Program-made: the position numbers and the translations under genes | Assembly: GCA_003164925.1 (NCBI GenBank) | Contig: PLRV01000074.1 | Coordinates: 1,945-61,772 of the forward strand | Origin: Caulobacteraceae bacterium | GTDB lineage: Bacteria; Pseudomonadota; Alphaproteobacteria; Caulobacterales; Caulobacteraceae | Length of the DNA stretch: 59,828 nt | Direction: 5' to 3' | Notes under the pieces: model-generated | Database searches by the model: none | What the model was told of the DNA's origin: nothing | The model's input: only the letters and a program-made list of their open reading frames with translations | Shown here: positions 1 through 59,828 of the stretch, one piece after another | How the letters are laid out: every line of letters starts with the position of its first letter | Numbering within the stretch: the first letter of the stretch is position 1

Positions 1-636
1 TATTGGAAGACCTTCTTCTCCGATGCGGACGCGGTGTTTGACCGCGAGCTGACCATCGACGTGTCCAAGATCGCCCCCACCGTCACCTGGGGCACCAGCC
101 CCGAGGACGTGGTCGCGGTGGATGGCCAGGTGCCCTCGCCCGAGAGTTTCGCGAGCGAGGACAAGCAGGCGGGCGCGCGCCGGGCGCTGGAATACATGGG
201 CCTGACCGCCGGCCAGAAGATCACCGACGCCAAGGTGCAGCGGGTGTTCATCGGATCCTGCACCAACAGCCGGATCGAGGACCTGCGCCAGGCGTCCCAG
301 ATCGCGCAAAAGGCCCTGGACCTGGGGCTGAAGGTGGCTCCGGGCGTGCGCGCCATGGTGGTGCCGGGCTCGGGCCTGGTCAAGGAAGAGGCGGAAGCCG
401 AAGGCCTCGACAAGGTGTTCATCGCCGCAGGGTTCGAATGGCGCGAGCCGGGTTGCTCCATGTGCCTGGGCATGAACCCGGACCGCCTGGTTCCGGAGGA
501 GCGCTGCGCCTCCACCTCCAACCGCAACTTCGAGGGCCGCCAGGGCCGAGGCGGGCGCACCCACCTGATGAGCCCCGCCATGGCCGCCGCCGCCGCCATC
601 CGCGGCCACATCGCCGACGTGCGGGAGTTTCTGTGA
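1..636 (+). CDS. leuC: 3-isopropylmalate dehydratase large subunit, C-terminal part
   Basis: This is the 3' end of the aconitase-family subunit that isomerises 2- and 3-isopropylmalate in leucine synthesis; it works in the cytoplasm as a heterodimer with LeuD. The reading frame is open from base 1, so the gene begins outside the window; about 211 residues are visible. The [4Fe-4S] ligand cysteines are present: one in GSCTNS (codon 259-261) and two in GCSMC (codons 454-456 and 463-465). The stop TGA overlaps the leuD start by one base (TGATG), so translation is probably coupled. Identity is certain from the motifs and from the adjoining leuD and leuB. Confidence 0.97.
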
Positions 637-1241
637 TGCGCAAGTTTGAACAGCTTCAGGGCGTGGCCGCGCCCCTGCCGGCGGCCAACATCGACACCGA
701 CCAGATCATCCCCAAGCAGTTCCTCAAGACGGTGGAGCGCGAGGGTCTGGGCAAGGGGCTGTTCTACGACTTCCGCTTCGACCTGGAGGGCAAGGAAAAG
801 CCTGAGTTCGTGCTCAACCAGCCGGCCTACAAGGGCGCGCGCATCCTGATCGCGGGCGACAACTTCGGCTGCGGCTCATCGCGAGAACATGCGCCCTGGG
901 CGCTGGATGACTTCGGAATCCGCTGCGTTGTGTCCACCAGCTTCGCCGACATCTTCTACAACAATTGCTTCCAGAACGGCCTGTTGCCGGTCGTCGTGAC
1001 GGCCGAGGAACTGCACCTCCTCATGGGCGAGGCCAAGGGCGGCAACCACGTGTTCGCCGTGGACCTGCAAGCCCAGACGATTTGCGCGCCCTCCGGCGCG
1101 ATCGTGTCGTTCGAGATCGACGCCGGCCGCAAGGAGAAGCTGATCAAGGGCCTTGACGCCATCGGCGAGACCCTGGAGCACGCCGCCGACATCGACCTGT
1201 ACGAAGAAAAGCAGCGCCGGGCCCGGCCCTGGGCGGCTTGA
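636..1241 (+). CDS. leuD: 3-isopropylmalate dehydratase small subunit
   Basis: 201 residues, the usual size for LeuD, the swivelling-domain partner of LeuC in the second step of leucine synthesis. The family signatures [12 protein letters not shown] near the N-terminus and the substrate loop [13 protein letters not shown] are intact. The start chosen is the ATG at 636, which overlaps the leuC stop; the same frame is open further upstream, but only inside leuC. A tandem 39-bp duplication follows the stop codon. Confidence 0.97.
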
Positions 1242-1246
1242 CCAGC

Positions 1247-1325
1247 GCTCAAGCAGGCCGCAGGCCGATAGCGTAAAACAAGAAATGCTCAAGCAGGCCG
1301 CAGGCCGATAGCGCAAAACAAGAAA
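1247..1325. repeat. Tandem duplication of a 39-bp intergenic unit
   Basis: Two adjacent 39-bp units (1247-1285 and 1287-1325) differ at one position (gcgT versus gcgC) and are separated by one base, giving a period of 40. They fill nearly all of the leuD-monooxygenase gap. The second unit ends just before the start region of the 1335 gene, so the duplication lengthens the leader or spacer. The near-identity suggests a recent duplication. No function is evident. Confidence 0.9.
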
Positions 1326-1334
1326 GACCAAGGC

Positions 1335-1634
1335 ATGATCGTGATTTCCGGGACAGTCCGCATCCCCGCGGACAAAGTCGCCGCCGCCCGCCCTGCGATA
1401 CGCGCCCTGGTCGAGGCGACCCGCCGCGAGGATGGCTGCATCGCCTACAGTTTCGGCGAGGACGTGACCGAACCGGGCCGCATCATCATCGCCGAGACCT
1501 GGCGCGACCAAGCGGCGCTAGACGCCCACTTTTCCGCCCCGCATTTCATCGCCTGGCGCGCGGCCGGCGCCGAACTTGGGGTGTCCGAGCGCGCCCTGAC
1601 CATTTACGAGATCGCCTCCTCCAGGTCGCTTTAG
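1335..1634 (+). CDS. Antibiotic biosynthesis monooxygenase (ABM) domain protein, putative quinol monooxygenase
   Basis: A 99-residue protein with the compact ABM ferredoxin-like fold pattern: an initial strand ([12 protein letters not shown]), a helix rich in Ala/Arg, the [15 protein letters not shown] segment, and the closing [18 protein letters not shown] motif seen in YgiN-like proteins. Relatives act without cofactors as quinol or polyketide oxygenases; the substrate here is unknown. It is embedded between leuD and leuB, on the same strand with small gaps, so it is probably co-transcribed with the leucine genes, although a biochemical link is not apparent. Confidence 0.8.
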
Positions 1635-1644
1635 AGAAAAACCC

Positions 1645-2724
1645 ATGCCCCAGACCAACACCCCCCGGCTTCTGCTCTTGCCGGGCGACGGCATCGGCCC
1701 GGAAGTGATCGGGCAGGTCAAGCGCGTGGCCGCCTGGCTGGCCGAGCACGCGGACCTGCAGCTCGACATTGAGGAGCGGCCGTTTGGCGGGACCAGCTAT
1801 GACCTTTACGGGACGCCGCTGTCCGACGAGGCCCGCGACCTGGCCTTGAGCAGCCAGGCGGTGCTGATGGGCGCTGTGGGCGGGCCGCAGTGGGACGCCG
1901 TCCCACGCGATAAACGGCCCGAAGCGGGGCTGCTGGGGCTGCGCAAGGCGATGGACGCCTTCGCCAACCTCAGGCCCGCCCTGTGCTTCGAGGCCCTGGC
2001 CGACGCCTCGACCCTCAAGCGCGAGATCGTCGCCGGGCTCGACATCATGATCGTGCGCGAGCTGACCTCAGGCGTCTATTTCGGCGACAAGGGGATCGAT
2101 AACAACACGCCCAGCGGCGAGAAGCGCGGCTTCGACCTGCAGGTGTATACCCAGAGCGAGATCGAGCGGGTGGCGCGGGTGGCCTTCGAGCTGGCGCGCA
2201 GCCGCCGCAATAAGGTGACCTCGGCGGAAAAGTCCAATGTGATGGATTCGGGGCTGTTCTGGCGCCAGGTGGTCACCGCCCTGCACGCCCGCGATTACCC
2301 AGACGTGCAGCTGGAGCACATGCTGGCGGACAACGCCGCCATGCAGCTGGTCAAGAACCCCAAGCAGTTCGACGTGATCGTCACCGACAACCTGTTCGGC
2401 GACATCCTGTCGGACGAGGCCTCCATGCTCACCGGCTCCATCGGGCTTTTACCGTCCGCCGCGCTGTCGACGGCGGGACGGCCTGGCCTGTACGAACCCG
2501 TGCACGGTTCGGCGCCCGACATCGCCGGCAAGGGTCTGGCCAATCCCCTGGCCGCGATCCTGTCCTTCGGCATGGCCCTGCGCTGGTCGCTGGGGCGGCC
2601 GGACCTGGACCAGCGGCTCTATGCGGCGGTCACGGCGGCGCTGGACAAGGGCGTGCGCACGGGCGACCTAGGCGGACGCAACACCACTTCGGAGATGGGC
2701 GATGCGGTGCTTGCCGCTTTGTAG
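1645..2724 (+). CDS. leuB: 3-isopropylmalate dehydrogenase
   Basis: 359 residues. It catalyses the NAD-dependent oxidative decarboxylation of 3-isopropylmalate, the third committed step of leucine synthesis. The protein shows the decarboxylating dehydrogenase layout: [11 protein letters not shown] at the N-terminus, the substrate arginine region ([10 protein letters not shown]), the Asp-rich metal segment ([17 protein letters not shown]) and the NAD loop [14 protein letters not shown]. It starts 10 bases after the monooxygenase stop and is the last gene of the leu cluster; a CcrM-site repeat follows. Confidence 0.97.
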
Positions 2725-2738
2725 CTATCCGGAGGGCC

Positions 2739-2841
2739 TAGAGCCTGATGGCTTCATCTTGAAGCCTGAATCAGGCTCTGCACCTTGGAATCCAGAGAAC
2801 GATTCAGCGTTTAGGCGATCCCCCAAACCCATCGTGTTCTA
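2739..2841 (+). repeat. Nested-palindrome GANTC intergenic repeat, copy A
   Basis: First copy of a dispersed family. Module 1 (2740-2779) pairs AGAGCCTGAT with ATCAGGCTCT and, inside that, GGCTTCA with TGAAGCC. Module 2 (about 2795-2841) carries GATTCAGCGTTTAGGCGAT and ends ATCGTGTTCTA; its inner stem is eroded here. Several GANTC sites (GAATC, GATTC) are present. The copy separates leuB from the next gene, whose ribosome site AAGGAGGGG begins at the last base of the repeat. Confidence 0.85.
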
Positions 2842-2854
2842 AGGAGGGGCTGAC

Positions 2855-3826
2855 ATGTCCATCGCCGCCATCCTTCGCCGCGCCCTGCTGATCCTGACCC
2901 TGGCCGGTCCGGCCTGGGGCCAGACGCCGCCGGCGTCCGATTCCGCGCCGGCGTCGGACACTCCGGTGTCAGAGATCGAGATCATTGCCCATCTGCCCGG
3001 GCCCGCCCTGTGGCGCGTGTCCACGCCCAAGTCCGAGCTGTGGATCGTCGGCCTGGCCGGACCGACGCCCAAGCGGCTGGAGTGGGACACCCGCCGGGTC
3101 GAAGCGGCGCTGGACGGGGCGCACGAACTGATCCTGCCGCCCGGCGCCTCGATCGGCATGCTCGACATGGTGGGCCTGCTGCTCGATCCCAGCCATCGTT
3201 ACCATTACCCCGGCGGCCAGACCCTGCGCGGCGCCATGAGCCCGGACCAGCGGCGGAAGTTCGACGCCGCGGCCGCCTCCGTGGGCCAGGACCCGGCCCA
3301 CTACGATCATTGGCGTCCGCTGGTGGTGTTCATCGCGCTCGTGGCGGACGCTCAGAAGCACGACGGGCTCAATATGGAAGGGCCGCAGAAGACCCTGATG
3401 CACCTGGCTGAGGCCAAGAAGGTCCCCACGCGTCGGCTGACCAACTACTCCACCGGCTCCATGATCCAGGCTTTCAAGGACGCCTCTCCCCAGGACCAGG
3501 AAAGGTGCCTGGCCCTGGCGGTGGACATGGCCCCGCGCCTGCCGGCCTTTTCCGCCCGGCTGGGCGAGGCGTGGGCGCACGGTCAGGTGGACGCCGCCCT
3601 GGGGGACCAGGCTGAGATCGTCTCGGACGCCTGCTTCACCTCCACGCCCGGATTCCGGCGGCTTGAGGACCGGCGCATGCAGGATTGGGCCAAGGGCCTG
3701 GCCCAGACCCTGCAGCAACCCGGCAAGACCGTATTGGCCATCGACATCCGCAGCCTGACAAGCCCGGGCGGGCTTTTGGAACAGCTCAAGGCTCAGGGGC
3801 TGGAGGTCACGGGGCGGGCTTATTAG
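2855..3826 (+). CDS. TraB/GumN-like exported protein
   Basis: 323 residues with an N-terminal signal peptide (basic start, hydrophobic stretch about 10-20, cleavage near AWGQ). The body resembles the TraB/GumN family: the ALWRVSTPKSELWIVGLAG opening corresponds to the family's LW.i....s.iyLlGT segment, but the usual GxxH histidine is not obvious, so catalytic ability is uncertain. The C-terminal strand (KTVLAIDIRSLTSPGGLLEQLKAQG) matches the family's closing motif. A strong AAGGAGG site supports the ATG at 2855. It is flanked by repeats on both sides and is probably a single-gene unit. Function is unknown. Confidence 0.65.
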   Translation: MSIAAILRRALLILTLAGPAWGQTPPASDSAPASDTPVSEIEIIAHLPGPALWRVSTPKSELWIVGLAGPTPKRLEWDTRRVEAALDGAHELILPPGASIGMLDMVGLLLDPSHRYHYPGGQTLRGAMSPDQRRKFDAAAASVGQDPAHYDHWRPLVVFIALVADAQKHDGLNMEGPQKTLMHLAEAKKVPTRRLTNYSTGSMIQAFKDASPQDQERCLALAVDMAPRLPAFSARLGEAWAHGQVDAALGDQAEIVSDACFTSTPGFRRLEDRRMQDWAKGLAQTLQQPGKTVLAIDIRSLTSPGGLLEQLKAQGLEVTGRAY

Positions 3827-3833
3827 GCGCCCC

Positions 3834-3881
3834 CGATTCAAAAATGGGGAGCCTAATCCAGGCTCCAAGATGAAGCCGTTT
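3834..3881 (-). repeat. Degenerate reverse-oriented module 1 of the GANTC repeat, copy B
   Basis: Read on the minus strand this stretch follows the order seen in other copies: ACGGCTTCATCTTG, GAGCCTGGATTAGGCTC, then ATTTTTGAATC. The match to copies C and G is clear although eroded. It keeps one GANTC (gattc at 3835-3839) and sits between the TraB-like gene and asd. Confidence 0.6.
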
Positions 3882-3952
3882 GCCTCTGGCGCCTTGCGAA
3901 AAAGCCGTTGAGGGCGTAACTGCCCCTTCCTTCAGAATACGGGAGATTTCCT

Positions 3953-4981
3953 ATGGGCTACCGGCTCGCCGTAGTCGGCGCCACGGGCAACGTGGGCCGA
4001 GAAATGATGGCGATCCTCGAGGAAGTGAACTTCCCCGTGGACGAAATCTTCGCCGTGGCCTCGCGCAAATCCATGGGCATGGAAGTGTCCTTCGCCGACC
4101 GGACCCTCAAGTGCAAGGACCTGGAGCAGTTCGACTTCTCCAAGATCGACATCGTGCTGATGTCCGCCGGCGGCGACGTGTCCAAGGCCTGGTCGGAAAA
4201 GATCGGCAAGGCCGGTCCGGTAGTGATCGACAACTCCTCGGCTTGGCGCATGCACCCCGACGTGCCGCTGATCGTGCCCGAGGTGAACCCCGACGCCATC
4301 GAGGGCTTCCGCAAGAAGAACATCATCGCCAATCCGAACTGCTCCACCGCCCAGCTGGTGGTGGCGCTCGCCCCCCTGCACGAGGAGGCGCGGATCAAGC
4401 GCGTGGTGGTCTCGACCTATCAGTCCGTTTCCGGCGCCGGCAAGGCGGGCATGGACGAGCTGTGGGATCAGACCAAGGCCATCTACGGCCTGGGCGACGC
4501 CACGCCCAAGAAGTTCACCAAACAGATCGCCTTCAACGCCATTCCCCACATCGACGTGTTCCTGCCGGACGGCTCGACCAAGGAAGAGTGGAAGATGGCG
4601 GCCGAGACCAAGAAGATCCTCGACCCCAAGATCGAGCTGACCGCCACCTGCGTGCGCGTGCCGGTGTTCGTGGGCCACTCCGAGGCGGTCAATATCGAGT
4701 TCCACAGCCCGATCACCGAGGACGAGGCCCGCGAGATCCTGCGCGAGTCGCCGGGCATTGTGGTGGTCGATAAGCGCGAGGACGGCGGCTACATCACCCC
4801 GGTGGACTGCGCCGGCGAGTTCCCGGTCTACATCAGCCGCATCCGCAAGGATCCGACGGTGGAGCACGGCCTCAATCTCTGGTGTGTCTCCGATAACCTG
4901 CGCAAGGGCGCGGCGCTCAACGCCGTGCAGATCGCCCAGCTTCTGGACGAGCGTGGTCTTTTGGAACGCGCGTCGGCCTGA
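3953..4981 (+). CDS. asd: Aspartate-semialdehyde dehydrogenase
   Basis: 342 residues. It reduces beta-aspartyl phosphate to aspartate semialdehyde, the branch point to lysine/diaminopimelate, threonine and methionine. Evidence: the N-terminal nucleotide loop VVGATGNVGREM, the catalytic cysteine in NPNCSTAQ, and the active-site stretch including RVPVFVGHSEAVNIEF. Length is normal. The ATG at 3953 is preceded by GGGAGA. Its downstream neighbour is convergent. Confidence 0.97.
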   Translation: MGYRLAVVGATGNVGREMMAILEEVNFPVDEIFAVASRKSMGMEVSFADRTLKCKDLEQFDFSKIDIVLMSAGGDVSKAWSEKIGKAGPVVIDNSSAWRMHPDVPLIVPEVNPDAIEGFRKKNIIANPNCSTAQLVVALAPLHEEARIKRVVVSTYQSVSGAGKAGMDELWDQTKAIYGLGDATPKKFTKQIAFNAIPHIDVFLPDGSTKEEWKMAAETKKILDPKIELTATCVRVPVFVGHSEAVNIEFHSPITEDEAREILRESPGIVVVDKREDGGYITPVDCAGEFPVYISRIRKDPTVEHGLNLWCVSDNLRKGAALNAVQIAQLLDERGLLERASA

Positions 4982-5012
4982 ACCGGCTTGGGCGGCTCTT
5001 CAGAGCCCCGCC

Positions 5013-6143
5013 TCACAAACAGCCGTACAGGGAGTCGATCAGACGCCGCGCCCGCGGATCGCCGATCAGGTGCGCGGATTGGCGGTTCATGACATAGGCG
5101 AAGGATAGCCGCCGTTCGGGGTCGGCCGCCACGCACGAGCCGCCCCAGCCGGAGTGGCCGAAGGCGTGCTGGGACGGGCCGTAAATGCCCAGACCCTGGT
5201 TGCGCAGGAAGCCCGCGCCCCAGGTCAGGTCGAAGGGCAGCACGAGGTCCTGGCCGGTGATGCGGCCGCGCGCGGCCTCCTGGGCCAGGCCCGGAGCCAG
5301 CACCTCACGTCCGTCCAGTTGGCCGTCGCAGGCCAGGATGGCGGCCATGCGCGCCAGGGCCGCGGCGGTGGCGTGACCGTTACTGGCGGGCAGTTCGGCC
5401 CCGCGCCAGCGGCGCAGGTCCTTGGCCGGCGCCGCCGACCAGGGCTTGAAAAAAGCCAGAGTCTTGGCCTCGGTCAGCTTGCCCAGGTCCGGCAGGGCCG
5501 GCGGGCGCACGGTTTCGGCCACGCGATGGTCTTCGCTCTGCGGCAGGCCGATCCACAGCTCCAGGCCGAAGGGTTCGCAAAGTTCCTCGCGCAGGGCCTG
5601 GCCGAGGGGGCGCCCGTCGGCGCGGCGAAACAGCTCGCCGGCCAGATGGCCGAAGGTGGAGGGGTGATAGCCGCTGGCGGTTCCCGGCGGCCACAGGGGC
5701 TCAGCCGCCGTCAGGCGCGCGCACATGGCGTCCCAATCGAACCAATCCTGCGGGTCGAAGGCCTCGCGCAGGCCGCAAAGGCCCGCCTGGTGCGACAGCA
5801 CCTGCTCGACCGTGAGCCCCGATTTGCCCTTTTGGGCGAAGTCCGGCCAAAGCTGGGCGGCGGGCTGGCCGTAGTCCAGGTCCCCCTGGCCCACCCGCCA
5901 GGCGCACATGAGGGCCGCGGCCGCCTTGCTGGAGGAGAAGATGGGCGTCAAGGTCGTCTGGTCGAATGGCTGCGTGCAGGACCGGTCGGCATGGCCGGCC
6001 CACAGGTCCAGCACGATCTCGCCCTCGATGGCGGCGCAGAAGCGCGCGCCCAGCTCGGGAAAGTCGCCTTCGAAATTGGCCGCGAAGGCGCGGCGGACCG
6101 GCTCTAAGCGGGCCGGGCACAGCCCCGCGACGGCGATGGTCAC
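5013..6143 (-). CDS. Serine hydrolase of the beta-lactamase/EstB family
   Basis: 376 residues from a GTG start at 6143. The class C beta-lactamase-like fold is indicated by the S-x-x-K nucleophile motif (Ser70-Ser-Ser-Lys73), Tyr159 in GYHPS where penicillin-recognising enzymes have YxN, and a late HSGWGG motif in place of KTG. Such proteins are often esterases or amidases rather than true lactamases. No signal peptide is visible, so it is probably cytoplasmic. The GTG overlaps the stop of pdxY (GTGA), implying coupled translation; the frame is open further upstream only within pdxY. Substrate unknown. Confidence 0.85.
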   Translation of the reverse strand: MTIAVAGLCPARLEPVRRAFAANFEGDFPELGARFCAAIEGEIVLDLWAGHADRSCTQPFDQTTLTPIFSSSKAAAALMCAWRVGQGDLDYGQPAAQLWPDFAQKGKSGLTVEQVLSHQAGLCGLREAFDPQDWFDWDAMCARLTAAEPLWPPGTASGYHPSTFGHLAGELFRRADGRPLGQALREELCEPFGLELWIGLPQSEDHRVAETVRPPALPDLGKLTEAKTLAFFKPWSAAPAKDLRRWRGAELPASNGHATAAALARMAAILACDGQLDGREVLAPGLAQEAARGRITGQDLVLPFDLTWGAGFLRNQGLGIYGPSQHAFGHSGWGGSCVAADPERRLSFAYVMNRQSAHLIGDPRARRLIDSLYGCL

Positions 6144-6991
6144 GCCAGCCGCTCCATTCGCACCGCCGTGGACACCCCCTTGAGCCGCGAGCCCATCTCG
6201 CTCACCGGCAGCTCCGGATACCGGCGCGAATTGGCGTAGGAAATGGTTTCCCATACCCCGCCCACGGCCCGCGCCAGGGCGTAGGAGATGGGCTGGCCAT
6301 CCAGCAGGGAAGCGGCGAACAGGGCGGTGAGCAGGTCGCCGGATCCGCTGGGGGCGCTGGGCGCGAGAACATGAGCGGCCAGCCACGCCTGGCGCCGGTC
6401 GGCATAGACCACGCCGATCTCCGGCCCGCGGGGCACCGAGGACACCAGCACCGGCTTGCCCAGCACCAGGGCGGCGGAGACCGCGCCCGCCGGGTCCTTG
6501 ATCTGGGTATGCGACAGCCGCTCCAGCTCCCAGCAGTTGGGCGCCACGATGTCCGCGCGCGCGATCAGCTCATCGGCGATGGCCGCGGCGGTCTCGACGT
6601 CCACGTAAAGGCCCTTGCCGGCGTCGCCCATCACCGGATCGACGATGATCAGGGGCTTTTTCTGTGGCTCATCCCCCGTGCGAGGGGTGGCGCGTATGGC
6701 GTCGATGGTGCGGGCGGCGGCGCGCACCTGGGCGGCGCTGGCGAAATAGCCGGTGATGACCAGGTCGATCTGGCCGAACAGGCCGTTGGCCTCCACCCCG
6801 TCGAGCATGCCCTCGAAGGCTTCCACCGGCACCAAGGCGCCGCCGGGCGCGCCCCAGCCGGGATGGCGGCCGAACAGCACGGTGGGCGCCAGGATGGTGT
6901 CGATGCGGAAGGCGGCCAGGGCCAGCACCTGCACGGTGCCGCCAACGCTGCTGGCGGCCACATGGCTCGATAGGATCAGGGCGGTGGCCAT
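6140..6991 (-). CDS. pdxY: Pyridoxal kinase
   Basis: 283 residues, ribokinase-fold. It phosphorylates pyridoxal in vitamin B6 salvage. The order of motifs is that of PdxY: an early SSHVAASSVGG substrate segment, the GHP-like FGRHPGWG loop, VDPVMGD, and the anion-hole/catalytic SGSGD at residues 215-219 (Asp219 as base; most homologues have GTGD). It is transcribed leftward ahead of the serine hydrolase, with a 4-base overlap. Confidence 0.93.
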   Translation of the reverse strand: MATALILSSHVAASSVGGTVQVLALAAFRIDTILAPTVLFGRHPGWGAPGGALVPVEAFEGMLDGVEANGLFGQIDLVITGYFASAAQVRAAARTIDAIRATPRTGDEPQKKPLIIVDPVMGDAGKGLYVDVETAAAIADELIARADIVAPNCWELERLSHTQIKDPAGAVSAALVLGKPVLVSSVPRGPEIGVVYADRRQAWLAAHVLAPSAPSGSGDLLTALFAASLLDGQPISYALARAVGGVWETISYANSRRYPELPVSEMGSRLKGVSTAVRMERLA

Positions 6992-7097
6992 GAGGCTCCC
7001 ATAGTCCGGTTCAGCGCGGGCTGAAACAGTCCAGCCCCTAGGCCGCTCTACCTTACAATTCTATGGCAAAGCCTAATGCGCCGCCTGATCAATCGAC

Positions 7098-8489
7098 TCA
7101 GTAGCGATAATGATCGGGTTTGAACGGCCCTTCGACCGTCACGCCGATATAGGCGGCCTGGTCGGGCTTGAGCTGCGTGAGGGCGGCGCCCAGCTTGCCC
7201 AGGTGCAGCATGGCCACCTTCTCGTCCAGGCGCTTGGGCAGGGTGTAGACCTTGTTCCCATAGGCCACGCGGTTGGTCCACAGCTCGATCTGGGCCAGGG
7301 TCTGGTTGGTGAAGGACGCGCTCATGACGAAGGACGGGTGGCCCGTGGCGTTGCCCAGGTTCACCAGGCGCCCCTCCGACAGCAGGATGATCTTGTTGCC
7401 GTCGGGGAACTCCACATGGTGGACCTGCGGCTTGATCTCGTCCCACTTGAAATTGCGCAGGGCGGCGACCTGAATTTCGGCGTCGAAGTGCCCGATGTTG
7501 CAGACGATGGCGTTGTTTTTCATCCCCCGCATATGCTCGAGGGTGATGACGTCCTTGTTGCCGGTGGCGGTGACGAAGATATCGCCGTCCTTCAGGGCGC
7601 CCTCCATGGTGCGCACCTCATAGCCTTCCATGGCCGCCTGCAGGGCGCAGATGGGATCGACCTCGGTGACGATCACCCGCGCGCCGCCCTGGCGCAGGGA
7701 GGCTGCCGAGCCCTTGCCCACGTCGCCGTAACCGGCCACCACCGCCACCTTGCCCGACAGCATCACGTCGGTGCCGCGGCGGATGGCGTCGACCAGGCTC
7801 TCGCGACAGCCATAGAGATTGTCGAACTTGGACTTGGTCACGCTGTCGTTGACGTTGATCGCGGGGAACGGCAGATCGCCCTTCTCGGCCATCTGATACA
7901 GGCGGTGCACGCCGGTGGTGGTCTCTTCCGAAACGCCAGTGACGCTATCGCGAATGGCCGAATAGAAGCCCGGCTTTTCCTTCAGATAGCGCTTCATCAC
8001 CGCGTACAGGCATTCCTCTTCCTCGTTCTGCGGATGGTCCAGCAGCGAGGGGTCCTGTTCGGCCTTGGGACCCAGCACGCACAGCAGGGTGGCGTCCCCG
8101 CCGTCGTCCAGGATCAGGTTGGGATAGCCGCCGTCCGACCATTCGAAGATGCGGTGGGCATAGTCCCAATATTCCATCAGGGTTTCGCCCTTGACCGCGA
8201 ACACCGGCGTGCCGGTGGCGGCGATGGCGGCGGCGGCGTGGTCCTGGGTGGAGAAGATGTTGCACGAGGCCCAGCGCACGTCCGCGCCCAGAGCCTGCAG
8301 CGTTTCGATCAACACGGCGGTCTGGATGGTCATGTGCAGCGAGCCGGCGATGCGGGCGCCCTTGAGCGGCTTGTCCTGGCCGAACTCGGCGCGCAGGGCC
8401 ATCAGCCCCGGCATCTCGGTCTCGGCGATGGCGATCTCCTTGCGGCCCCAGTCGGCCAGGGCAAGGTCGCGCACGATATAGTCGGCCAT
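7098..8489 (-). CDS. ahcY: Adenosylhomocysteinase
   Basis: 463 residues. It hydrolyses S-adenosylhomocysteine to adenosine and homocysteine, relieving inhibition of methyltransferases. The signatures are complete: [15 protein letters not shown], the NAD loop [10 protein letters not shown], and the C-terminal KPDHYRY tail of the family. The start is ATG 8489 (MADYIVRDL), preceded by AAAGGAG; the frame is open to 8615, but that extension crosses the operator and lacks family similarity. A palindromic operator lies 60 bp upstream, suggesting control by the methionine/SAH cycle. Confidence 0.97.
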
Positions 8490-8548
8490 GGATCGGCTCC
8501 TTTGCAGGAGCGCACCTATAGCCGCGCCAGCGCCGACGGGCAATAATG

Positions 8549-8568
8549 ATATAAGGATATGTTTATAT
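8549..8568. promoter_or_regulatory. Candidate SAH/methionine-cycle operator of ahcY
   Basis: The 20-bp sequence ATATAAGGATATGTTTATAT is an inverted repeat (ATATAA...TTATAT with a central ATAT, 16 of 20 positions symmetric) and is conspicuously AT-rich in GC-rich surroundings. It lies 60 bp upstream of the ahcY start, where an operator or promoter is expected. ArsR-family SahR regulators control ahcY in many proteobacteria through such AT-rich palindromes; assigning it to SahR is inference, because no regulator gene is present in the window. Confidence 0.5.
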
Positions 8569-8647
8569 GAGCGGTGGACTGGCCCCGCCCGGCCAGGCGA
8601 AGAACGCTCCGCCATGGCGATTTTGGGAGTGGTCTGGCTTATTTATA

Positions 8648-9032
8648 ATCCGCTCGCCCCGGCGAAGGCCGGGGTCCAGGTCATAGAGCACTGCGGTGTC
8701 ATTTTACGTCTACATCATGGCCAGCGGCCGCAATGGGACGCTCTATGTCGGCCACACCGACGATCTTCCTGGCCGGGTCTGGCAGCATAAGAGCAAGGCT
8801 CGTCCCGGATTCACCACCAAGTACGGCTGCGATCTCCTGGTCTGGTGCGAGGTTCACGACGAACGCGAGACAGCCTTCCGGCGCGAGCGGCAGATCAAGG
8901 AATGGCGCAGGGTTTGGAAGTTGAGGCTGATCGAGGAGATGAATCCGGATTGGGCTGACCTCAACGAGACGCTCAATTGTTGAGGCCGGGGCCTTATGAT
9001 CTGGACCCCGGCCTTCGCCGGGGCGAGCGGAT
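8648..9032 (+). mobile_element. GIY-YIG gene framed by 38-bp inverted repeats
   Basis: Left arm 8648-8685 and right arm 8995-9032 are inverted copies, 37 of 38 positions identical. Each arm contains its own hairpin (CCCCGGC-gaag-GCCGGGG and its complement). The GIY-YIG gene fills the interior with only about 10 bases between each arm and the coding sequence. This is the layout of a minimal mobile or REP-type unit with its own nuclease. No target-site duplication was recognised. A related solo hairpin lies at 13583-13614. Confidence 0.6.
8696..8983 (+). CDS. Small GIY-YIG nuclease (URI/YhbQ-like)
   Basis: 95 residues, one GIY-YIG domain and nothing else. The motif elements are in place: Tyr4-Val-Tyr6 for GIY, Tyr17-Val-Gly19 for YIG, catalytic Arg27, His31, and Glu64 as metal ligand. 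Such single-domain proteins are predicted DNA endonucleases of unclear role. The start is GTG 8696, just inside the left inverted repeat; there is no strong ribosome site. All catalytic residues are intact, so the protein may be active. The flanking repeats suggest it belongs to a repeat-propagating unit rather than to the neighbouring housekeeping genes. Confidence 0.88.
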   Translation: MSFYVYIMASGRNGTLYVGHTDDLPGRVWQHKSKARPGFTTKYGCDLLVWCEVHDERETAFRRERQIKEWRRVWKLRLIEEMNPDWADLNETLNC

Positions 9033-9074
9033 GGGGGGAGTGATCTACCCGCCCCTCCCACCCGTTTAAGGCCC

Positions 9075-9512
9075 ATGAGCGCCGCTGCAATGCCCACCCA
9101 TCCGCCCCTCCCCTCCAAGCTGCCTCTGCAGATCGTGATCGCCCTGGCCGGCCTCGTACCCGTGGGCGCGGGGCTGGCGGGGGTGCTGGCCGGGCCGGGC
9201 TTCGCGGGCCATGGCGCGGCCGACGCCTCCATCGACAGCCACTTCAGCTATCTGTCCGGCCTGTTGCTGGCCATCGGCCTGGCTTTCTGGCAGGCGATCC
9301 CGACCATCGAGCGGCAAGGCGCCCGGGTGCGGCTGCTGACCGTCCTGGTGTTCGTGGGCGGGCTGGGTCGGCTGGTCAGCCTGGCGCGCGTGGGGGCGCC
9401 CGACCTGCCCATGCAACTGGCCTTCGTCATGGAGCTGCTGGTCACGCCCGCCATCTGCCTGTGGCAATGGCGTCTTGAGCGACGGATGGACGCGGAGCTC
9501 GCCGCAGTCTAA
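9075..9512 (+). CDS. DUF4345-type integral membrane protein
   Basis: 145 residues with about four hydrophobic segments (roughly 18-43, 57-78, 85-103 and 112-131). The central motif SHFSYLSGLLLAIGLAFW and the later FVGGLGRLVSL stretch match DUF4345 membrane proteins, a family without known function. It ends 11 bases before murI on the same strand and is probably co-transcribed. Confidence 0.7.
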   Translation: MSAAAMPTHPPLPSKLPLQIVIALAGLVPVGAGLAGVLAGPGFAGHGAADASIDSHFSYLSGLLLAIGLAFWQAIPTIERQGARVRLLTVLVFVGGLGRLVSLARVGAPDLPMQLAFVMELLVTPAICLWQWRLERRMDAELAAV

Positions 9513-9523
9513 AGCCCGGCGCC

Positions 9524-10375
9524 ATGGCGATCGGCGTGTTCGATTCTGGGGTCGGCGGACTGTCGATCCACCGGGCTCTGGTGGAGCGGTTTCCCACGGC
9601 TGACTTGGTCTATCTGGCTGACCAGGCCCACACGCCTTACGGCCGCCTGCCGGGCGAACGGATCGTCGACCTGACCCGGCAAGGATGCCAGCGCCTGTTC
9701 GACGCGGGCGCGGATCTGGTGGTCCTGGGCTGCAACACCGCCTCGGCCATCGCCCTGCGCCGCCTGCAGCAGACCTGGCTGCCCCAGCTTCGCCGTCAGC
9801 GCGATCGGCCGACCAATATCCTGGGCATCATCGTGCCGACCATCGAGGCCGCCACCGGCCTGCCCTGGACCCAGGAGCCGGAGCGCCCGCCGGAAAAGGC
9901 TGAGGCGCTGGAGACCCTAGGGGTGTTCTGCACGCCGCAAACGGCGGCCAGCCGCGTCTATGAGATCGAGATTGACAAGCGGCGGGGCGACCTGGCCGTG
10001 TTCGTCGAGCCCTGCCCGGAATTGGCGCAGCTGATCGAGGGCGGAGCCTCGGCCGACATCTTGTGTGCGGCGATCCTCAGCCACGCGGACAATCTGACCC
10101 GCCGCGTGGGCCGGCCGCCCGACCGCTTCATCCTTGGCTGCACCCACTACGAACTGGCCGGCGACCTGTTTCGCGCCGTCTTGCCCGATGGCGCCGCCCT
10201 GATCCACCAGCCGGGCGCCACGGCCGACGCCCTGGAGCGCTATCTGGCGAGCCACCCGGAGTATGACATCGGATCGCGCGGCCTGCGCCGTTTTCTCACC
10301 ACGGGCCAGCCCGGTCCCCAGAAAGGCCTGGTGGAGGCGTTCTGGGGCGGGCCAATGGTGTTCGAGGCGGTTTGA
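9524..10375 (+). CDS. murI: Glutamate racemase
   Basis: 283 residues. It makes D-glutamate for peptidoglycan. Both catalytic cysteines are present, in VVLGCNTAS and FILGCTHYEL, along with the N-terminal FDSGVGGLS motif and the PYGRL segment. A loop with PPEKAEALET lies around residues 122-132; otherwise the protein is typical in size. It follows the DUF4345 gene closely, and a large palindromic repeat separates it from the convergent ahpD. Confidence 0.95.
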   Translation: MAIGVFDSGVGGLSIHRALVERFPTADLVYLADQAHTPYGRLPGERIVDLTRQGCQRLFDAGADLVVLGCNTASAIALRRLQQTWLPQLRRQRDRPTNILGIIVPTIEAATGLPWTQEPERPPEKAEALETLGVFCTPQTAASRVYEIEIDKRRGDLAVFVEPCPELAQLIEGGASADILCAAILSHADNLTRRVGRPPDRFILGCTHYELAGDLFRAVLPDGAALIHQPGATADALERYLASHPEYDIGSRGLRRFLTTGQPGPQKGLVEAFWGGPMVFEAV

Positions 10376-10406
10376 ACCCTTCGCGCAGCGAAAAAGGGAA
10401 GAATTG

Positions 10407-10475
10407 AACCACGAAGATCACGAAGACCACCAAGAGCGCGGCGCTTCCTTCGTGTTCTTCGTGATCTTTGTGGTT
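10407..10475. repeat. 69-bp palindromic dispersed repeat (aaccacgaag type), copy 1
   Basis: The arms AACCACGAAGATCACGAAG and CTTCGTGATCTTTGTGGTT form a long imperfect hairpin between the convergent murI and ahpD genes. A second copy of the same 69-bp length with five differences is at 24159-24227. This element type recurs in many bacterial genomes (its translation reads HEDHEDH). It may act as a bidirectional transcription stop. Confidence 0.85.
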
Positions 10476-10488
10476 AAACTAAAAAGCG

Positions 10489-11022
10489 CTACGCGCCGGC
10501 CGCCTCGGCCGCCAGTACGCGCGAGACGGCGTTGACCACCGCGCCGATGCGCAGGGCGCATTGGATCTGGGCGGCGGGCACGCCGCGCTTTTTCAGCTCC
10601 TCCTCATGGGAATCCAGGCAGGCGCCACAGCCGTTGATGGCCGACACCGCCACGCACCACAGCTCGAAGTCGGTCTTGTCCGCGCCGGGATTGGCGATGA
10701 CGTTCATGCGCAGGCGCGCGGGCAAGGTGCGGTACTCCGGATTGTGCAGCAGGTGCAGCGCCCGGTAGTAGACGTTGTTCATGCCCATGATCGCCGCCGC
10801 CGCCTTGGCGGCGGTCGCCGCCTCGGGCGAAAGCCCGGCGGCCGTGGCCGCCGCCGCGATGGCCCGCACGGTCTGCGGCTCGCCCACGGCCCAGGCGCTG
10901 GCCAGGAAGGCGCCCCATTTCTGCTGGTCGTTCAGCAGGGTCTCGCTGGCCAGGGACGACAGGTTCAGGCTCAGGTCCTTGGCGTAGCCGGGCAGGACAT
11001 CTCTCAAGGCGTCGATGGACAT
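10489..11022 (-). CDS. ahpD: Alkyl hydroperoxide reductase-associated protein AhpD
   Basis: 177 residues, AhpD/carboxymuconolactone decarboxylase fold. The redox motif Cys132-Gly-Ala-Cys135 with His139 is intact, as required for thiol relay to AhpC. The start ATG 11022 has a GAAGGAGG site. It lies 98 bp downstream of ahpC on the same strand, consistent with a peroxide-defence operon in which AhpD reduces the peroxiredoxin. Confidence 0.93.
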   Translation of the reverse strand: MSIDALRDVLPGYAKDLSLNLSSLASETLLNDQQKWGAFLASAWAVGEPQTVRAIAAAATAAGLSPEAATAAKAAAAIMGMNNVYYRALHLLHNPEYRTLPARLRMNVIANPGADKTDFELWCVAVSAINGCGACLDSHEEELKKRGVPAAQIQCALRIGAVVNAVSRVLAAEAAGA

Positions 11023-11120
11023 GGGACGCGCCTCCTTCGGGGCGAACATCTTATGCAAATGGGGTCCCCGGAACGGCCGGGGGGGAGGGTCGCCGTTCCG
11101 GGGCTGCGGCCTAGGCCAGG

Positions 11121-11675
11121 CTAGGCCGCGAGGGTTTCACCGCCGACCTGGCGGTTGCAGGGGCACAGTTCGTCGGTCTGCAGGGCGTCCAGCACGCGCA
11201 GGGTGTCCTGCGGATTGCGGCCGACGTTGAGGTTGGTGACATAGACGTGCTGGATCACATTGGTCGGGTCCACCACGAAGGTCGCGCGGTAGGCCACGCC
11301 TTCCTCCTCATTGAGCACGCCCAGGTCGCGGGAGAAGCGGCCTCCGCTGTCGGCGAACTGCCAGATCGGCAGGCTGTTCAGGTCCGGATGCTCGCGCCGC
11401 CAGCCGAGCTTGGAGTGCTCGTTGTCGGTCGATCCGCCCAGCACCACGGCGTCGCGGTCCTCGAATTCACGCGCGAGCGAGGCGAAGGCCACAATCTCCG
11501 TCGGGCAGACGAAGGTGAAATCCTTGGGATAGAAAAAGATCACCTTCCACTTGCCCGCGAAGCTGTCCTGGGTGACAGGCTCGAAGGCGCTGACCCCGTT
11601 CTCCTCGTGGCGATTGAACTTGGGCTTCACGCCGACGATCTTGAAGTCGGGCAGCTTGTCGCCAACGGTCAACAT
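11121..11675 (-). CDS. ahpC: Peroxiredoxin AhpC
   Basis: 184 residues from ATG 11675 (AGGAG site seven bases upstream; an in-frame ATG 18 bases earlier is less well placed). Peroxidatic Cys57 lies in FVCPTE, and the C-terminal ELCPC (Cys171/Cys173) supplies the resolving thiol. It reduces hydrogen peroxide and organic peroxides in the cytoplasm. ahpD follows, and an OxyR-like site lies about 80 bp upstream, so peroxide induction is likely. Confidence 0.95.
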   Translation of the reverse strand: MLTVGDKLPDFKIVGVKPKFNRHEENGVSAFEPVTQDSFAGKWKVIFFYPKDFTFVCPTEIVAFASLAREFEDRDAVVLGGSTDNEHSKLGWRREHPDLNSLPIWQFADSGGRFSRDLGVLNEEEGVAYRATFVVDPTNVIQHVYVTNLNVGRNPQDTLRVLDALQTDELCPCNRQVGGETLAA

Positions 11676-11751
11676 ACGGAAACTCCTATTCATGGGGCGG
11701 CCAGGGAGGGCCGCTTCCAGGACAGTTAGGGTGTGGGGGCCTAAAAATCCA

Positions 11752-11789
11752 ATCGATAGTTTTTCTTTGTTCTATAGATCGTTTCTATT
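11752..11789. promoter_or_regulatory. Candidate OxyR binding region upstream of ahpC
   Basis: An AT-rich island contains an exact ATAG-N7-CTAT half-site pair (11774-11777 and 11785-11788) and a further GATAG at 11755-11759, partly matching the four-box OxyR pattern. It lies between ahpC and the divergent DUF2244 gene. The link to OxyR is inferred from motif and gene context; no oxyR gene is in the window. Confidence 0.45.
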
Positions 11790-11859
11790 CACGACCTCGG
11801 GCGGGGTCCCGCACGACAATCCGATCCCGCACGCAGCCGCGATGGGTTAAGTTGGCCCG

Positions 11860-12345
11860 ATGGACGCCCCGCTGCACATGGACGCCGTGCTCACGCCCAA
11901 CCGGTCCCTGCCCAAGGCCGGGCTTTATGTGCTGTTGGGCGGTCTGGCCTTCATGAACCTGGCCACCGCGCTGTTGATGGTCTTGGCGTTCAAGGCCGCG
12001 CCAATCCCCATCTTTCTCGGCCTGGACTTCGTGGCCGTGACCCTGGCTTTCCGCGCCAACTATCGTCAGGGCCGCCAGGCCGAGCGGGTGCGGGTATCGG
12101 CTGACGAAGTGCAGGTGATTCACGAGTTCGGCGCGGCGCGGCGCACGGTGTGGCGCTCGCCCACCGCCTTCACCCGCGTTGAGCTGGACGGTGACAACGA
12201 GGAGGCGCGGGTGCGCCTGGCCCTGTCGGGCCGCAGCCTGATCCTGGCGCGCCAACTCGGTCCGCAAGAGCGCGCCGACTTCGGGCGCAAGCTGCAGGAT
12301 GCGATCCGCCAGGCCCGCGCCGAACGCTACGCCGGCGAGGCCTGA
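11860..12345 (+). CDS. DUF2244 membrane protein
   Basis: 161 residues. It begins with an LTPNRSLPKAG motif, then two adjacent hydrophobic segments (about 21-43 and 46-64, including FLGLDFVAVTLAF), then a soluble C-terminal half with VIHEF and the RSPTAF..VEL core typical of DUF2244. The family often neighbours respiratory or redox genes, and its role is unknown. An alternative start is the ATG at 11878. The stop overlaps the moeB start (TGATG). Confidence 0.8.
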   Translation: MDAPLHMDAVLTPNRSLPKAGLYVLLGGLAFMNLATALLMVLAFKAAPIPIFLGLDFVAVTLAFRANYRQGRQAERVRVSADEVQVIHEFGAARRTVWRSPTAFTRVELDGDNEEARVRLALSGRSLILARQLGPQERADFGRKLQDAIRQARAERYAGEA

Positions 12346-13115
12346 TGGTGTTCAGCGAATCCGAAGTCGAACGCTATGCCCGCCATCTGGTGCTGCGCGA
12401 GATTGGCGGGCCGGGCCAGCAGAAGCTGAAAGCGGCCAAGGTGCTGATCGTGGGCGCGGGCGGACTGGGCGCGCCGGCGGCCCTGTACCTAGCCGCCGCC
12501 GGGGTGGGCCGGATCGGCATCGTCGATCCCGACACGGTGGCCCTGTCCAATCTACAGCGGCAGGTGCTCTACGCCACAGCCGACATCGGACGGCCCAAGA
12601 CGCAAGCGGCGGCCGAACATCTGGCCGCGCTCAACGCGGACATCCGCATCGTCCCCCTGGCGGCGGCCCTAAGCGAGGCCAATGCGGGCGAGCTCGTGGC
12701 GCCCTATGATCTCATCTTGGACGGCACCGACGATTTTTCCACCCGCTTCGCCGTCAACGCCGCCTGCCTGTCCGAAGGCAAGCCGCTGATCTCCGGCGCC
12801 ATCGGCCGCTGGAGCGGCCAGGTGAGCCTGTTCGCGGCCGGGCTCACGCGGGGGAAGCCGTTGGCGCAGCGCCTGCCTTGCTACCGCTGCCTTGTACCCA
12901 ACATCCCGCCGGACGCGGAAACCTGCGCCATGGTCGGCGTGGTCGGCGCCCTGGCCGGGGTGATCGGCTCGATGATGGCGCTCGAGGCGGTCAAGTGGAT
13001 CACCGGGGCGGGCCAGCCGCTGGAGGGCCGCCTATGGCTCTACGACGCCCTGGACGGGGAAAGCCGGACGGTGCGGTTGAGCGCCGATCCGGAGTGTCTG
13101 GCGTGCGCATCTTGA
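12345..13115 (+). CDS. moeB: Molybdopterin-synthase adenylyltransferase (MoeB/ThiF family)
   Basis: 256 residues. Members adenylate the C-terminal glycine of a ubiquitin-like sulfur carrier (MoaD or ThiS). It shows RYARHLVLREIGGPGQQKL, the nucleotide loop GAGGLGAPAALYL (about 37-49), LSNLQRQVLY, DGTDDFSTRF, and two zinc-binding cysteine pairs (CYRC and the C-terminal CLAC). It lacks a rhodanese domain. Function in molybdenum cofactor or thiamine synthesis is inferred from family only. The next, damaged gene overlaps its end. Confidence 0.85.
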   Translation: MVFSESEVERYARHLVLREIGGPGQQKLKAAKVLIVGAGGLGAPAALYLAAAGVGRIGIVDPDTVALSNLQRQVLYATADIGRPKTQAAAEHLAALNADIRIVPLAAALSEANAGELVAPYDLILDGTDDFSTRFAVNAACLSEGKPLISGAIGRWSGQVSLFAAGLTRGKPLAQRLPCYRCLVPNIPPDAETCAMVGVVGALAGVIGSMMALEAVKWITGAGQPLEGRLWLYDALDGESRTVRLSADPECLACAS

Positions 13116-13533
13116 CCGCCCAACACACGAGTTTGCGCGTAGAGGCCGTTGGAGAAAGCTCAGGCCATTGCGATTGCTGTGGCAACCTGAGTCGTTGTGT
13201 TTGGGGAATGGTTCACAGCGCGGACCGGTCGATCGCGGCGTACTGGATGCACTGGACGGTAGGGCATCTGGAAGACGCCGGCGCCAACCTGGACCTGATC
13301 TTGGGTAGTTGGGAAGACATCGCTTCAGCGGACGATCGCCTAGCCATTTCTCTTCTTCATCGGCAACAACCTGACGGTCGCCCCGCCTTGATGGTTATCG
13401 ACGCATCCGACAGACCCTTCTCTGGCAAAGCCCTTTCGGGGACTGCTATGGCCCGGGATGACGTAATAGGCACGCCGCACAGGTGTTCTCGGTGACGGAT
13501 GCGATCTACGAGCAGGACGACCGGTTCTTCTGA
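13103..13533 (+). pseudogene. Uncharacterised cysteine-motif protein with a 3' frameshift
   Basis: From GTG 13103, which overlaps the moeB end by 13 bases, a well-formed protein runs through a GHCDCCGNLSRCVWGMVH motif, an AYWMHWTVGH segment, DLILGSWEDIASADDRLAISL and RDDVIGTP, then stops at 13495 in unrelated residues. Shifting frame at about 13478-13482 restores a sensible C-terminus (QVFSVTDAIYEQDDRFF) ending at TGA 13531-13533. One base appears lost there, either by real mutation or by sequencing error. The CDCC motif may bind metal. Family function unknown. Confidence 0.6.
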
Positions 13534-13582
13534 CCTCGAATGAACCTTCGCACCGAGCCGCCGTCCAACCTCAGGGCCCACG

Positions 13583-13614
13583 ATCTGGGCCCCGGCCTCT
13601 CGCCGGGGTGGGCG
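13583..13614. repeat. Solo hairpin related to the GIY-YIG unit arms
   Basis: ATCTGGGCCCCGGCCTCTCG begins a copy that aligns with the right arm at 8999-9029 with a few substitutions and keeps the CCCCGGC-loop-GCCGGGG stem. It has no associated nuclease gene. It lies in the 313-bp stretch 13534-13846, which otherwise holds only the inverted repeat below and no convincing gene. Confidence 0.6.
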
Positions 13615-13667
13615 GTTGAGGGGGCAATGCTCATTCCCCGCCGTTATTCGCATGATGGAATGATTTT

Positions 13668-13755
13668 TCGAGGCTCCGGTCCAGTCAAGGACGAGGCTAC
13701 GCCTCGCCGCGCAGCGGTGGCCTTCGGCCATCCTTGACAGGGCCGGAGCCTTCGA
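13668..13755. repeat. Long imperfect inverted repeat before grpE
   Basis: Left arm 13668-13691 (tcgaggctccggtccagtca...) pairs with right arm 13731-13755 (tccttgacagggccggagcc...), with one bulged base and a few mismatches. The about 39-bp interior contains the smaller palindrome GAGGCTACGCCTC. It would form a long cruciform or RNA stem at the 3' side of grpE. It looks like a dispersed repeat rather than a simple terminator, since no T-run follows. Confidence 0.7.
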
Positions 13756-13846
13756 AAGCAGACTCGCCATGCAATCGACGGAGCGGTGCGGCGGTTTTAG
13801 AATTGAACGTTCCTTCCCCCTTGATGGGGGAAGGGAGCGTGACGCA

Positions 13847-14434
13847 TCAGGCCTTCGTATCCACCGCCCCGCCGCCGGATTCCTCAGCCGCCGCATAGCC
13901 GCCCGCCGGTTTGGCGCCGGCGGTCTTGGCGGCCACCACCACCATGGCCGGACGCACCACGCGGCCGTAGAGCTCATAGCCGGCCTGCACCGCCTGGACC
14001 ACCGCGCCCGGCTCCACGTCCGGCGCCTCCTGCTCCATCATAGCCTGGTGCACATGGGGATCGAACTTCGAGCCCTTGGCCGGATCGATCTTCTTCAGGC
14101 CGTTGCGCTCGAACGCGCCGGTCAGCTCCTTGTCGGTCAGCTCGATGCCGAGCACGAAGTTCTTCACCGCCGGGTCCACATCCTGCAGCGGGGCGTGTTG
14201 CAGGGCGCGGGCCAGGTTGTCGGCCACGCCGAGCAGATCGCGGGCGAATTTCTGGATGGCGAAGGCGCGCGCGTCGTTGGCCTCGCGCTCGGCGCGGCGC
14301 TTGGTGTTCTCGGCGTCGGCGGCATAGCGCAGCGCCTGGTCGCGCAGAGCGGCGTTCTCGGCCTTCAGCGCTTCCAGCGCCTCGTCGGCGTCTTCAGGGG
14401 CCTCGGTTTCGTCCGGCGCGAATTCGTCGGTCAT
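13847..14434 (-). CDS. grpE: GrpE nucleotide exchange factor
   Basis: 195 residues. It releases ADP from DnaK. The N-terminus is acidic, followed by the long coiled coil (roughly 20-70, with RYAADAENTKRRAERE) and the conserved beta region FDPHVHQAMM and YELYGRVVRPAMVVVA. The start ATG 14434 lies 16 bases after the hrcA stop, so the two form one heat-shock operon. Confidence 0.96.
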   Translation of the reverse strand: MTDEFAPDETEAPEDADEALEALKAENAALRDQALRYAADAENTKRRAEREANDARAFAIQKFARDLLGVADNLARALQHAPLQDVDPAVKNFVLGIELTDKELTGAFERNGLKKIDPAKGSKFDPHVHQAMMEQEAPDVEPGAVVQAVQAGYELYGRVVRPAMVVVAAKTAGAKPAGGYAAAEESGGGAVDTKA

Positions 14435-14450
14435 GGTCTTGCAGTCCTTC

Positions 14451-15530
14451 TCAGGTCTCGAGCAGTCGTCCCAGCACCCGGGCGGTGTAATCCACCAACG
14501 GAATAATGCGGGCATAGTTCAAGCGGGCGGGCCCGATCACGCCGATCGCTCCGACCACCCTCTGTCGGCCGTTCATATAGGGCGCCGCGATCAGAGCGGA
14601 ACCCGAAAGGGAGAAAAGCCTTGTCTCGGCGCCGATAAAGATGCGCACGCCCTCGGCCTCGCGCACATTGTCGAGCAATCCGATCAACTGTTCTTTCTGC
14701 TCGAGATCGTCGAACAGCATGCGCACGCGCTCCAGGTCCTCCAGCGCGCCGCGGTCCTGCAGCAGATTGGCGCGGCCGCGCACGATCAGGGCCCGGTCCG
14801 TATCCTCGCCCCCGCTCCAGGCCGCCAGTCCGTCCTCGACAAGCCGCGCGGCGGTCTCGTTCAGGGCCTGCTTGGCCATATCCAATTCAGTGCGGATTTC
14901 GGCCTTCGCTTCCAAAAGCGTATGGCCGGCGATGCGCGAATTGAGGAAATTGGAGGCTTCCTGCAGGGCGGAGGGTGTTATGCCCGCCGCCAGGTTCATC
15001 AGGCGGTTCTCGACCTGGCCATCGTCGAACACCATCACCGCCAGGGCCTGGTCGGGACCGAGCGCCACAAACTCCACGTGCTTGACCCCCGCGTCGCGCA
15101 CCGGAGCCACGACCACCCCGGCGCCGCCGGCCAGGCCCGACAGCAGCGAGGAGGCCTCGTCCAGAGCCTCCTGCATATTTCGCCCGCGCCCGGCCAGGCG
15201 CGTCTCGATCAGCGTGCGCTCGTCATCGCCGATATCGCCCACCTCCAGGAGGCCGTCGACGAACAGGCGCAGGCCCATGTGCGTGGGCATGCGCCCGGCG
15301 CTGGAATGGGACGCGCCCAGAAGACCGAGCTGGGCCAGGTCCTGCATGGTGTTGCGGATGGAGGCCGGCGACAGGGCCACGCCTCCGCGCGAGATGGTGC
15401 GCGAACCCACCGGATCGCCGGTCTCCAGATAGCTTTCCACGATACGGCGGAAGATGTCCCGCGCCCGTTCGTCGAGCTGGCCCAGGGTGGGGCCTATGGC
15501 TGACGCGCCTGGAGAGATGAAGCTTGGCAT
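14451..15530 (-). CDS. hrcA: Heat-inducible transcription repressor HrcA
   Basis: 359 residues from ATG 15530. HrcA represses groESL-type operons through CIRCE elements. It begins with the winged-helix segment ([26 protein letters not shown] and [18 protein letters not shown]), continues with [17 protein letters not shown], and ends with the conserved [20 protein letters not shown] motif. An upstream in-frame ATG at 15593 would add an unsupported extension. No CIRCE element was seen in the window. It is divergent from rph. Confidence 0.95.
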
Positions 15531-15658
15531 GCTGCCTTGGGGCGCTCCGCGGATACTGGCCCAGAAACTGGGCATGGACGTCGTCGTCGGCATTTAGGAT
15601 AAGCGCCGCCTCCGCGTGCGCAAGCGGCGCGTTCCAATGCAGAGAGACCAAGACCATC

Positions 15659-16372
15659 ATGCGACCATCCCAACGCGACTCCGCCCAGCTTCGCCCCGTC
15701 TCGCTGGAGGTGAAGGTCAACCGCTATGCGGAGGGTTCGTGCCTGGTCTCCTTCGGCCACACCAAGGTGCTGGTGACCGCCAGCCTGGAGGAAAGCGTGC
15801 CCGGTTTCCTGCGCGGCAAGGGCCAGGGCTGGGTCACCGCCGAGTACGGCATGCTGCCGCGCGCGACCCACACGCGGGGCCGGCGCGAGGCGGCCGCCGG
15901 CAAGCAATCGGGCCGCACCCAGGAGATTCAGCGCCTGATCGGGCGATCCATGCGCGCCATTGTCGACCTGAAGGCGCTGGGCGAGCGGCAGATCACCATC
16001 GACTGTGACGTGGTGCAGGCGGACGGTGGCACGCGCACGGCCGCCATCACCGGCGCCTGGGTCGCCCTGCGCCTGGCGACCCGCTACCTCTTGACCGAGG
16101 GCGTGCTCAAGACCGATCCGATCCTGGACCAGGTGGCGGCGGTGTCCTGCGGGGTATGCGATGGCGTGCCGGTGCTGGACCTGGACTACGAAGAGGATTC
16201 AAGCGCCGAGGCCGATTCCAACTTCGTCCTGACCGGCAAGGGCGACATCGTGGAAATCCAGGCCACCGGCGAAAAGCGCGGCTTTACCCGCACCGAGTTC
16301 GAGGCGTTGTTCGATTTGGCGCGCGGGGGGATCGAGGAACTGCTTGAGCTACAGAGGGCGGCGACGGCCTGA
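15659..16372 (+). CDS. rph: Ribonuclease PH
   Basis: 237 residues. It is a phosphorolytic 3'-5' exoribonuclease that trims tRNA precursors. It opens [13 protein letters not shown], carries [13 protein letters not shown] and the phosphate/active-site segment [15 protein letters not shown], and has [19 protein letters not shown]. The ATG 15659 is chosen by homology; the frame is open upstream only through the divergent hrcA start. The rph/hrcA/grpE arrangement is typical of Caulobacterales. Confidence 0.96.
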
Positions 16373-16428
16373 GGGCTACAGCCAATCGCGGCGTTCAGCT
16401 CGCGATTCGGCGAGCCGAGCGGAATGAT

Positions 16429-18015
16429 TCAGCCTCGCCAGAACGGCTCCGCGGCGGCCAGTTTGTCGTAGAGGCGGGCGGCCCGGTCGATCAGAGACTT
16501 TTGGCCGCGGACGCGGGCGCCGATCATCAGGCCGGCGGCGAAGGCCTGGCGCGCGCCTTCCGCGGCGCTGTCGCCGGCCGCGCGGCCGCCGCCCTCGGCC
16601 AGGACCAGGCCCTGATGGCGCGCCACCTCCAGGTCGTTGAGCGCGCCCAGACAGTCCTGCAGGCGCTTGAGCACCGAGGCGAACCGTCGGCGACCATGGA
16701 TGTGGCCATAGAGATCGCCGAAGAACTCCAGGGCGTAGCGCAGTCGTTTGACGCGGATGCGCAGATGGTGGCGCAGCTCCGGACTCAAGGCCTTCAGATC
16801 CTTGCCCCGCCGCTTGATCTGCCGGCGCAGTCGGTCCAGCGCCGCCTCGGCGAATTGCGTGACCGGCGCGCCGGCGCGCACGTCGTATTGTGGTCCAGCC
16901 GGATCGCGCCACGCCCCACTGTCGAGCCAGGCGGCCAGGTCGAGCGTCAGGGCCAGGAAGCGCGGACTGTCCAGGGCCTTCAGCGCGCGGTCGTAGGCCT
17001 TGCTTCGACTGCCATGCAAGCGCTTGCCCAGTTCGGCCATGCCGTCCTGATCCTCGAAACGGTTGGCGGCCGGCAGGAAGGTGTCGGCGATCATCACATC
17101 CAGGTCGCGGGCCTGGTCCAGCTCACTCGCCAGCCATTGCAATTCCGTGGCGATCCGCTCGAAGTCCGGGTCGCGCACCACCGGCTCGAACAGCTTGAAG
17201 GCGGTGCGCAGGCGGCGGATGGCCACCCGCGTCTGGTGCACGGCCTCGGGCCGGCGCAGGGTGCGCAGCACCGCGGCGTTGGCGGTGAGCTGGCGCAGAC
17301 CGCGCGCGCCGATTGCGGTAAAGGCCTGGGCCGTCGTCATGCTTCGCTTGAGCTGCGGCGGCTCGCCCGGCGCGGCGCCCGGCGCGGTATCGGCCAGGAG
17401 GCGGAACCCCCGTTCCGCCTTGGTTACGAAACTCAGCCGCAGCGCCTCGGTCTCGGCCAGCCGCCGCGCCAGCCCGAACAGGGCCTCGGAACGGCCCGTC
17501 TTTAGCTCCAGCTCCAGCTCGCACACGGCCTCGGTGCGACCTTCAGCCTCGATCTGCCCGCGGTCCAGCGCCGCCTCCACTTCGCCGGCCGGTTCGCGGA
17601 TCAGGCGCTTGGCCCGCTTCATGCGGGTGGTGAAGATCGGTTTCAGCTCAAGGCCGATCTGGGCGGGCAGGCTGGCGAAGGGTGTGGCTTGCAAGGCGTC
17701 CAGGTTCAGGGCCTCGCCCTTGGCAAGGTCGTGCTCCCATTCCCCGCGGGTGAACAGGCCGTCGCCCTCGGTCTTGAGGGTCTGGATGCGCCGCTTGCCA
17801 TCCTCGCGCACGCGCAGCGTCAAGCCCGACTTCTGCAGAACGAACTTGGCGGTGTCATAGTAGATGGACACCAAGGTCTGGGCGGGCTTGGGCTTGGGCG
17901 CGCCGGCGCGAACGGTCAGGCGCTCCTCCAAGCGGTCCAGGGCCTCGGGCTTCAGTTCGAACTTAAGTTCGATCTCCCGGGCGTCGCGGCTGTCCGGCGT
18001 GGCGATCTCGCCCAT
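16429..18015 (-). CDS. CYTH and CHAD domain protein, predicted inorganic triphosphatase
   Basis: 528 residues. The N-terminal CYTH domain (about 12-200) opens with the EIELKFEL signature and supplies the acidic/basic tunnel for triphosphate hydrolysis. The C-terminal CHAD domain (about 230-515) is helical and rich in paired Arg/His (VHQTRVAIRRLRTAFKLF; HHLRIRVKRLRYALEFF), as in polyphosphate-binding proteins. It follows HPr by 10 bases and is probably the distal gene of the PTS operon. The link to polyphosphate is family knowledge. Confidence 0.92.
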   Translation of the reverse strand: MGEIATPDSRDAREIELKFELKPEALDRLEERLTVRAGAPKPKPAQTLVSIYYDTAKFVLQKSGLTLRVREDGKRRIQTLKTEGDGLFTRGEWEHDLAKGEALNLDALQATPFASLPAQIGLELKPIFTTRMKRAKRLIREPAGEVEAALDRGQIEAEGRTEAVCELELELKTGRSEALFGLARRLAETEALRLSFVTKAERGFRLLADTAPGAAPGEPPQLKRSMTTAQAFTAIGARGLRQLTANAAVLRTLRRPEAVHQTRVAIRRLRTAFKLFEPVVRDPDFERIATELQWLASELDQARDLDVMIADTFLPAANRFEDQDGMAELGKRLHGSRSKAYDRALKALDSPRFLALTLDLAAWLDSGAWRDPAGPQYDVRAGAPVTQFAEAALDRLRRQIKRRGKDLKALSPELRHHLRIRVKRLRYALEFFGDLYGHIHGRRRFASVLKRLQDCLGALNDLEVARHQGLVLAEGGGRAAGDSAAEGARQAFAAGLMIGARVRGQKSLIDRAARLYDKLAAAEPFWRG

Positions 18016-18025
18016 GGCCCTGCTT

Positions 18026-18298
18026 TCAGTGGTCTTCGTCGAAACGGCCTTCGACCAGCTCGACCAAGGCCGCGACCGCGCTTTCGGCCTCGGGACCCTC
18101 GGCGGCGATCTGGATTTCGCATCCAGGACCCGCCGCCAGCATCATAAGACCCATGATCGAGCGAGCGTCTACCGTCTGGCCATCGCGACTGACCTTGACC
18201 TCCGCGTCGAAGGTGGAAGCCAGTTTCACGAACTTGGCGGAGGCCCTGGCGTGCAGCCCGCGGGCGTTGCAGATGTCGACGGTGCGGTTGACCGTCAT
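18026..18298 (-). CDS. ptsH: HPr phosphocarrier of the regulatory PTS
   Basis: 90 residues. His16 in GLHARAS is the phosphoryl-accepting residue, and Ser47 in DARSIMGLM is the HprK target. In alphaproteobacteria such a partial PTS regulates rather than transports. Its start overlaps the end of the EIIA gene (ATGA), and hprK lies two genes upstream, making the phosphorelay a single operon. Confidence 0.95.
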   Translation of the reverse strand: MTVNRTVDICNARGLHARASAKFVKLASTFDAEVKVSRDGQTVDARSIMGLMMLAAGPGCEIQIAAEGPEAESAVAALVELVEGRFDEDH

Positions 18299-18699
18299 TT
18301 TTCGCCAGCCAGGACGTAGGACGCCACCGAGATGTACTTGCGTCCGGCCTCTTGGGCATAGGCCACGCAGGTGTGCAGATCCTCGCGACCGCGCACGCTG
18401 GCCAGCTTGATCAGCATGGGCAGGTTCAGTCCCGCGATCACCTCCGCACGGGTCTGCTCCATCACCGAGATGGCCAGGTTCGAGGGCGTGCCCCCGAACA
18501 TGTCGGTCAGCAGGATCACGCCTTGCCCGGAGTCCACGGTCTCGGCCGCGTCCAGAATGTCGCGCCGCCGCTTCTCCATGTCGTCCTCTGGCCCGATGCA
18601 GATAGCACGCACCGCCGGCTGAGGGCCGACAACATGTTCCATGGCCAGGACGAATTCTTCGGCGAGACGCCCGTGGGTGACGATCACGAGCCCAATCAT
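18295..18699 (-). CDS. PTS EIIA component, mannose family
   Basis: 134 residues. The EIIA-Man fold begins MIGLVIVTHG, with His9 the predicted phosphorylation site, followed by DMFGGTPSNLA. No EIIB, EIIC or EIID transporter genes are nearby, so it is probably a regulatory output of HPr. Some annotations call it manX; a firm symbol is avoided. It lies 60 bases downstream of hprK. Confidence 0.93.
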   Translation of the reverse strand: MIGLVIVTHGRLAEEFVLAMEHVVGPQPAVRAICIGPEDDMEKRRRDILDAAETVDSGQGVILLTDMFGGTPSNLAISVMEQTRAEVIAGLNLPMLIKLASVRGREDLHTCVAYAQEAGRKYISVASYVLAGEK

Positions 18700-18759
18700 A
18701 CGCAGTCTTCCACCGGGGTCTCCCGAGTCGGCCTTCGCCGCCGCCGCTTGATACGACGC

Positions 18760-19197
18760 TTAGGGCTCCGCTCCAAGCCGACTCAACGCCCAGCGGAGTT
18801 TTATGGGCGCCGACGGCTCCAGCGCGTGCAGACGCAGCACGAAAAGTTCAATGCCTAGAACGGAATGGCGCTCCGGATCGGGCATGCGCTCTATCGCCTC
18901 ATCGGATGGGCGGCAATCGACGATCAGACGAATCCGGGCCAGGCTGCGGGTGGCGGGCAGACTCAGCACCCCCAGACCCCGGGCTTCGATCAGGCCCGCG
19001 ATCGGAACCGGACAAGCGCCGTAGAGCTTGTTTTCACAAACCCAGACAAGGGTTTGGTCGTCCGATGCCACCACCAGGCCCAGCGCGGTGGCCCGCAGGG
19101 CCAGATCGCTCTTGCCCGACCCGGACGGACCCTGAACCAGGGCGCCGAGCCAGCGTCCCGCGTGGTGGAGGCAGAGCAGTCCGGCGTGCATGATCAT
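18760..19197 (-). CDS. hprK: HPr kinase/phosphorylase, short alphaproteobacterial form
   Basis: 145 residues, corresponding only to the catalytic domain of Gram-positive HprK, as is normal in alphaproteobacteria. The Walker A GPSGSGKS occupies residues 23-30; the later EARGLGVLSL stretch is the HprK signature. It phosphorylates HPr on Ser47 in response to metabolic state. It overlaps the chvG stop by four bases. Confidence 0.93.
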   Translation of the reverse strand: MIMHAGLLCLHHAGRWLGALVQGPSGSGKSDLALRATALGLVVASDDQTLVWVCENKLYGACPVPIAGLIEARGLGVLSLPATRSLARIRLIVDCRPSDEAIERMPDPERHSVLGIELFVLRLHALEPSAPIKLRWALSRLGAEP

Positions 19198-20858
19198 GGG
19201 CGCGAGTCCGGCCTCGATTCAGGCAGGCTGACCACAAAACGAGCTCCGAGGGTCTCGCCGGCGGCGCCCTTACGGTTTTCCGCCCAGATGCGGCCCCGAT
19301 ATGCGGCGACGATTTGACGCGCGATGGACAGGCCCAAGCCCGAATTGGAGCCGAAGGCCGTCCCCTTGGGCCTTGAGGTGTAGAATCGCTGGAAGACGGT
19401 CTCCAGATTCTCGTCCGGCACGCCGGGGCCATCGTCCTCCACCGCGGCGCGCACCTCGCGCCCGGCGCGCCATAGGCTCACCCGCACCTCGCCGTCCGGC
19501 GCGCTGAACGAGCGCGCATTGTCGATCAGATTGCGGAACACCTGGCCCAGGGATCCTTCCAGGCCGACCACCAGCATGGGGTCCAGGCCGTCCGGCTCGA
19601 TGTAGCGCACCACCGCTCCGCCGCGCCCGGTCTCGTTATACAGGCCGCTGATGTCCTTGAGCAGCCGACCCAGATCGAGGGGGCGGGGGGTCTCGCGCGA
19701 AAGCTCCGCATCCAGCCGCGAGGCGTTGGAGATGTCGGTGACCAGCCGGTCCAACCGGGTAATGTCCTGGTGCAGGATACTCAGCAGCCGCTCGCGCGCG
19801 GCCTGTTCGGTCACCAGCGGCAAGGTGTCCACCGCCGAACGGATGGAGGTCAGGGGATTGCGGATCTCGTGCGCGACATCCGCGGCGAAGCGCTCAATGG
19901 CGTCCATCCGCTCCGACAGGGTTTCGGTCATGCTCTCCAGCGAGCGCGCCAGATCGCCCAGCTCGTCATCGCGCCGGGCCACCTCCGGCAGGGAGATGGA
20001 GCGCGCCCGCGACAGGCGCACGCGGTCGGCCGCCGAGGCCAGTCGCAGCACCGGCGCGGCGATCAGCCGGCTGAGCAGGAGCGAGGAGATCAAGGTGGCG
20101 CACAGGGCCACCAACACGAAGGGCAAGATCGCCAGGCGTTGGGCGGCGATGGTGGCGTCGATGTCGCCGGCCTCCAAGGTCAGCACGCCCAGCACCGCAT
20201 TGACGTTTTGGATCGGCAGCGAGACCGACACCACCTGCTCGCCGTTGGGACTGATGCGGATGTCGCTGATCCGCTCGCCCTGCAGCGCTTCGGAGACCTC
20301 CTTGTTCAGCGCCGACCTGGCCTGGGCCTGGGCCTGGGGACTGGGCGCTGTGGGGGAATGCGGCCAGGGCAGACTCCATGCCCCGCGCTTGTGGGCCGGC
20401 GGAAGAGGGCGTTCCTCCACCCGGTCGGCGATCAGATAGGAATCGGCGATCAGACCGCCGTGGGCGTCGAACAGGCGCACCCTCTGGGAAAGGGGGATGG
20501 ACAAGGCTTCGAGCAGGTCGGTGGCGCGCTGCTGCTCAAGCATGGGCTCGGGCGAACCCATGGTCGCGAATTCGGCGATGACATTGGCCATCAGTTCGCC
20601 CTGCACCCGCAGGCTGTCCTGGCGCGCCTCCACCAGATTGCGCCGGAACTCGTTGAGCACCAGGGCGCCGACGATCAGGATCGCCAGGCCCAAGAGGTTG
20701 AGGCCAACGATCAGCCGGCCGAGGCGCGAGCCCGGCCGCCACAGGCGGCGCTCACGCGGGGTCTCCTGGCGGCCGCGTTTCCGGGCCCCGGTCCAGGCCG
20801 GGGCGGCGCCGTGCTCGGCGTCGTGTTCAGGATTCGCGATAGCGGTATCCGACGCCAT
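19194..20858 (-). CDS. chvG: Sensor histidine kinase ChvG
   Basis: 554 residues. An N-terminal membrane segment (about 48-68), a periplasmic stimulus-sensing domain, a second membrane segment (about 244-266), HAMP, then HisKA with [18 protein letters not shown] (His near residue 331) and a HATPase domain ([15 protein letters not shown]). ChvG senses envelope stress or acidity and phosphorylates ChvI. Its start lies inside the last 32 bases of chvI, so translation is coupled. Confidence 0.95.
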
Positions 20859-21543
20859 AAAGGGTCTCTATCGCGTCGAAGTTGGGATCCGTCTGGCGGA
20901 ACTTCTTGCGCATGCGCTTGACGTGGCTGTCGATGGTGCGGTCGTCGACATAAACCTGATCCTCATAGGCCGCATCCATCAGATTGTCCCGACTCTTGAC
21001 GAACCCTGGGCGCTGGGCCAGCGCCTGCAGCAGCAGAAACTCGGTGACCGTCAGCTTCACCGGCTTACCTTCCCACAGGCAGTCATGCCGCTCCGGGTCC
21101 ATGGTCAGCTTGCCGCGCTTGATCGCACGCGCGCTGGCCGCCGCCGCCGAGGCGGGGGTCTGGGCTTCGTCCTCCGCTGCCGCGCCGGCGCGGCGAAGCA
21201 CCGCCTTGACCCGTTCGATCAGCAGCCGCTGGCTGAAGGGCTTGTGAATGTAGTCATCCGCCCCAAGGTTGAAGCCGAGGATTTCGTCGATTTCCTCGTC
21301 CTTGGAGGTGAGGATGATCACCGGCAGGGCCGTGCTTTGCCGCAGGCGGCGCAGCACCTCCATCCCGTCCATGCGGGGCATCTTCACGTCGAGGATCGCC
21401 AGATCGGGCGGGTCGCTCTCGAGGGCCTGTAGACCAGAAGCGCCGTCGTAGTAGGCTTTGACCGTATGGCCATGGCTTTCCAGCGCCATGGAAATCGAAG
21501 CGACGATGTTTTCATCGTCGTCGACCAGGGTAATCTTCGCCAT
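20827..21543 (-). CDS. chvI: Response regulator ChvI
   Basis: 238 residues. The receiver domain has acidic DDD at 8-10, phospho-acceptor Asp52 in LDVKMP, and conserved Thr and Lys (ILTSKD, HKPF). The C-terminal winged-helix is of OmpR type ([33 protein letters not shown]). Two adjacent ATGs exist; the second (21543) has better spacing to AAAGG. It leads the chvI-chvG-hprK-EIIA-ptsH operon and is divergent from an uncharacterised large gene. Confidence 0.95.
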
Positions 21544-21695
21544 CATTCGCCTTTGCGCAGCGTTCTTCGCCTTCACCTAAGCTCTGGGTTGGGCCGTATC
21601 AAGGCAATCCGGTCCTTCGGATCACGCTGGTCTCTCAACGCCATGTTAAGCTTAAAGGTCGCAAATTGCCGCCGACGAGAGACCGCGGCCGAGCC

Positions 21696-23396
21696 ATGGA
21701 CGAGCAACAGATTCACTTTGAAGTGTTCGTGCGGCGCAACCCTGCCTCATCAATGGCTTTGGAGCTGGCCACAGAAAACCGGGCTCACGCGCTGGAGTTC
21801 GCCGAGCAGTTCCTGATTGCGGCCCCGGATGGGGCGGTGCGCGTGTCCAAGGAGACGCGTGACCCGGACACGGGCGATTATCGTTCGGTGACGATCCTGG
21901 CCAAGGGCGCGCCCGAAAAGCGCCGCTCCAAGACCCCGACGGAGGACGCCGGCCCGCCCTGCGTGGCGCCGCAGGACCTTTATAGCGTGCACGCCCGCCA
22001 GAGGATCGCGCGTCTGCTCGAAGGTTGGCTTGGGCGCAACAAGGCCACCGCCTTCGAGTTGCTGCACCGCCCCGATCTGGCCGAGAAGCTGGAAGCCAGC
22101 GGCACGGATCTGCAGCACGCGGTGCAAAAAATCGCCATTCCCGAGGCCCAGGCGCGCGGCTTGTCCGTGCACGAGGTCATTCGCACCTTCAATGGCCTGA
22201 TCGAACGGGCCATTAGCCGGCTGATCAAGGACGGCCGACGCGGCGCCCTGGCCCGCTTCGAAAAGAGCAGTTTCGCCGGGGCCTGCCGACGCGTGGCCGA
22301 GGATGCGGAGCCGGCCTACAAACTCGGCGGCGGGGTGGCGGCCTATTTGGCCGACGCCAAGAGTTGGAGCGCCAAGATCGACCGATTGCTCGATCTGGCC
22401 GATGCGGCGCCCGCCGAGCCCAAATTGCGCAAGCTGGCCTTCGAAGTGCTGGAACAGCCTTTGGGCGAGATCATGGGCTCGCCTCTGGGCATGTCCGAGC
22501 TGCTCGGCCCGGACCTGGATCTAGGCGGAAGCCTGACAGCCATGACGCGGCTGGCCGCCGGACCGATCGTAGACATGATGGCCACGGCCGATCCCACGGT
22601 GGCGCGGATGATGCCGCGCCTGACCGGGTCGGCGGAACGGCTATCGCGCTGGATGGAAGGCGACTACTTCCAGAGCGTGCACATCGCGATCGGGCGCAAG
22701 GTGCTGGCCGAGATCAGAGCCGTGCGGCGCCTGCGGCCGACCGACGCCCAGGCCGAGATCGACGTGCTCCGCGCCCTGGCCATGACGCTGACCGCCGCAG
22801 GCGGGAAGATGCTGCCCCAGGAGGACGTGCGCGAGGCCTTCATCGAGCGTTCACGCATGCTGGTCGGCGCCGAATTCATCGCCTCCGCCTTAGCCAAGGC
22901 CGAGGACGCTCCGGAGGAGGTTCGCGCCCTGGTGCGCATCGCCGAGAATGTCACCGGCCCCACCAATAAGCGTCAGGCCGGCCAATGGCTGGTCGGCGCG
23001 GTCACGGCCCTACGCTTCGAGAAGGAGCTGCGCGAGGCGCGCGACCCACCCGGCCAGCGCCTGGCGACCCTGGCCGATCTGCAGCGCGCGGTGGCGCGCG
23101 TTGGCGTCGGCGAGGCCGACCGCCAGCTGATCGTGCGGCGTCTTGGCGATATCGGCGGCCTGATCGAGGCCGACGCCCGCCTGATCGATCAGATCCTGCA
23201 CTCGCCCACCGGCCCGATGCAGCGGTTGGGTCTGTTGCTTCGCCTGGCCCTGGGCGAGGCCGCCCCGATCGGCCCGGCGGCGGACAGGGCCAAGGCCGCC
23301 GCTCTCAAGCTGGCCCGCGAGCCCGCCACTCGCGCCGAGCTGGCGCGCGCGCCCGAGGTGCTGGAGCGCCTGCGACCCCTGATGAACGCGGCATAG
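21696..23396 (+). CDS. Uncharacterised large helical protein divergent from chvI
   Basis: 566 residues; no domain recognised. The first about 70 residues look like a small alpha/beta module (IHFEVFVRR; VTILAKG), the remainder is predicted all-helical and rich in Ala, Leu, Arg and Glu. There is no signal peptide or membrane segment, so it is probably cytoplasmic. Coding character is strong and length is uninterrupted. The start ATG 21696 lies 150 bp from the chvI start. Its stop TAG (23394-23396) is the first three bases of a GANTC repeat. Function is unknown; its position suggests a possible link to ChvI. Confidence 0.8.
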   Translation: MDEQQIHFEVFVRRNPASSMALELATENRAHALEFAEQFLIAAPDGAVRVSKETRDPDTGDYRSVTILAKGAPEKRRSKTPTEDAGPPCVAPQDLYSVHARQRIARLLEGWLGRNKATAFELLHRPDLAEKLEASGTDLQHAVQKIAIPEAQARGLSVHEVIRTFNGLIERAISRLIKDGRRGALARFEKSSFAGACRRVAEDAEPAYKLGGGVAAYLADAKSWSAKIDRLLDLADAAPAEPKLRKLAFEVLEQPLGEIMGSPLGMSELLGPDLDLGGSLTAMTRLAAGPIVDMMATADPTVARMMPRLTGSAERLSRWMEGDYFQSVHIAIGRKVLAEIRAVRRLRPTDAQAEIDVLRALAMTLTAAGGKMLPQEDVREAFIERSRMLVGAEFIASALAKAEDAPEEVRALVRIAENVTGPTNKRQAGQWLVGAVTALRFEKELREARDPPGQRLATLADLQRAVARVGVGEADRQLIVRRLGDIGGLIEADARLIDQILHSPTGPMQRLGLLLRLALGEAAPIGPAADRAKAAALKLAREPATRAELARAPEVLERLRPLMNAA

Positions 23397-23526
23397 AGCC
23401 CGACGGCTTCATCTTGAAGCTCTTGAGCGCGATGGGTTTAGGTGGAATCGCCTAAACGCTGAATCGTGCTCGAGATTCAAATATGTAGAGCCGGATTCAG
23501 ACTTCGAGAGAAGTCATCCGGCTCTA
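23394..23526 (-). repeat. GANTC intergenic repeat, copy C (composite)
   Basis: It opens with a forward half of module 1 (23394-23422), followed by module 2 in reverse orientation (about 23423-23470, inner stem GTTTAGG...CCTAAAC partly intact) and a full reverse module 1 (23490-23526, pairing AGAGCCGGAT with ATCCGGCTCT). Several GANTC sites are present. Its first three bases are the stop codon of the left gene, and its last three are the stop codon of the convergent right gene. Confidence 0.85.
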
Positions 23527-24117
23527 ATCGTCCAATCCCTTGCCAGCCAGAATTCGCGGGATGCATTGCTCGATCCGCGCCTGCCGGGTCTTGGATTGCT
23601 TGGCCGACGAGAAGTGCAGCTTGTAAGCCCTTTGCCGTCCCGGCGTCAGGGTCTGGAAGGCGGCTTTCAAGGCCGGCGTTTCATCCAATCGGCTTTGAAA
23701 TTCTTCGGGCGTGCTGAAGTCTTCGGCGTTCTTGAAGCTCACCTTCGCGCCGGATTTTTCGATTTCGACGGCCTGTTGAATATAATCTTTCACCACGGCC
23801 TGCTTCTTGAGGACGTCCTGAATGCCGGTGAACCGGATCTGGCGCGCGGCCTGCACATTCTGGGTCTGCTGGATCAGCACGCCGTGGGGGTCCTCCAGCA
23901 GGGCGCCCTTGAAGAACAGCAAGGCGCAATAGTCCTTAAACCCATGAATTAAAACGATGTTCTTGTTATCCAACGCGTAGCAGGGAACACCCCACTTGAG
24001 GTCCTCCGTCAGGCCGCTGGCCAGAACGATCGTCCGCAAGGCCTTGTATTCCTCCCGCCACTTTTGGGCGCTGTCGAGGAAGGCGTCTACCTTGGGATTC
24101 CCTTGGCTGTTTGTCAT
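23524..24117 (-). CDS. DUF1801/YdeI-OmpD-associated family protein
   Basis: 197 residues. The N-terminal part (VDAFLDSAQKWREEYKALRTIVLASGLTEDLKWGVPCY, with the WGVPCY core) is DUF1801; the C-terminal part (FQTLTPGRQRAYKLHFSSAKQSKTRQARIEQC) is the YdeI/OmpD-associated tail. Function is unclear; some relatives are called iron chaperones without strong proof. Base composition is distinctly lower in GC than its neighbours (about 50% in parts), and dispersed repeats lie immediately on both sides, so it may have been acquired. Confidence 0.82.
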   Translation of the reverse strand: MTNSQGNPKVDAFLDSAQKWREEYKALRTIVLASGLTEDLKWGVPCYALDNKNIVLIHGFKDYCALLFFKGALLEDPHGVLIQQTQNVQAARQIRFTGIQDVLKKQAVVKDYIQQAVEIEKSGAKVSFKNAEDFSTPEEFQSRLDETPALKAAFQTLTPGRQRAYKLHFSSAKQSKTRQARIEQCIPRILAGKGLDD

Positions 24118-24158
24118 GATCGGCTCTTGGTCGCGTGGCGGCGGCGTCGAAGAATTTG

Positions 24159-24227
24159 AACCACGAAGATCACGAAGACCACCAAGAGCTTGGTGTTTCC
24201 TTCGTGTTCTTTGTGATCTTTGTGGTT
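24159..24227. repeat. 69-bp palindromic dispersed repeat, copy 2
   Basis: Same length and design as 10407-10475 with five substitutions, four of them in the loop region. It lies 41 bp upstream of the DUF1801 start and just beyond the mmcB stop, a spacer between two leftward genes. Confidence 0.85.
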
Positions 24228-24256
24228 CCCAAAATTCCGCGCCTGCGCGCGAAGGC

Positions 24257-24694
24257 CTAGATTTCCCCCGCCCGCAGCGTCGCCAACCGGGCGAAGCTGA
24301 GGGTCAAGGCCTTGCGCCGGGCCGGCGCGAGGGCTTCCTCGGGGCTGGGCCGCACGATGGCTCCGCCAAAGCCGTCAGCCACGATCAGGCCCGGTTCGTC
24401 CGGCAGAATATCGCGCGGGAACTCCGGCGCCACGGCGAAATAGAAGGTGTCGCAATAGGGCGCGTACTCATGCCACTTGCGGTCGGCGCGGAAGTCCTCA
24501 AGGCCCGACTTCACCTCGCAGATGGCGATCTGACCCCTGGGCCCCAGGGCCATGACATCGGCGCGTCGCCCATTGGGCAGGCCCACCTCGAGCAGCGGCG
24601 CATAGCCCAGGGCGACCATCAGCCGCGCGGCGCCACGCGTCACGGCGCCAGTGGTCTGAGGGCGGGACAGGGCGACAAGAGCAAGAACTTCCAC
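24257..24694 (-). CDS. mmcB: MmcB family DNA repair protein
   Basis: 145 residues. MmcB is a small protein with a PD-(D/E)XK-like core (NGRRADVMAL then AICEVKSGLEDFRADRKW) involved in DNA-damage tolerance, and is SOS-regulated in Caulobacter. The start chosen is GTG 24694; a LexA box lies 11 bases upstream. The C-terminus (RRKALTLSFARLATLRAG) is typical. A decayed dehydrogenase lies directly upstream on the same strand. Confidence 0.88.
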   Translation of the reverse strand: MEVLALVALSRPQTTGAVTRGAARLMVALGYAPLLEVGLPNGRRADVMALGPRGQIAICEVKSGLEDFRADRKWHEYAPYCDTFYFAVAPEFPRDILPDEPGLIVADGFGGAIVRPSPEEALAPARRKALTLSFARLATLRAGEI

Positions 24695-24705
24695 CGCGCC
24701 ATTCT

Positions 24706-24720
24706 GTTCGGCATTCGTTC
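24706..24720 (-). promoter_or_regulatory. LexA (SOS) box of mmcB
   Basis: GTTC-ggcattc-GTTC is an exact match to the alphaproteobacterial LexA direct-repeat operator GTTC-N7-GTTC (GAAC-N7-GAAC on the mmcB strand). It ends 11 bases before the mmcB start, where bound LexA would block transcription initiation. Confidence 0.75.
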
Positions 24721-24737
24721 CAGAGGCAAGGGGGCGG

Positions 24738-24962
24738 CCTGGCGGTATAACCGCCGTCGATCACCAGCTCCGAGCCGGTGATGAACTCGGCCTCGTCCGA
24801 TGCCAGGTAGACGACGCCCCTGGCGATATCGTCCGGCTCGGCGATGGGGATCTAAATGAAGCCCGGGTGGATGGAGTTCACTCGAATCTTGTTCGGGGCG
24901 TAAATCAGGGCTTCGTTCTTGCTCACGAGGCGAACCACGCCCTTGGAGGCGTGATAAGGCCG
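24738..24962 (-). pseudogene. Remnant of a short-chain dehydrogenase/reductase
   Basis: On the minus strand one frame reads YHASKGVVRLVSKNEALIYA, then the NSIHPGFI motif, a TAG stop (24852-24854) where SDR relatives usually have Trp, then EPDDIARGVVYLASDEAEF and GSELVIDGGYTA. These are the catalytic YxxxK and the C-terminal signatures of an SDR. About 25 residues between the two parts and the whole N-terminal Rossmann half are missing. It fills part of the 459-bp gap 24695-25153, otherwise without a gene. Confidence 0.8.
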
Positions 24963-25153
24963 TGGGGTTGGCCCCGCTCGGAGCATGATGGGATCGCCGC
25001 ATGGCCATCCGACCATCCGACGGCCTTTTGGACTTAAGCGAGAGTTGAAGCGCCACAACCGTTTACGGCGCGGGTCGGTTGATCTGCGTCAAGGCCGTCC
25101 GTTGATCGCCGGGTAGTGTAGCGCGCAAGGTCGCATCAAACGGAGCGCCAACG

Positions 25154-25498
25154 ATGACCCGCCAAACTTCCCGACAGCTTGGGTGTCGAGCGGTGCTCTT
25201 GACCGCAGGCGCCCTGGGCTTGGCCTTCGCCGCGTCTACGGCCTTGGCCCAGACCGCCCAGGATAATGGCGGGGCCCACACCGACCAAAACAGCAAGGGC
25301 CCGGTCGTCGTTCACGCCGCCCCTACGCAGCATCGACCCCGAATTGGCATACCGCCTGCAAAGGCCGCCGCCTACGCCTCGGAAGCGGCCCGAAACGACG
25401 CTTGGCGAAAATATCGCAGCGGCGCCCCTTCGGTGACCACCAGCACGAAGGATCTCGCACAGGATTATCCAGGCCTGCGAACCTATGTTCCGCACTAG
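25154..25498 (+). CDS. Small exported protein of unknown function
   Basis: 114 residues with a clear signal peptide (AVLLTAGALGLAFAASTALA, cleavage after ALA near residue 32). The mature part is short, polar and Pro/Gln/Asn-rich, without cysteines or a known domain; it ends DYPGLRTYVPH. The stop TAG (25496-25498) is supplied by the first bases of a GANTC repeat. Probably periplasmic. Confidence 0.65.
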   Translation: MTRQTSRQLGCRAVLLTAGALGLAFAASTALAQTAQDNGGAHTDQNSKGPVVVHAAPTQHRPRIGIPPAKAAAYASEAARNDAWRKYRSGAPSVTTSTKDLAQDYPGLRTYVPH

Positions 25499-25599
25499 AG
25501 CCGGATGACTTCTCTCGAAGTCTGAATCCGGCTCTACATATTCGAACCTAGAGCACGATTCAGCGTTTAGGCGATTCCGCCTAAACCCATCGTGCTCTA
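25496..25599 (+). repeat. GANTC intergenic repeat, copy D (most complete)
   Basis: The cleanest copy. Module 1 (25496-25538) pairs AGAGCCGGAT with ATCCGGCTCT around an inner ACTTCTCTCGAAGT. Module 2 (25549-25599) pairs TAGAGCACGAT with ATCGTGCTCTA around the perfect inner stem GTTTAGGCG-attc-CGCCTAAAC. Three GANTC sites (GAATC, GATTC, GATTC) sit in or next to the stems. Both ends read TAG/CTA. Confidence 0.9.
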
Positions 25600-25733
25600 G
25601 CGTGCTGGATCTGACGGTAGGTTTTCTCCGCTCGCAGCCTTGGCGGGTGCAACGGCGTCCGGTCTCCAGCCCGTTTGCCGCTTCAATCGTGCGCCGCCCC
25701 AAGCCCTTAGGCCATCCTATCGCTTGGTTTGGC

Positions 25734-26948
25734 CTATCGTGATTGAGGGTGCGGCCGATCAATTTCACGATCGCCCAAGGCGATCGCGTGACGCGCCAGC
25801 ATTCGTTCTTCGTCCGTGGGAATGACCCAGACCGAGACTGAGCTATCCGCCCGACTGATCTTCAGCTCGCCCCGCTGATTGGCGTCCGGATCGATGCGCA
25901 CGCCCAGCCAGGCCAGACGATCGCAGGTCCGGCGCCGGATCGCGGGCGCGTGTTCGCCGATGCCGGCGGTGAAGACCAGGGCATCCAGTCCCTGAAGCGA
26001 GGCCGCCAACCCGCCAAGTTCGCGCAACAGGCGAAATATGAACAGGTCCACCGCCGCCTTAGCCATCGGCGCGGGGCTGTCCAGCAGGAATCGCATGTCT
26101 CCGCTCAGGCAGGAGACGCCGAGCAGGCCGCTGCGATGGTAGAGCAGATCTTCCAGCGCCTTGCCGTCCAGATGCGCCTCCTGCAGCATGTAGAGCAGGA
26201 CGCCGGGATCGAGCGTCCCGCACCGGGAGCCCATCACCAACCCATCCAGAGCGCTGAAGCCCATGGTGGTGTCCACGCTGCGCCCGGCGTGGGCGGCGCA
26301 GAGGCTGGCGCCGCTGCCCAGGTGGGCCATGATCACCCGCCCGCGAGCGGCCAACGGATCGAGCTCGGCCAGGCGGCCGATGATGTACTCATAGGACAGG
26401 CCGTGGAAGCCATAGCGCCTAACGCCTTGGGCTTCCCATTCCGGCGGCAGAGCAAACCGGGTGGCCTCGGCGGGCATGGTGCGGTGGAAGGCCGTGTCGA
26501 AACAGGCGATCTGCCGCGCATCGGGCCGGAGCGACAGGCAGGCTCGCACCGCCGCCAGGTTGTGGGGCTGGTGCAACGGCGCCAGCGGACAGAGCTGGTC
26601 CAGCGCCTTGAGCACCGATGGGCTGATGTCCACCGGATCGGCGAAGTTCGGTCCCCCGTGGGTGATGCGGTGGGCGAAGGCGACGATGCGATCGCCGCCC
26701 AGGCGGTCTTGGGCGCAGGCCAGCAGCGTATCCAGAAAGGCCTCATGGCTGAGGTCGGCGCCGTCCGGCCAGTCACGATGAAGCACTCGTCCGCCCTGCG
26801 CGTCCGAAATATTCAGCCAGGGCAGAGCACTGCCAATACCGCTGATCTCGCCACGGAAAACCTCGACCGGCTCCGGCCGAGCGATCTCGAACAGGGCGAA
26901 TTTGATGCTCGATGACCCGGCGTTCAGGGTCAGCACCGCATCGGCCAT
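25734..26948 (-). CDS. ackA: Acetate kinase
   Basis: 404 residues. It interconverts acetyl phosphate + ADP with acetate + ATP. It opens LTLNAGSSSIKFALFE (phosphate loop), contains HRITHGGP, FDTAFH, the YGFHGLSYEYI signature and the GIGEHAPAIR motif. It directly follows pta with one base between stop and start, forming the acetate overflow/acetyl-phosphate pathway. A FixK-like regulator upstream suggests a role under low oxygen. Confidence 0.96.
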   Translation of the reverse strand: MADAVLTLNAGSSSIKFALFEIARPEPVEVFRGEISGIGSALPWLNISDAQGGRVLHRDWPDGADLSHEAFLDTLLACAQDRLGGDRIVAFAHRITHGGPNFADPVDISPSVLKALDQLCPLAPLHQPHNLAAVRACLSLRPDARQIACFDTAFHRTMPAEATRFALPPEWEAQGVRRYGFHGLSYEYIIGRLAELDPLAARGRVIMAHLGSGASLCAAHAGRSVDTTMGFSALDGLVMGSRCGTLDPGVLLYMLQEAHLDGKALEDLLYHRSGLLGVSCLSGDMRFLLDSPAPMAKAAVDLFIFRLLRELGGLAASLQGLDALVFTAGIGEHAPAIRRRTCDRLAWLGVRIDPDANQRGELKISRADSSVSVWVIPTDEERMLARHAIALGDREIDRPHPQSR

Positions 26949-26949
26949 G

Positions 26950-27966
26950 TCAGCCCCCGACCAGGGCTTGCGGCAGCTTGGCCATCTGGGCGGCCGCGAC
27001 CAGCACAGCCATGGCGCAGGATGAAATGCGGGTGCGCTCGCTGTCTGCGCGGCTGGTCAGGATGATCGGCGCGCACGCGCCCAGCACCACGCCCGCGGCG
27101 TGGGCGCCGGCCAGGAAGGTGAGTTGCTTGGCGAGGATGTTCCCAGCCACCAGATCGGGCGCGACCAGTATGTCGGCGTAGCCCGCGACCTGGGAGACAA
27201 TGCCTTTTTCCGCCGCCGCTTCGGGGCTGATCGCAATATCGATCGCCAACGGACCATCCAGTAAACCGCCCACGATCTGGTTCCGGTCGGCCATCTTGCA
27301 CAGGCCCGCCGCGTCCAGCGTCGAGGGGATGCGTGGATTGACAGTTTCAATGGCGGAGAGGATGGCGACCTTCGGGCGCGCGATGCCAAGCACGTGCGCC
27401 AGATCGATGGCGTTCTGCACAATGTCGCGCTTCTCCTCCAAGCTCGGCATGATGTTCACGGCGCCGTCGGTGATCAGCAGGGGACGCGGATAGGTCGGTA
27501 CGTCCATCAGATAGACATGGCTGATCAGACGGCCGGTGCGCAAGCCGGTGTCGGGGACCAACACCTCGTGCATCAGTTCGTCCGTATGCAGCGAGCCCTT
27601 CATGAGCAAGCAGGCTTCGCCCGAACGCACCAGCCCCACAGCCAGCGCCGCGGCGGCGTGGCTATGCGGCGCCGGCGCCAGGCGGAACGGGGAGATATCG
27701 ACCTTTGCGGCCTCCGCCGCCGCGCGGATCTTATGTTCCGGACCCACCAAAATGGGTGTGATCAAGCCGGCCGCTGCGGCCTCGACGGCGGCGAGGATCG
27801 AGACCTCGTCGCAGGGATGGGCGATGGCCGTGGGCGCTGGCGGCAAGCCGGCGCAGCGCGCCAGCAGGGCGCTACACAGCCCGCCGTCGGCGACGCGGGC
27901 CTTTTCGGCGGAACCCGTCACGTCGACCGTAGCGACGGTTGGTTCGTGGCGAGTTACGGCCTTCAC
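26950..27966 (-). CDS. pta: Phosphate acetyl/butyryltransferase
   Basis: 338 residues, the short PTA/PTB type without an N-terminal domain. It converts acetyl-CoA to acetyl phosphate for AckA. Family features: the ILVGPEHKIRAAA region, LMKGSLHTDELMHEV, LLITDGAVNIMP and the C-terminal APDLVAGNILAKQL with ACAPIILTSRAD. Whether acetyl- or butyryl-CoA is preferred cannot be told. The start is GTG 27966, overlapping the stop of a 29-codon microgene (GTGA). Confidence 0.9.
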   Translation of the reverse strand: MKAVTRHEPTVATVDVTGSAEKARVADGGLCSALLARCAGLPPAPTAIAHPCDEVSILAAVEAAAAGLITPILVGPEHKIRAAAEAAKVDISPFRLAPAPHSHAAAALAVGLVRSGEACLLMKGSLHTDELMHEVLVPDTGLRTGRLISHVYLMDVPTYPRPLLITDGAVNIMPSLEEKRDIVQNAIDLAHVLGIARPKVAILSAIETVNPRIPSTLDAAGLCKMADRNQIVGGLLDGPLAIDIAISPEAAAEKGIVSQVAGYADILVAPDLVAGNILAKQLTFLAGAHAAGVVLGACAPIILTSRADSERTRISSCAMAVLVAAAQMAKLPQALVGG

Positions 27967-28052
27967 TTACGCCAGGTCTGGAACTGAGCGTAGGCGACGA
28001 TCGCCATGAAGACGGCGAAGCCGAACAGGACGAGGTAGAGAAATGGGGTCAA
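27963..28052 (-). CDS. Putative membrane microprotein coupled to pta
   Basis: 29 residues from TTG 28052, preceded by GGAG seven bases upstream and ending in a TGA that overlaps the pta GTG. The peptide is one hydrophobic helix (LTPFLYLVLFGFAVFMAIVA) followed by a polar, basic tail YAQFQTWRK, a classical single-pass microprotein design. No family is recognised. It lies between the FixK-like gene and pta on the same strand, so it should be transcribed with them. Not conserved in any way I can test here. Confidence 0.5.
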   Translation of the reverse strand: MTPFLYLVLFGFAVFMAIVAYAQFQTWRK

Positions 28053-28126
28053 GATGAGGCTCCAGTCATGGGCCGGCGCGCAAGGCTCGGCCGTTTGAAC
28101 GGGAAAAGCGCGGCGAACAGCGGCGC

Positions 28127-28780
28127 CTATTCGATCATGTCGGCCAGGGCGGCCCGATTGCGCAGGACGATCCGGCGCGTGGTCGGGATCGAGATCATGC
28201 CGTCGGTCTGAAGCTGGGTAAGCGTGCGGGAAACCGTCTCGATGGTCAGGCCCAGATAGTCCGCCATGTCCTGGCGCGACATCGGCACGTCCAGCACGCT
28301 GGGACTGCCGGAACGCTCGGCCAGGTCAAGCAGCAGGCTCACGACACGCTCGCTGGCGCTCTTGCGGCCGAGCAGAACCACGTGATCCTGTCTCCGCTGC
28401 GAGCCCTCCATGGTCAGCTTGAGCAATTGTCGCGCCACGTCGCCGCGCTGGTCGGCCATGTCGGTGAACGTGGCCCGCCTTGCCACCAGCACGGTGGAAT
28501 TGCCGATGGCTTCGGCGGTGGTCCGATGCGCCGATCCAACCTCCATGCCGAAATAGCCGCCGGCGAAGTGGAACTCATCGATCTGGCGGCGGCCATCGCG
28601 CAGGATGCGGTAGGTGCGCACCGCTCCGGACAGGACCTGATAAACATATTCAGCCGGTTCGCCCTCGCCGAAGATTTCCTCTTCGCGGGCGTAGCGGATT
28701 TTCACGCCGCTGGCGCCGCCTTCTGGGTTTCCGAAGAGCGCAGGGGCATGGACTTCCGTGAAAGGGGCGTCGAACGGCAT
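28127..28780 (-). CDS. Crp/Fnr family regulator, FixK-like
   Basis: 217 residues. A cyclic-nucleotide-binding fold (about 25-140) precedes an HTH whose recognition helix, LTIETVSRTL, carries the E-x-x-SR pattern of FNR/FixK proteins. No cysteines are present, so it cannot bind an FNR-type iron-sulfur cluster and is more like FixK. It heads a leftward run with the microgene, pta and ackA, and is divergent from a receiver-domain gene. No TTGAT-N4-ATCAA box was found. Confidence 0.85.
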   Translation of the reverse strand: MPFDAPFTEVHAPALFGNPEGGASGVKIRYAREEEIFGEGEPAEYVYQVLSGAVRTYRILRDGRRQIDEFHFAGGYFGMEVGSAHRTTAEAIGNSTVLVARRATFTDMADQRGDVARQLLKLTMEGSQRRQDHVVLLGRKSASERVVSLLLDLAERSGSPSVLDVPMSRQDMADYLGLTIETVSRTLTQLQTDGMISIPTTRRIVLRNRAALADMIE

Positions 28781-28944
28781 GGCGGGCTCCTTTGAAAATC
28801 AGGAGTCCTGGGTAATGAATCCCCGCGCCCCCGAAAATTCAGGGCGGGCGCCTAAGGAAGACTACGTAGTTCGGCTGAACGACCTTCGTGGGCGGCTTGC
28901 GGTGGATCAAGGCGACGCAGCCTGGGCTGCTCTAATTAGAATTG

Positions 28945-29358
28945 ATGAGCAATCAAATTCCCGGCCATTTGGGATCCGTCGGCGGAGGATCTTCTCCCTC
29001 GGTGGTGATCGTCGAGGACGATCCCGCCCTGCTCAGCGCCCTCAAGTTTTCGCTGGAGGCCGAAGGTTACGAAGTTCATGCCTTTTCGGATCAAACCGAC
29101 CTATTTAACCGACGCGCCGTTTGCCTGGGCGCATCCTGCCTGATCATCGATTACCGCCTTGCCCCTCTGAACGGATTGCAACTTTACGCCTTGATGGAAG
29201 GCGGATGGGGCGTCGGGGCGCCGGCTGTTCTGGTGACGAGCGACCCCGACGAGGGGTGCCGTCGGGACGCCGCTCGGCTGGGCGTGAAGATTGTGGAAAA
29301 GCCGCTGCTGACCGACGATCTCAGCCGCCAGGTCGCCGATCTCGTGGCGGCCCGCTAA
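28945..29358 (+). CDS. Stand-alone receiver domain with three cysteines, FixT-like candidate
   Basis: 137 residues from ATG 28945 (a TTG lies directly upstream). A single receiver domain: Asp25/Asp26, phospho-acceptor Asp69 (LIIDYRLAPLNG), Thr98 and Lys119 in VEKP; no output domain. The sequence is closest in style to FixJ receivers. Cys60, Cys65 and Cys105 are unusual in a receiver. Caulobacter FixT is a single-domain, iron-sulfur-binding receiver that inhibits FixL; position next to a FixK-like gene suggests a similar role, which is inference. Confidence 0.75.
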   Translation: MSNQIPGHLGSVGGGSSPSVVIVEDDPALLSALKFSLEAEGYEVHAFSDQTDLFNRRAVCLGASCLIIDYRLAPLNGLQLYALMEGGWGVGAPAVLVTSDPDEGCRRDAARLGVKIVEKPLLTDDLSRQVADLVAAR

Positions 29359-29686
29359 GCAACATCGGCTTCGACCGCCAGAACCATGCGGACAAGGCTA
29401 GCCCGATTGTCCGCCTGCATCTTGATCATCAGCGTGGCGCGGCCTTCAAACGCCGTGCAAGCAGGCGCTATATGAAAGCTCTGGGCTTTTGGGGTCGGGC
29501 GTGGCTTAATTATCAAACGCGTCCGGGTTCGATGGGGAAGCTCGCTTCCCGGGCGGCCTGTGCGATAAAAACCGTTCCAAGCAGCGGGTATAGCTTGGCG
29601 CGGAAATACAAGGGGGGAATGCGCGTTCCCGTATCGCGCAGTCAACGCCCTGGCTCCGGCCGGGCGAACGCGGGGTGTCGGAAGAC
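29359..29686. other. 328-bp stretch without a convincing gene
   Basis: Short frames exist on both strands but none shows a start site plus coherent domain. Two small perfect hairpins are visible: GGGAAGC-tc-GCTTCCC at 29535-29550 and GGGAA...TTCCC near 29617. The minus strand next to 29355 encodes a short plausible fragment (MIKMQADNRASLVRMVLAVE...) that could be a gene remnant. No promoter could be assigned. Confidence 0.5.
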
Positions 29687-29806
29687 ATGATCTCCGAAGA
29701 AGAAGCAAAGCGCCGAGGCCTGAACACCGCCCGAGGCATCGTCATTGCCCTGATCGCGGCGGCCTTGTTCTGGCTGGCGGTGATCGTGCTGGCCTGGCGA
29801 AAATAG
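29687..29806 (+). CDS. Small single-pass membrane protein
   Basis: 39 residues from ATG 29687: a charged N-terminus (MISEEEAKRRGLNTARG), one hydrophobic helix (IVIALIAAALFWLAVIVLAW) and a final RK. The GGAAG ribosome-like sequence lies three bases before the ATG, closer than ideal. The composition is that of a genuine membrane microprotein; no family recognised. The convergent lipocalin gene ends 82 bases away. Confidence 0.55.
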   Translation: MISEEEAKRRGLNTARGIVIALIAAALFWLAVIVLAWRK

Positions 29807-29888
29807 CCCCTGTTCGCCTACGCCCACGCCTTGGCATTTCCCAGGCGAATTTGGCCGCAGGGGTCGGCGGACGGGCCTTGCGGCCGCT

Positions 29889-30464
29889 TTAGCGTCCTTC
29901 CGGGCCTGTGGCTTCCGCGAGAACGACCGGGAACACCACGCGGCTGGCGTCATAGCCCAGGGCGGCGATCTTTTGCACGAACTGTTCGCGCTGGGCCTGG
30001 GGCACAACAGGCTGGCGGGTGAGGACCCATACGAAGCGCTTACCGCCCGACATGCCCAGCACCACCCAACTGTTGTCGGGCGCAAAATCGAGCACCCAAT
30101 AGTCGCGGCGGATCAGTCCGCCGAAATAGTTCATGCGCCATTTGGTGTTGGCGCCGGGGTCCAGGGGATCGGCGACGGCGTGGATCACCCGGCCTGGCGG
30201 CCCGCCGACGCTTTTCATGCAGGTTTGGGTGACCTTGAACTTGCCGCCCGGCTGGGGCTCCCAGTCGGCCATGGCCACGGGGCAATCGCGCTCGGCCATG
30301 TTGGGCACGCGCGCGACCTCGAACCAGCGGCCGGCCAGGCGTTGCATGTCCACCGGCTTGGCGGGCTGGGGCATGGCCGGCTCGGCCAGGGCCGTGGCTG
30401 CGGCTATCAGACTCACGGCCCCGGCGACGCAGCCGATCCGTATCGGTTGGCTAAGCTTGAACAA
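29889..30464 (-). CDS. Lipocalin family protein
   Basis: 191 residues. Signal peptide (about 1-27; CVAGAVSLIAAATALAE) suggests export; there is no lipobox cysteine at the cleavage site, unlike E. coli Blc. The lipocalin GxW signature is AGRWFEVARVPNM, followed by the strand pattern (GGKFKVTQTC; WRMNYFGGLIRRDYWVLDF; SWVVLGMSGGKRFVWVLTR). Such proteins bind lipids in the envelope. Single-gene unit. Confidence 0.9.
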   Translation of the reverse strand: MFKLSQPIRIGCVAGAVSLIAAATALAEPAMPQPAKPVDMQRLAGRWFEVARVPNMAERDCPVAMADWEPQPGGKFKVTQTCMKSVGGPPGRVIHAVADPLDPGANTKWRMNYFGGLIRRDYWVLDFAPDNSWVVLGMSGGKRFVWVLTRQPVVPQAQREQFVQKIAALGYDASRVVFPVVLAEATGPEGR

Positions 30465-30627
30465 AACGTCCTCACTTCGATCATCGGACGGACGAAAGGC
30501 CCCATGTTACACACACTTGCGGCGGAATTGAGAAGAGGGATTCGGCTGGCGAAGACGTGATGCCCTCAGGCGGGCGCGCCCGCTCATCCATTAAACCTGA
30601 GCCGTGGGGCCTCGGCTTTTCCGGGTC

Positions 30628-31248
30628 CTACCCTTGGGGAATGACCAGGCGGTAGTCTTCCATCCCGCCCAAAGTGGCGTCCAGGTCGGTGACCAAGCCG
30701 TTGGACAGGGAATAGACCCAGCCATGCACCTGCAAGGGCTGACCGCGCGACCAGGCGTCCTGCACGATCACATCGGAGGCCACATTGCGCACCTGGCGGA
30801 TCACGTTCAGTTCGCACAAACGGTTGTGCCGTCCCTTGTCGTCCAACGCCTCCAACTCGCGGCAGTGTTCGCTGGCCACCTCGCGGATCGGATGCAGCCA
30901 GTGATCGATCAGCCCGTGGCGATGCCCGTCCACGGCCGTGGCGACGCCGCCGCAACCGTAGTGTCCCACGACCAGAATATGGCGCACCCGAAGCACCTCC
31001 ACCGCGTATTGCAACACCGACAGGTAGTTGGCGTCCTGCGGCGGGGCCAGGTTGGCCACATTGCGGTGGACGAACAGCTCGCCGGGATCGAGTCCGACGA
31101 TCTCATTGGCGGGCACCCGGCTGTCCGAGCAGCCGATCCACAGGTACTGGGGCGCCTGCTGGCCTTCCAGCCGCTTGAAGAACGCGGGGTCGCTGCGGGT
31201 CTTGCGCTGAGACCAGGCGCGGTTGTTCTCCAACAGATGCTCGAGCAT
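30628..31248 (-). CDS. Beta-class carbonic anhydrase
   Basis: 206 residues. Zinc ligands Cys40, His96 and Cys99 and the Asp42-x-Arg44 dyad (GCSDSRVPAN; GHYGCGG) are all present. It hydrates CO2 to bicarbonate in the cytoplasm. The FVHRNVANL segment and length are typical of the Can type. It lies alone, divergent from the DUF883-like gene. Confidence 0.95.
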   Translation of the reverse strand: MLEHLLENNRAWSQRKTRSDPAFFKRLEGQQAPQYLWIGCSDSRVPANEIVGLDPGELFVHRNVANLAPPQDANYLSVLQYAVEVLRVRHILVVGHYGCGGVATAVDGHRHGLIDHWLHPIREVASEHCRELEALDDKGRHNRLCELNVIRQVRNVASDVIVQDAWSRGQPLQVHGWVYSLSNGLVTDLDATLGGMEDYRLVIPQG

Positions 31249-31329
31249 GGTTCGTCGGTAGAAAAAAAAACGGCCGGATGCAAGCGGCGCGGGCGACCGG
31301 GAGCGCGCCGACCGCGTTTCATCAGCGAT

Positions 31330-31354
31330 CGAACCTCAGAATGGACTTGGCGTT
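31330..31354 (+). promoter_or_regulatory. Near-consensus EcfG promoter
   Basis: CGAAC (31330-31334), 16 bases, then CGTT (31351-31354): eight of nine positions match the EcfG consensus GGAAC-N16-CGTT. It lies 49 bases upstream of the DUF883-like start, the right distance. DUF883-like and small envelope proteins are common members of the general stress regulon. Confidence 0.45.
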
Positions 31355-31403
31355 TACCGGCCGCCGGGGATAATGCCCGTCCGACCGCCGCCCGGAGGAC
31401 TCC

Positions 31404-31694
31404 ATGCCCGCCAAATCATCCCGCCCCTCCCTTGAAGACGCGCACAAGGCCACGGTCGAGGCCGCCGCCGAAACAGGCCGCGCCCTGAGCGAGTTGGCCC
31501 GCCACGCCGGATCGGCGGTGCAGGAGCGCCTCGACGACGTGGGCGTGAACCCACGCGACTACGCCGACTATGCCGGCGACAAACTGGATACCGCCCAGCA
31601 GTTTGTGACGGCCAAGATCAAGGAACAGCCGGTCAAGGCGACGCTCACCGCCTTGGGCGTGGGCTTCGTCCTCGGCTTCCTGTTGGCCCGGTAG
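31404..31694 (+). CDS. DUF883/ElaB-YqjD-like protein
   Basis: 96 residues. An amphipathic N-terminal helix rich in Ala/Glu/Arg, the central GDKLDTAQQFVTAKIKEQPVKATLTA segment, and a C-terminal Gly-zipper membrane anchor (GVGFVLGFLLAR) match the ElaB/YqjD/DUF883 group, whose E. coli members tether ribosomes to the inner membrane in stationary phase. A near-consensus EcfG promoter lies upstream. The next membrane gene starts seven bases downstream. Confidence 0.8.
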   Translation: MPAKSSRPSLEDAHKATVEAAAETGRALSELARHAGSAVQERLDDVGVNPRDYADYAGDKLDTAQQFVTAKIKEQPVKATLTALGVGFVLGFLLAR

Positions 31695-31700
31695 AGCGCC

Positions 31701-32108
31701 TTGATCGTCCGAAAAATCATCCTGGCCCTGATCGCCGCCGCCGCCATCCTGGCGGCCTCCGCCGTAGCGGTCGTGGCCGCCGCCTTCGCCATTTACGCCT
31801 TCGCGCGCAGCTATCTGGGTCCGGCAGGCGCGGCGGCGGCGGTATGCGGGGCCGCCGCCCTGCTGATCGCCCTGATCGCGCTGGTCGTGGGCCTGGAAGC
31901 CGCCCGTATGACCAAGGCCTACAAGCGGGCCAACGCGCCTGGCGCCCCCAGCTTGATCGATCATCTGATCGCGTTGGCGCGCGAGCGGCCCATCGTCTCC
32001 GGCGGCGCGGTCCTGGCCGCGGCGGCCATGGCCGTGCGCAATCCGGCGGTGCTGGCGGGTGTTTTCAAGATGCTGCTCAATCAGAAACGGACTTCCAAGC
32101 CCAAGTGA
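31701..32108 (+). CDS. Phage holin/Actinobacteriophage-holin-like membrane protein
   Basis: 135 residues from TTG 31701. Two long Ala-rich membrane segments (about 6-32 and 41-66), a short polar linker, then a hydrophobic C-terminal region (GGAVLAAAAMAVRNPAVLAGVF). It resembles the small membrane proteins that follow DUF883 genes in many proteobacteria and are labelled holin superfamily; true holin function is unlikely here because no lysis genes are near. Same operon as the previous gene. Confidence 0.6.
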   Translation: MIVRKIILALIAAAAILAASAVAVVAAAFAIYAFARSYLGPAGAAAAVCGAAALLIALIALVVGLEAARMTKAYKRANAPGAPSLIDHLIALARERPIVSGGAVLAAAAMAVRNPAVLAGVFKMLLNQKRTSKPK

Positions 32109-32174
32109 CGGTGCTGGAGACTTGACGGGCAGGCGCCGGCGGACGTTCAGTCTGACGGACCGAAGGAGCACGTC

Positions 32175-32441
32175 ATGACTTTAAAGCGTGTGCTTGTCGT
32201 AAGCCTGCCGTTGTTGGCGCTCGCCGCCTGCGCGCCTCGCGGGTATTTCTATGAACCGCCGCCTGTCGGCCTCGGCCCCATCGCAGGAGGCGTTGTGGGA
32301 CAGACGATCGCCCACGGATCCCCCGCGTTGGGCCCGAACGGCTCCCGCAGGCAGTTCTTCGATGATAGGGCGGGCCGCTACTACTATTTTGACGACCGGG
32401 CCGGCGCCTACTTCTGGGAAGACGGCGCGCCCCGTTCATGA
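32175..32441 (+). CDS. Small putative lipoprotein
   Basis: 88 residues with a signal sequence ending in a lipobox (LAAC, cysteine near residue 19), so it should be lipidated. The mature part has repeated FDDRAGRYYYFDDRAGAYFWE, an aromatic-acidic tandem (two DDRAG units) of unknown role. AAGGAGC precedes the ATG. It could be part of the stress-envelope gene run above. Confidence 0.7.
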   Translation: MTLKRVLVVSLPLLALAACAPRGYFYEPPPVGLGPIAGGVVGQTIAHGSPALGPNGSRRQFFDDRAGRYYYFDDRAGAYFWEDGAPRS

Positions 32442-32454
32442 CGCGGACTCCAGT

Positions 32455-32499
32455 GCGCGTTCCGAAAAGTGGGAACCGGATTTCGGATAAAACGCGCGC
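32455..32499. repeat. Palindromic alphaproteobacterial-type repeat
   Basis: GCGCGTTCCGAAAAGTGGGA begins a hairpin with outer arms GCGCGTT/AACGCGC and inner TCCGAAA/TTTCGGA. Similar sequences (ccgaaaagtgggaaccggtttt...) are scattered in alphaproteobacterial genomes. The 298-bp gap 32442-32739 holds this element and copy E of the GANTC repeat but no gene I can support. Confidence 0.65.
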
Positions 32500-32679
32500 T
32501 AAAACGAAAATCTGGAGCGGGGGTGCGGAGGCGGCAGGCCGGACTAGCCGGCCGAGCGTCGGGGGGGGCGTCGCCGCCTCCGCATACTGGAAACGCGACC
32601 TGCTCGATTCGGTTCCGAACGAACTTCGCGTGATGTGAGCCGCTTTTAGGGCTTATGGCCTCACGAGAAAAATGGGCCT

Positions 32680-32742
32680 GAATCGTGTTCCAAATTCATA
32701 GGGTGGAAGCCTCGCTCGGGCTTCGAAAGTGACCGCGCTCTA
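32680..32742 (-). repeat. GANTC intergenic repeat, copy E (eroded)
   Basis: GAATCGTGTTCcaaATTCATA, then a degenerate GAAGCCTCGCTCGGGCTTC stem, ending GCGCTCTA. The last three bases (32740-32742) are the stop codon of the adjacent minus-strand gene. Confidence 0.6.
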
Positions 32743-33048
32743 GTTGGCCGGCGGCAGCGATTCCAGCTCCGCGCGGCTCAACACCGTGGCGTAGCCGTCC
32801 CCGGCGGGGGTCAGGGCCGATACCGGCAAGGCGTGCAACACCCGCGTCACCCGCGCCAGCACCTGCAAGGCCCGGCCGTCCGGGCCGTAAATGACCTTTT
32901 CGATTTCGCCCACCGGGACACCGCGGCCGTCCTTGAGCTTTTGGCCAGGCACAGGCTGCGTCCTCGACGCCGCCGACGGCTGGGCCGGGGCGGGCCCGGC
33001 GGCCGACAGGGCCAGCAGGAGCACGATCATCCAGAGCCGGCCGAGCAC
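32740..33048 (-). CDS. Exported PRC-barrel-like protein
   Basis: 102 residues with a signal peptide (MLGRLWMIVLLLALSAAGPAPAQ). The mature domain has the pattern of a PRC-barrel: GQKLKDGRGVPVGEIEKVIYGPDGRALQVL, then LPVSALTPAGDGYATVLSRAELESLP. Function unknown; periplasmic. It starts 2 bases after the phyR stop and so probably belongs to the same transcript, placing it in the general stress response. Confidence 0.65.
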   Translation of the reverse strand: MLGRLWMIVLLLALSAAGPAPAQPSAASRTQPVPGQKLKDGRGVPVGEIEKVIYGPDGRALQVLARVTRVLHALPVSALTPAGDGYATVLSRAELESLPPAN

Positions 33049-33050
33049 GG

Positions 33051-33845
33051 TCAGGCCGCGACGGACTTGGTCGGGTGGAAGAACAAGGCTTGGCCGATGG
33101 CCGCCTTGACCGTCTCCGGCTGGAACGGCTTGGTGATGAGGAAGGTCGGTTCGGGCCGCTCGCCCGTGAGCAGGCGTTCGGGGAAGGCCGTGATGAAGAT
33201 CACCGGCACGCTTTCGCGCGCAAGAATGTCCTTCACCGCATCGATGCCAGAGGAGCCGTCGGCGAGCTGGATATCGGCCAGCACCAGGCCTGGCAGCTTG
33301 CGGCTGACCGCCTCCTGGGCCTCGCGGCGGGTGGCGGCGATGTCGGATACCTGGTGGCCGAGCTCACGCACCAAGGCCTCGATGTCGGCGGCGATCACCG
33401 GTTCGTCTTCGATAATCAGCACATCGGTGGCGAGTTCGGCATCGATCTCGGCCTGGGCCTCGCTGATCAGCCTTTCGACCTCGTCGAAATCGGCGTCGAG
33501 AATCTGAGCGGTTTCGCTGAGGGTGAAGCCTTCCAAAGCGGTCAGCAGGAAGGCCTGGCGCGAACGCGGAGCCATGCGCAGCAGGCGGTTAGCCGGGCCG
33601 CCGGTCCTGGAGCCGTCGGAGTCAGGCGTCTCAAGTTGGGCGCCGGTAGAGCACCAGATCGCTTGGAAGGTGTGATAGAGCGCCGCTCGCGGAGGCAGGC
33701 TGTCCGCCAGGCGCCGCTGGCCCGCCGCCACGGCCTCGAGCGTCACGCGAACATAATTGTCGGCCGTGCGCTGGTCGCCAGTCAGCGCCCGCGCATAGCG
33801 TCGTAGATAAGGCAGGTGGGGCGCGAGGCGTGCGAGCAGACTCAA
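33051..33845 (-). CDS. phyR: Anti-anti-sigma response regulator PhyR
   Basis: 264 residues from TTG 33845 (GGAG eight bases upstream); the longer open frame to 33944 runs into the promoter and is rejected. The N-terminal half is a sigma-like domain (LARLAPHLPYLRRYARALTGDQRTADNYV; FTLSETAQILDADFDEV) and the C-terminal half a receiver with Asp191 (LVLADIQLADGSSGIDAV). Phosphorylated PhyR sequesters NepR and frees EcfG. Its own promoter is of EcfG type. Confidence 0.96.
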   Translation of the reverse strand: MSLLARLAPHLPYLRRYARALTGDQRTADNYVRVTLEAVAAGQRRLADSLPPRAALYHTFQAIWCSTGAQLETPDSDGSRTGGPANRLLRMAPRSRQAFLLTALEGFTLSETAQILDADFDEVERLISEAQAEIDAELATDVLIIEDEPVIAADIEALVRELGHQVSDIAATRREAQEAVSRKLPGLVLADIQLADGSSGIDAVKDILARESVPVIFITAFPERLLTGERPEPTFLITKPFQPETVKAAIGQALFFHPTKSVAA

Positions 33846-33943
33846 CTGTATTTCTCCTACTTCAGGCTGGACTGTCCCACATAACTCGAGACGGCGCCTA
33901 GCCAACCACCTCGCGCAAGGTCCATAAACCGCGATAAGAAACA

Positions 33944-33968
33944 AACGCCGTTTTCGCTTCTGGGTTCC
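33944..33968 (-). promoter_or_regulatory. EcfG promoter of phyR
   Basis: On the minus strand: GGAAC (33968-33964), 16 bases, CGTT (33947-33944), an exact match to the EcfG/SigT consensus. Transcription would begin near 33937 and give a leader of about 90 bases before the phyR TTG. Confidence 0.8.
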
Positions 33969-34024
33969 ATCTGTAAGCCATCTTTATGACGGGCAAGAGG
34001 CGGCATGAATGCGGTTGCGACGCG

Positions 34025-34049
34025 GGAACCATTTGAAGAACCGGCCGTT
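34025..34049 (+). promoter_or_regulatory. EcfG promoter of nepR-ecfG
   Basis: GGAAC (34025-34029), 16 bases, CGTT (34046-34049), exact consensus. It gives EcfG autoregulation. Because it lies downstream of the ATG at 34005, that ATG cannot be used on this transcript, which favours the nepR start at 34101. Confidence 0.8.
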
Positions 34050-34100
34050 TCCATACCGGACGAAGGAACCAGGGGGCGACTGCTCCAGTGGCCACAGGCA

Positions 34101-34292
34101 ATGATCAAGCAAAAGCCCATGCAGTTGCGACGCAGAAGTGATCCCGTGGTGGACGAGGCCCGCCTTCGTCAGCAGGCGATAGGCGTCAAGCTGCGCCAGA
34201 TGTTCGACGAAGTTGTCAGCGAACCAGTCCCGAGCGAGTTCCTCGATATTCTGCGCAGGGTCGACGACGCGCCGGAGGGCAAAGATGACTGA
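34101..34292 (+). CDS. nepR: Anti-sigma factor NepR
   Basis: 63 residues from ATG 34101. NepR binds EcfG in unstressed cells. The conserved core is present: RLRQQAIGVKLRQMFDEVVSEPVPSEFLDILRRVDD. An in-frame ATG at 34005 would add 32 residues but lies upstream of the promoter. The last eight bases overlap the ecfG start, so anti-sigma and sigma factor are translationally coupled. Confidence 0.9.
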   Translation: MIKQKPMQLRRRSDPVVDEARLRQQAIGVKLRQMFDEVVSEPVPSEFLDILRRVDDAPEGKDD

Positions 34293-34875
34293 CGCCAAAG
34301 GAAGCTCGGCGGACGACGCCGCTTTCAAGGCCCAACTCGTCGCCCTGATTCCCCACCTGCGGGCTTTCGCGCGCAGTTTAGCGGGGGACGCGGCGGCGGC
34401 GGATGACCTCGCGCAGGACGCCATGATGAAGGCGTGGGACGCGCGCGCGAGCTTTCAGATGGGCACCAATATGAAGGCCTGGACCTTCATGATCCTGCGC
34501 AATCAATTCTATTCCGAACGTCGGCGGTCCTGGCGCACCAGTCAGTTGGATCAGGAAGCGGCCGAACGCACCCTGGTGGCGGTCGACAATCCCGAGGCGT
34601 TGATGGCGCTGGACGAACTTCGCCAGGGTCTGGCCATGCTGCCGCCCGAGCAGCGCGAAGCCTTGATCCTGGTCGGCGCCGGCGGATTCGCTTACGACGA
34701 GGCCGCGAATATCTGCGGCTGCGCAGTGGGAACCGTGAAAAGCCGCGTCAGTCGGGCGCGCCGCGCCTTGCAAGCGGTTCTGGCCGTGGGTGGGTATGAT
34801 CGCGATGGCGCTTCAGCCGGGGACGCGATGCGTTCTATCCTCGAGGAATCCGAGAGGCTGAGTACCGTAAGGTGA
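34285..34875 (+). CDS. ecfG: General stress sigma factor EcfG (SigT)
   Basis: 196 residues. ECF sigma factor with region 2 (IPHLRAFARSLAGDAAAADDLAQDAMMKAWDARASFQ, then NMKAWTFMILRNQFYSERRR) and region 4 (MLPPEQREALILVGAGGFAYDEAANICGCAVGTVKSRVSRARRAL), typical of the EcfG group. GGAGG precedes ATG 34285. It directs transcription from GGAAC-N16-CGTT promoters, several of which are seen in this window. Confidence 0.96.
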   Translation: MTDAKGSSADDAAFKAQLVALIPHLRAFARSLAGDAAAADDLAQDAMMKAWDARASFQMGTNMKAWTFMILRNQFYSERRRSWRTSQLDQEAAERTLVAVDNPEALMALDELRQGLAMLPPEQREALILVGAGGFAYDEAANICGCAVGTVKSRVSRARRALQAVLAVGGYDRDGASAGDAMRSILEESERLSTVR

Positions 34876-34879
34876 ACCT

Positions 34880-36598
34880 ATGAAGCGGTTGGGGTGGGGG
34901 CCTCTGACCATCAGGGTTCGGCTCGGGATGGCGCTGGCCGCCGCCCTGGCGCCGATTCTTTTGCTCGGAGCCGCTCAATCCGTCGTCGCCGTGCAGCGCG
35001 ACGCACAGGAGCGGCGCATCATCCTGACAGCGGCGGCCGAACGCAGCGCCGCGGTGGCGCGCGCGCGCATGCAGGGGGCTGAAGTGGTGCTGGAAACCAT
35101 CACGCCCGAAGCAATGGGGTTCAGTTGCGCGCCACAGTTGCGTCTGCTGATGGACCGATTGACCGGCTACGCCAATCTGATCCGCTTCGATCCGAACGGC
35201 CGGGTCGCGTGCGCCGCGGCCAATGTCCCGTCTGACCCGGCCCGGCCTCGCTCCGCATGGTTCACCGCGCTCCGGACCGGACGGGCCGCGACCGTGTCCA
35301 GCGCCCCGCCAGGGGCCTATGCGGCCGAACAGGCGGTGATCACCTCCGTGCGCGAGCATGACAGTCAGAACCGGTTCACCGGCGCCTTGTCGGCCGTGAT
35401 CCTGCTCTCCAGCCTCAAGCCCGATCTGAACGACCGGAGCCTGCCGGCCGGCACCCAAGTGGCCCTGGTCGACCAAAACGGCGATTTCTTGATCCGCTCC
35501 GACGTGCGCGCCTTCAGCGGCCTGCCTCCGGGCGGCATCGCCAGCGCAGCGCGGGGCTCGCTGTACTACAGGGGCAAGGACGCCGTCGGCAACGCGCGCG
35601 TCTACGCCGCGGCCCCGTTGATCCAGGATGTGGCCGTGGTGCTCTCCGCGCCAGACGAAGGGCTGTTCTCCTGGGCCAAGCTGAACCCCCTGTCGGCGGT
35701 GCTGCTGCCGTTGGCGGCCTTCTTCGTGGCTTTGGCGGCGGTGTGGATCGTGGCCGAGCAGGTGGCCGTGCGGTGGTTGCACTATCTGGATCGGGTGGCC
35801 GCCATCTACGCTCGAGGCCGCTACACCGTGCGGCCGATCAAGGCCGCGACGGGGCCGCCCGAAATCCGCGCCCTGGCCCACTCCCTGGACATCATGGCCG
35901 AGGCCATCGCCGGGCGCGACCAGTCCTTGCGCGAGTCCCTGGCCCAGAAAGACGAGCTCATGCGGGAGATTCACCACCGGGTTAAGAATAATCTCCAGGT
36001 GATTTCCTCCCTGCTCAACCTGCAGCAGCGGGCCCTGGCCGACCCCGCAGCGCGCGCGGCCATATCCGACACCGGCCAGAGAATCGGCGCCTTGGCTCTG
36101 ATCTACCGGGCGCTCTACGAGGGGCCGGATCTGCAACGGGTCGATCTGGGCCAGTTCATGGATGAACTGATCGGCCAGATCATGTCGGCCGGCGCGCACG
36201 ACCATCCCGCGATCAAGACCGACCTGGAGGCCGACGAACTGGTCGTGGACCCCGACAAGCTGGCGCCTTTGGCCCTGTTTGCGGTGGAGGCGATCACCAA
36301 CGCCCGCAAGCACGCCTTCGCCGAGGGCGGCGTACTGCATGTCCGTTTTCGTCTGAAGGGCGATACGGCGGTGCTGGAGGTGGCGGACGAAGGGTCCAAG
36401 ATCAGCTCGCCGGTGATCGGTGATGGGGTGGGCCACACGCTCATGACCGCTTTCGCGCGCCAATTGCACGGCGCGGTCGAGATCGTACCCAATGAATCCG
36501 GCGGCGTGACCGCCCGGCTGACCTTCCCGGTCTCAAAGGCCGGACGCGCGGACTCTACGCCCAGCGCTCCACGACGCGCCCGCAGCGCGGCGGCCTGA
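34880..36598 (+). CDS. phyK: Membrane sensor histidine kinase PhyK
   Basis: 572 residues. A membrane segment (about 14-36), a periplasmic sensing region with Cys83 and Cys111 (a conserved periplasmic cysteine is important for stress sensing in Caulobacter PhyK), a second membrane segment (about 272-293), HAMP-like linker, and a HisKA_2 domain with MREIHHRVKNNLQVISSLLNLQ (His366 of the HRxxN box) plus HATPase (VEAITNARKHAF). It phosphorylates PhyR. It starts 4 bases after ecfG and belongs to the same operon. Confidence 0.92.
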   Translation: MKRLGWGPLTIRVRLGMALAAALAPILLLGAAQSVVAVQRDAQERRIILTAAAERSAAVARARMQGAEVVLETITPEAMGFSCAPQLRLLMDRLTGYANLIRFDPNGRVACAAANVPSDPARPRSAWFTALRTGRAATVSSAPPGAYAAEQAVITSVREHDSQNRFTGALSAVILLSSLKPDLNDRSLPAGTQVALVDQNGDFLIRSDVRAFSGLPPGGIASAARGSLYYRGKDAVGNARVYAAAPLIQDVAVVLSAPDEGLFSWAKLNPLSAVLLPLAAFFVALAAVWIVAEQVAVRWLHYLDRVAAIYARGRYTVRPIKAATGPPEIRALAHSLDIMAEAIAGRDQSLRESLAQKDELMREIHHRVKNNLQVISSLLNLQQRALADPAARAAISDTGQRIGALALIYRALYEGPDLQRVDLGQFMDELIGQIMSAGAHDHPAIKTDLEADELVVDPDKLAPLALFAVEAITNARKHAFAEGGVLHVRFRLKGDTAVLEVADEGSKISSPVIGDGVGHTLMTAFARQLHGAVEIVPNESGGVTARLTFPVSKAGRADSTPSAPRRARSAAA

Positions 36599-36629
36599 GG
36601 GCGATTCCGCCTAAACCCATCGTGCTCTA
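36599..36629 (+). repeat. Half copy of GANTC repeat module 2, copy F
   Basis: The right half of module 2 only: GCGATTCCGCCTAAACCCAT then CGTGCTCTA. It begins at the phyK stop and ends exactly on the cheR stop codon (cta 36627-36629), filling the entire convergent intergenic gap. Confidence 0.8.
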
Positions 36630-37454
36630 GGCGGCCCCCTGGAGCAGGTCCGGCGCGCGGATGTACAGGCCGCGACGGCCGGGCACCGGCCGGAACGCCT
36701 TGGTCACGCCGGCCACCGCCTCGTTCAGGCCCAGAATGAGAAAGCCGTCGTCGGAGAGGGCCAGGGCCAGTTGGTCCAGCACCATCGCTCGGGTGGACTC
36801 ATCGAAGGCGTTCAGCACGTTGCGGCAGAAGATGACGTCGAACTGGCCTACGGCGCGCAGATCGGCGAGCAAGTTCATCCGCCGCCAGCGCACCATCTGG
36901 CGGATGCGCGGCGAAAGCACCCAGGCGTCCTCGACCTTTTCGAAGTATTTGATGAGCAGGCGCGAGGGCAGCCCCCGCTGCACTTCGAAATGAGTGTACA
37001 GGCCCGTGTGGGCCTTCTCCAGGCACCGCTCGGACAGGTCGCTGGCGAAGATATCGACCTTCAACCCGGCATGAGAGCCCCGCTCTTCGTCCACCAGCAT
37101 GGCCAGGGAATAGGGCTCCTGGCCGGTGGCGCAGCCTACGCTCCAGATGCGGATCGGGTCCTGTCGGCTGCGGGCGAGGACCGGGAGGATATCGTTACGC
37201 AGTTGATCGAACGGTGTGCGATCCCGGAAAAATAGCGTTTCAGTCGAGGCCATTGCTTCCACCACGGTCCAGATGAGTTTTTCATCGCGTCGTTCCGCAA
37301 TTTCGCGGATCAAGCCACTGATGCCGGGAAAGCCCTCCCTGCGCGCCACGGGCGCCAGCCGGCTTTCGATGAGGTAGGTTTTGTCCACGTCCACGATCAC
37401 GCCGGAACGGCGGCGGACCAGATCGGCGACCAGGGCGATTTCCTGCGCCGTCAT
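36627..37454 (-). CDS. cheR: CheR-type chemoreceptor methyltransferase
   Basis: 275 residues. An N-terminal helical CheR_N domain (VADLVRRRSGVIVDVDKTYLIESRL) and the SAM-binding domain with IWSVGCATGQEPYSLAML and FDVIFCRNVLNAFD. It methylates glutamates of chemoreceptors. It overlaps the cheY-like gene by four bases. The TAG stop is part of repeat copy F. It is separate from a main che operon, as with the accessory cheR/cheY pair beside chpT in Caulobacter. Confidence 0.93.
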   Translation of the reverse strand: MTAQEIALVADLVRRRSGVIVDVDKTYLIESRLAPVARREGFPGISGLIREIAERRDEKLIWTVVEAMASTETLFFRDRTPFDQLRNDILPVLARSRQDPIRIWSVGCATGQEPYSLAMLVDEERGSHAGLKVDIFASDLSERCLEKAHTGLYTHFEVQRGLPSRLLIKYFEKVEDAWVLSPRIRQMVRWRRMNLLADLRAVGQFDVIFCRNVLNAFDESTRAMVLDQLALALSDDGFLILGLNEAVAGVTKAFRPVPGRRGLYIRAPDLLQGAA

Positions 37455-37816
37455 AGCAGGCCCACTTCCGCGAACTTGGATTCCAGAATTTCGCTGTCGA
37501 ACGGCTTCATGATGAATTCATTGGCCCCGCAGGCGAAGGCCTTGGCGATCCGCTCGGGCGTGTTTTCCACGGTGCAGAACACCACGATGGGCTTGTCGCC
37601 CCCCGGTTCGCGGCGAAGTTGCTGGAGGAACTCCAGGCCGTTGAGCACGGGCATGTTCCAGTCCAGAAGAATGGCCTCCGGCATGGACGTACGGCACCAG
37701 GCCAGCGCCTCCATCCCGTCCGCAGCTTCGGCCACGTCGAATCCCGCGTCCTCCAGGATTCGTCTGGCGACCTTGCGGATGACACGGCTGTCGTCGGCGA
37801 CAAGACAGGTTCTCAA
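37451..37816 (-). CDS. CheY-like response regulator
   Basis: 121 residues, a stand-alone receiver: Asp8/Asp9, phospho-acceptor Asp52 (LLDWNMPVLNG), Thr in FCTVEN and Lys in IMKPF. CheY-like proteins act on motors, pili or holdfast. Co-transcribed with cheR (ATGA overlap) and downstream of chpT by 61 bases. Confidence 0.9.
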   Translation of the reverse strand: MRTCLVADDSRVIRKVARRILEDAGFDVAEAADGMEALAWCRTSMPEAILLDWNMPVLNGLEFLQQLRREPGGDKPIVVFCTVENTPERIAKAFACGANEFIMKPFDSEILESKFAEVGLL

Positions 37817-37877
37817 GGCGGAGCTCTCCTTGAGCCCATCTTGAGAGCCCTTGGTTAAGGAGCCGTGAGAATGTCCC

Positions 37878-38603
37878 TCAGTAAATCACGATTGGCAGAC
37901 TGGCCGTGACGGCCACGCAATCCTCGGTGATCTCGCTGTCCAGCCGCCCGCCGGCGTCGGCCACCAGGGAAGCCAGGTAGTAAGGCTGCACCCATTGCCC
38001 GGGCAGGCCCTCGGTGGATGTCTCGCCGCGCAGGCCGGCCTGGGCTTCGGGCCGCAAACGCGCGCGCGGTCCGCGGGCTTTGAGCTCGATCCGCGTCTCG
38101 CCCCCGCCCTCGTGTAGCGACAGGTGGGCTATCCCGCCGGTCGGCAAGGCCGTGACGCCAAGCTGGGCCAGGTTCAGCAGGGTGCGCGCGGCGGCCTTGG
38201 GCAGGCGATCCACGCCCACCGCCCAGTCCAGTTCGGCGCGAACGTGGGAAAAGACGCCGCGGGTCAGCACCTCGAGGTCGCGCGGGTCGAAGGTCTCGGC
38301 CGAGGCGGACGAGCCATAGGCCACGCGGGCGAAGGACAGGGCCGCCGCCAGCTTGCGCGCGCTCTGGGCGATCAGATTCATGGCGTCTTCGCGCATATCC
38401 TGGGCCGACGGATCGTCCAGCAGATCCAGGCCCGAGACGATGGCGCTGACCGGGCTGATCAGGTCGTGGCACAGGCGGCCAGCCAGGTGAGCGGCGAGAT
38501 CCGCCTGGCTCGGCAGGGCCGGCGTGAACGGCGGCGGGGCGGGCGTCGGCTGGTCGTCGTGAAGTTCGGGCACGGGGCCGGTGGCGGATTCGGGCGTCAG
38601 CAT
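37878..38603 (-). CDS. chpT: Histidine phosphotransferase ChpT
   Basis: 241 residues from ATG 38603. ChpT passes phosphate from CckA to CtrA and CpdR, controlling the cell cycle. The dimerisation/phosphotransfer helix carries His46 in AGRLCHDLISPVSAI, followed by the degenerate kinase-like domain (LPKAAARTLLNLAQLGVTALP). It is intact and of normal length. The frame continues upstream to 38798, but that overlaps the divergent DUF3553 gene and is not used. Confidence 0.93.
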   Translation of the reverse strand: MLTPESATGPVPELHDDQPTPAPPPFTPALPSQADLAAHLAGRLCHDLISPVSAIVSGLDLLDDPSAQDMREDAMNLIAQSARKLAAALSFARVAYGSSASAETFDPRDLEVLTRGVFSHVRAELDWAVGVDRLPKAAARTLLNLAQLGVTALPTGGIAHLSLHEGGGETRIELKARGPRARLRPEAQAGLRGETSTEGLPGQWVQPYYLASLVADAGGRLDSEITEDCVAVTASLPIVIY

Positions 38604-38664
38604 GGCGCAAGATTGGCCTGATTTGCCGCTTTGGCAAACCTGACCATCGTGCCAAACAGGCGCG

Positions 38665-38850
38665 GTGACCGATCTGTTCATCGAGCCCGGAGTCCTGGTG
38701 CGCCATCCTGGCCAGCCCGATTGGGGCCTGGGCCAGGTGCAAACGGTCGTTGGCAAGAAGGTCACCGTCAACTTTGAACATGTGGGCAAACAAACCATCG
38801 ACGTCGCCCAGGCGCCGTTGGCCTATGTCGGCCCCGACCCGCGCGAATAG
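38665..38850 (+). CDS. DUF3553 domain protein
   Basis: 61 residues from GTG 38665. The small beta-barrel-like domain (PGVLVRHPGQPDWGLGQVQTVVGKKVTVNFEHVGKQTI) resembles the CarD/UvrD-C-like tudor folds found also at the ends of helicases. Function unknown; nucleic-acid contact is possible. Ten bases before cysQ. Confidence 0.8.
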   Translation: MTDLFIEPGVLVRHPGQPDWGLGQVQTVVGKKVTVNFEHVGKQTIDVAQAPLAYVGPDPRE

Positions 38851-38859
38851 CTGAGGTTC

Positions 38860-39633
38860 ATGGCAAGCATCGATTCCCCGTCCGTTGGCGCGCTTCTGGC
38901 CGATATCGTCGAGGCCGCCTCGGCCGAGATACTGGCCCTGTGGCGCGGTGAGTTCGTCGTCGACCACAAGCCCGACGCCAGCCCCGTGACCGAGGCCGAT
39001 CGGCGCGCGGAGGCCGTGATCCTGGAGCGCCTCGCCCGAACTTTTCCCGATATCCCTGTCATTTCCGAGGAGGATGCGGCCGAATTCGGCACGCCCTCAT
39101 CCATTGGTCCACGCTTCTTCCTGGTCGATCCCCTGGACGGGACCAAGGCCTTCGTGCGCGGCGACAGCCATTTCACGGTCAATATCGGCCTGGTTCAGGA
39201 TGGCGTTCCGGTGGCCGGGGCCGTATCCGCGCCGGTGCAGGGCCGCACATGGTTCACCGGCTCCGGCGGGGCCCTGCGTCGGCCCTTCGGCGGGACGCCC
39301 GAACCGGTGCGCGTGCGGCCCTGGTCCACGGAAAACGCGCTGGCCCTGATCAGCCACACCATGAAGCCCGAGGCGTTGGAAGCCCTGAAGGCGCAGTACG
39401 GCTTCGCCCACGCCCAGGCGATGGATTCCTCGATCAAGCTGTGCATCATCGCTGAGGGAGCGGCCGACCTGTACGCTCGCCATGGGACGACCATGGAGTG
39501 GGACATCGCCGCCGGCCACGCGGTGCTGGCCGCCGCCGGGGGCAGCGTGCGCCAGCCGGATGGGACGCCGTTCCTCTACGGCAAGGCCGACCAGGGCTTT
39601 AAAAACGGTTGGTTCGTGGCGCGCGGCGGTTAG
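38860..39633 (+). CDS. cysQ: 3'(2'),5'-bisphosphate nucleotidase CysQ (inositol monophosphatase family)
   Basis: 257 residues. Metal-site motifs: Glu70 in ISEED and DPLDGT at 90-95, with the later MEWDIAAGHAVLAAAGG. It hydrolyses PAP from sulfate assimilation. The C-terminal YGKADQGFKNGWFVARG is typical of CysQ rather than of HisN, though the family is easily confused. Confidence 0.85.
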   Translation: MASIDSPSVGALLADIVEAASAEILALWRGEFVVDHKPDASPVTEADRRAEAVILERLARTFPDIPVISEEDAAEFGTPSSIGPRFFLVDPLDGTKAFVRGDSHFTVNIGLVQDGVPVAGAVSAPVQGRTWFTGSGGALRRPFGGTPEPVRVRPWSTENALALISHTMKPEALEALKAQYGFAHAQAMDSSIKLCIIAEGAADLYARHGTTMEWDIAAGHAVLAAAGGSVRQPDGTPFLYGKADQGFKNGWFVARGG

Positions 39634-39639
39634 CGGCCT

Positions 39640-41169
39640 CTACGGCGCTTTCAGTCGCACGCGCGGATCGGTGGATGCGGCGATCGTCACCCGTCCGCCC
39701 GAACAGGTCAGCAAAACCGCGTCCCACGCGCGGGTTGGCAGAATGAAATGCCGGCCAGGAGCGCTGGCCAAGGCGTCGATCCAGCGCACGCCCGTTGGGG
39801 CGATTTGCGGCCGGTCGAACAGATCCGGCAGGAAACGCGAGACGTGGTAAGGCGAAATCAGCCAGTCTGAGCCGCGACAGATGGCGGACGTATCAGTCGG
39901 CTCGTCGCCCACGGCCATGGGCAAGGCGAAGTTCCAATCCAGGAAATTCAGCGGCGGCCGCTCATCATAGGCGGCGCGCGCGACGACCGGGTCGATGACC
40001 ACGGTCTTTCCCGCCTTCTGCTCGACCAGGGCCATCCGGCGCAGGCCGTCATAGGCCGTCAGAGGAAGAACCTGGCGATGCACGCCGAAATAGAGCCAAG
40101 GCAGGCTGGTCAAGAGCAGGAGCAGGGCGGCCAGGCCGGAGGCCAGGCGCAGGCGGCCCACCGGCCCTGGCGCCATTGCGTCGATCCTGGCGGCGGCGCC
40201 GGTGAACACCAGGAGCGTAAACACGCTGACATAGACGAAGCCCGCCTCGACCAGGGGCGTTACGGCCAGCGCCAAGGCCATGACGAACAACAGGCCGGAG
40301 CCCGTGGCGCGCTGAGCCCCGCCTGAACGGCCTGGCCAGGGCGCGCAGAGCAGGGCGATGCAGAAAGCCGTGATCGACTGGGGCGACAGAAGATCGCTCA
40401 ACGCGCCGATATGTTGAGCGGACCGTCTGGCGCTCACCGCGAGGTCGGACCAGAGCAGGTCGAACCGCCCGTGGATCAGCAGGGCGCAGCCGGCCAGCGC
40501 CACAAGGCCGCCCAGGGCGATCCAAAGCAGGGGCCTGAGCCGGTCCCGGACCTCCAGGTCCGGCCGCTCACGCCGCCAAAGGGCGTAAAGGCCGAGCGCC
40601 CCGTAGAAAACCACGCCGTCCGGGCCGGTCAGCAGCGCCCAGGCCAGGCAAAGCCCGCCAAGGACCAACAGGGCCGGCCGGACGCTCATGGCCAAGGCGG
40701 CGCCGGCGAAAGCCAGGGCCAGGGCCGGGGCGTCAGCCCGGTAGCCCGTCCCGACCGTGCCCGATACGAAGCTGCCCACCCCCAGCCAGAAGGTCCAGGC
40801 CCCGGCGTTACGGGTCAGGCGGCGCCAACCTGCCGAAAAGGCCAGCACGGCTGCGCCGTAAAGCGCGCTCAGGCTGGCCGATGAAAAGCCGAACGCGGCG
40901 GACCAGGCGGCCACCACGCCCGCATAGCCTGGCGGGTAGGCGTAAAAGGGCGTTAGGCTCCACCACGCCCGCTCCAGCGGATTGGCGATCAGGCCCTGAT
41001 CGTGCAGGACCCGCCCCGGCGTCGCATAGAACAAATCGTCGTTGTGCGGCAGCGGCAGGTTGAAGCCGATCGTCAGGGCCAGCACGCCCAGAGCGAACAA
41101 ACCCCACCCGGCACGTTTCACCTGGGCGCGTTGCAGGCGCGCCCGGTCCAGGCGCAGTCCCCCGAACAT
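39640..41169 (-). CDS. Polytopic membrane protein, GT-C glycosyltransferase-like
   Basis: 509 residues with about ten hydrophobic segments. The first periplasmic loop, with PHNDDLFYATPGRVLHDQG, has the acidic pair typical of GT-C polyprenyl-phosphate glycosyltransferases after helix 1; a C-terminal soluble part follows (about 390-509). The specific donor and acceptor are unknown. It converges with cysQ (six-base gap). Confidence 0.6.
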   Translation of the reverse strand: MFGGLRLDRARLQRAQVKRAGWGLFALGVLALTIGFNLPLPHNDDLFYATPGRVLHDQGLIANPLERAWWSLTPFYAYPPGYAGVVAAWSAAFGFSSASLSALYGAAVLAFSAGWRRLTRNAGAWTFWLGVGSFVSGTVGTGYRADAPALALAFAGAALAMSVRPALLVLGGLCLAWALLTGPDGVVFYGALGLYALWRRERPDLEVRDRLRPLLWIALGGLVALAGCALLIHGRFDLLWSDLAVSARRSAQHIGALSDLLSPQSITAFCIALLCAPWPGRSGGAQRATGSGLLFVMALALAVTPLVEAGFVYVSVFTLLVFTGAAARIDAMAPGPVGRLRLASGLAALLLLLTSLPWLYFGVHRQVLPLTAYDGLRRMALVEQKAGKTVVIDPVVARAAYDERPPLNFLDWNFALPMAVGDEPTDTSAICRGSDWLISPYHVSRFLPDLFDRPQIAPTGVRWIDALASAPGRHFILPTRAWDAVLLTCSGGRVTIAASTDPRVRLKAP

Positions 41170-41244
41170 GGTCTTCGCCCTCCCCCACGGCTCGGCGCTT
41201 CAGTGGCGCCTCACGCGATCCCGAGCAAGGCCGTTCGGCAGAGC

Positions 41245-42024
41245 TTAGCCTCCGACCCGCGAACAGGCATGGTCTTGCAGGCTCTCGCCTGAAGCGCGAT
41301 CCCCCGCCTTGGGGTCGGCCCGGTCGGCCATCAGGAAAAAACCCGGCCCGAAGGCCGAGGACTCGCCCGCCAGGACCAGGGTCCAGGCGCCCATGGACCG
41401 ACGCGCGCCCGGCATGCCGTCCGCCAGCAGGCGAAAGGGGTCCACCCGGCCGAGCGTCGCCGCGTCGATGCGGCGGATCCAGTAGAGATGGCCGGCCAGG
41501 GCGAACCGGGCGCGCGACCAGGCCGGACCGATCTGCGGCCCGTCGGCGCGAAGAGCCTCCCGCACGCCCGCGTCCAGGCAGTCCACGTGCAGGTGCAGCT
41601 GGTCCTGGCTGCGGCCGTAGGGCGAATTGACCGCCACGCTGAGATCCTCGCGCTCCAGCGGGCGCCCCAGGCGCGTCTGCACCAGCGAACGGACTTCCCA
41701 CGCCGCCGCGAAATAGTTCGGAACGCCAGGCGCCAGGAGTTTAGGGTCTTCGATGCCGGTGATCTTGTCGGTCGGCATCACAAGATACTGGGACGCCCCG
41801 TCGCGGTCCTTGAGCACCACGAACCCGCCGTCCAGCGAAACCACCGCGCAGGGCGCAGGATCGCGCCGCTGCAACGCGCCCGGAACGCATTGCTCGCTGA
41901 TGATCTTCCACAGGGCCTGGCCATGGGCGTGCACGGGCGGCGGCGGCAGGTCCGGTCCGCGCGTGGCGCAGCCGCAGACCGCCAGGGTCAGACCGAACGC
42001 GATTATCCGGATGAAACTCGACAC
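41245..42024 (-). CDS. cdh: CDP-diacylglycerol diphosphatase
   Basis: 259 residues from GTG 42024 (AAGGG six bases upstream). The HIT-like active site is DQLHLHVDC; the remainder (PCAVVSLDGGFVVLKDRDGASQYLVMPT; YFAAAWEVR) matches Cdh, which hydrolyses CDP-diacylglycerol to phosphatidate and CMP. An N-terminal hydrophobic stretch with cysteines (LAVCGCA) suggests membrane association or a lipoprotein. Frame is open upstream but only within the divergent gene. Confidence 0.85.
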   Translation of the reverse strand: MSSFIRIIAFGLTLAVCGCATRGPDLPPPPVHAHGQALWKIISEQCVPGALQRRDPAPCAVVSLDGGFVVLKDRDGASQYLVMPTDKITGIEDPKLLAPGVPNYFAAAWEVRSLVQTRLGRPLEREDLSVAVNSPYGRSQDQLHLHVDCLDAGVREALRADGPQIGPAWSRARFALAGHLYWIRRIDAATLGRVDPFRLLADGMPGARRSMGAWTLVLAGESSAFGPGFFLMADRADPKAGDRASGESLQDHACSRVGG

Positions 42025-42090
42025 GCGATCCCTTGTCCGCCCATCTTGCAACGATAGTCTAACCCAAACCCCGCCCGCCGGAGATATTCC

Positions 42091-42909
42091 ATGACCGACC
42101 AGCCCCATGTCGCGCTCAATGACGGCCGCCGCATGCCGCAATTGGGACTGGGCGTGTGGCGGACGCCCGCCCACGAAGCGGCGGACGTGGTCCGCACGGC
42201 CGTGACGAGCGGCTATCGCGCGGTGGACACCGCCGCGATCTACCACAACGAGGACGGCGTGGGCGAGGGACTGGGCGAGGCGCCGGAGGTCTTCCTCACC
42301 ACCAAGCTGTGGAACGACGATCAGGGCTTCGATCAGACCCTGCGCGCTTTCGACGCCAGCCTGGCGCGCCTGAAGAGGAAGGCGGTGGACCTCTATCTGA
42401 TCCACTGGCCCTCGCCAGCGCGAGGCCTGTATCTGGATAGCTGGCGCGCCCTGATCCGACTGAGGCAGGAGGGACGCGCCCGTTCCATCGGCGTATCCAA
42501 CTTCGTGGCCGAACACCTGGAGCGGATCATGGGCGAGACCGGCGTGGTCCCCGCCGTCAACCAGGTGGAGTTACATCCAAGCTTCCAGCAAACAACCCTG
42601 CGCGCCTTTCATGAGGCTCACGCTATCCACACCGAATCCTGGAGCCCACTGGGCCAGGGCCAATCCTTGACCGACCCGGCGATCGTCGCCATTGCGGCCA
42701 AGCACGGCAAGACCCCCGCCCAGGTCGTCATCCGCTGGCACCTGCAAAGCGGTCTGATCGTCATCCCTAAATCGGCCCACCCTGCGCGCATCCGCGAAAA
42801 CATCGCCGTGTTCGATTTTGTCTTGGACGATGACGACATGGGCGCGCTGCGGGCGCTCGACCGGCCGGACGGCCGCATCGGCCCCGATCCGGCCACAGCG
42901 ACGTTCTGA
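42091..42909 (+). CDS. Aldo/keto reductase
   Basis: 272 residues, (beta/alpha)8 NADPH-dependent reductase of the 2,5-diketo-gluconate reductase type. The catalytic tetrad is Asp46, Tyr51, Lys72 and His105. C-terminal KSAHPARIRENIAVFDF binds the cofactor. The physiological substrate cannot be told. Followed closely by a GNAT gene. Confidence 0.93.
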   Translation: MTDQPHVALNDGRRMPQLGLGVWRTPAHEAADVVRTAVTSGYRAVDTAAIYHNEDGVGEGLGEAPEVFLTTKLWNDDQGFDQTLRAFDASLARLKRKAVDLYLIHWPSPARGLYLDSWRALIRLRQEGRARSIGVSNFVAEHLERIMGETGVVPAVNQVELHPSFQQTTLRAFHEAHAIHTESWSPLGQGQSLTDPAIVAIAAKHGKTPAQVVIRWHLQSGLIVIPKSAHPARIRENIAVFDFVLDDDDMGALRALDRPDGRIGPDPATATF

Positions 42910-42916
42910 GCGGGCG

Positions 42917-43441
42917 ATGGCCGAAGACCTGCTGATCCGGCCGGCCCGTCCCGCCGATGCGCCCGACATCTGGCGTTTTGTGCGGCTGCTCGCCGAATAT
43001 GAGCATCTGGCGCACCAGATGACAGCCACGCAGGACGATCTGGCCGCCGCCCTGTTTGGCGCGGCGCCCAAGGTGTTCGCCGACATCGCCGAGGTGGACG
43101 GCCGGTCCGCGGGCTTTTCCCTGTGGTTCTACGATTTCTCCAGCTTCGCCGGGCGGGGAGGCATCTATGTGGAGGATCTGTTCGTCCTGCCGCAGGCGCG
43201 CGGACGCGGCGCAGGGCGGGCGCTACTGGCGCGACTGGCGCGGCGCTGTCTGGATGAGGGGCTGGCGCGGTTGGACTGGGCGGTGCTGGACTGGAACGCT
43301 CCGGCCATCGACGTCTACCGGCGCATCGGCGCCGAGGCCCGGGATGATTGGCGGCTGCGACGGCTGAGCGGGCAGGCGCTGCAAGATCTGGCCGAGCAAG
43401 ACCGAAGCCCGCAAGACGGGGCCAAGCCTGGGCGGGCGTAG
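42917..43441 (+). CDS. GNAT N-acetyltransferase
   Basis: 174 residues from ATG 42917. GNAT fold with acetyl-CoA loop in VLPQARGRGAGRALLARLARR; the downstream LDWAVLDWNAPAIDVYRRIGA motif resembles diamine/spermidine or small-molecule acetyltransferases. Starts seven bases after the aldo/keto reductase, probably co-transcribed. Substrate unknown. Confidence 0.88.
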   Translation: MAEDLLIRPARPADAPDIWRFVRLLAEYEHLAHQMTATQDDLAAALFGAAPKVFADIAEVDGRSAGFSLWFYDFSSFAGRGGIYVEDLFVLPQARGRGAGRALLARLARRCLDEGLARLDWAVLDWNAPAIDVYRRIGAEARDDWRLRRLSGQALQDLAEQDRSPQDGAKPGRA

Positions 43442-43499
43442 CCGACCCCGCTGGTTCCGCGTTACAGTCAAATCACATCGTCCCATTGAAGGCCCCCGA

Positions 43500-44672
43500 A
43501 TGACCGCGCCGCACACTCTGATCCAGGCGCCGCCGGCCGCGCCGTCCTCGACCGCGCGCAACGCCCTGATCCTGATCGCGGCGGTGGCGGCGGGCTTCGC
43601 GCTCTACGCCCTGCACGGCATATTGACCCCCTTGGCCTTGGCCCTGTTCCTGATGGTGATCATCGACGGTTTCTCGCGCGTGCTGCGCCAGAGGCTGCCG
43701 CAGCTATCCGAACGCCTGGCTTTCATCCTCGCCATCGTGCTGACCGTCGTGGGCTTTGTCGGCGCTGCGGCCCTGGTGGCGGCGGACGCCGGCCAGTTCC
43801 TGGGCCAGATCGTCACCGACCTGCCGCGGCTGAACCGGGTGATCGCCGAGGTCGGACCCCACGTGGGCATGCACGCAGCGCCCACCATGGACGAACTGCT
43901 GCACCAACTGGATCCGGCCCGTTACGTCGGCGCCGTGGCCCAGGCGCTGCAGGGATTCGCCTCCGGGGCCGTGCTGGTGATGATCTACCTCGGGTTCCTG
44001 TTCGCGTCGCGCCAGGGCGTGCGCCACAAGACCGACCGGCTGTTTATCGATCCCGAAGAACGCGAGGGCGCGCGTCAGGCTTTCACGCACATCCGCAACG
44101 GCATCGAGCGCTATCTCTGGGTGCAGACGGTCACGGGCCTGATGATCGCGGCGTTCTCCGGAGTCGTCATCGCCCTGGTGGGCATGGATAACGCGCTGTT
44201 CTGGGCCTTCCTGATCCTGGTGGCCAGCTACGTGCCCATTATCGGCGGCCTGGTGGCGCTGATCCTGCCCTGCCTGTTCGCCCTGGTGGAATTCGACGCC
44301 CAATGGCACGCCCTGGCTCTGCTGGGCGGGCTCACCGTCATCAACTTCGGCCTGGGCAACGTCCTTCTGCCCCGACTGCAGGGCCGCAGTCTCAACCTCG
44401 ACCCGGTGGTGATCCTCCTGTCCCTGTCCTTCTGGGGCCTGGTGTGGGGCCTGCCGGGCATGTTCCTGTCCACACCCCTCACAGTGACGCTGATGGTGGT
44501 CGCCGAGCAGTTCCAGGGCGCCAAGTGGCTGGCCATTCTGCTGTCCGGGGACGGCGACCCCGAAACGCCCCTGCAGACCGCCGGCCCGGACCCATCGGCC
44601 CAGGAGCCCGCGCCCAAACCGCGGCGCCGGGCGCGTAACGAAAATGGGCTGGCAACGAAAACGAGCTCGTAA
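43500..44672 (+). CDS. AI-2E family transporter (PerM-like)
   Basis: 390 residues with about eight membrane segments in the family pattern: an N-terminal pair, a soluble loop (about 90-155), then a C-terminal bundle containing LVASYVPIIGGLVALILP and LGNVLLPRLQGRSLNLDPVVILLSL, WGLVWGLPGMFLSTPL. The family is named after AI-2 export but members transport diverse ions; function here unknown. A strong terminator-like hairpin lies 160 bp downstream. Confidence 0.88.
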   Translation: MTAPHTLIQAPPAAPSSTARNALILIAAVAAGFALYALHGILTPLALALFLMVIIDGFSRVLRQRLPQLSERLAFILAIVLTVVGFVGAAALVAADAGQFLGQIVTDLPRLNRVIAEVGPHVGMHAAPTMDELLHQLDPARYVGAVAQALQGFASGAVLVMIYLGFLFASRQGVRHKTDRLFIDPEEREGARQAFTHIRNGIERYLWVQTVTGLMIAAFSGVVIALVGMDNALFWAFLILVASYVPIIGGLVALILPCLFALVEFDAQWHALALLGGLTVINFGLGNVLLPRLQGRSLNLDPVVILLSLSFWGLVWGLPGMFLSTPLTVTLMVVAEQFQGAKWLAILLSGDGDPETPLQTAGPDPSAQEPAPKPRRRARNENGLATKTSS

Positions 44673-44834
44673 CGAAAAGGTGAAACCGGGGGGCTGAAAT
44701 ACGCAGAATGCTTTCCCATCTATGGAGTCGGGCCGGTCAAGTCCCCCTCCGGCCTCAAGGCGGCGCTCCCGTTCGTCCCCGCGAGCGAGCGCCAGCGAAC
44801 AGTCTTCGCCGAACCGCCCCTTCGGCAAGACAGC

Positions 44835-44865
44835 GCCGTCGGATGGTCCCATCCGACGGCGTTTT
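44835..44865 (+). terminator. Strong intrinsic terminator
   Basis: GCCGTCGGATGG (44835-44846) pairs perfectly with CCATCCGACGGC (44849-44860), followed by GTTTT. It would stop rightward transcription. It lies 163 bp beyond the AI-2E stop; the intervening 44673-44834 encodes no convincing protein, so the terminator may end a small RNA as well as the operon. Confidence 0.8.
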
Positions 44866-44920
44866 CGTGGGATCGCCCTGTTCAAGCCCAACCGATCGCC
44901 GTCAAAAGCGTTTAAGGTTT

Positions 44921-44980
44921 CAAGTCTGATGATTTCACCTTGAAGCCTCAATCAGGCTCTACATTTTTGAATCTGGAGCA
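44921..44980 (+). repeat. GANTC repeat, module 1 only, copy G
   Basis: TCTGATGATTTCACCTTGAAG leads to TCAATCAGGCTCTACATT and then TTTTGAATCTGGAGCA. Only module 1 and the linker remain. It lies in the 340-bp interval 44673-45012 shortly before the glutamate dehydrogenase start; that interval holds the terminator, this repeat and no gene. Confidence 0.7.
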
Positions 44981-45012
44981 CCCCAGGCGGGCGCGGACGT
45001 AGGCAGGGCCTT

Positions 45013-48000
45013 ATGCTGGAGGAACAGGGTCAGGCCCAAAGGGCTGAGGCCGAACCGGGCGGCTTTTCCCAACACGCGGTGCTGGAGGCCCTGGGCGACC
45101 CGCCGCCGGACGAGCGCGATTTCGTTCATCAGACCCTGGACGACTACGCGTCCGCGGACCTGCCCAGCCTCTCTCCCGCCGATGTCGCCGCCCTGTGCCG
45201 GACAATGTGGGCCTTCTGCCAGGCCGACCAGGGACCGGAGCTGCGTCTGACCTTCGCCGCCGCCCTCGGCGAGCATGAGCGCGCGCTGTCGCTGGACCTG
45301 CTGCAGATCGTGCAGCCGGACGTTTCCTTTCTCGTGGACTCGGTCATGGCCGAGCTGATGGCCCAGGGCCTGACCATCCGCGCCATGCTGCATCCGGTGA
45401 TCAGTCCGCCCGCCGCCTTGAAACAGGGCCTCGCGCGCTCGGTCATCGCCGTGTTGTGCGAGCCGCTGGATGAAGGGCGCCGCCAAGCCGTGTTGGACGG
45501 CGTGCGCGCAGTCCTGGCCGACGTGCATGCGGCGGTGGAGGACTTCCCGGCCATGCTGGGCCTGATGGGCGCGACGGCGGCCGAACTGGAGCAGACCGGC
45601 CCCCTGGGCCCGGACCGGGACGAGGCCATCGCCATGCTGCGCTGGTTGCAGGAAGGCCACTTCGTGTTCCTCGGCGCGCGGGTCTACGACTATCCGCTGA
45701 CGCCCACCGGCCGCTACGCCCACCAGGAGCCTCTGTTCGAGCGCGGCAAGAGTTTGGGCGTCCTGCGCGATGCGTCCCGCGGCGTCCTGCGGCGCGACAA
45801 TGAGCCGGCCGTGCTGTCCCCTCACCTGCGGCGCTTCATCCAGACCGGCGAGCCCCTGGTGGCGGCCAAGGCCAACCAGTACTCGCGCGTGCACCGGCCC
45901 GCCTACATGGACTACATCGGGGTCAAGCGGTACGGACCGGACGGTCGGCCCTTGGGCGAGGTCCGCTTCGTGGGACTGTTCACCGCCGAGGCCTATGACG
46001 AGCCGGTGCGCGCCGTGCCGCTGATCCGGCGCAAGGTGGCCCGGGTGCAGGCCCGCGCGGCCAAGGCCGTGGGCAGCCACGATGCGCGGCGCCTGAACAA
46101 TGTGCTGGAGAGCTTCCCCCGCGACGAGCTGTTCCAGATCAGCGAGGACGAGCTGCTGGCCACAGCTCTGAGCGTGGCGCACCTCTACGACCGTCCGCGA
46201 CTGCGCCTGTTCGTTCGGCGCGACCCGTTCGACCGCTTCGTCTCGGTGCTGGTCTACACACCCAAGGACCGCTTCAACGCGGGCCTGGCCGAACGCACCG
46301 GAGACATCCTGGCTCAGGCCTGGGGCGGCCACGTGTCGGCGGCCTATCCCGCCTTCTCCGAAGCGCCCCTGGCGCGCACTCACTACATTATCGGCCTGAC
46401 CCCCAATCATCATCTCGAGCCGGACCGGGACGCCCTGGAGAGCGTGTTGGCCGAACTGGCCCGCACCTGGATCGACCGGTTCGACGAGGCCTTGCGCCTG
46501 CGCGGAAAGGGCGCGCTGGCGGACCTGCGCCGCCGCTACCAGCACGCATTCCCTGCCGCCTACCAGGACGAAACCACGCCGTCCGAAGCCCTGGCCGATA
46601 TGGACGTGATCGAGACCATGGGTCCGGAGGAGCCGGTTCGGGCCCGAGCCTACCGGCTGGCGCAAGACGGGGCGGATGGCTTCAGGCTCAAGCTGTACCG
46701 TTTGGGCGAAGCGGCTTTGCTATCGGACCTGCTGCCGATCGTCGAGGCCATGGGCCTGAGGGGCGTGGCCGAGAAGGGGTTCGAGGTGAATCCTGAAGGC
46801 GCCGCGCCGGTATGGGTGCACGAGCTGAACCTGCGCCACGCGGCCGGCGCGGTGATCGAACTGACCGCCGTCAGGGCTCAGATCGAGGCCGCTGTGGCGG
46901 CCGTTTGGACCGGTGTTGCTGAAAGCGACGGCTTCAATCGCCTGGTGGTCGAGCTGGGTTGTTCCTGGCGCGAGGCGGCCCTGATCCGCACCCTGGCCCG
47001 CTATCGCCAGCAGACCGGGCTCGACCCCAGCCAGGCGGTGCAGGAAGCGGCCCTGGCCGATAACCCGGCCATCGCCCGGCTGATCCTGGACCTGTTCAGC
47101 GCCCGTTTCGATCCCGCCGGCCTGTCCGAGGGCCCTGCAAGCGAGACATCGGCGCGTGTGGCTCAGGCCGGCGCCCTGTTCGGCCGCATCCTGGAGGCGT
47201 TGCAAACGGTGGCCAGCCTGGAGGCGGACCGGGCGCTGCGGCGGCTGGCCCTGCTGGTCCAGGCCTGCGTGCGCACAAACTACTATCAGCAGGGCGCGGA
47301 TGGCGCGCCCAAGCTCTATATCAGCGTTAAGATTCAGAGCCACGACCTGGCGGACCTGCCCGCGCCCAAGCCTTTTTTCGAGATCTTCGTCTGCTCGCCC
47401 CAGGTCGAGGGCGTGCATCTGCGCTTTGGGCCCATCGCGCGCGGCGGCCTGCGTTGGAGCGACCGGCGCGAGGATTTCCGCACCGAGGTTCTCGCCCTGG
47501 CCAAGGCCCAGCAGGTCAAGAATGCGGTGATCGTGCCGGTGGGGGCCAAGGGTGGATTCTATCCCAAGCAATTGCCGCGCGCGGGTGAGCCAGAAGCGGT
47601 CCGGCAGGCGGGCGTAGCGGCCTATCGCACCTTCCTGCGCGGCCTTCTGGACCTGACCGACAACCTGGACGCCGAAGGCAGGCCGGTCCCGCCGCCGTCC
47701 GTGGTGCGCCTCGACGGGGACGATCCCTATCTGGTTGTGGCCGCCGACAAGGGTACGGCCAGCTTTTCCGACATCGCCAACGCCATGGCGGCCGAATACG
47801 GCTTCTGGCTGGGCGACGCCTTCGCCTCGGGCGGGTCGGCGGGCTACGACCACAAGGCCATGGGCATCACCGCCCGCGGCGCCTGGATGGCGATCGCCCG
47901 CCACTTTCGCGAGATGGGCAAGGACGTTCAGACTCAGCCGTTCACCGTGGCGGGCGTGGGCGACATGTCCGGCGACGTGTTCGGCAACGGCATGCTGTTA

Positions 48001-49869
48001 TCGCGTCAGATCCGACTGGTCGCCGCCTTCGACCATCGCCACGTCTTCCTGGACCCCGACCCGGACGCCGAGGCCGCCTTCGCCGAGCGCAAGCGCCTGT
48101 TCGACCTGCCGCGCTCCTCCTGGGGCTCCTACGACGTCAGCCTGCTTTCGCGGGGGGGCGGGATCTATTCGCGTCACGCCAAGGCCGTCCCCGTCTCGCC
48201 CGAAGCGGCGGCCCTGCTCGACATCGCACCCGAGCCCATCACCCCGGCCGAGCTGATCAGGGCCATCCTCAAAGCGAGGGTGGATCTTTTGTATTTCGGC
48301 GGCATCGGCGCCTATGTGAAGGCTCCGGCCGAAAGCCATCTGGACGTGGGCGACAAGACCAACGACGCGGTGCGCATCAACGCCACGGAGCTTCGCTGCA
48401 AGGTGGTGGGAGAAGGCGCCAACCTGGCCGTGACTCAGGCCGGCCGCGTCGCCTTCGCCCGCGCCGGCGGGCGCATCGATACGGACGCCATCGACAATTC
48501 CGCGGGGGTGGACACCTCCGACCATGAGGTGAACATCAAGATCCTGACCACGGCGGCGGAACGGTCCGGGGCCCTGGCGGCGAGCGATCGCGACGCCCTG
48601 CTGCAAGCCATGACCGAACAAGTCGCCGCGCACGTGCTTAATCACAACCACGACCAGACCCTGGCGCTCAGCCTTTTGCAGCGCACGGCGGCGGACAACC
48701 TGGACAGCCATATCCGGTTCATCGCCGAGCTGGAGGCCGCGGGACGGCTGGACCGGGCGGTGGAGGGCCTGCCGACGCCGGGGGCCCTGGCCGACCTGGC
48801 CAAGGCCGGCAAGGGCCTGACCCGGCCGGAGCTGGCGGTTCTCCTGGCCTATGGCAAGCTTGAACTCTCGTCGGAGATCTTGGCCAGCCCGGCGCCCGAC
48901 GATCCCTACTTCATGGGCGCCTTGGCGCGCTACTTTCCCACCGCCCTGCATGGGTTCAAAAAGGAAATGCAGCGCCACCGTCTCAAGCGCGAGATCATCG
49001 CCACCGGCCTGTCCAACGCCATCGTCGATATCTGCGGCCCGACCTTTGCCGGCCGCGCGCGCGGCGCCAGCGGCTGCGACACCGCCGGCCTGATCACCGC
49101 CTTCGAGGCTGCCTGGCGGGTGTTCCGCCTGGACGAACTGTGGACCCAGATCGGGGCCCTGGACGCCCAGCCCGCCGCCGCTGCGGGCCAACTCGCCCTG
49201 TACGCCCAGGCCGCCGGCGCCCTGCGCGGCCAGACCTATTGGCTGGCCCGGCGAGTGGTGAAGGGCTCCGCCTCGGTGCAAAGCCTCATCGACGCCTACC
49301 AACCGGCGGCGGATGTTCTGCGTCAGTGCGGCCGCGACCTGTTCTCTCCTTTGGAGCAGGGCGCCATCGCGGCCGACGTCTCGGCCGCGATGGCCGAGGG
49401 CGCGCCGGCCGATCTGGCGGGCCAGACGGCGCTGCTGGGGCCGCTTCTGTCCCTGTCGGACGTGGCGGACCTGGCGCGGGTAGCCGGCTGGCCGGTGACG
49501 GCAGCGGCCCGGATTTATCATGCCGTCAGCGCCCGGTTCGCCTTTGACCGGCTGCGAGCGGCCGCCGTCGGCTTGCTGACCGGCGACCCCTACCAACGAC
49601 AGGCGGCGCGGCAGTTGATGGAGGAGCTGCTCAGCGAACAGGCCTTGATCGCCCGCGCGATCATGGTCCACGCTCAAACCCCGTCGGACCTGGACGAGGC
49701 CGAGCCGGCGGACGCCGCGGTGCAAGCCTGGATCGCAACCCGCCAGACTCAGGCCGACGCCGCGCGGCGTCTGGTGGAAGAGATCGAGTCCTCGGGCGGC
49801 GGCTGGAGCTTTCCCAAGCTGGCCATCGCCAACGCCGCCATGCGCGACCTGGCCGCAGCAGCCATATGA
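45013..49869 (+). CDS. gdhZ: NAD-specific glutamate dehydrogenase, large (180 kDa) type
   Basis: 1618 residues, the length typical of GDH-180 enzymes. It deaminates glutamate to 2-oxoglutarate. N-terminal ACT-like regulatory region (about 1-700), catalytic region (about 720-1220) with RGGLRWSDRREDFRTEVLALAKAQQVKNAVIVPVGAKGGF, then GVGDMSGDVFGNGMLL and the NAD-binding part (LRCKVVGEGANLAVTQ), then a long helical C-terminus. In Caulobacter this protein also links glutamate catabolism to cell division. Start ATG 45013; no frameshift or stop over 4.8 kb. Confidence 0.95.
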   Translation: MLEEQGQAQRAEAEPGGFSQHAVLEALGDPPPDERDFVHQTLDDYASADLPSLSPADVAALCRTMWAFCQADQGPELRLTFAAALGEHERALSLDLLQIVQPDVSFLVDSVMAELMAQGLTIRAMLHPVISPPAALKQGLARSVIAVLCEPLDEGRRQAVLDGVRAVLADVHAAVEDFPAMLGLMGATAAELEQTGPLGPDRDEAIAMLRWLQEGHFVFLGARVYDYPLTPTGRYAHQEPLFERGKSLGVLRDASRGVLRRDNEPAVLSPHLRRFIQTGEPLVAAKANQYSRVHRPAYMDYIGVKRYGPDGRPLGEVRFVGLFTAEAYDEPVRAVPLIRRKVARVQARAAKAVGSHDARRLNNVLESFPRDELFQISEDELLATALSVAHLYDRPRLRLFVRRDPFDRFVSVLVYTPKDRFNAGLAERTGDILAQAWGGHVSAAYPAFSEAPLARTHYIIGLTPNHHLEPDRDALESVLAELARTWIDRFDEALRLRGKGALADLRRRYQHAFPAAYQDETTPSEALADMDVIETMGPEEPVRARAYRLAQDGADGFRLKLYRLGEAALLSDLLPIVEAMGLRGVAEKGFEVNPEGAAPVWVHELNLRHAAGAVIELTAVRAQIEAAVAAVWTGVAESDGFNRLVVELGCSWREAALIRTLARYRQQTGLDPSQAVQEAALADNPAIARLILDLFSARFDPAGLSEGPASETSARVAQAGALFGRILEALQTVASLEADRALRRLALLVQACVRTNYYQQGADGAPKLYISVKIQSHDLADLPAPKPFFEIFVCSPQVEGVHLRFGPIARGGLRWSDRREDFRTEVLALAKAQQVKNAVIVPVGAKGGFYPKQLPRAGEPEAVRQAGVAAYRTFLRGLLDLTDNLDAEGRPVPPPSVVRLDGDDPYLVVAADKGTASFSDIANAMAAEYGFWLGDAFASGGSAGYDHKAMGITARGAWMAIARHFREMGKDVQTQPFTVAGVGDMSGDVFGNGMLLSRQIRLVAAFDHRHVFLDPDPDAEAAFAERKRLFDLPRSSWGSYDVSLLSRGGGIYSRHAKAVPVSPEAAALLDIAPEPITPAELIRAILKARVDLLYFGGIGAYVKAPAESHLDVGDKTNDAVRINATELRCKVVGEGANLAVTQAGRVAFARAGGRIDTDAIDNSAGVDTSDHEVNIKILTTAAERSGALAASDRDALLQAMTEQVAAHVLNHNHDQTLALSLLQRTAADNLDSHIRFIAELEAAGRLDRAVEGLPTPGALADLAKAGKGLTRPELAVLLAYGKLELSSEILASPAPDDPYFMGALARYFPTALHGFKKEMQRHRLKREIIATGLSNAIVDICGPTFAGRARGASGCDTAGLITAFEAAWRVFRLDELWTQIGALDAQPAAAAGQLALYAQAAGALRGQTYWLARRVVKGSASVQSLIDAYQPAADVLRQCGRDLFSPLEQGAIAADVSAAMAEGAPADLAGQTALLGPLLSLSDVADLARVAGWPVTAAARIYHAVSARFAFDRLRAAAVGLLTGDPYQRQAARQLMEELLSEQALIARAIMVHAQTPSDLDEAEPADAAVQAWIATRQTQADAARRLVEEIESSGGGWSFPKLAIANAAMRDLAAAAI

Positions 49870-49879
49870 GCCGCCATTT

Positions 49880-49984
49880 TAGAGCCCGACGGATTCGTCT
49901 TGATGCCTGAAATCAGGCTCTACCTATTTGAATTTATTCATGATTCATTGTTTAGGCGATTCCGCCTAAACCCATCGCGTTCTA
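49880..49984 (+). repeat. GANTC intergenic repeat, copy H
   Basis: Module 1 (49880-49921) AGAGCCCGACGGATTCGTCT and TCAGGCTCT, then linker, then module 2 with perfect inner GTTTAGGCG-attc-CGCCTAAAC and ending CATCGCGTTCTA. The last three bases are the purH stop codon. It occupies the entire gdhZ-purH convergent gap. Confidence 0.88.
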
Positions 49985-51598
49985 ATGCTTGAACACCCGC
50001 ACGCCGGTGAAGGCCATGGTCAGGCCGTGGGCGTCGGCGGCCTCGATCACCTTGCCGTCACCCATGGAGCCGCCCGGCTGGATCACCGCCGTGGCGCCGG
50101 CTTCCGCCGCCTGGATCAGGCCGTCGGGGAAGGGAAAGAAGGCTTCAGAGGCACAGGCGGAGCCTTGGGCCAGGCTTTGCGGCAGACCGGCCGTCTGCGC
50201 CGCCTCGGCCGCGCGAATGGCGGCGATGCGCGCGGAATCGCGCCGGTTCATCTGACCCGCGCCGATGCCGGCCGTCTGGCCATCCTTGGCGAACACGATG
50301 GCGTTGGACTTGACATGCTTGGCGATGGTGAAGGCGAACAGCATGTCCTTCACCTCCTGGTCGGTGGGTTGGCGCTTGGTGACGATCTTCAGGTCCTCGG
50401 CGGTGATCCGCGCATTGTCGCGCGACTGCACCAGGAAGCCGCCGGCCACCGAGCGGAACACCTCGCCCTCGGCCAGGGGGTCGGGCAGGGCGCCCGATAG
50501 CAGGAGGCGCAGGTTCTTCTTGGCCAGGAACACCGCGATGGCGTCATCGTCGGCGTCCGGCGCGATGACCACTTCGGTGAATATCTTGACCATCTCCTCG
50601 GCCGCGGCCCGGTCCAGCTTGCGGTTCACCGCCACGATGCCGCCGAAAGCCGACACCGGATCGCACTCCAGCGCGCGCGCATAGGCGCTCGTCAGGTCCG
50701 GACCCAAGGCCACGCCGCAGGGATTGGCGTGCTTGATGATCGCCACCGCCGCGCTGGCGGCCGGATCGAACTCCGCCACCAGCTCCAGCGCCGCGTCGGT
50801 GTCGGCGATGTTGTTGTAGCTCAGCGCCTTGCCCTGCAGTTGGCGGGCCGTGGCCACGCCCGGCCGGCGCGGCTGCGGGAACACATAGAAGGCCGCGCTT
50901 TGGTGGGGGTTTTCGCCATAGCGCATGGTCTGGGCCAGCTCGCCCGACAGGCTCTTCCTACGCGGCGCGACCTCGCCGAGCTGACGCGCGAACCAGGCGG
51001 AGATGGCTCCGTCATAGGCCGCTGTGCGGGCATAGGCGCGCGCCGCCAGCCGCCGGCGCAGGCTCAGCCGCGTGCCGCCGTCAGCGTTCAGCGCCTCCAG
51101 CACCTCGGCCATGTCCTCAGGTTCGGTGCACACCGACACATAGGCGTGGTTCTTGGCGGCCGAACGGATCATGGCCGGGCCGCCGATATCGATGTTCTCG
51201 ATGCATTCGTCGAAGGCCGCGCCCTTGGCCACGGTCGCCTCGAACGGGTAGAGATTCACATAGAGCAGGTCGATGCCGCCGATGCCGTGATCAGCCATGG
51301 CTTCGGCGTGATCGGGCGCCTCGCGGACGCCCAGAAGGCCGCCGTGAACAGCGGGGTGCAGCGTCTTGACCCGCCCATCCATCATTTCGGGAAACCCCGT
51401 GAGCTCCGCCACATCCTTCACCGGCAGCCCCGCCGCGGCGATGGCCGCCTTGGTGCCGCCGGTGGACACCAGCTCGATCCCGGCCGCCGCCAAGGCGCGG
51501 GCGGCCGCGACCAGGCCAGTCTTGTCCGATACGGACAACAGAGCGCGGCGGATCGGCTGCAGGTCGGCGGCTTGGGGATAGTCGGGGGCGGCGGGCAC
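49982..51598 (-). CDS. purH: Bifunctional AICAR transformylase/IMP cyclohydrolase
   Basis: 538 residues. It catalyses the last two steps of IMP synthesis. The N-terminal IMPCH domain starts near [19 protein letters not shown] with [16 protein letters not shown]; the C-terminal AICARFT domain has [13 protein letters not shown] and [13 protein letters not shown]. Start ATG 51598; the TAG stop is part of repeat copy H. Confidence 0.96.
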
Positions 51599-51710
51599 GG
51601 CGGGTCTCCTATCGGATTAGGAAGCTGTGCCCAGGCGCGCGGCGATGCATCCCGCGCTCCCCGGTGGTTCCCCACCTCAAATCGCCAGTCACGCGAGACG
51701 GGCGGACCAT

Positions 51711-51740
51711 AGGCGCCGGCGGCGGGGAGTCAACGTGGCG
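51711..51740. repeat. 30-bp direct repeat, left of the patatin gene
   Basis: aggcgccgg then CGGCGGGGAGTCAACGTGGC and g. The 20-bp core GGCGGGGAGTCAACGTGGCG is repeated exactly at 53073-53092. It contains one GANTC (GAGTC), and the patatin stop codon lies inside it. Confidence 0.8.
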
Positions 51741-52917
51741 CGTTGATCTGGGGCTGAGCGGCGTCCGGCGTGGCCGACAACGCCGGCATGGCGTCGGTCC
51801 AGGCCTGTCCGGCGAGTGCAGCGGCCTCGCCGGCCGAGAACAGGCTCTCAATGTGAGCGGCGCTAAAATCGAGGGGATCGTCCTTCACCGAGGACGGCAA
51901 AACAGAGACATTGAGGTCGCATCCATTGCGCTGGCAGAATTGCAGCGTGGCGATCAGGGACGAACGGACCGAAGCCTTGGTGGCGGCGTCGATCGTTCGG
52001 CTCAGCACCGGGATCGTGGCGCGCGGGGTGACCGCGAAGAGACTGTTCACCTGTCCATTCACGAGAACGTACAGATGATGCTGGAAATGGGGAGCCTCCG
52101 GCCGCCGCCCCAGCAGGAGCGTTTGAGGAATCGCGAAAAAGGCGCTGTCGGCTTGGCCGTCGACGTGCATTTCGGCGAACCTTCGCCCATCGGCCTGAAC
52201 CTCGATCATGGTCGGGGAGAAGATACCCGGCACGGAGGCCGAGGCGATCAGGACCTGGGCGAACAGGTCGCGCGACTCCGGCCCCGGACGCGCCGCGATC
52301 GCCCCCATGTCCCAAACGACGAGTTGCTCGGTGTCCAGGTCCGTGGTGGCGACGAGCAGGCGCCGCCCCTTGGCCTGTTCGGCGGCGACGGCGCGCATCA
52401 GGTCGTCGGTCACATAGGTCCGCACAAGATCCTGAAGCGGGCCCTTGCGATAGAATCCGGGCGTCAGCCAACGTAGAAGCACGCGCGCCTGCAGCAGATG
52501 ATGGACCCTTGGACCTGTGTAGGATTGTTTGAGAGGTTCGTCCCAGCCCGGTCCCAGGAACGCAAAGGGCGCTGCCAGGGCCCCGGCGCTCACGCCCGTC
52601 ACCAGCTGGAACCGAGGGCGCTGACCGGTCTTGCTCCAGCCGTACAGCACGCCGGCCGCATAGGCCCCGTTCGCCCCGCCGCCGGAAATGGCCAGTGTAT
52701 TGACCACGCCCCCGGCGCCCGGCCTGAGCGCAGCGCCGAGCATGTCCGCCAAGGCCGGATCATCCTGCGCATAGCGGATGTGGCTGAAGCCGGCGGGCGA
52801 TGCGGCGGCCTGCTCCGAAGCGGTGAACGAACTGCGCGGCAGGGTGATGCAGGCGCACAGCGCATCGGCCGCCAGCAAGAGGACCAACAGCATCGGCCAT
52901 TGGCGCGCGCGGCTCAT
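51730..52917 (-). CDS. Patatin-like phospholipase lipoprotein
   Basis: 395 residues from ATG 52917. A hydrophobic start (MLLVLLLAADALCAC) with cysteine 23 preceded by LCA suggests a lipoprotein. The catalytic apparatus of patatins is present: oxyanion GGGANGAYAAG (80-89), nucleophile Ser110 in GVSAG, and Asp253 in VDGQ (DGG/DGA in most members). It acts on phospholipid or other lipids at the envelope. Direct repeats of about 30 bp flank the gene. The frame is open to 53085 but the ATG at 52917 starts the signal peptide. Confidence 0.85.
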   Translation of the reverse strand: MSRARQWPMLLVLLLAADALCACITLPRSSFTASEQAAASPAGFSHIRYAQDDPALADMLGAALRPGAGGVVNTLAISGGGANGAYAAGVLYGWSKTGQRPRFQLVTGVSAGALAAPFAFLGPGWDEPLKQSYTGPRVHHLLQARVLLRWLTPGFYRKGPLQDLVRTYVTDDLMRAVAAEQAKGRRLLVATTDLDTEQLVVWDMGAIAARPGPESRDLFAQVLIASASVPGIFSPTMIEVQADGRRFAEMHVDGQADSAFFAIPQTLLLGRRPEAPHFQHHLYVLVNGQVNSLFAVTPRATIPVLSRTIDAATKASVRSSLIATLQFCQRNGCDLNVSVLPSSVKDDPLDFSAAHIESLFSAGEAAALAGQAWTDAMPALSATPDAAQPQINAPR

Positions 52918-53061
52918 GGGCGGCTCGATGTTGCGTGTTCGGTGCTGGCCAAGAACGCCCCGTCCGTGCGGATGATGTTTGGAGACAGTACCAACCCCGC
53001 GACCCGTTTGCCGCCGCCTTAAGCCGCTGCGAAAAAACACCAGGCCGCGATGGGCGAATAG

Positions 53062-53092
53062 AGGCGCCGGGGGGCGGGGAGTCAACGTGGCG
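53062..53092. repeat. 31-bp direct repeat, right of the patatin gene
   Basis: aggcgccgg, then ggGGCGGGGAGTCAACGTGG and cg. Same orientation as 51711-51740, with one indel and one substitution outside the identical 20-bp core. GAGTC is conserved. It lies 145 bp upstream of the patatin start. Confidence 0.8.
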
Positions 53093-53343
53093 GCGCGCCC
53101 AAACGCCGTTACCCCTGGAAGGGGAAGGCGCGCTCAATTCTGAACCTGTGGCGCAGCTTATCCTGGTAAAGGCCAAAACAGGCTACGACCGACAGCCGTC
53201 TCATTCCCACCTCGATGAGAACTGAAAGACAATTCCAGCCGATGGCAAGGAAAACCAGTCATATTTCCTAAATAATTCAACGAATTTAGAAGCCAGAAAG
53301 GTGAGCAAATATTGGTTCTATACATATCTGAAATTAACCTGTT
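53093..53343. other. Gene-free leader region with an AT-rich tract
   Basis: Part of the 511-bp gap 52918-53428 between the patatin and Spy-like genes. From about 53225 to 53343 the sequence is markedly AT-rich (e.g. TTTCCTAAATAATTCAACGA), unlike its neighbourhood. No gene is supported. It could hold binding sites for further regulators of the promoter that follows. Confidence 0.5.
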
Positions 53344-53368
53344 GGAACGAACGAGGCCGGCCGTCGTT
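53344..53368 (+). promoter_or_regulatory. EcfG promoter of the Spy-like gene
   Basis: GGAAC (53344-53348), 16 bases, CGTT (53365-53368), exact consensus. Expected start of transcription near 53375, giving a leader of about 54 bases. It ties this envelope gene to the general stress response encoded at 33-36 kb. Confidence 0.75.
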
Positions 53369-53428
53369 TAGGTTTTGAATAAGCGGCAACGGGCTGCCTT
53401 ATCCGCAAAGCCAGAAAAGGCGTCCCCG

Positions 53429-53905
53429 ATGCCCATCCTTTCCACCATCCGAAACCGTTTGGCGTCCAAGGCGTCCCTGCTCGCCGTCACGGCCCTGGTG
53501 GGCGCCGCCCTCGTGGCCGGCCCCCTGACCGCGACCGCCCAAACAGCCTACCATCACCGCGCCGCCGCCGACGCCAGGCGCGAGACCGTCGAGGAACGGA
53601 TATCGGGTCTGCACGCGGCCCTGCACATCACGCCCGACGAGGAAACCAGCTGGGGCGCCGTGGCCCAGTCCATGCGCGAGAACGAGGCGGCCATGCAGAA
53701 GCTGGTGGCGGACCGGACCGCCGAGGCTCCGCACAGCAGTAACGCCGTGGAGGACCTGCGCAACTACGAGCGGTTCACCCAGGCCCACGTCAATGGGCTG
53801 AAGAACCTGATCTCGTCGTTCGAGACCCTCTACCACGCCATGCCGGACACCCAGAAGGTCGTGGCCGACCAGGTGTTCCAGAAGTACGGCGGCCGCACGT
53901 CCTAG
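53429..53905 (+). CDS. Exported Spy/CpxP-like protein
   Basis: 158 residues from ATG 53429 (AAAAGG upstream). A signal peptide (about 1-36, ASLLAVTALVGAALVAGPLTATAQ) precedes a helical domain with the RETVEERISGLHAALHITPDEETSWGAVAQSMRENEAAM segment that matches the LTxxQ/Spy family, here 'ITPDEE'. Spy-like proteins are periplasmic holdase chaperones. An upstream EcfG promoter is exact. Confidence 0.75.
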   Translation: MPILSTIRNRLASKASLLAVTALVGAALVAGPLTATAQTAYHHRAAADARRETVEERISGLHAALHITPDEETSWGAVAQSMRENEAAMQKLVADRTAEAPHSSNAVEDLRNYERFTQAHVNGLKNLISSFETLYHAMPDTQKVVADQVFQKYGGRTS

Positions 53906-54034
53906 AGCGAGCCTAAGCCAGGGCCTTCCCGGTCCGCCAGAATCGGGCGGAGGGCCTTGGCGGTTGCTTCTCGCCATCGGCCAACCGGCGTCGTCCAGAC
54001 GCCATTCGGCGCCCCATCATTTCAGGAGGTCGCA

Positions 54035-54346
54035 ATGACCCGCATCCTAGATAGACATTCCACCTTTCGCCGCTGGGCCGGGCTCGGCGTCACGGCGCTC
54101 ATGCTCGTCGCGGCCTTCGATGTCTCGGCCACGGCGGCCGGACGAGGCGGCGGCGGCCGGGGCGGCGGCGCGGCCCATGGCGGCGGCGGCGGGCGCGGCG
54201 GCGGCTATGGCGGCCGAGGCGGCCATACCGGCTGGGGCGGCGGCTACTATTCCGCGCCGCCGATCATCTACGGCTCGCCTTACTACTGCGCCCCGCCCTT
54301 GATCTACGGCCCGGGCGTTGAGTTCGGCAGCTGCGTTTGGCCGTAA
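54035..54346 (+). CDS. Glycine-rich exported protein
   Basis: 103 residues from ATG 54035, preceded by a perfect AGGAGGT. A signal peptide (about 1-37) is followed by a Gly-rich segment (runs of Gly with Arg and Tyr, about 40-75) and an aromatic/Pro C-terminus with two cysteines (PYYCAPPLIYGPG...CVWP). Low-complexity surface protein of unknown function. Confidence 0.65.
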   Translation: MTRILDRHSTFRRWAGLGVTALMLVAAFDVSATAAGRGGGGRGGGAAHGGGGGRGGGYGGRGGHTGWGGGYYSAPPIIYGSPYYCAPPLIYGPGVEFGSCVWP

Positions 54347-54585
54347 AAGGTTTAGGCCCGGCCGGGTCGTCGTCGATTCGGACGCTTGACCGGCGAAATT
54401 GAGCCCTGACCCGATCAGGCGTGTTGCAAGCACCCTTCCCCTCGATGGGGGGCCTGCCGACAACCTACAGGTTCCCGCGCCCGCCCGATCAGCGCTGTTC
54501 CATTCGGCCGAGGGCCTCTACAGTCCCCATCCCGCATGAGGCCAGTCCAGCCGACGCTGAGCGCCGGACGGGGTTTGGAGCGGCG

Positions 54586-55191
54586 ATGACCGAACGTATG
54601 CAGGAACTCGCCACGGAGATCGTCCGTCTGCAGGGCGAGCTGGACCGGGAAATCGAGCGTCGACGAAAGGCGCTGGGTTGGGAGCTGAAAGAGCGGATCG
54701 GCGAGTTCGAACTGGGCGTGACCGCCGGCCACAGGCGTCTGAAGCTGGGCATGATCAAGTTTTTCGGGGGAACCTCGCCGGCCATCGTGCTGACCGCCCC
54801 GGTGATTTATTCGCTGATCATACCCTTGCTCATCGTCGACGCCTGGGTCAGCGCCTATCAGGGGGTCTGCTTTCGCGCTTACGGCATCGCGCGGGTCAAG
54901 CGGAGCGACTACTTCGCCTTCGACCGGCGCAAACTCAGCTATCTGAACGTCATCGAGATGCTGAATTGCCAGTTTTGCGCCTACGCCAACGGCCTGGTGG
55001 CCTATGTGCGTGAAATCTCCAGCCGAAGCGAGCAGTACTGGTGTCCGATCAAGCACGCGGTGAAGGTCGCCGATCCCCACCACCGCTATTATCAGTTCCT
55101 GGAATACGGAGACGCGGAGGGCTATCGCGCGCGCCTGGACGATTTCCGCATCCGCCTGCGCGTCGGCGGGGCCGACAGCACCGAAAACTAG
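54586..55191 (+). CDS. Uncharacterised membrane-associated protein with CxxC
   Basis: 201 residues from ATG 54586 (GGAG upstream); the frame is open earlier but low in family character. A coiled N-terminal helix (MQELATEIVRLQGELDREIERRRKALGWELKERIGEFELG, about 4-45), one or two hydrophobic segments (about 65-90), then a conserved-looking block NVIEMLNCQFCAYANGLVAYVREISSRSEQYWCPIKHA with Cys-x-x-Cys plus a third Cys, suggestive of metal binding. No domain recognised. The TAG stop lies in the palindrome that follows. Confidence 0.7.
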   Translation: MTERMQELATEIVRLQGELDREIERRRKALGWELKERIGEFELGVTAGHRRLKLGMIKFFGGTSPAIVLTAPVIYSLIIPLLIVDAWVSAYQGVCFRAYGIARVKRSDYFAFDRRKLSYLNVIEMLNCQFCAYANGLVAYVREISSRSEQYWCPIKHAVKVADPHHRYYQFLEYGDAEGYRARLDDFRIRLRVGGADSTEN

Positions 55192-55265
55192 TGTGCTTTT
55201 TGGGATTTGAAGTTCGCGCGTCGGCCTGCCCAAAGTGCGGGCGAACTTCACATCCAGCACACTAG
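55188..55265. repeat. 78-bp near-perfect palindrome at the gene junction
   Basis: Left arm CTAGTGTGCTttttgGGATTTGAAGTTCGC and right arm GCGAACTTCACATCCAGCACACTAG (as read forward) pair with one mismatch and a five-base insertion in the left arm. It includes the stop codon of the left gene (TAG 55189-55191) and ends 13 bases before fabB. A long hairpin may terminate both convergent transcripts. Confidence 0.85.
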
Positions 55266-55277
55266 GCCGCCGTCAGT

Positions 55278-56492
55278 TCACTCTTCGCATCGCCCCAGCA
55301 CCAGGCACCCGTTGGTGCCGCCAAAGCCAAAGGAATTGGACATGACCGTGTCCAGACGCCGGTCCACTCGCGTGCGGACGATGGGCATGCCCTCGAATTC
55401 GGGGTCGAGCTCGTCGATGTGCGCGCTCTCGGCCACGAAGCCGTTCTGCATCATCAGGATGGAGTAAATGGCTTCCTGCGCCCCGGCCGCGCCCAGCGAA
55501 TGGCCGGTGAGGGCCTTGGTGGATGAGATCAGGGGCATGTCGGCGCCGAACACGGCGCGCACGGCTTCCATCTCCTTCTGGTCGCCCACCGGCGTGCCGG
55601 TGCCATGCGGGTTCAGATAATCGATTGGCCGGCCAAGGCCCTGCATAGCCTGGCGCATGCATCGCGCCGCGCCCTCGCCGGAGGGCGAGACCATATCGAA
55701 GCCGTCGGAATTGGCGGCGTAGCCCAGGATCTCGGCGTAGATCTTGGCCCCGCGCGCCTTGGCGTGCTCCAGTTCCTCCAGCACCACCAAGCCCCCGCCG
55801 CCGGCGATGACGAAGCCGTCGCGGTTCTTATCGTAGGGGCGCGAGGCCCGCTCGGGAGTGTCGTTATAGTCGCTGGTCATGGCCCCCATGGCGTCGAACA
55901 GCACCGACAGGGTCCAGTCCAGTTCCTCGCAGCCCCCCGCGAAGACAATGTCCTGCTTGCCCATCATGATCTGTTCGGCGCCGGCCCCGATGCAGTGGGT
56001 CGAGGTCGCGCAGGCCGAGGAGATGGAATAGTTGATCCCACGGATTTTGAACCAGGTGGCCAGGGTCGCCGAAGGACCCGAGCACATGGCCTTGGGTACG
56101 GCGAACGGCCCCACGCGCTTGGGGCCCTTGGTCTGGGTAATCTCCGCGGCATTGACGATGGCGCGGGTGGAGGGTCCGCCCTCGCCCACGATGATGCCGG
56201 TGCGTTCGTGCGACACCTCATCGGGCGTGAGGCCCGAATCGGCGATGGCCTGCTCCATGCAGATGTGGGCATAGGCCGTACCCGGCGCCAGGAACCGCGC
56301 GGCCCGGCGGTCCACCATGGCCTCCCAATCGATGTGAGGGGCGGCGTGCACCTGGCAGCGGAAGCCCAGAGCTTTGTATTCCGGCGCGGCGACCACGCCC
56401 GAGCGGGCCTCGCGCAGGGAGGCCAGCACCTCATTGGCGTTGTTGCCGATCGACGAAACGATGCCGATACCGGTGACGGCGACACGACGCAT
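55278..56492 (-). CDS. fabB: 3-oxoacyl-ACP synthase I (FabB)
   Basis: 404 residues from ATG 56492 (GGAGGG upstream). It elongates unsaturated acyl chains. Catalytic Cys161 in SSACATSTH, His near 297 ([11 protein letters not shown]) and near 332 ([12 protein letters not shown]). It follows fabA by 19 bases, the canonical pair for anaerobic unsaturated fatty acid synthesis. Confidence 0.95.
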
Positions 56493-56511
56493 GCCGACTA
56501 TCCCTCCAGCC

Positions 56512-57033
56512 TTAGACAAGGTCCTTGGCGTCGAACAGACCGACGCGCAAATCCTTGGCTTCGTAAATGGGCTTGCCGTCGACCTCGACCACGCCGTCGC
56601 CGACGCCCATCACCAGCTTGCGGATAATCACCCGCTTCATGTCGATGCGATATGTGACAAGTTTGGCATGCGGATTGACCTGGCCGGTGAATTTCACCTC
56701 GCCCACGCCCAAGGCGCGGCCCTTGCCCGGACCGCCCGACCAGCCGAGGAAGAAGCCGACCAGTTGCCACATGGCGTCCAGCCCGAGGCATCCGGGCATG
56801 ACCGGGTCGCCCAGGAAATGGCACTGGAAAAACCAGAGATTCGGATCGATATCCAGCTCGGCCGTGATCTTGCCCTTGCCGTGCGCGCCGCCCTGCGCCG
56901 TGATCTCGGTGATCCGGTCCACCATCAGCATGGGCGGGACGGGAAGTTGGGCGTTGGTCGGTCCGAACAACTCGCCGCGGCCACAGGCGAGAAGGTCCTC
57001 GTGGGTGAAGCTGTTCTTTTGCACCAGGAGCAT
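56512..57033 (-). CDS. fabA: 3-hydroxydecanoyl-ACP dehydratase/isomerase FabA
   Basis: 173 residues. Hot-dog fold; catalytic His in [14 protein letters not shown] and the partner acidic residue in [13 protein letters not shown]. It introduces the cis double bond that FabB extends. Starts ATG 57033 and is upstream of fabB in one operon. No FabR site was recognised. Confidence 0.96.
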
Positions 57034-57121
57034 GGGCGTGCGGGGCTCTAGGGTCTGAACGGCGCGAACGGACTGCGCCTGGCGACATGGGCGCCCTCGG
57101 TAGCAGGTCAGGCGGCCCGCC

Positions 57122-57625
57122 TCAACGGCATTGCGGCGCCTCAGTCACGCCCCACACCTCCGCGGCCGGCGTCCAGCCGGACGCACCGCCAGCCTTGAGC
57201 TTGCACCAGCCCTTGTCGCAACGGTCCAGATCGGCGAGGGCGCGACCTTGCAGATAGGCGCCGATATGAGCATTCGGTCGGGGCGCATCGCGGATCGGCA
57301 GGGGTTGCGGCGCCAGACGCATCACCGTGCGGCGCCCGTCCGTGGTGCGCTTATGCACCCAGGCCAGCCCGCCCTCCGGATCGCAGATGCGCCGCCATTC
57401 GTCGGTCTCGGCCACCACCTGAACCGGCAGACCCTTGGTTTTATAGACCCATAAAAGCCTGGAATCGTCGCCGGGTCCCGCGCGGGCGTTCACGTCGGCG
57501 AACTTGAGCGAGACATAGCGCGGGACCGGCAGGCCCGACGGCGTGGTGCGATCCTGGGGCGCGGCGCCCGCCAAAAGGGGCGCCAGACCGATCAGGACGA
57601 TGAGGGCTGTGCTGGCCTTGGCCAT
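57122..57625 (-). CDS. Exported SH3-domain protein
   Basis: 167 residues from ATG 57625 (MAKAST..., signal peptide about 1-25); an upstream in-frame ATG (57661) is possible. Two bacterial SH3-like units: first about 40-95 with [47 protein letters not shown], second about 105-155 with [19 protein letters not shown]. Such domains bind peptidoglycan or proteins in the periplasm. Role unknown. Confidence 0.8.
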
Positions 57626-57742
57626 CGTTGTTCGGTCCGTCCGTGCGATTCGCACAGTCATCATGGCGTCGACGGCGTCAAAGCTGAAGGGCCTGGATTG
57701 AAGGGCTTGGCGCGGAGCGTGCAAACCTGCTGAAATGGAATC

Positions 57743-58612
57743 ATGGCCATGCCGCTCGCCCCTCCGCCCCTGTCCGACAAGCCGTTGGAGCCTGGCCTCT
57801 ATGTGGTGTCCACCCCGATCGGCAACCTGCGCGACATCACCTTGCGCGCCCTGGACACGCTTGCGGCTTGCGATCTCGTCCTGGCCGAAGACACCCGAGT
57901 CACCGGCAAGCTCATGGCCGCCTACGGCCTAACCAAAACCTTGGAGCGCTATGACGAACACGCCGCGGAGCGGGCCCGGCCCAAGGTGCTGGCGGCGCTT
58001 CAGGCCGGCGCGCGGGTAGCCCTGGTGTCGGATGCGGGCACGCCGCTGGTGTCCGATCCCGGCTACCGGCTGGTGCTCGAGGCGCTGCAGATCGGGGCGC
58101 GGGTTTTTCCCATACCCGGGGCCTGCGCGGCTCTGGCGGCGCTCGCCGGGGCGGGCTTGCCCACCGACCGCTTCCTGTTCGCGGGCTTTCCCCCGCCCAA
58201 GACCGCCGGGCGCAAGGCGGCCTTCGCCGCACTGGCGCCGATCAAGGCCACGCTCATCTTCTACGAAGGCGGTTCGCGCCTCGCCGCCAGCCTGGCCGAC
58301 ATGGCTCAGATGTTCGGGCCGCGGCAAGCCGCGGTCGGACGCGAACTGACCAAGCTGCACGAGACCTTCCTGCGCGGCGACCTTGCCGCCTTGGCCGCCG
58401 ATCCGAGAGTGCAGGCCCCCAAGGGCGAACTGGTGGTGCTGGTCGGGCCCGGCGAGGATGAGCCGGCCAGCGAAGCGGACGCCGACACGGCCTTGGACGA
58501 GGCCCTGGCCCGGCTTTCGCCCGCGGACGCCGCCGCCGAGGTGGCCCGCGCCCTGGGGCTGAACCGGCGCGAGTTGTACCGCCGGGCGCTGGAGCGGAAG
58601 GGCGTGCGATGA
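57743..58612 (+). CDS. rsmI: 16S rRNA C1402 2'-O-methyltransferase RsmI
   Basis: 289 residues, tetrapyrrole-methylase fold. It shows GLYVVSTPIGNLRDITLRAL at the start, AEDTRVTGKL, the SAM-binding VSDAGTPLVSDPGYRL, and the C-terminal ARALGLNRRELYRRAL tail. It modifies the decoding centre of the ribosome. The stop overlaps the yraN start (ATGA). Confidence 0.95.
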   Translation: MAMPLAPPPLSDKPLEPGLYVVSTPIGNLRDITLRALDTLAACDLVLAEDTRVTGKLMAAYGLTKTLERYDEHAAERARPKVLAALQAGARVALVSDAGTPLVSDPGYRLVLEALQIGARVFPIPGACAALAALAGAGLPTDRFLFAGFPPPKTAGRKAAFAALAPIKATLIFYEGGSRLAASLADMAQMFGPRQAAVGRELTKLHETFLRGDLAALAADPRVQAPKGELVVLVGPGEDEPASEADADTALDEALARLSPADAAAEVARALGLNRRELYRRALERKGVR

Positions 58613-59007
58613 GACGCTCGCGGCCTGCGCCGCTGGGTGCGCGTCAGGCCCGTGGCCTGCGGGCCCGCCGCAGCGGGCGCGGCGCCGAATGGCTGGCCGC
58701 CCTGTGGCTGATGGCCAAGGGCTACCGCGTGCTGGGGTTTCGCCTGAAGACGCCCTTCGGCGAAGTCGACCTGCTGGTCCAGCGCGGATCGGTGCTGGCG
58801 GTGACCGAGGTCAAGCGTCGACGCACCTTGGAAGAGGCCCTGAACGCGGTGGACGCCCCTCAGCGCGAGCGTCTGCGGCGGGCCGGGGCCCATTTGGCGG
58901 CCCGCGTCCGCAAACCGCAGGGGGCGGCGGTCCGTCTGGACTTGATCGCGCTCGCCCCGGGACGCTGGCCACGGCATATTCCAGCGGCTTGGGGGTGGGA
59001 TTGTTGA
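58609..59007 (+). CDS. yraN: YraN family (UPF0102) predicted nuclease
   Basis: 132 residues. The core is a PD-(D/E)XK-like motif: GRGAEWLAALWLMAKGYRVLGFRLKTPFGEVDLLVQRGSVLAVTEVKRRRT (Asp in GEVDLL, Glu-x-Lys in TEVKRR). The rsmI-yraN pairing is common. Function is uncertain, possibly DNA or RNA processing. An Arg-rich N-terminus precedes the domain. Confidence 0.9.
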   Translation: MRRSRPAPLGARQARGLRARRSGRGAEWLAALWLMAKGYRVLGFRLKTPFGEVDLLVQRGSVLAVTEVKRRRTLEEALNAVDAPQRERLRRAGAHLAARVRKPQGAAVRLDLIALAPGRWPRHIPAAWGWDC

Positions 59008-59023
59008 CGCGGCGAAGGCAAGC

Positions 59024-59828
59024 ATGACGCGCACCGAGGCCGAACAGATGTTGACCGCCGCCGGCGAGGCGCCGAACGAGGCGTTCCCCCTGTTCGAGGC
59101 CGCCCTGGCGTGCGCGGCGCATGATGATCCCACCCGCGAGGTCGAGCCTGTCCGCGCCTTGGCCACACAGATCGCCGAACGCCTGGGCGGGCGGCTGCAC
59201 TCGGAATCAGCCGAGGAGGCGATCGCCGAGACCCTGTGCGGGGACTTCCAGTTCACAGGCGACCTGTTCCATCACAACAACGCCGCCGGGGCCGACGTGA
59301 TCGCGGTTGCCCAACAGCGCAAGGGGCTGTCGGCGGCCCTGGCCGTGTTCTATCTGGATGCGGCGCGGCGTTGCGGCCTGCCCGTGGACGGCGTCGACTT
59401 CCCCGGCCATTTCCTGTTGCGCATCGAGAGCATGGACGGCCCTCTGGCGCTGGACCCGTTCAGCGAGGGCCGCGTGGTCCTGCCGTCGGAACTGACGCGC
59501 CGGGCCCTGCGCGCCGGCCTGACCCCGGACGTCGCCGACCGGCTGGACCATCTGATGGCGCCGGTGAGCGACCGGGCCGTGCTGATCCGCCTGCAAAGCG
59601 TGATCTTCGCCAGGGCCCAGCGCGCCGGCGATTTTCCCCTGGCCGAGCGCGCGGCCCTGCGCCGCGCCCTGCTGGATCCGACCGACCATAGGGCATGGAT
59701 CGACGTGGCCGCCGCGCGCGAAGGCCAGGGGGCGCTGGCCGGCGCCCTGGAGGCCCTCGGTCGGGCCCAGGTGCTGGACGGCGGCGCGGCCCTGGCGGCC
59801 CGAGTCGCACGCGAACGCGTGCGACTCA
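59024..59828 (+). CDS. SirB1/transglutaminase-like family protein, partial
   Basis: The frame runs from ATG 59024 off the right end (268 residues visible). The motif HHNNAAGADVIAVAQQRKGLSAALAVFYLDAARRCGLPVDGVDFPGHFLLR is typical of SirB1 proteins (transglutaminase-like with TPR-type C-terminus); the conserved His is in PGHFLLR. Residues about 200 onward may form a TPR-like helical hairpin. It takes the place of gshB seen beside yraN in related genomes. The final 26 bases form a perfect palindrome at the edge of the window. Confidence 0.8.
   Translation, partial: MTRTEAEQMLTAAGEAPNEAFPLFEAALACAAHDDPTREVEPVRALATQIAERLGGRLHSESAEEAIAETLCGDFQFTGDLFHHNNAAGADVIAVAQQRKGLSAALAVFYLDAARRCGLPVDGVDFPGHFLLRIESMDGPLALDPFSEGRVVLPSELTRRALRAGLTPDVADRLDHLMAPVSDRAVLIRLQSVIFARAQRAGDFPLAERAALRRALLDPTDHRAWIDVAAAREGQGALAGALEALGRAQVLDGGAALAARVARERVRL
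59802..59827. repeat. Perfect 12-bp inverted repeat at the window end
   Basis: GAGTCGCACGCG and CGCGTGCGACTC flank a two-base loop (aa). Both arms contain a GANTC site. It lies inside the partial SirB1-like frame and at the last base but one of the window. Confidence 0.7.

Follow-up and report, generated by a model that had tools for sequence, protein, structure and literature searches.

A GIY-YIG nuclease gene between inverted CGTC-type REPs: a probable gene-carrying form of a dispersed bacterial repeat

We analysed a stretch of 59,828 nt of DNA from a Caulobacteraceae bacterium (contig PLRV01000074.1), referred to below as the window, in which a small nuclease gene lies between two inverted copies of a REP (Table 1). 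The whole unit takes 385 bp; its arms, 38 nt each with 309 nt between them, are complementary at 37 of 38 positions (97%), and their inverted alignment has an SW score of 35. The gene has a GTG start, is the sole ORF between the arms and is set off from them by 10 nt on the left (8686-8695) and 11 nt on the right (8984-8994). An earlier sequence-only reading of this DNA had reported the arm match, an intact 95-residue GIY-YIG gene at about 10 bases from the arms and hairpins formed by the arms themselves; all of these were reproduced. Folded as single-stranded DNA, each arm makes a hairpin whose stem has 7 bp and whose loop has 4 nt, at -10.0 and -9.7 kcal/mol, a result that is weak on its own, with z of -1.7 and -2.0 against shuffled sequences and 15 and 10 of 200 shuffles folding as well. 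The related gene-less arm seen in the same reading is indeed present; with its extra loop base the predicted fold has an 8-bp stem and a 5-nt loop.

Table 1. The unit and neighbouring features, in window coordinates
Feature	Position	Strand	Description
Left arm	8648..8685	+	CGTC-type REP; head CCGCTC outward, tail CCAG facing the gene; stem 8657-8663/8668-8674
GIY-YIG nuclease gene	8696..8983 (stop codon included)	+	Intact, 95 aa; Pfam match and AlphaFold2 model
Right arm	8995..9032	-	REP of the left arm, inverted; stem 9006-9012/9017-9023
Solo REP of the unit's arm type	13583..13614	-	Gene absent; loop one base longer
ahcY (adenosylhomocysteinase)	7098..8489	-	Flanking gene, outside the unit
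DUF4345 gene	9075..9512	+	Flanking gene, outside the unit
murI-like gene	9524-10375		Next after the DUF4345 gene; outside the unit

The window carries other repeats as well. A second dispersed family, with copies of up to about 105 nt, was seen at 2733-2843, 23390-23526, 25496-25600, 36584-36630, 44916-44982 and 49876-49993; some copies contain the palindrome GGCGATTCCGCCTAAACC. Across ∼2 kb, the copy at 23422-23526 is matched in inverted orientation, at 94%, by that at 25496-25600. A 72-nt hairpin repeat (ACCACGAAGATCACGAAG...) is present in two copies, 93% identical, at 10404-10475 and 24156-24227.

The protein matches the Pfam family GIY-YIG (PF01541, 5.6e-15) over residues 3-74 of 95 and no other Pfam family; it has no match in NCBIfam. 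Its AlphaFold2 model is one confident GIY-YIG domain (mean pLDDT 95.2), for which the nearest PDB entry is UPF0213 protein BH0048 (E 8.8e-5), with the GIY-YIG domains of Slx1 and UvrC coming weaker. Fold and size are those of the YhbQ/UPF0213 GIY-YIG proteins (PDB 1zg2; phmmer 2e-4, Foldseek 8.8e-5). Residues Y17, G19, R27, H31, E64 and N83, which we take to belong to the GIY-YIG active site, are invariant in 32 aligned rows.

Members of the Ssn family are described as site-specific single-strand nucleases. According to Chenal et al. (Nature Communications, 2025), such GIY-YIG enzymes reportedly cut single-stranded DNA at a Neisseria sequence present in hundreds of copies, with homologues having other specificities, and they are said to play a role in Neisseria transformation. 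This description would make outdated the view, given in the sequence-only reading, that the role of single-domain GIY-YIG proteins is unsettled. The window protein resembles Ssn in being a single-domain GIY-YIG protein with the catalytic residues kept, and it shares 52% identity with the homologue of N. gonorrhoeae, presumably the Ssn of the 2025 paper. Unlike the Neisseria system, with its clustered repeats and its reported role in transformation, here we see compact units at many intergenic sites, suggesting mobility.

The arms resemble the CGTC-tagged REPs defined by Di Nocera et al. 2013 (PMC3733652). In the part of that paper available to us, these REPs end on one side in an unpaired tag, CGTC or else TGTC or CCTC, and on the other in a CCA-like tail, with a stem of 8-9 bp and a loop of 4-5 nt; they occur mainly in alphaproteobacteria, often as inverted pairs, and 'apparently lack a dedicated transposase'. 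The dRS3 repeat of Neisseria, where large repeat clusters are found, is counted there as a member. The window arm resembles this description in being a short palindrome with an unpaired CGTC-like head and a CCA-type tail, set in an inverted pair; the dispersed, often paired copies typical for CGTC REPs are found for this arm type in its own genome. It differs in the head CCGCTC, in the predicted 7-bp stem, and in having GC where AT is given for the stem start. The exact CGTC head is present in other units of the family (e.g. L052, L055, L116 and L137), and CGTC or TGTC in many loci of the wider scan described below. A further difference from the REPs as published is the GIY-YIG gene between the window pair, whereas the available part of the paper gives no gene partner.

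The arrangement recurs. The same genome has a second GIY-YIG gene, 42% identical, which is also placed between inverted hairpin arms, of a different sequence. Homologues were found in 89 of 150 genomes of the family, 1 to 6 in each. Among 100 fetched stretches plus the window, 99 of 102 genes had enough flank for an arm test, in which inverted arms with an SW score of at least 16 were accepted; 58 of the 99 genes had such arms. In the control for chance, random windows with the same spacing at the same loci, the score was reached by 1 of 1565; in the control for own-arm fit, upstream and downstream flanks of different genes paired with each other, by 140 of 990. The second figure shows that REPs are alike between genomes; own arms still fit better. 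By reading, the heads point outward in the best-aligned pair of 53 of the 58 armed units.

No arms were detectable at the remaining 41 of the 99 genes. A gene kept at conserved positions, the case that the sequence-only reading had named against itself, is not what we saw: the 99 genes fall into 82 site clusters, as defined by DNA similarity, by which old shared sites may be split. Some arm-less genes are common to related species at one site; in this set, arm-less genes were not commoner at shared sites (arms at 42/70 single versus 16/29 shared; Fisher p 0.66). On a protein tree of 96 rows arm presence changes 23 times versus 31.3 times when shuffled (1 of 500 shuffles as low), indicating that arms are clustered on the tree, yet were gained or lost many times.

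Beyond the family, the best 80 of 559 relatives in named genomes were taken, of which 75 were usable (one of these loci also belongs to the family set). Arms were present at 43 of the 75; in the controls the score was reached by 2 of 768 windows from the same loci and by 98 of 750 mismatched pairings. Titles among the 43 armed loci name Gammaproteobacteria, Deltaproteobacteria, Bacteroidetes, Omnitrophota, Parcubacteria and Moraniibacteriota; most of the records are assemblies of metagenomes or single cells, which makes individual taxa uncertain. In the class-level set, where 124 of 289 genomes gave a match, arms were seen at 14 of 29 loci versus 12 of 290 mismatched pairings, the one control used there. 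Paired arms around GIY-YIG genes of related genomes, for which the sequence-only reading had proposed a search, were thus found in the family, wider and class-level sets alike. Loci from a plasmid collection, hand-picked from 35 records, had arms in 9 of 10 cases (those of L167 are not CGTC-like). A Rhizobium tumorigenes plasmid (L162) has a GIY-YIG gene with no detectable arms, perhaps a fixed, arm-less form; eight Rhizobium plasmids match at the same level of identity. No homologue of the window protein was found in phage records at 1e-5. The genome samples were even draws, and the loci were best matches, hence biased to close relatives.

Arms and proteins vary together. We compared 49 units with an arm score of at least 20, having set aside 3 of 52 in which no start codon could be identified. 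The more alike the proteins, the more alike the arms: across 1045 pairs from different genera Spearman rho is 0.535, a value reached in 0 of 1000 permutations. Unconstrained DNA of 30 nt would hardly remain similar between units whose proteins are 55-70% identical; we therefore infer that the co-variation reflects constraint between enzyme and repeat, with a contribution from joint inheritance of the linked unit, which could also produce such a pattern. Recognition of the hairpin by the GIY-YIG protein, as suggested in the sequence-only reading, fits the co-variation; the 41 arm-less homologues in the family sit less well with it.

The repeat is dispersed. Five further copies of the window arm core, at no more than three mismatches, are found in its own genome, where the related family pattern gives 19 strand hits (control pattern, 0). 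A CGTC-type REP pattern for the family has hits, counted per strand, in 97 of 150 genomes, and its reversed control in 0 of 150. Five or more REP hits occur in 63 of the 84 genomes that have the gene and in 10 of the 66 that lack it (p 0.0002 when labels are permuted within genera). A genome was taken to have the gene if it held a homologue at E 1e-15 or better, and five genomes with weaker matches count as lacking it. Earlier loss of the gene could explain the ten gene-less genomes with that many hits. In one genus (g14; 23 of the 150 genomes) no homologue was found, and the REP pattern had no hits in 22 genomes and two strand hits in the remaining one.

Arm-like copies have a density of 16.3 per Mb in the unit's own genome (27 copies), 6.1 in other genomes of that genus and 3.2 in other genera, with bases summed over units and stretches used repeatedly. 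In the examined stretches themselves a further arm copy was present for just 11 of 52 units; for the window unit none was found within 80 kb at up to four ungapped mismatches, a search that missed the copy at 13583 for its extra base. The stretches hold 26 gene-less copies; all 10 pairs of neighbours among them stand head-outward, and in 8 of these pairs the spacer measures 61-85 nt. One unit (L045) is flanked by two whole REP pairs, ∼132 bp; similar elements, at ∼80-87% identity, stand alone at other places in its genome (G101:C1:3324581-3324713 and 3791808-3791947) and in other congeners, and look like miniature elements.

Units are present at a site in some genomes and absent in others. In Azospirillum lipoferum 4B a unit with two REP pairs occupies the gap between sufB and sufC; in A. 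ramasamyi, A. oryzae and B510 this gap measures 87 to 129 bp and holds no gene, the flanks being about 95-97% identical, and in the three aligned relatives there is no REP at the empty site. No target-site duplication was seen at the Azospirillum unit, where ∼20-40 adjacent nt have diverged and the ends are not base-exact. In a Shinella genome the sufB-sufC gap is occupied too, by an armed GIY-YIG gene that differs from the one in A. lipoferum and is probably an independent insertion. On Sphingobium plasmids the unit lies between fnrL and a response regulator gene (fixJ) in TYG46, TYG73, MM15 and MM7A; TYG64 and TYG74 have a lone double-headed palindrome in this gap; TYG72 has neither, with another hairpin-like sequence in the gap, and in TYG65 the unit is absent.

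A third site, in genus g22, was surveyed at 30 loci from 75 genomes, the query's own included; both flanks were usable in 13. Genus g22 is probably Caulobacter, as a stretch of one of its genomes (L100, G121) is identical to a locus of Caulobacter sp. HMWF025 (L209). By reading, two of these 13 loci have units, whose arms differ, and three have a REP pair without the gene; double-headed palindromes stand at two, a single REP, a different gene and an ambiguous sequence at one each, and three hold nothing. At locus L293 (G452:C134) the unit site is taken by ∼670 bp of other sequence with no GIY-YIG match, which may point to a hot spot for insertions. For the window copy, adjacent DUF4345 and murI genes were seen at 10 of 17 other loci returned, with the GIY-YIG gene in none. 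The upstream stretch of the two nearest species with this gene pair is unlike that of the window; thus the window copy lies at a synteny break and lacks a precise empty site among them. The comparison of sites with and without the unit, proposed by the sequence-only reading, therefore gave empty sites in Azospirillum, Sphingobium and g22, none of them base-exact (adjacent bases have diverged at the insertion ends), and no comparable one for the window copy. Together with the co-occurrence and the variety of sites, these empty sites favour the minimal GIY-YIG repeat-mobilising system proposed in that reading; the many homologues with no detectable arms speak against it.

The Sphingobium double-headed palindrome equals the outer halves of the left and right arms of the MM15 unit joined together. 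Owing to their palindromic stems, two head-outward REPs double as direct repeats; deletion between them gives the double-headed form. If pairs stand head-outward, this form is expected to be common and a double-tailed form rare. We saw double-headed palindromes in 45 of 150 family genomes (a palindrome may be counted twice, once per strand) and double-tailed ones in 1 of 150, with a pattern that was stricter than the double-headed one, as the outer bases vary. A rerun with a shorter double-tailed core gave matches in 14 of 150 genomes; among the matches listed one had two mismatches and the others three, and the latter, by reading, were ordinary REPs with another head. Deletion between REPs needs no special enzyme; thus the double-headed form shows collapse, not nuclease action, and may arise through host recombination alone. 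Insertion of a unit into a double-headed palindrome is the other possible origin of the alternation.

We consider it probable that the window unit is a gene-carrying form of a dispersed REP with its own Ssn-like GIY-YIG nuclease, analogous to REP/RAYT systems and using an unrelated enzyme. As in those systems (REPtrons, REPINs; TnpA_REP), a nuclease gene of low copy number stands between inverted REPs of its own genome, and gene-less REP pairs are found in the same genome; in contrast to them, the enzyme is of the GIY-YIG type, with no HUH motif or catalytic tyrosine (Y1_Tnp), and the head is CGTC-like rather than GTAG. As judged from the sequences, the GIY-YIG protein would nick its own REP and take part in its movement. 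REPs would fold in single-stranded states, e.g. during replication; the nuclease would recognise its REP (hairpin plus head or tail) and nick one strand; the unit, or the ∼130 bp gene-less REP pair, could then be copied or joined into other intergenic sites; and recombination or slippage between head-outward REPs could drop the intervening DNA, leaving a double-headed palindrome. Whether the proposal extends further, with GIY-YIG enzymes as dedicated, HUH-independent mobilisers of CGTC REPs acting through single-stranded hairpins in many phyla, the gene-less pair being a miniature and the double-headed palindrome an excision scar, is to us an evenly balanced matter.

One could suppose instead that the nuclease regulates processes with single-stranded DNA (uptake, recombination, plasmid transfer) by cutting REPs as targets, that REPs spread otherwise, and that linkage or autoregulation of gene and REP is favoured. 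The N. gonorrhoeae homologue (51.7% identical) does lie among dRS3-like CGTCATTCCCGC repeats, the reported role of Ssn in Neisseria transformation is of this kind, and arm/protein co-variation suits any kind of recognition. However, gene and arms are present or absent together at a site, the gene has 0 to 6 copies per family genome, and REP number tracks gene presence within genera, which a target-only role would not predict; we regard this possibility as somewhat unlikely.

Homing would be another route: the GIY-YIG enzyme would cut REP palindromes or pairs that lack the gene, and recombinational repair, with the flanking REPs as homology, would copy the unit into them in the manner of free-standing homing endonucleases; the spread of REPs would be a separate process. 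The GIY-YIG fold is found among homing endonucleases, and the unit alternates with a solo palindrome at the Sphingobium site and with REP pairs and palindromes at the g22 site. Homing is nevertheless unlikely, as there is no REP at the empty site in the three Azospirillum relatives and in 3 of the 13 informative g22 loci, and as REP number itself tracks the gene.

That RAYT-type HUH transposases (Y1_Tnp) move these REPs with the GIY-YIG gene as a passenger is highly improbable. The genome of the window has one Y1_Tnp gene, but it lacks inverted arms (best score 10). Across the family, 25 of 150 genomes have Y1_Tnp; of the 73 genomes with at least five REP hits, just 15 have it and 63 have the GIY-YIG gene. 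A tyrosine transposase gene flanked by CGTC REPs was not found by Di Nocera et al. 2013, according to the part of the paper available (PMC3733652). Finally, that two REPs of a common type flank a small gene by chance, as the score reached by mismatched pairings might suggest, is refuted by the counts: the same-locus controls against the arms found in the family and wider sets rule out a chance pairing.

In a literature search we found no paper linking GIY-YIG enzymes with REPs or dRS3, which is not proof that none exists. Other papers listed dealt, judging by their titles, with restriction enzymes, casposons, mitogenomes and similar subjects. Co-mentions of GIY-YIG and 'rayt' proved to be letters of an author's name, and in the part available of the RepRanger paper of 2025 (PMC12306157) the words nuclease and RAYT are absent. 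Some of the link between a GIY-YIG enzyme and REPs may already be in print, in the Ssn work of 2025.

Small repeats of the CGTC type are widespread, chiefly in alphaproteobacteria, and how they spread was described in 2013 as an unanswered question (PMC3733652). Our observations suggest that the GIY-YIG family is the missing partner of this large class of scattered bacterial repeats. If this is true, one 95-residue protein and one 30-nt hairpin would make a minimal mobile system, and many genes annotated merely as 'GIY-YIG nuclease family protein' would acquire a genomic role.
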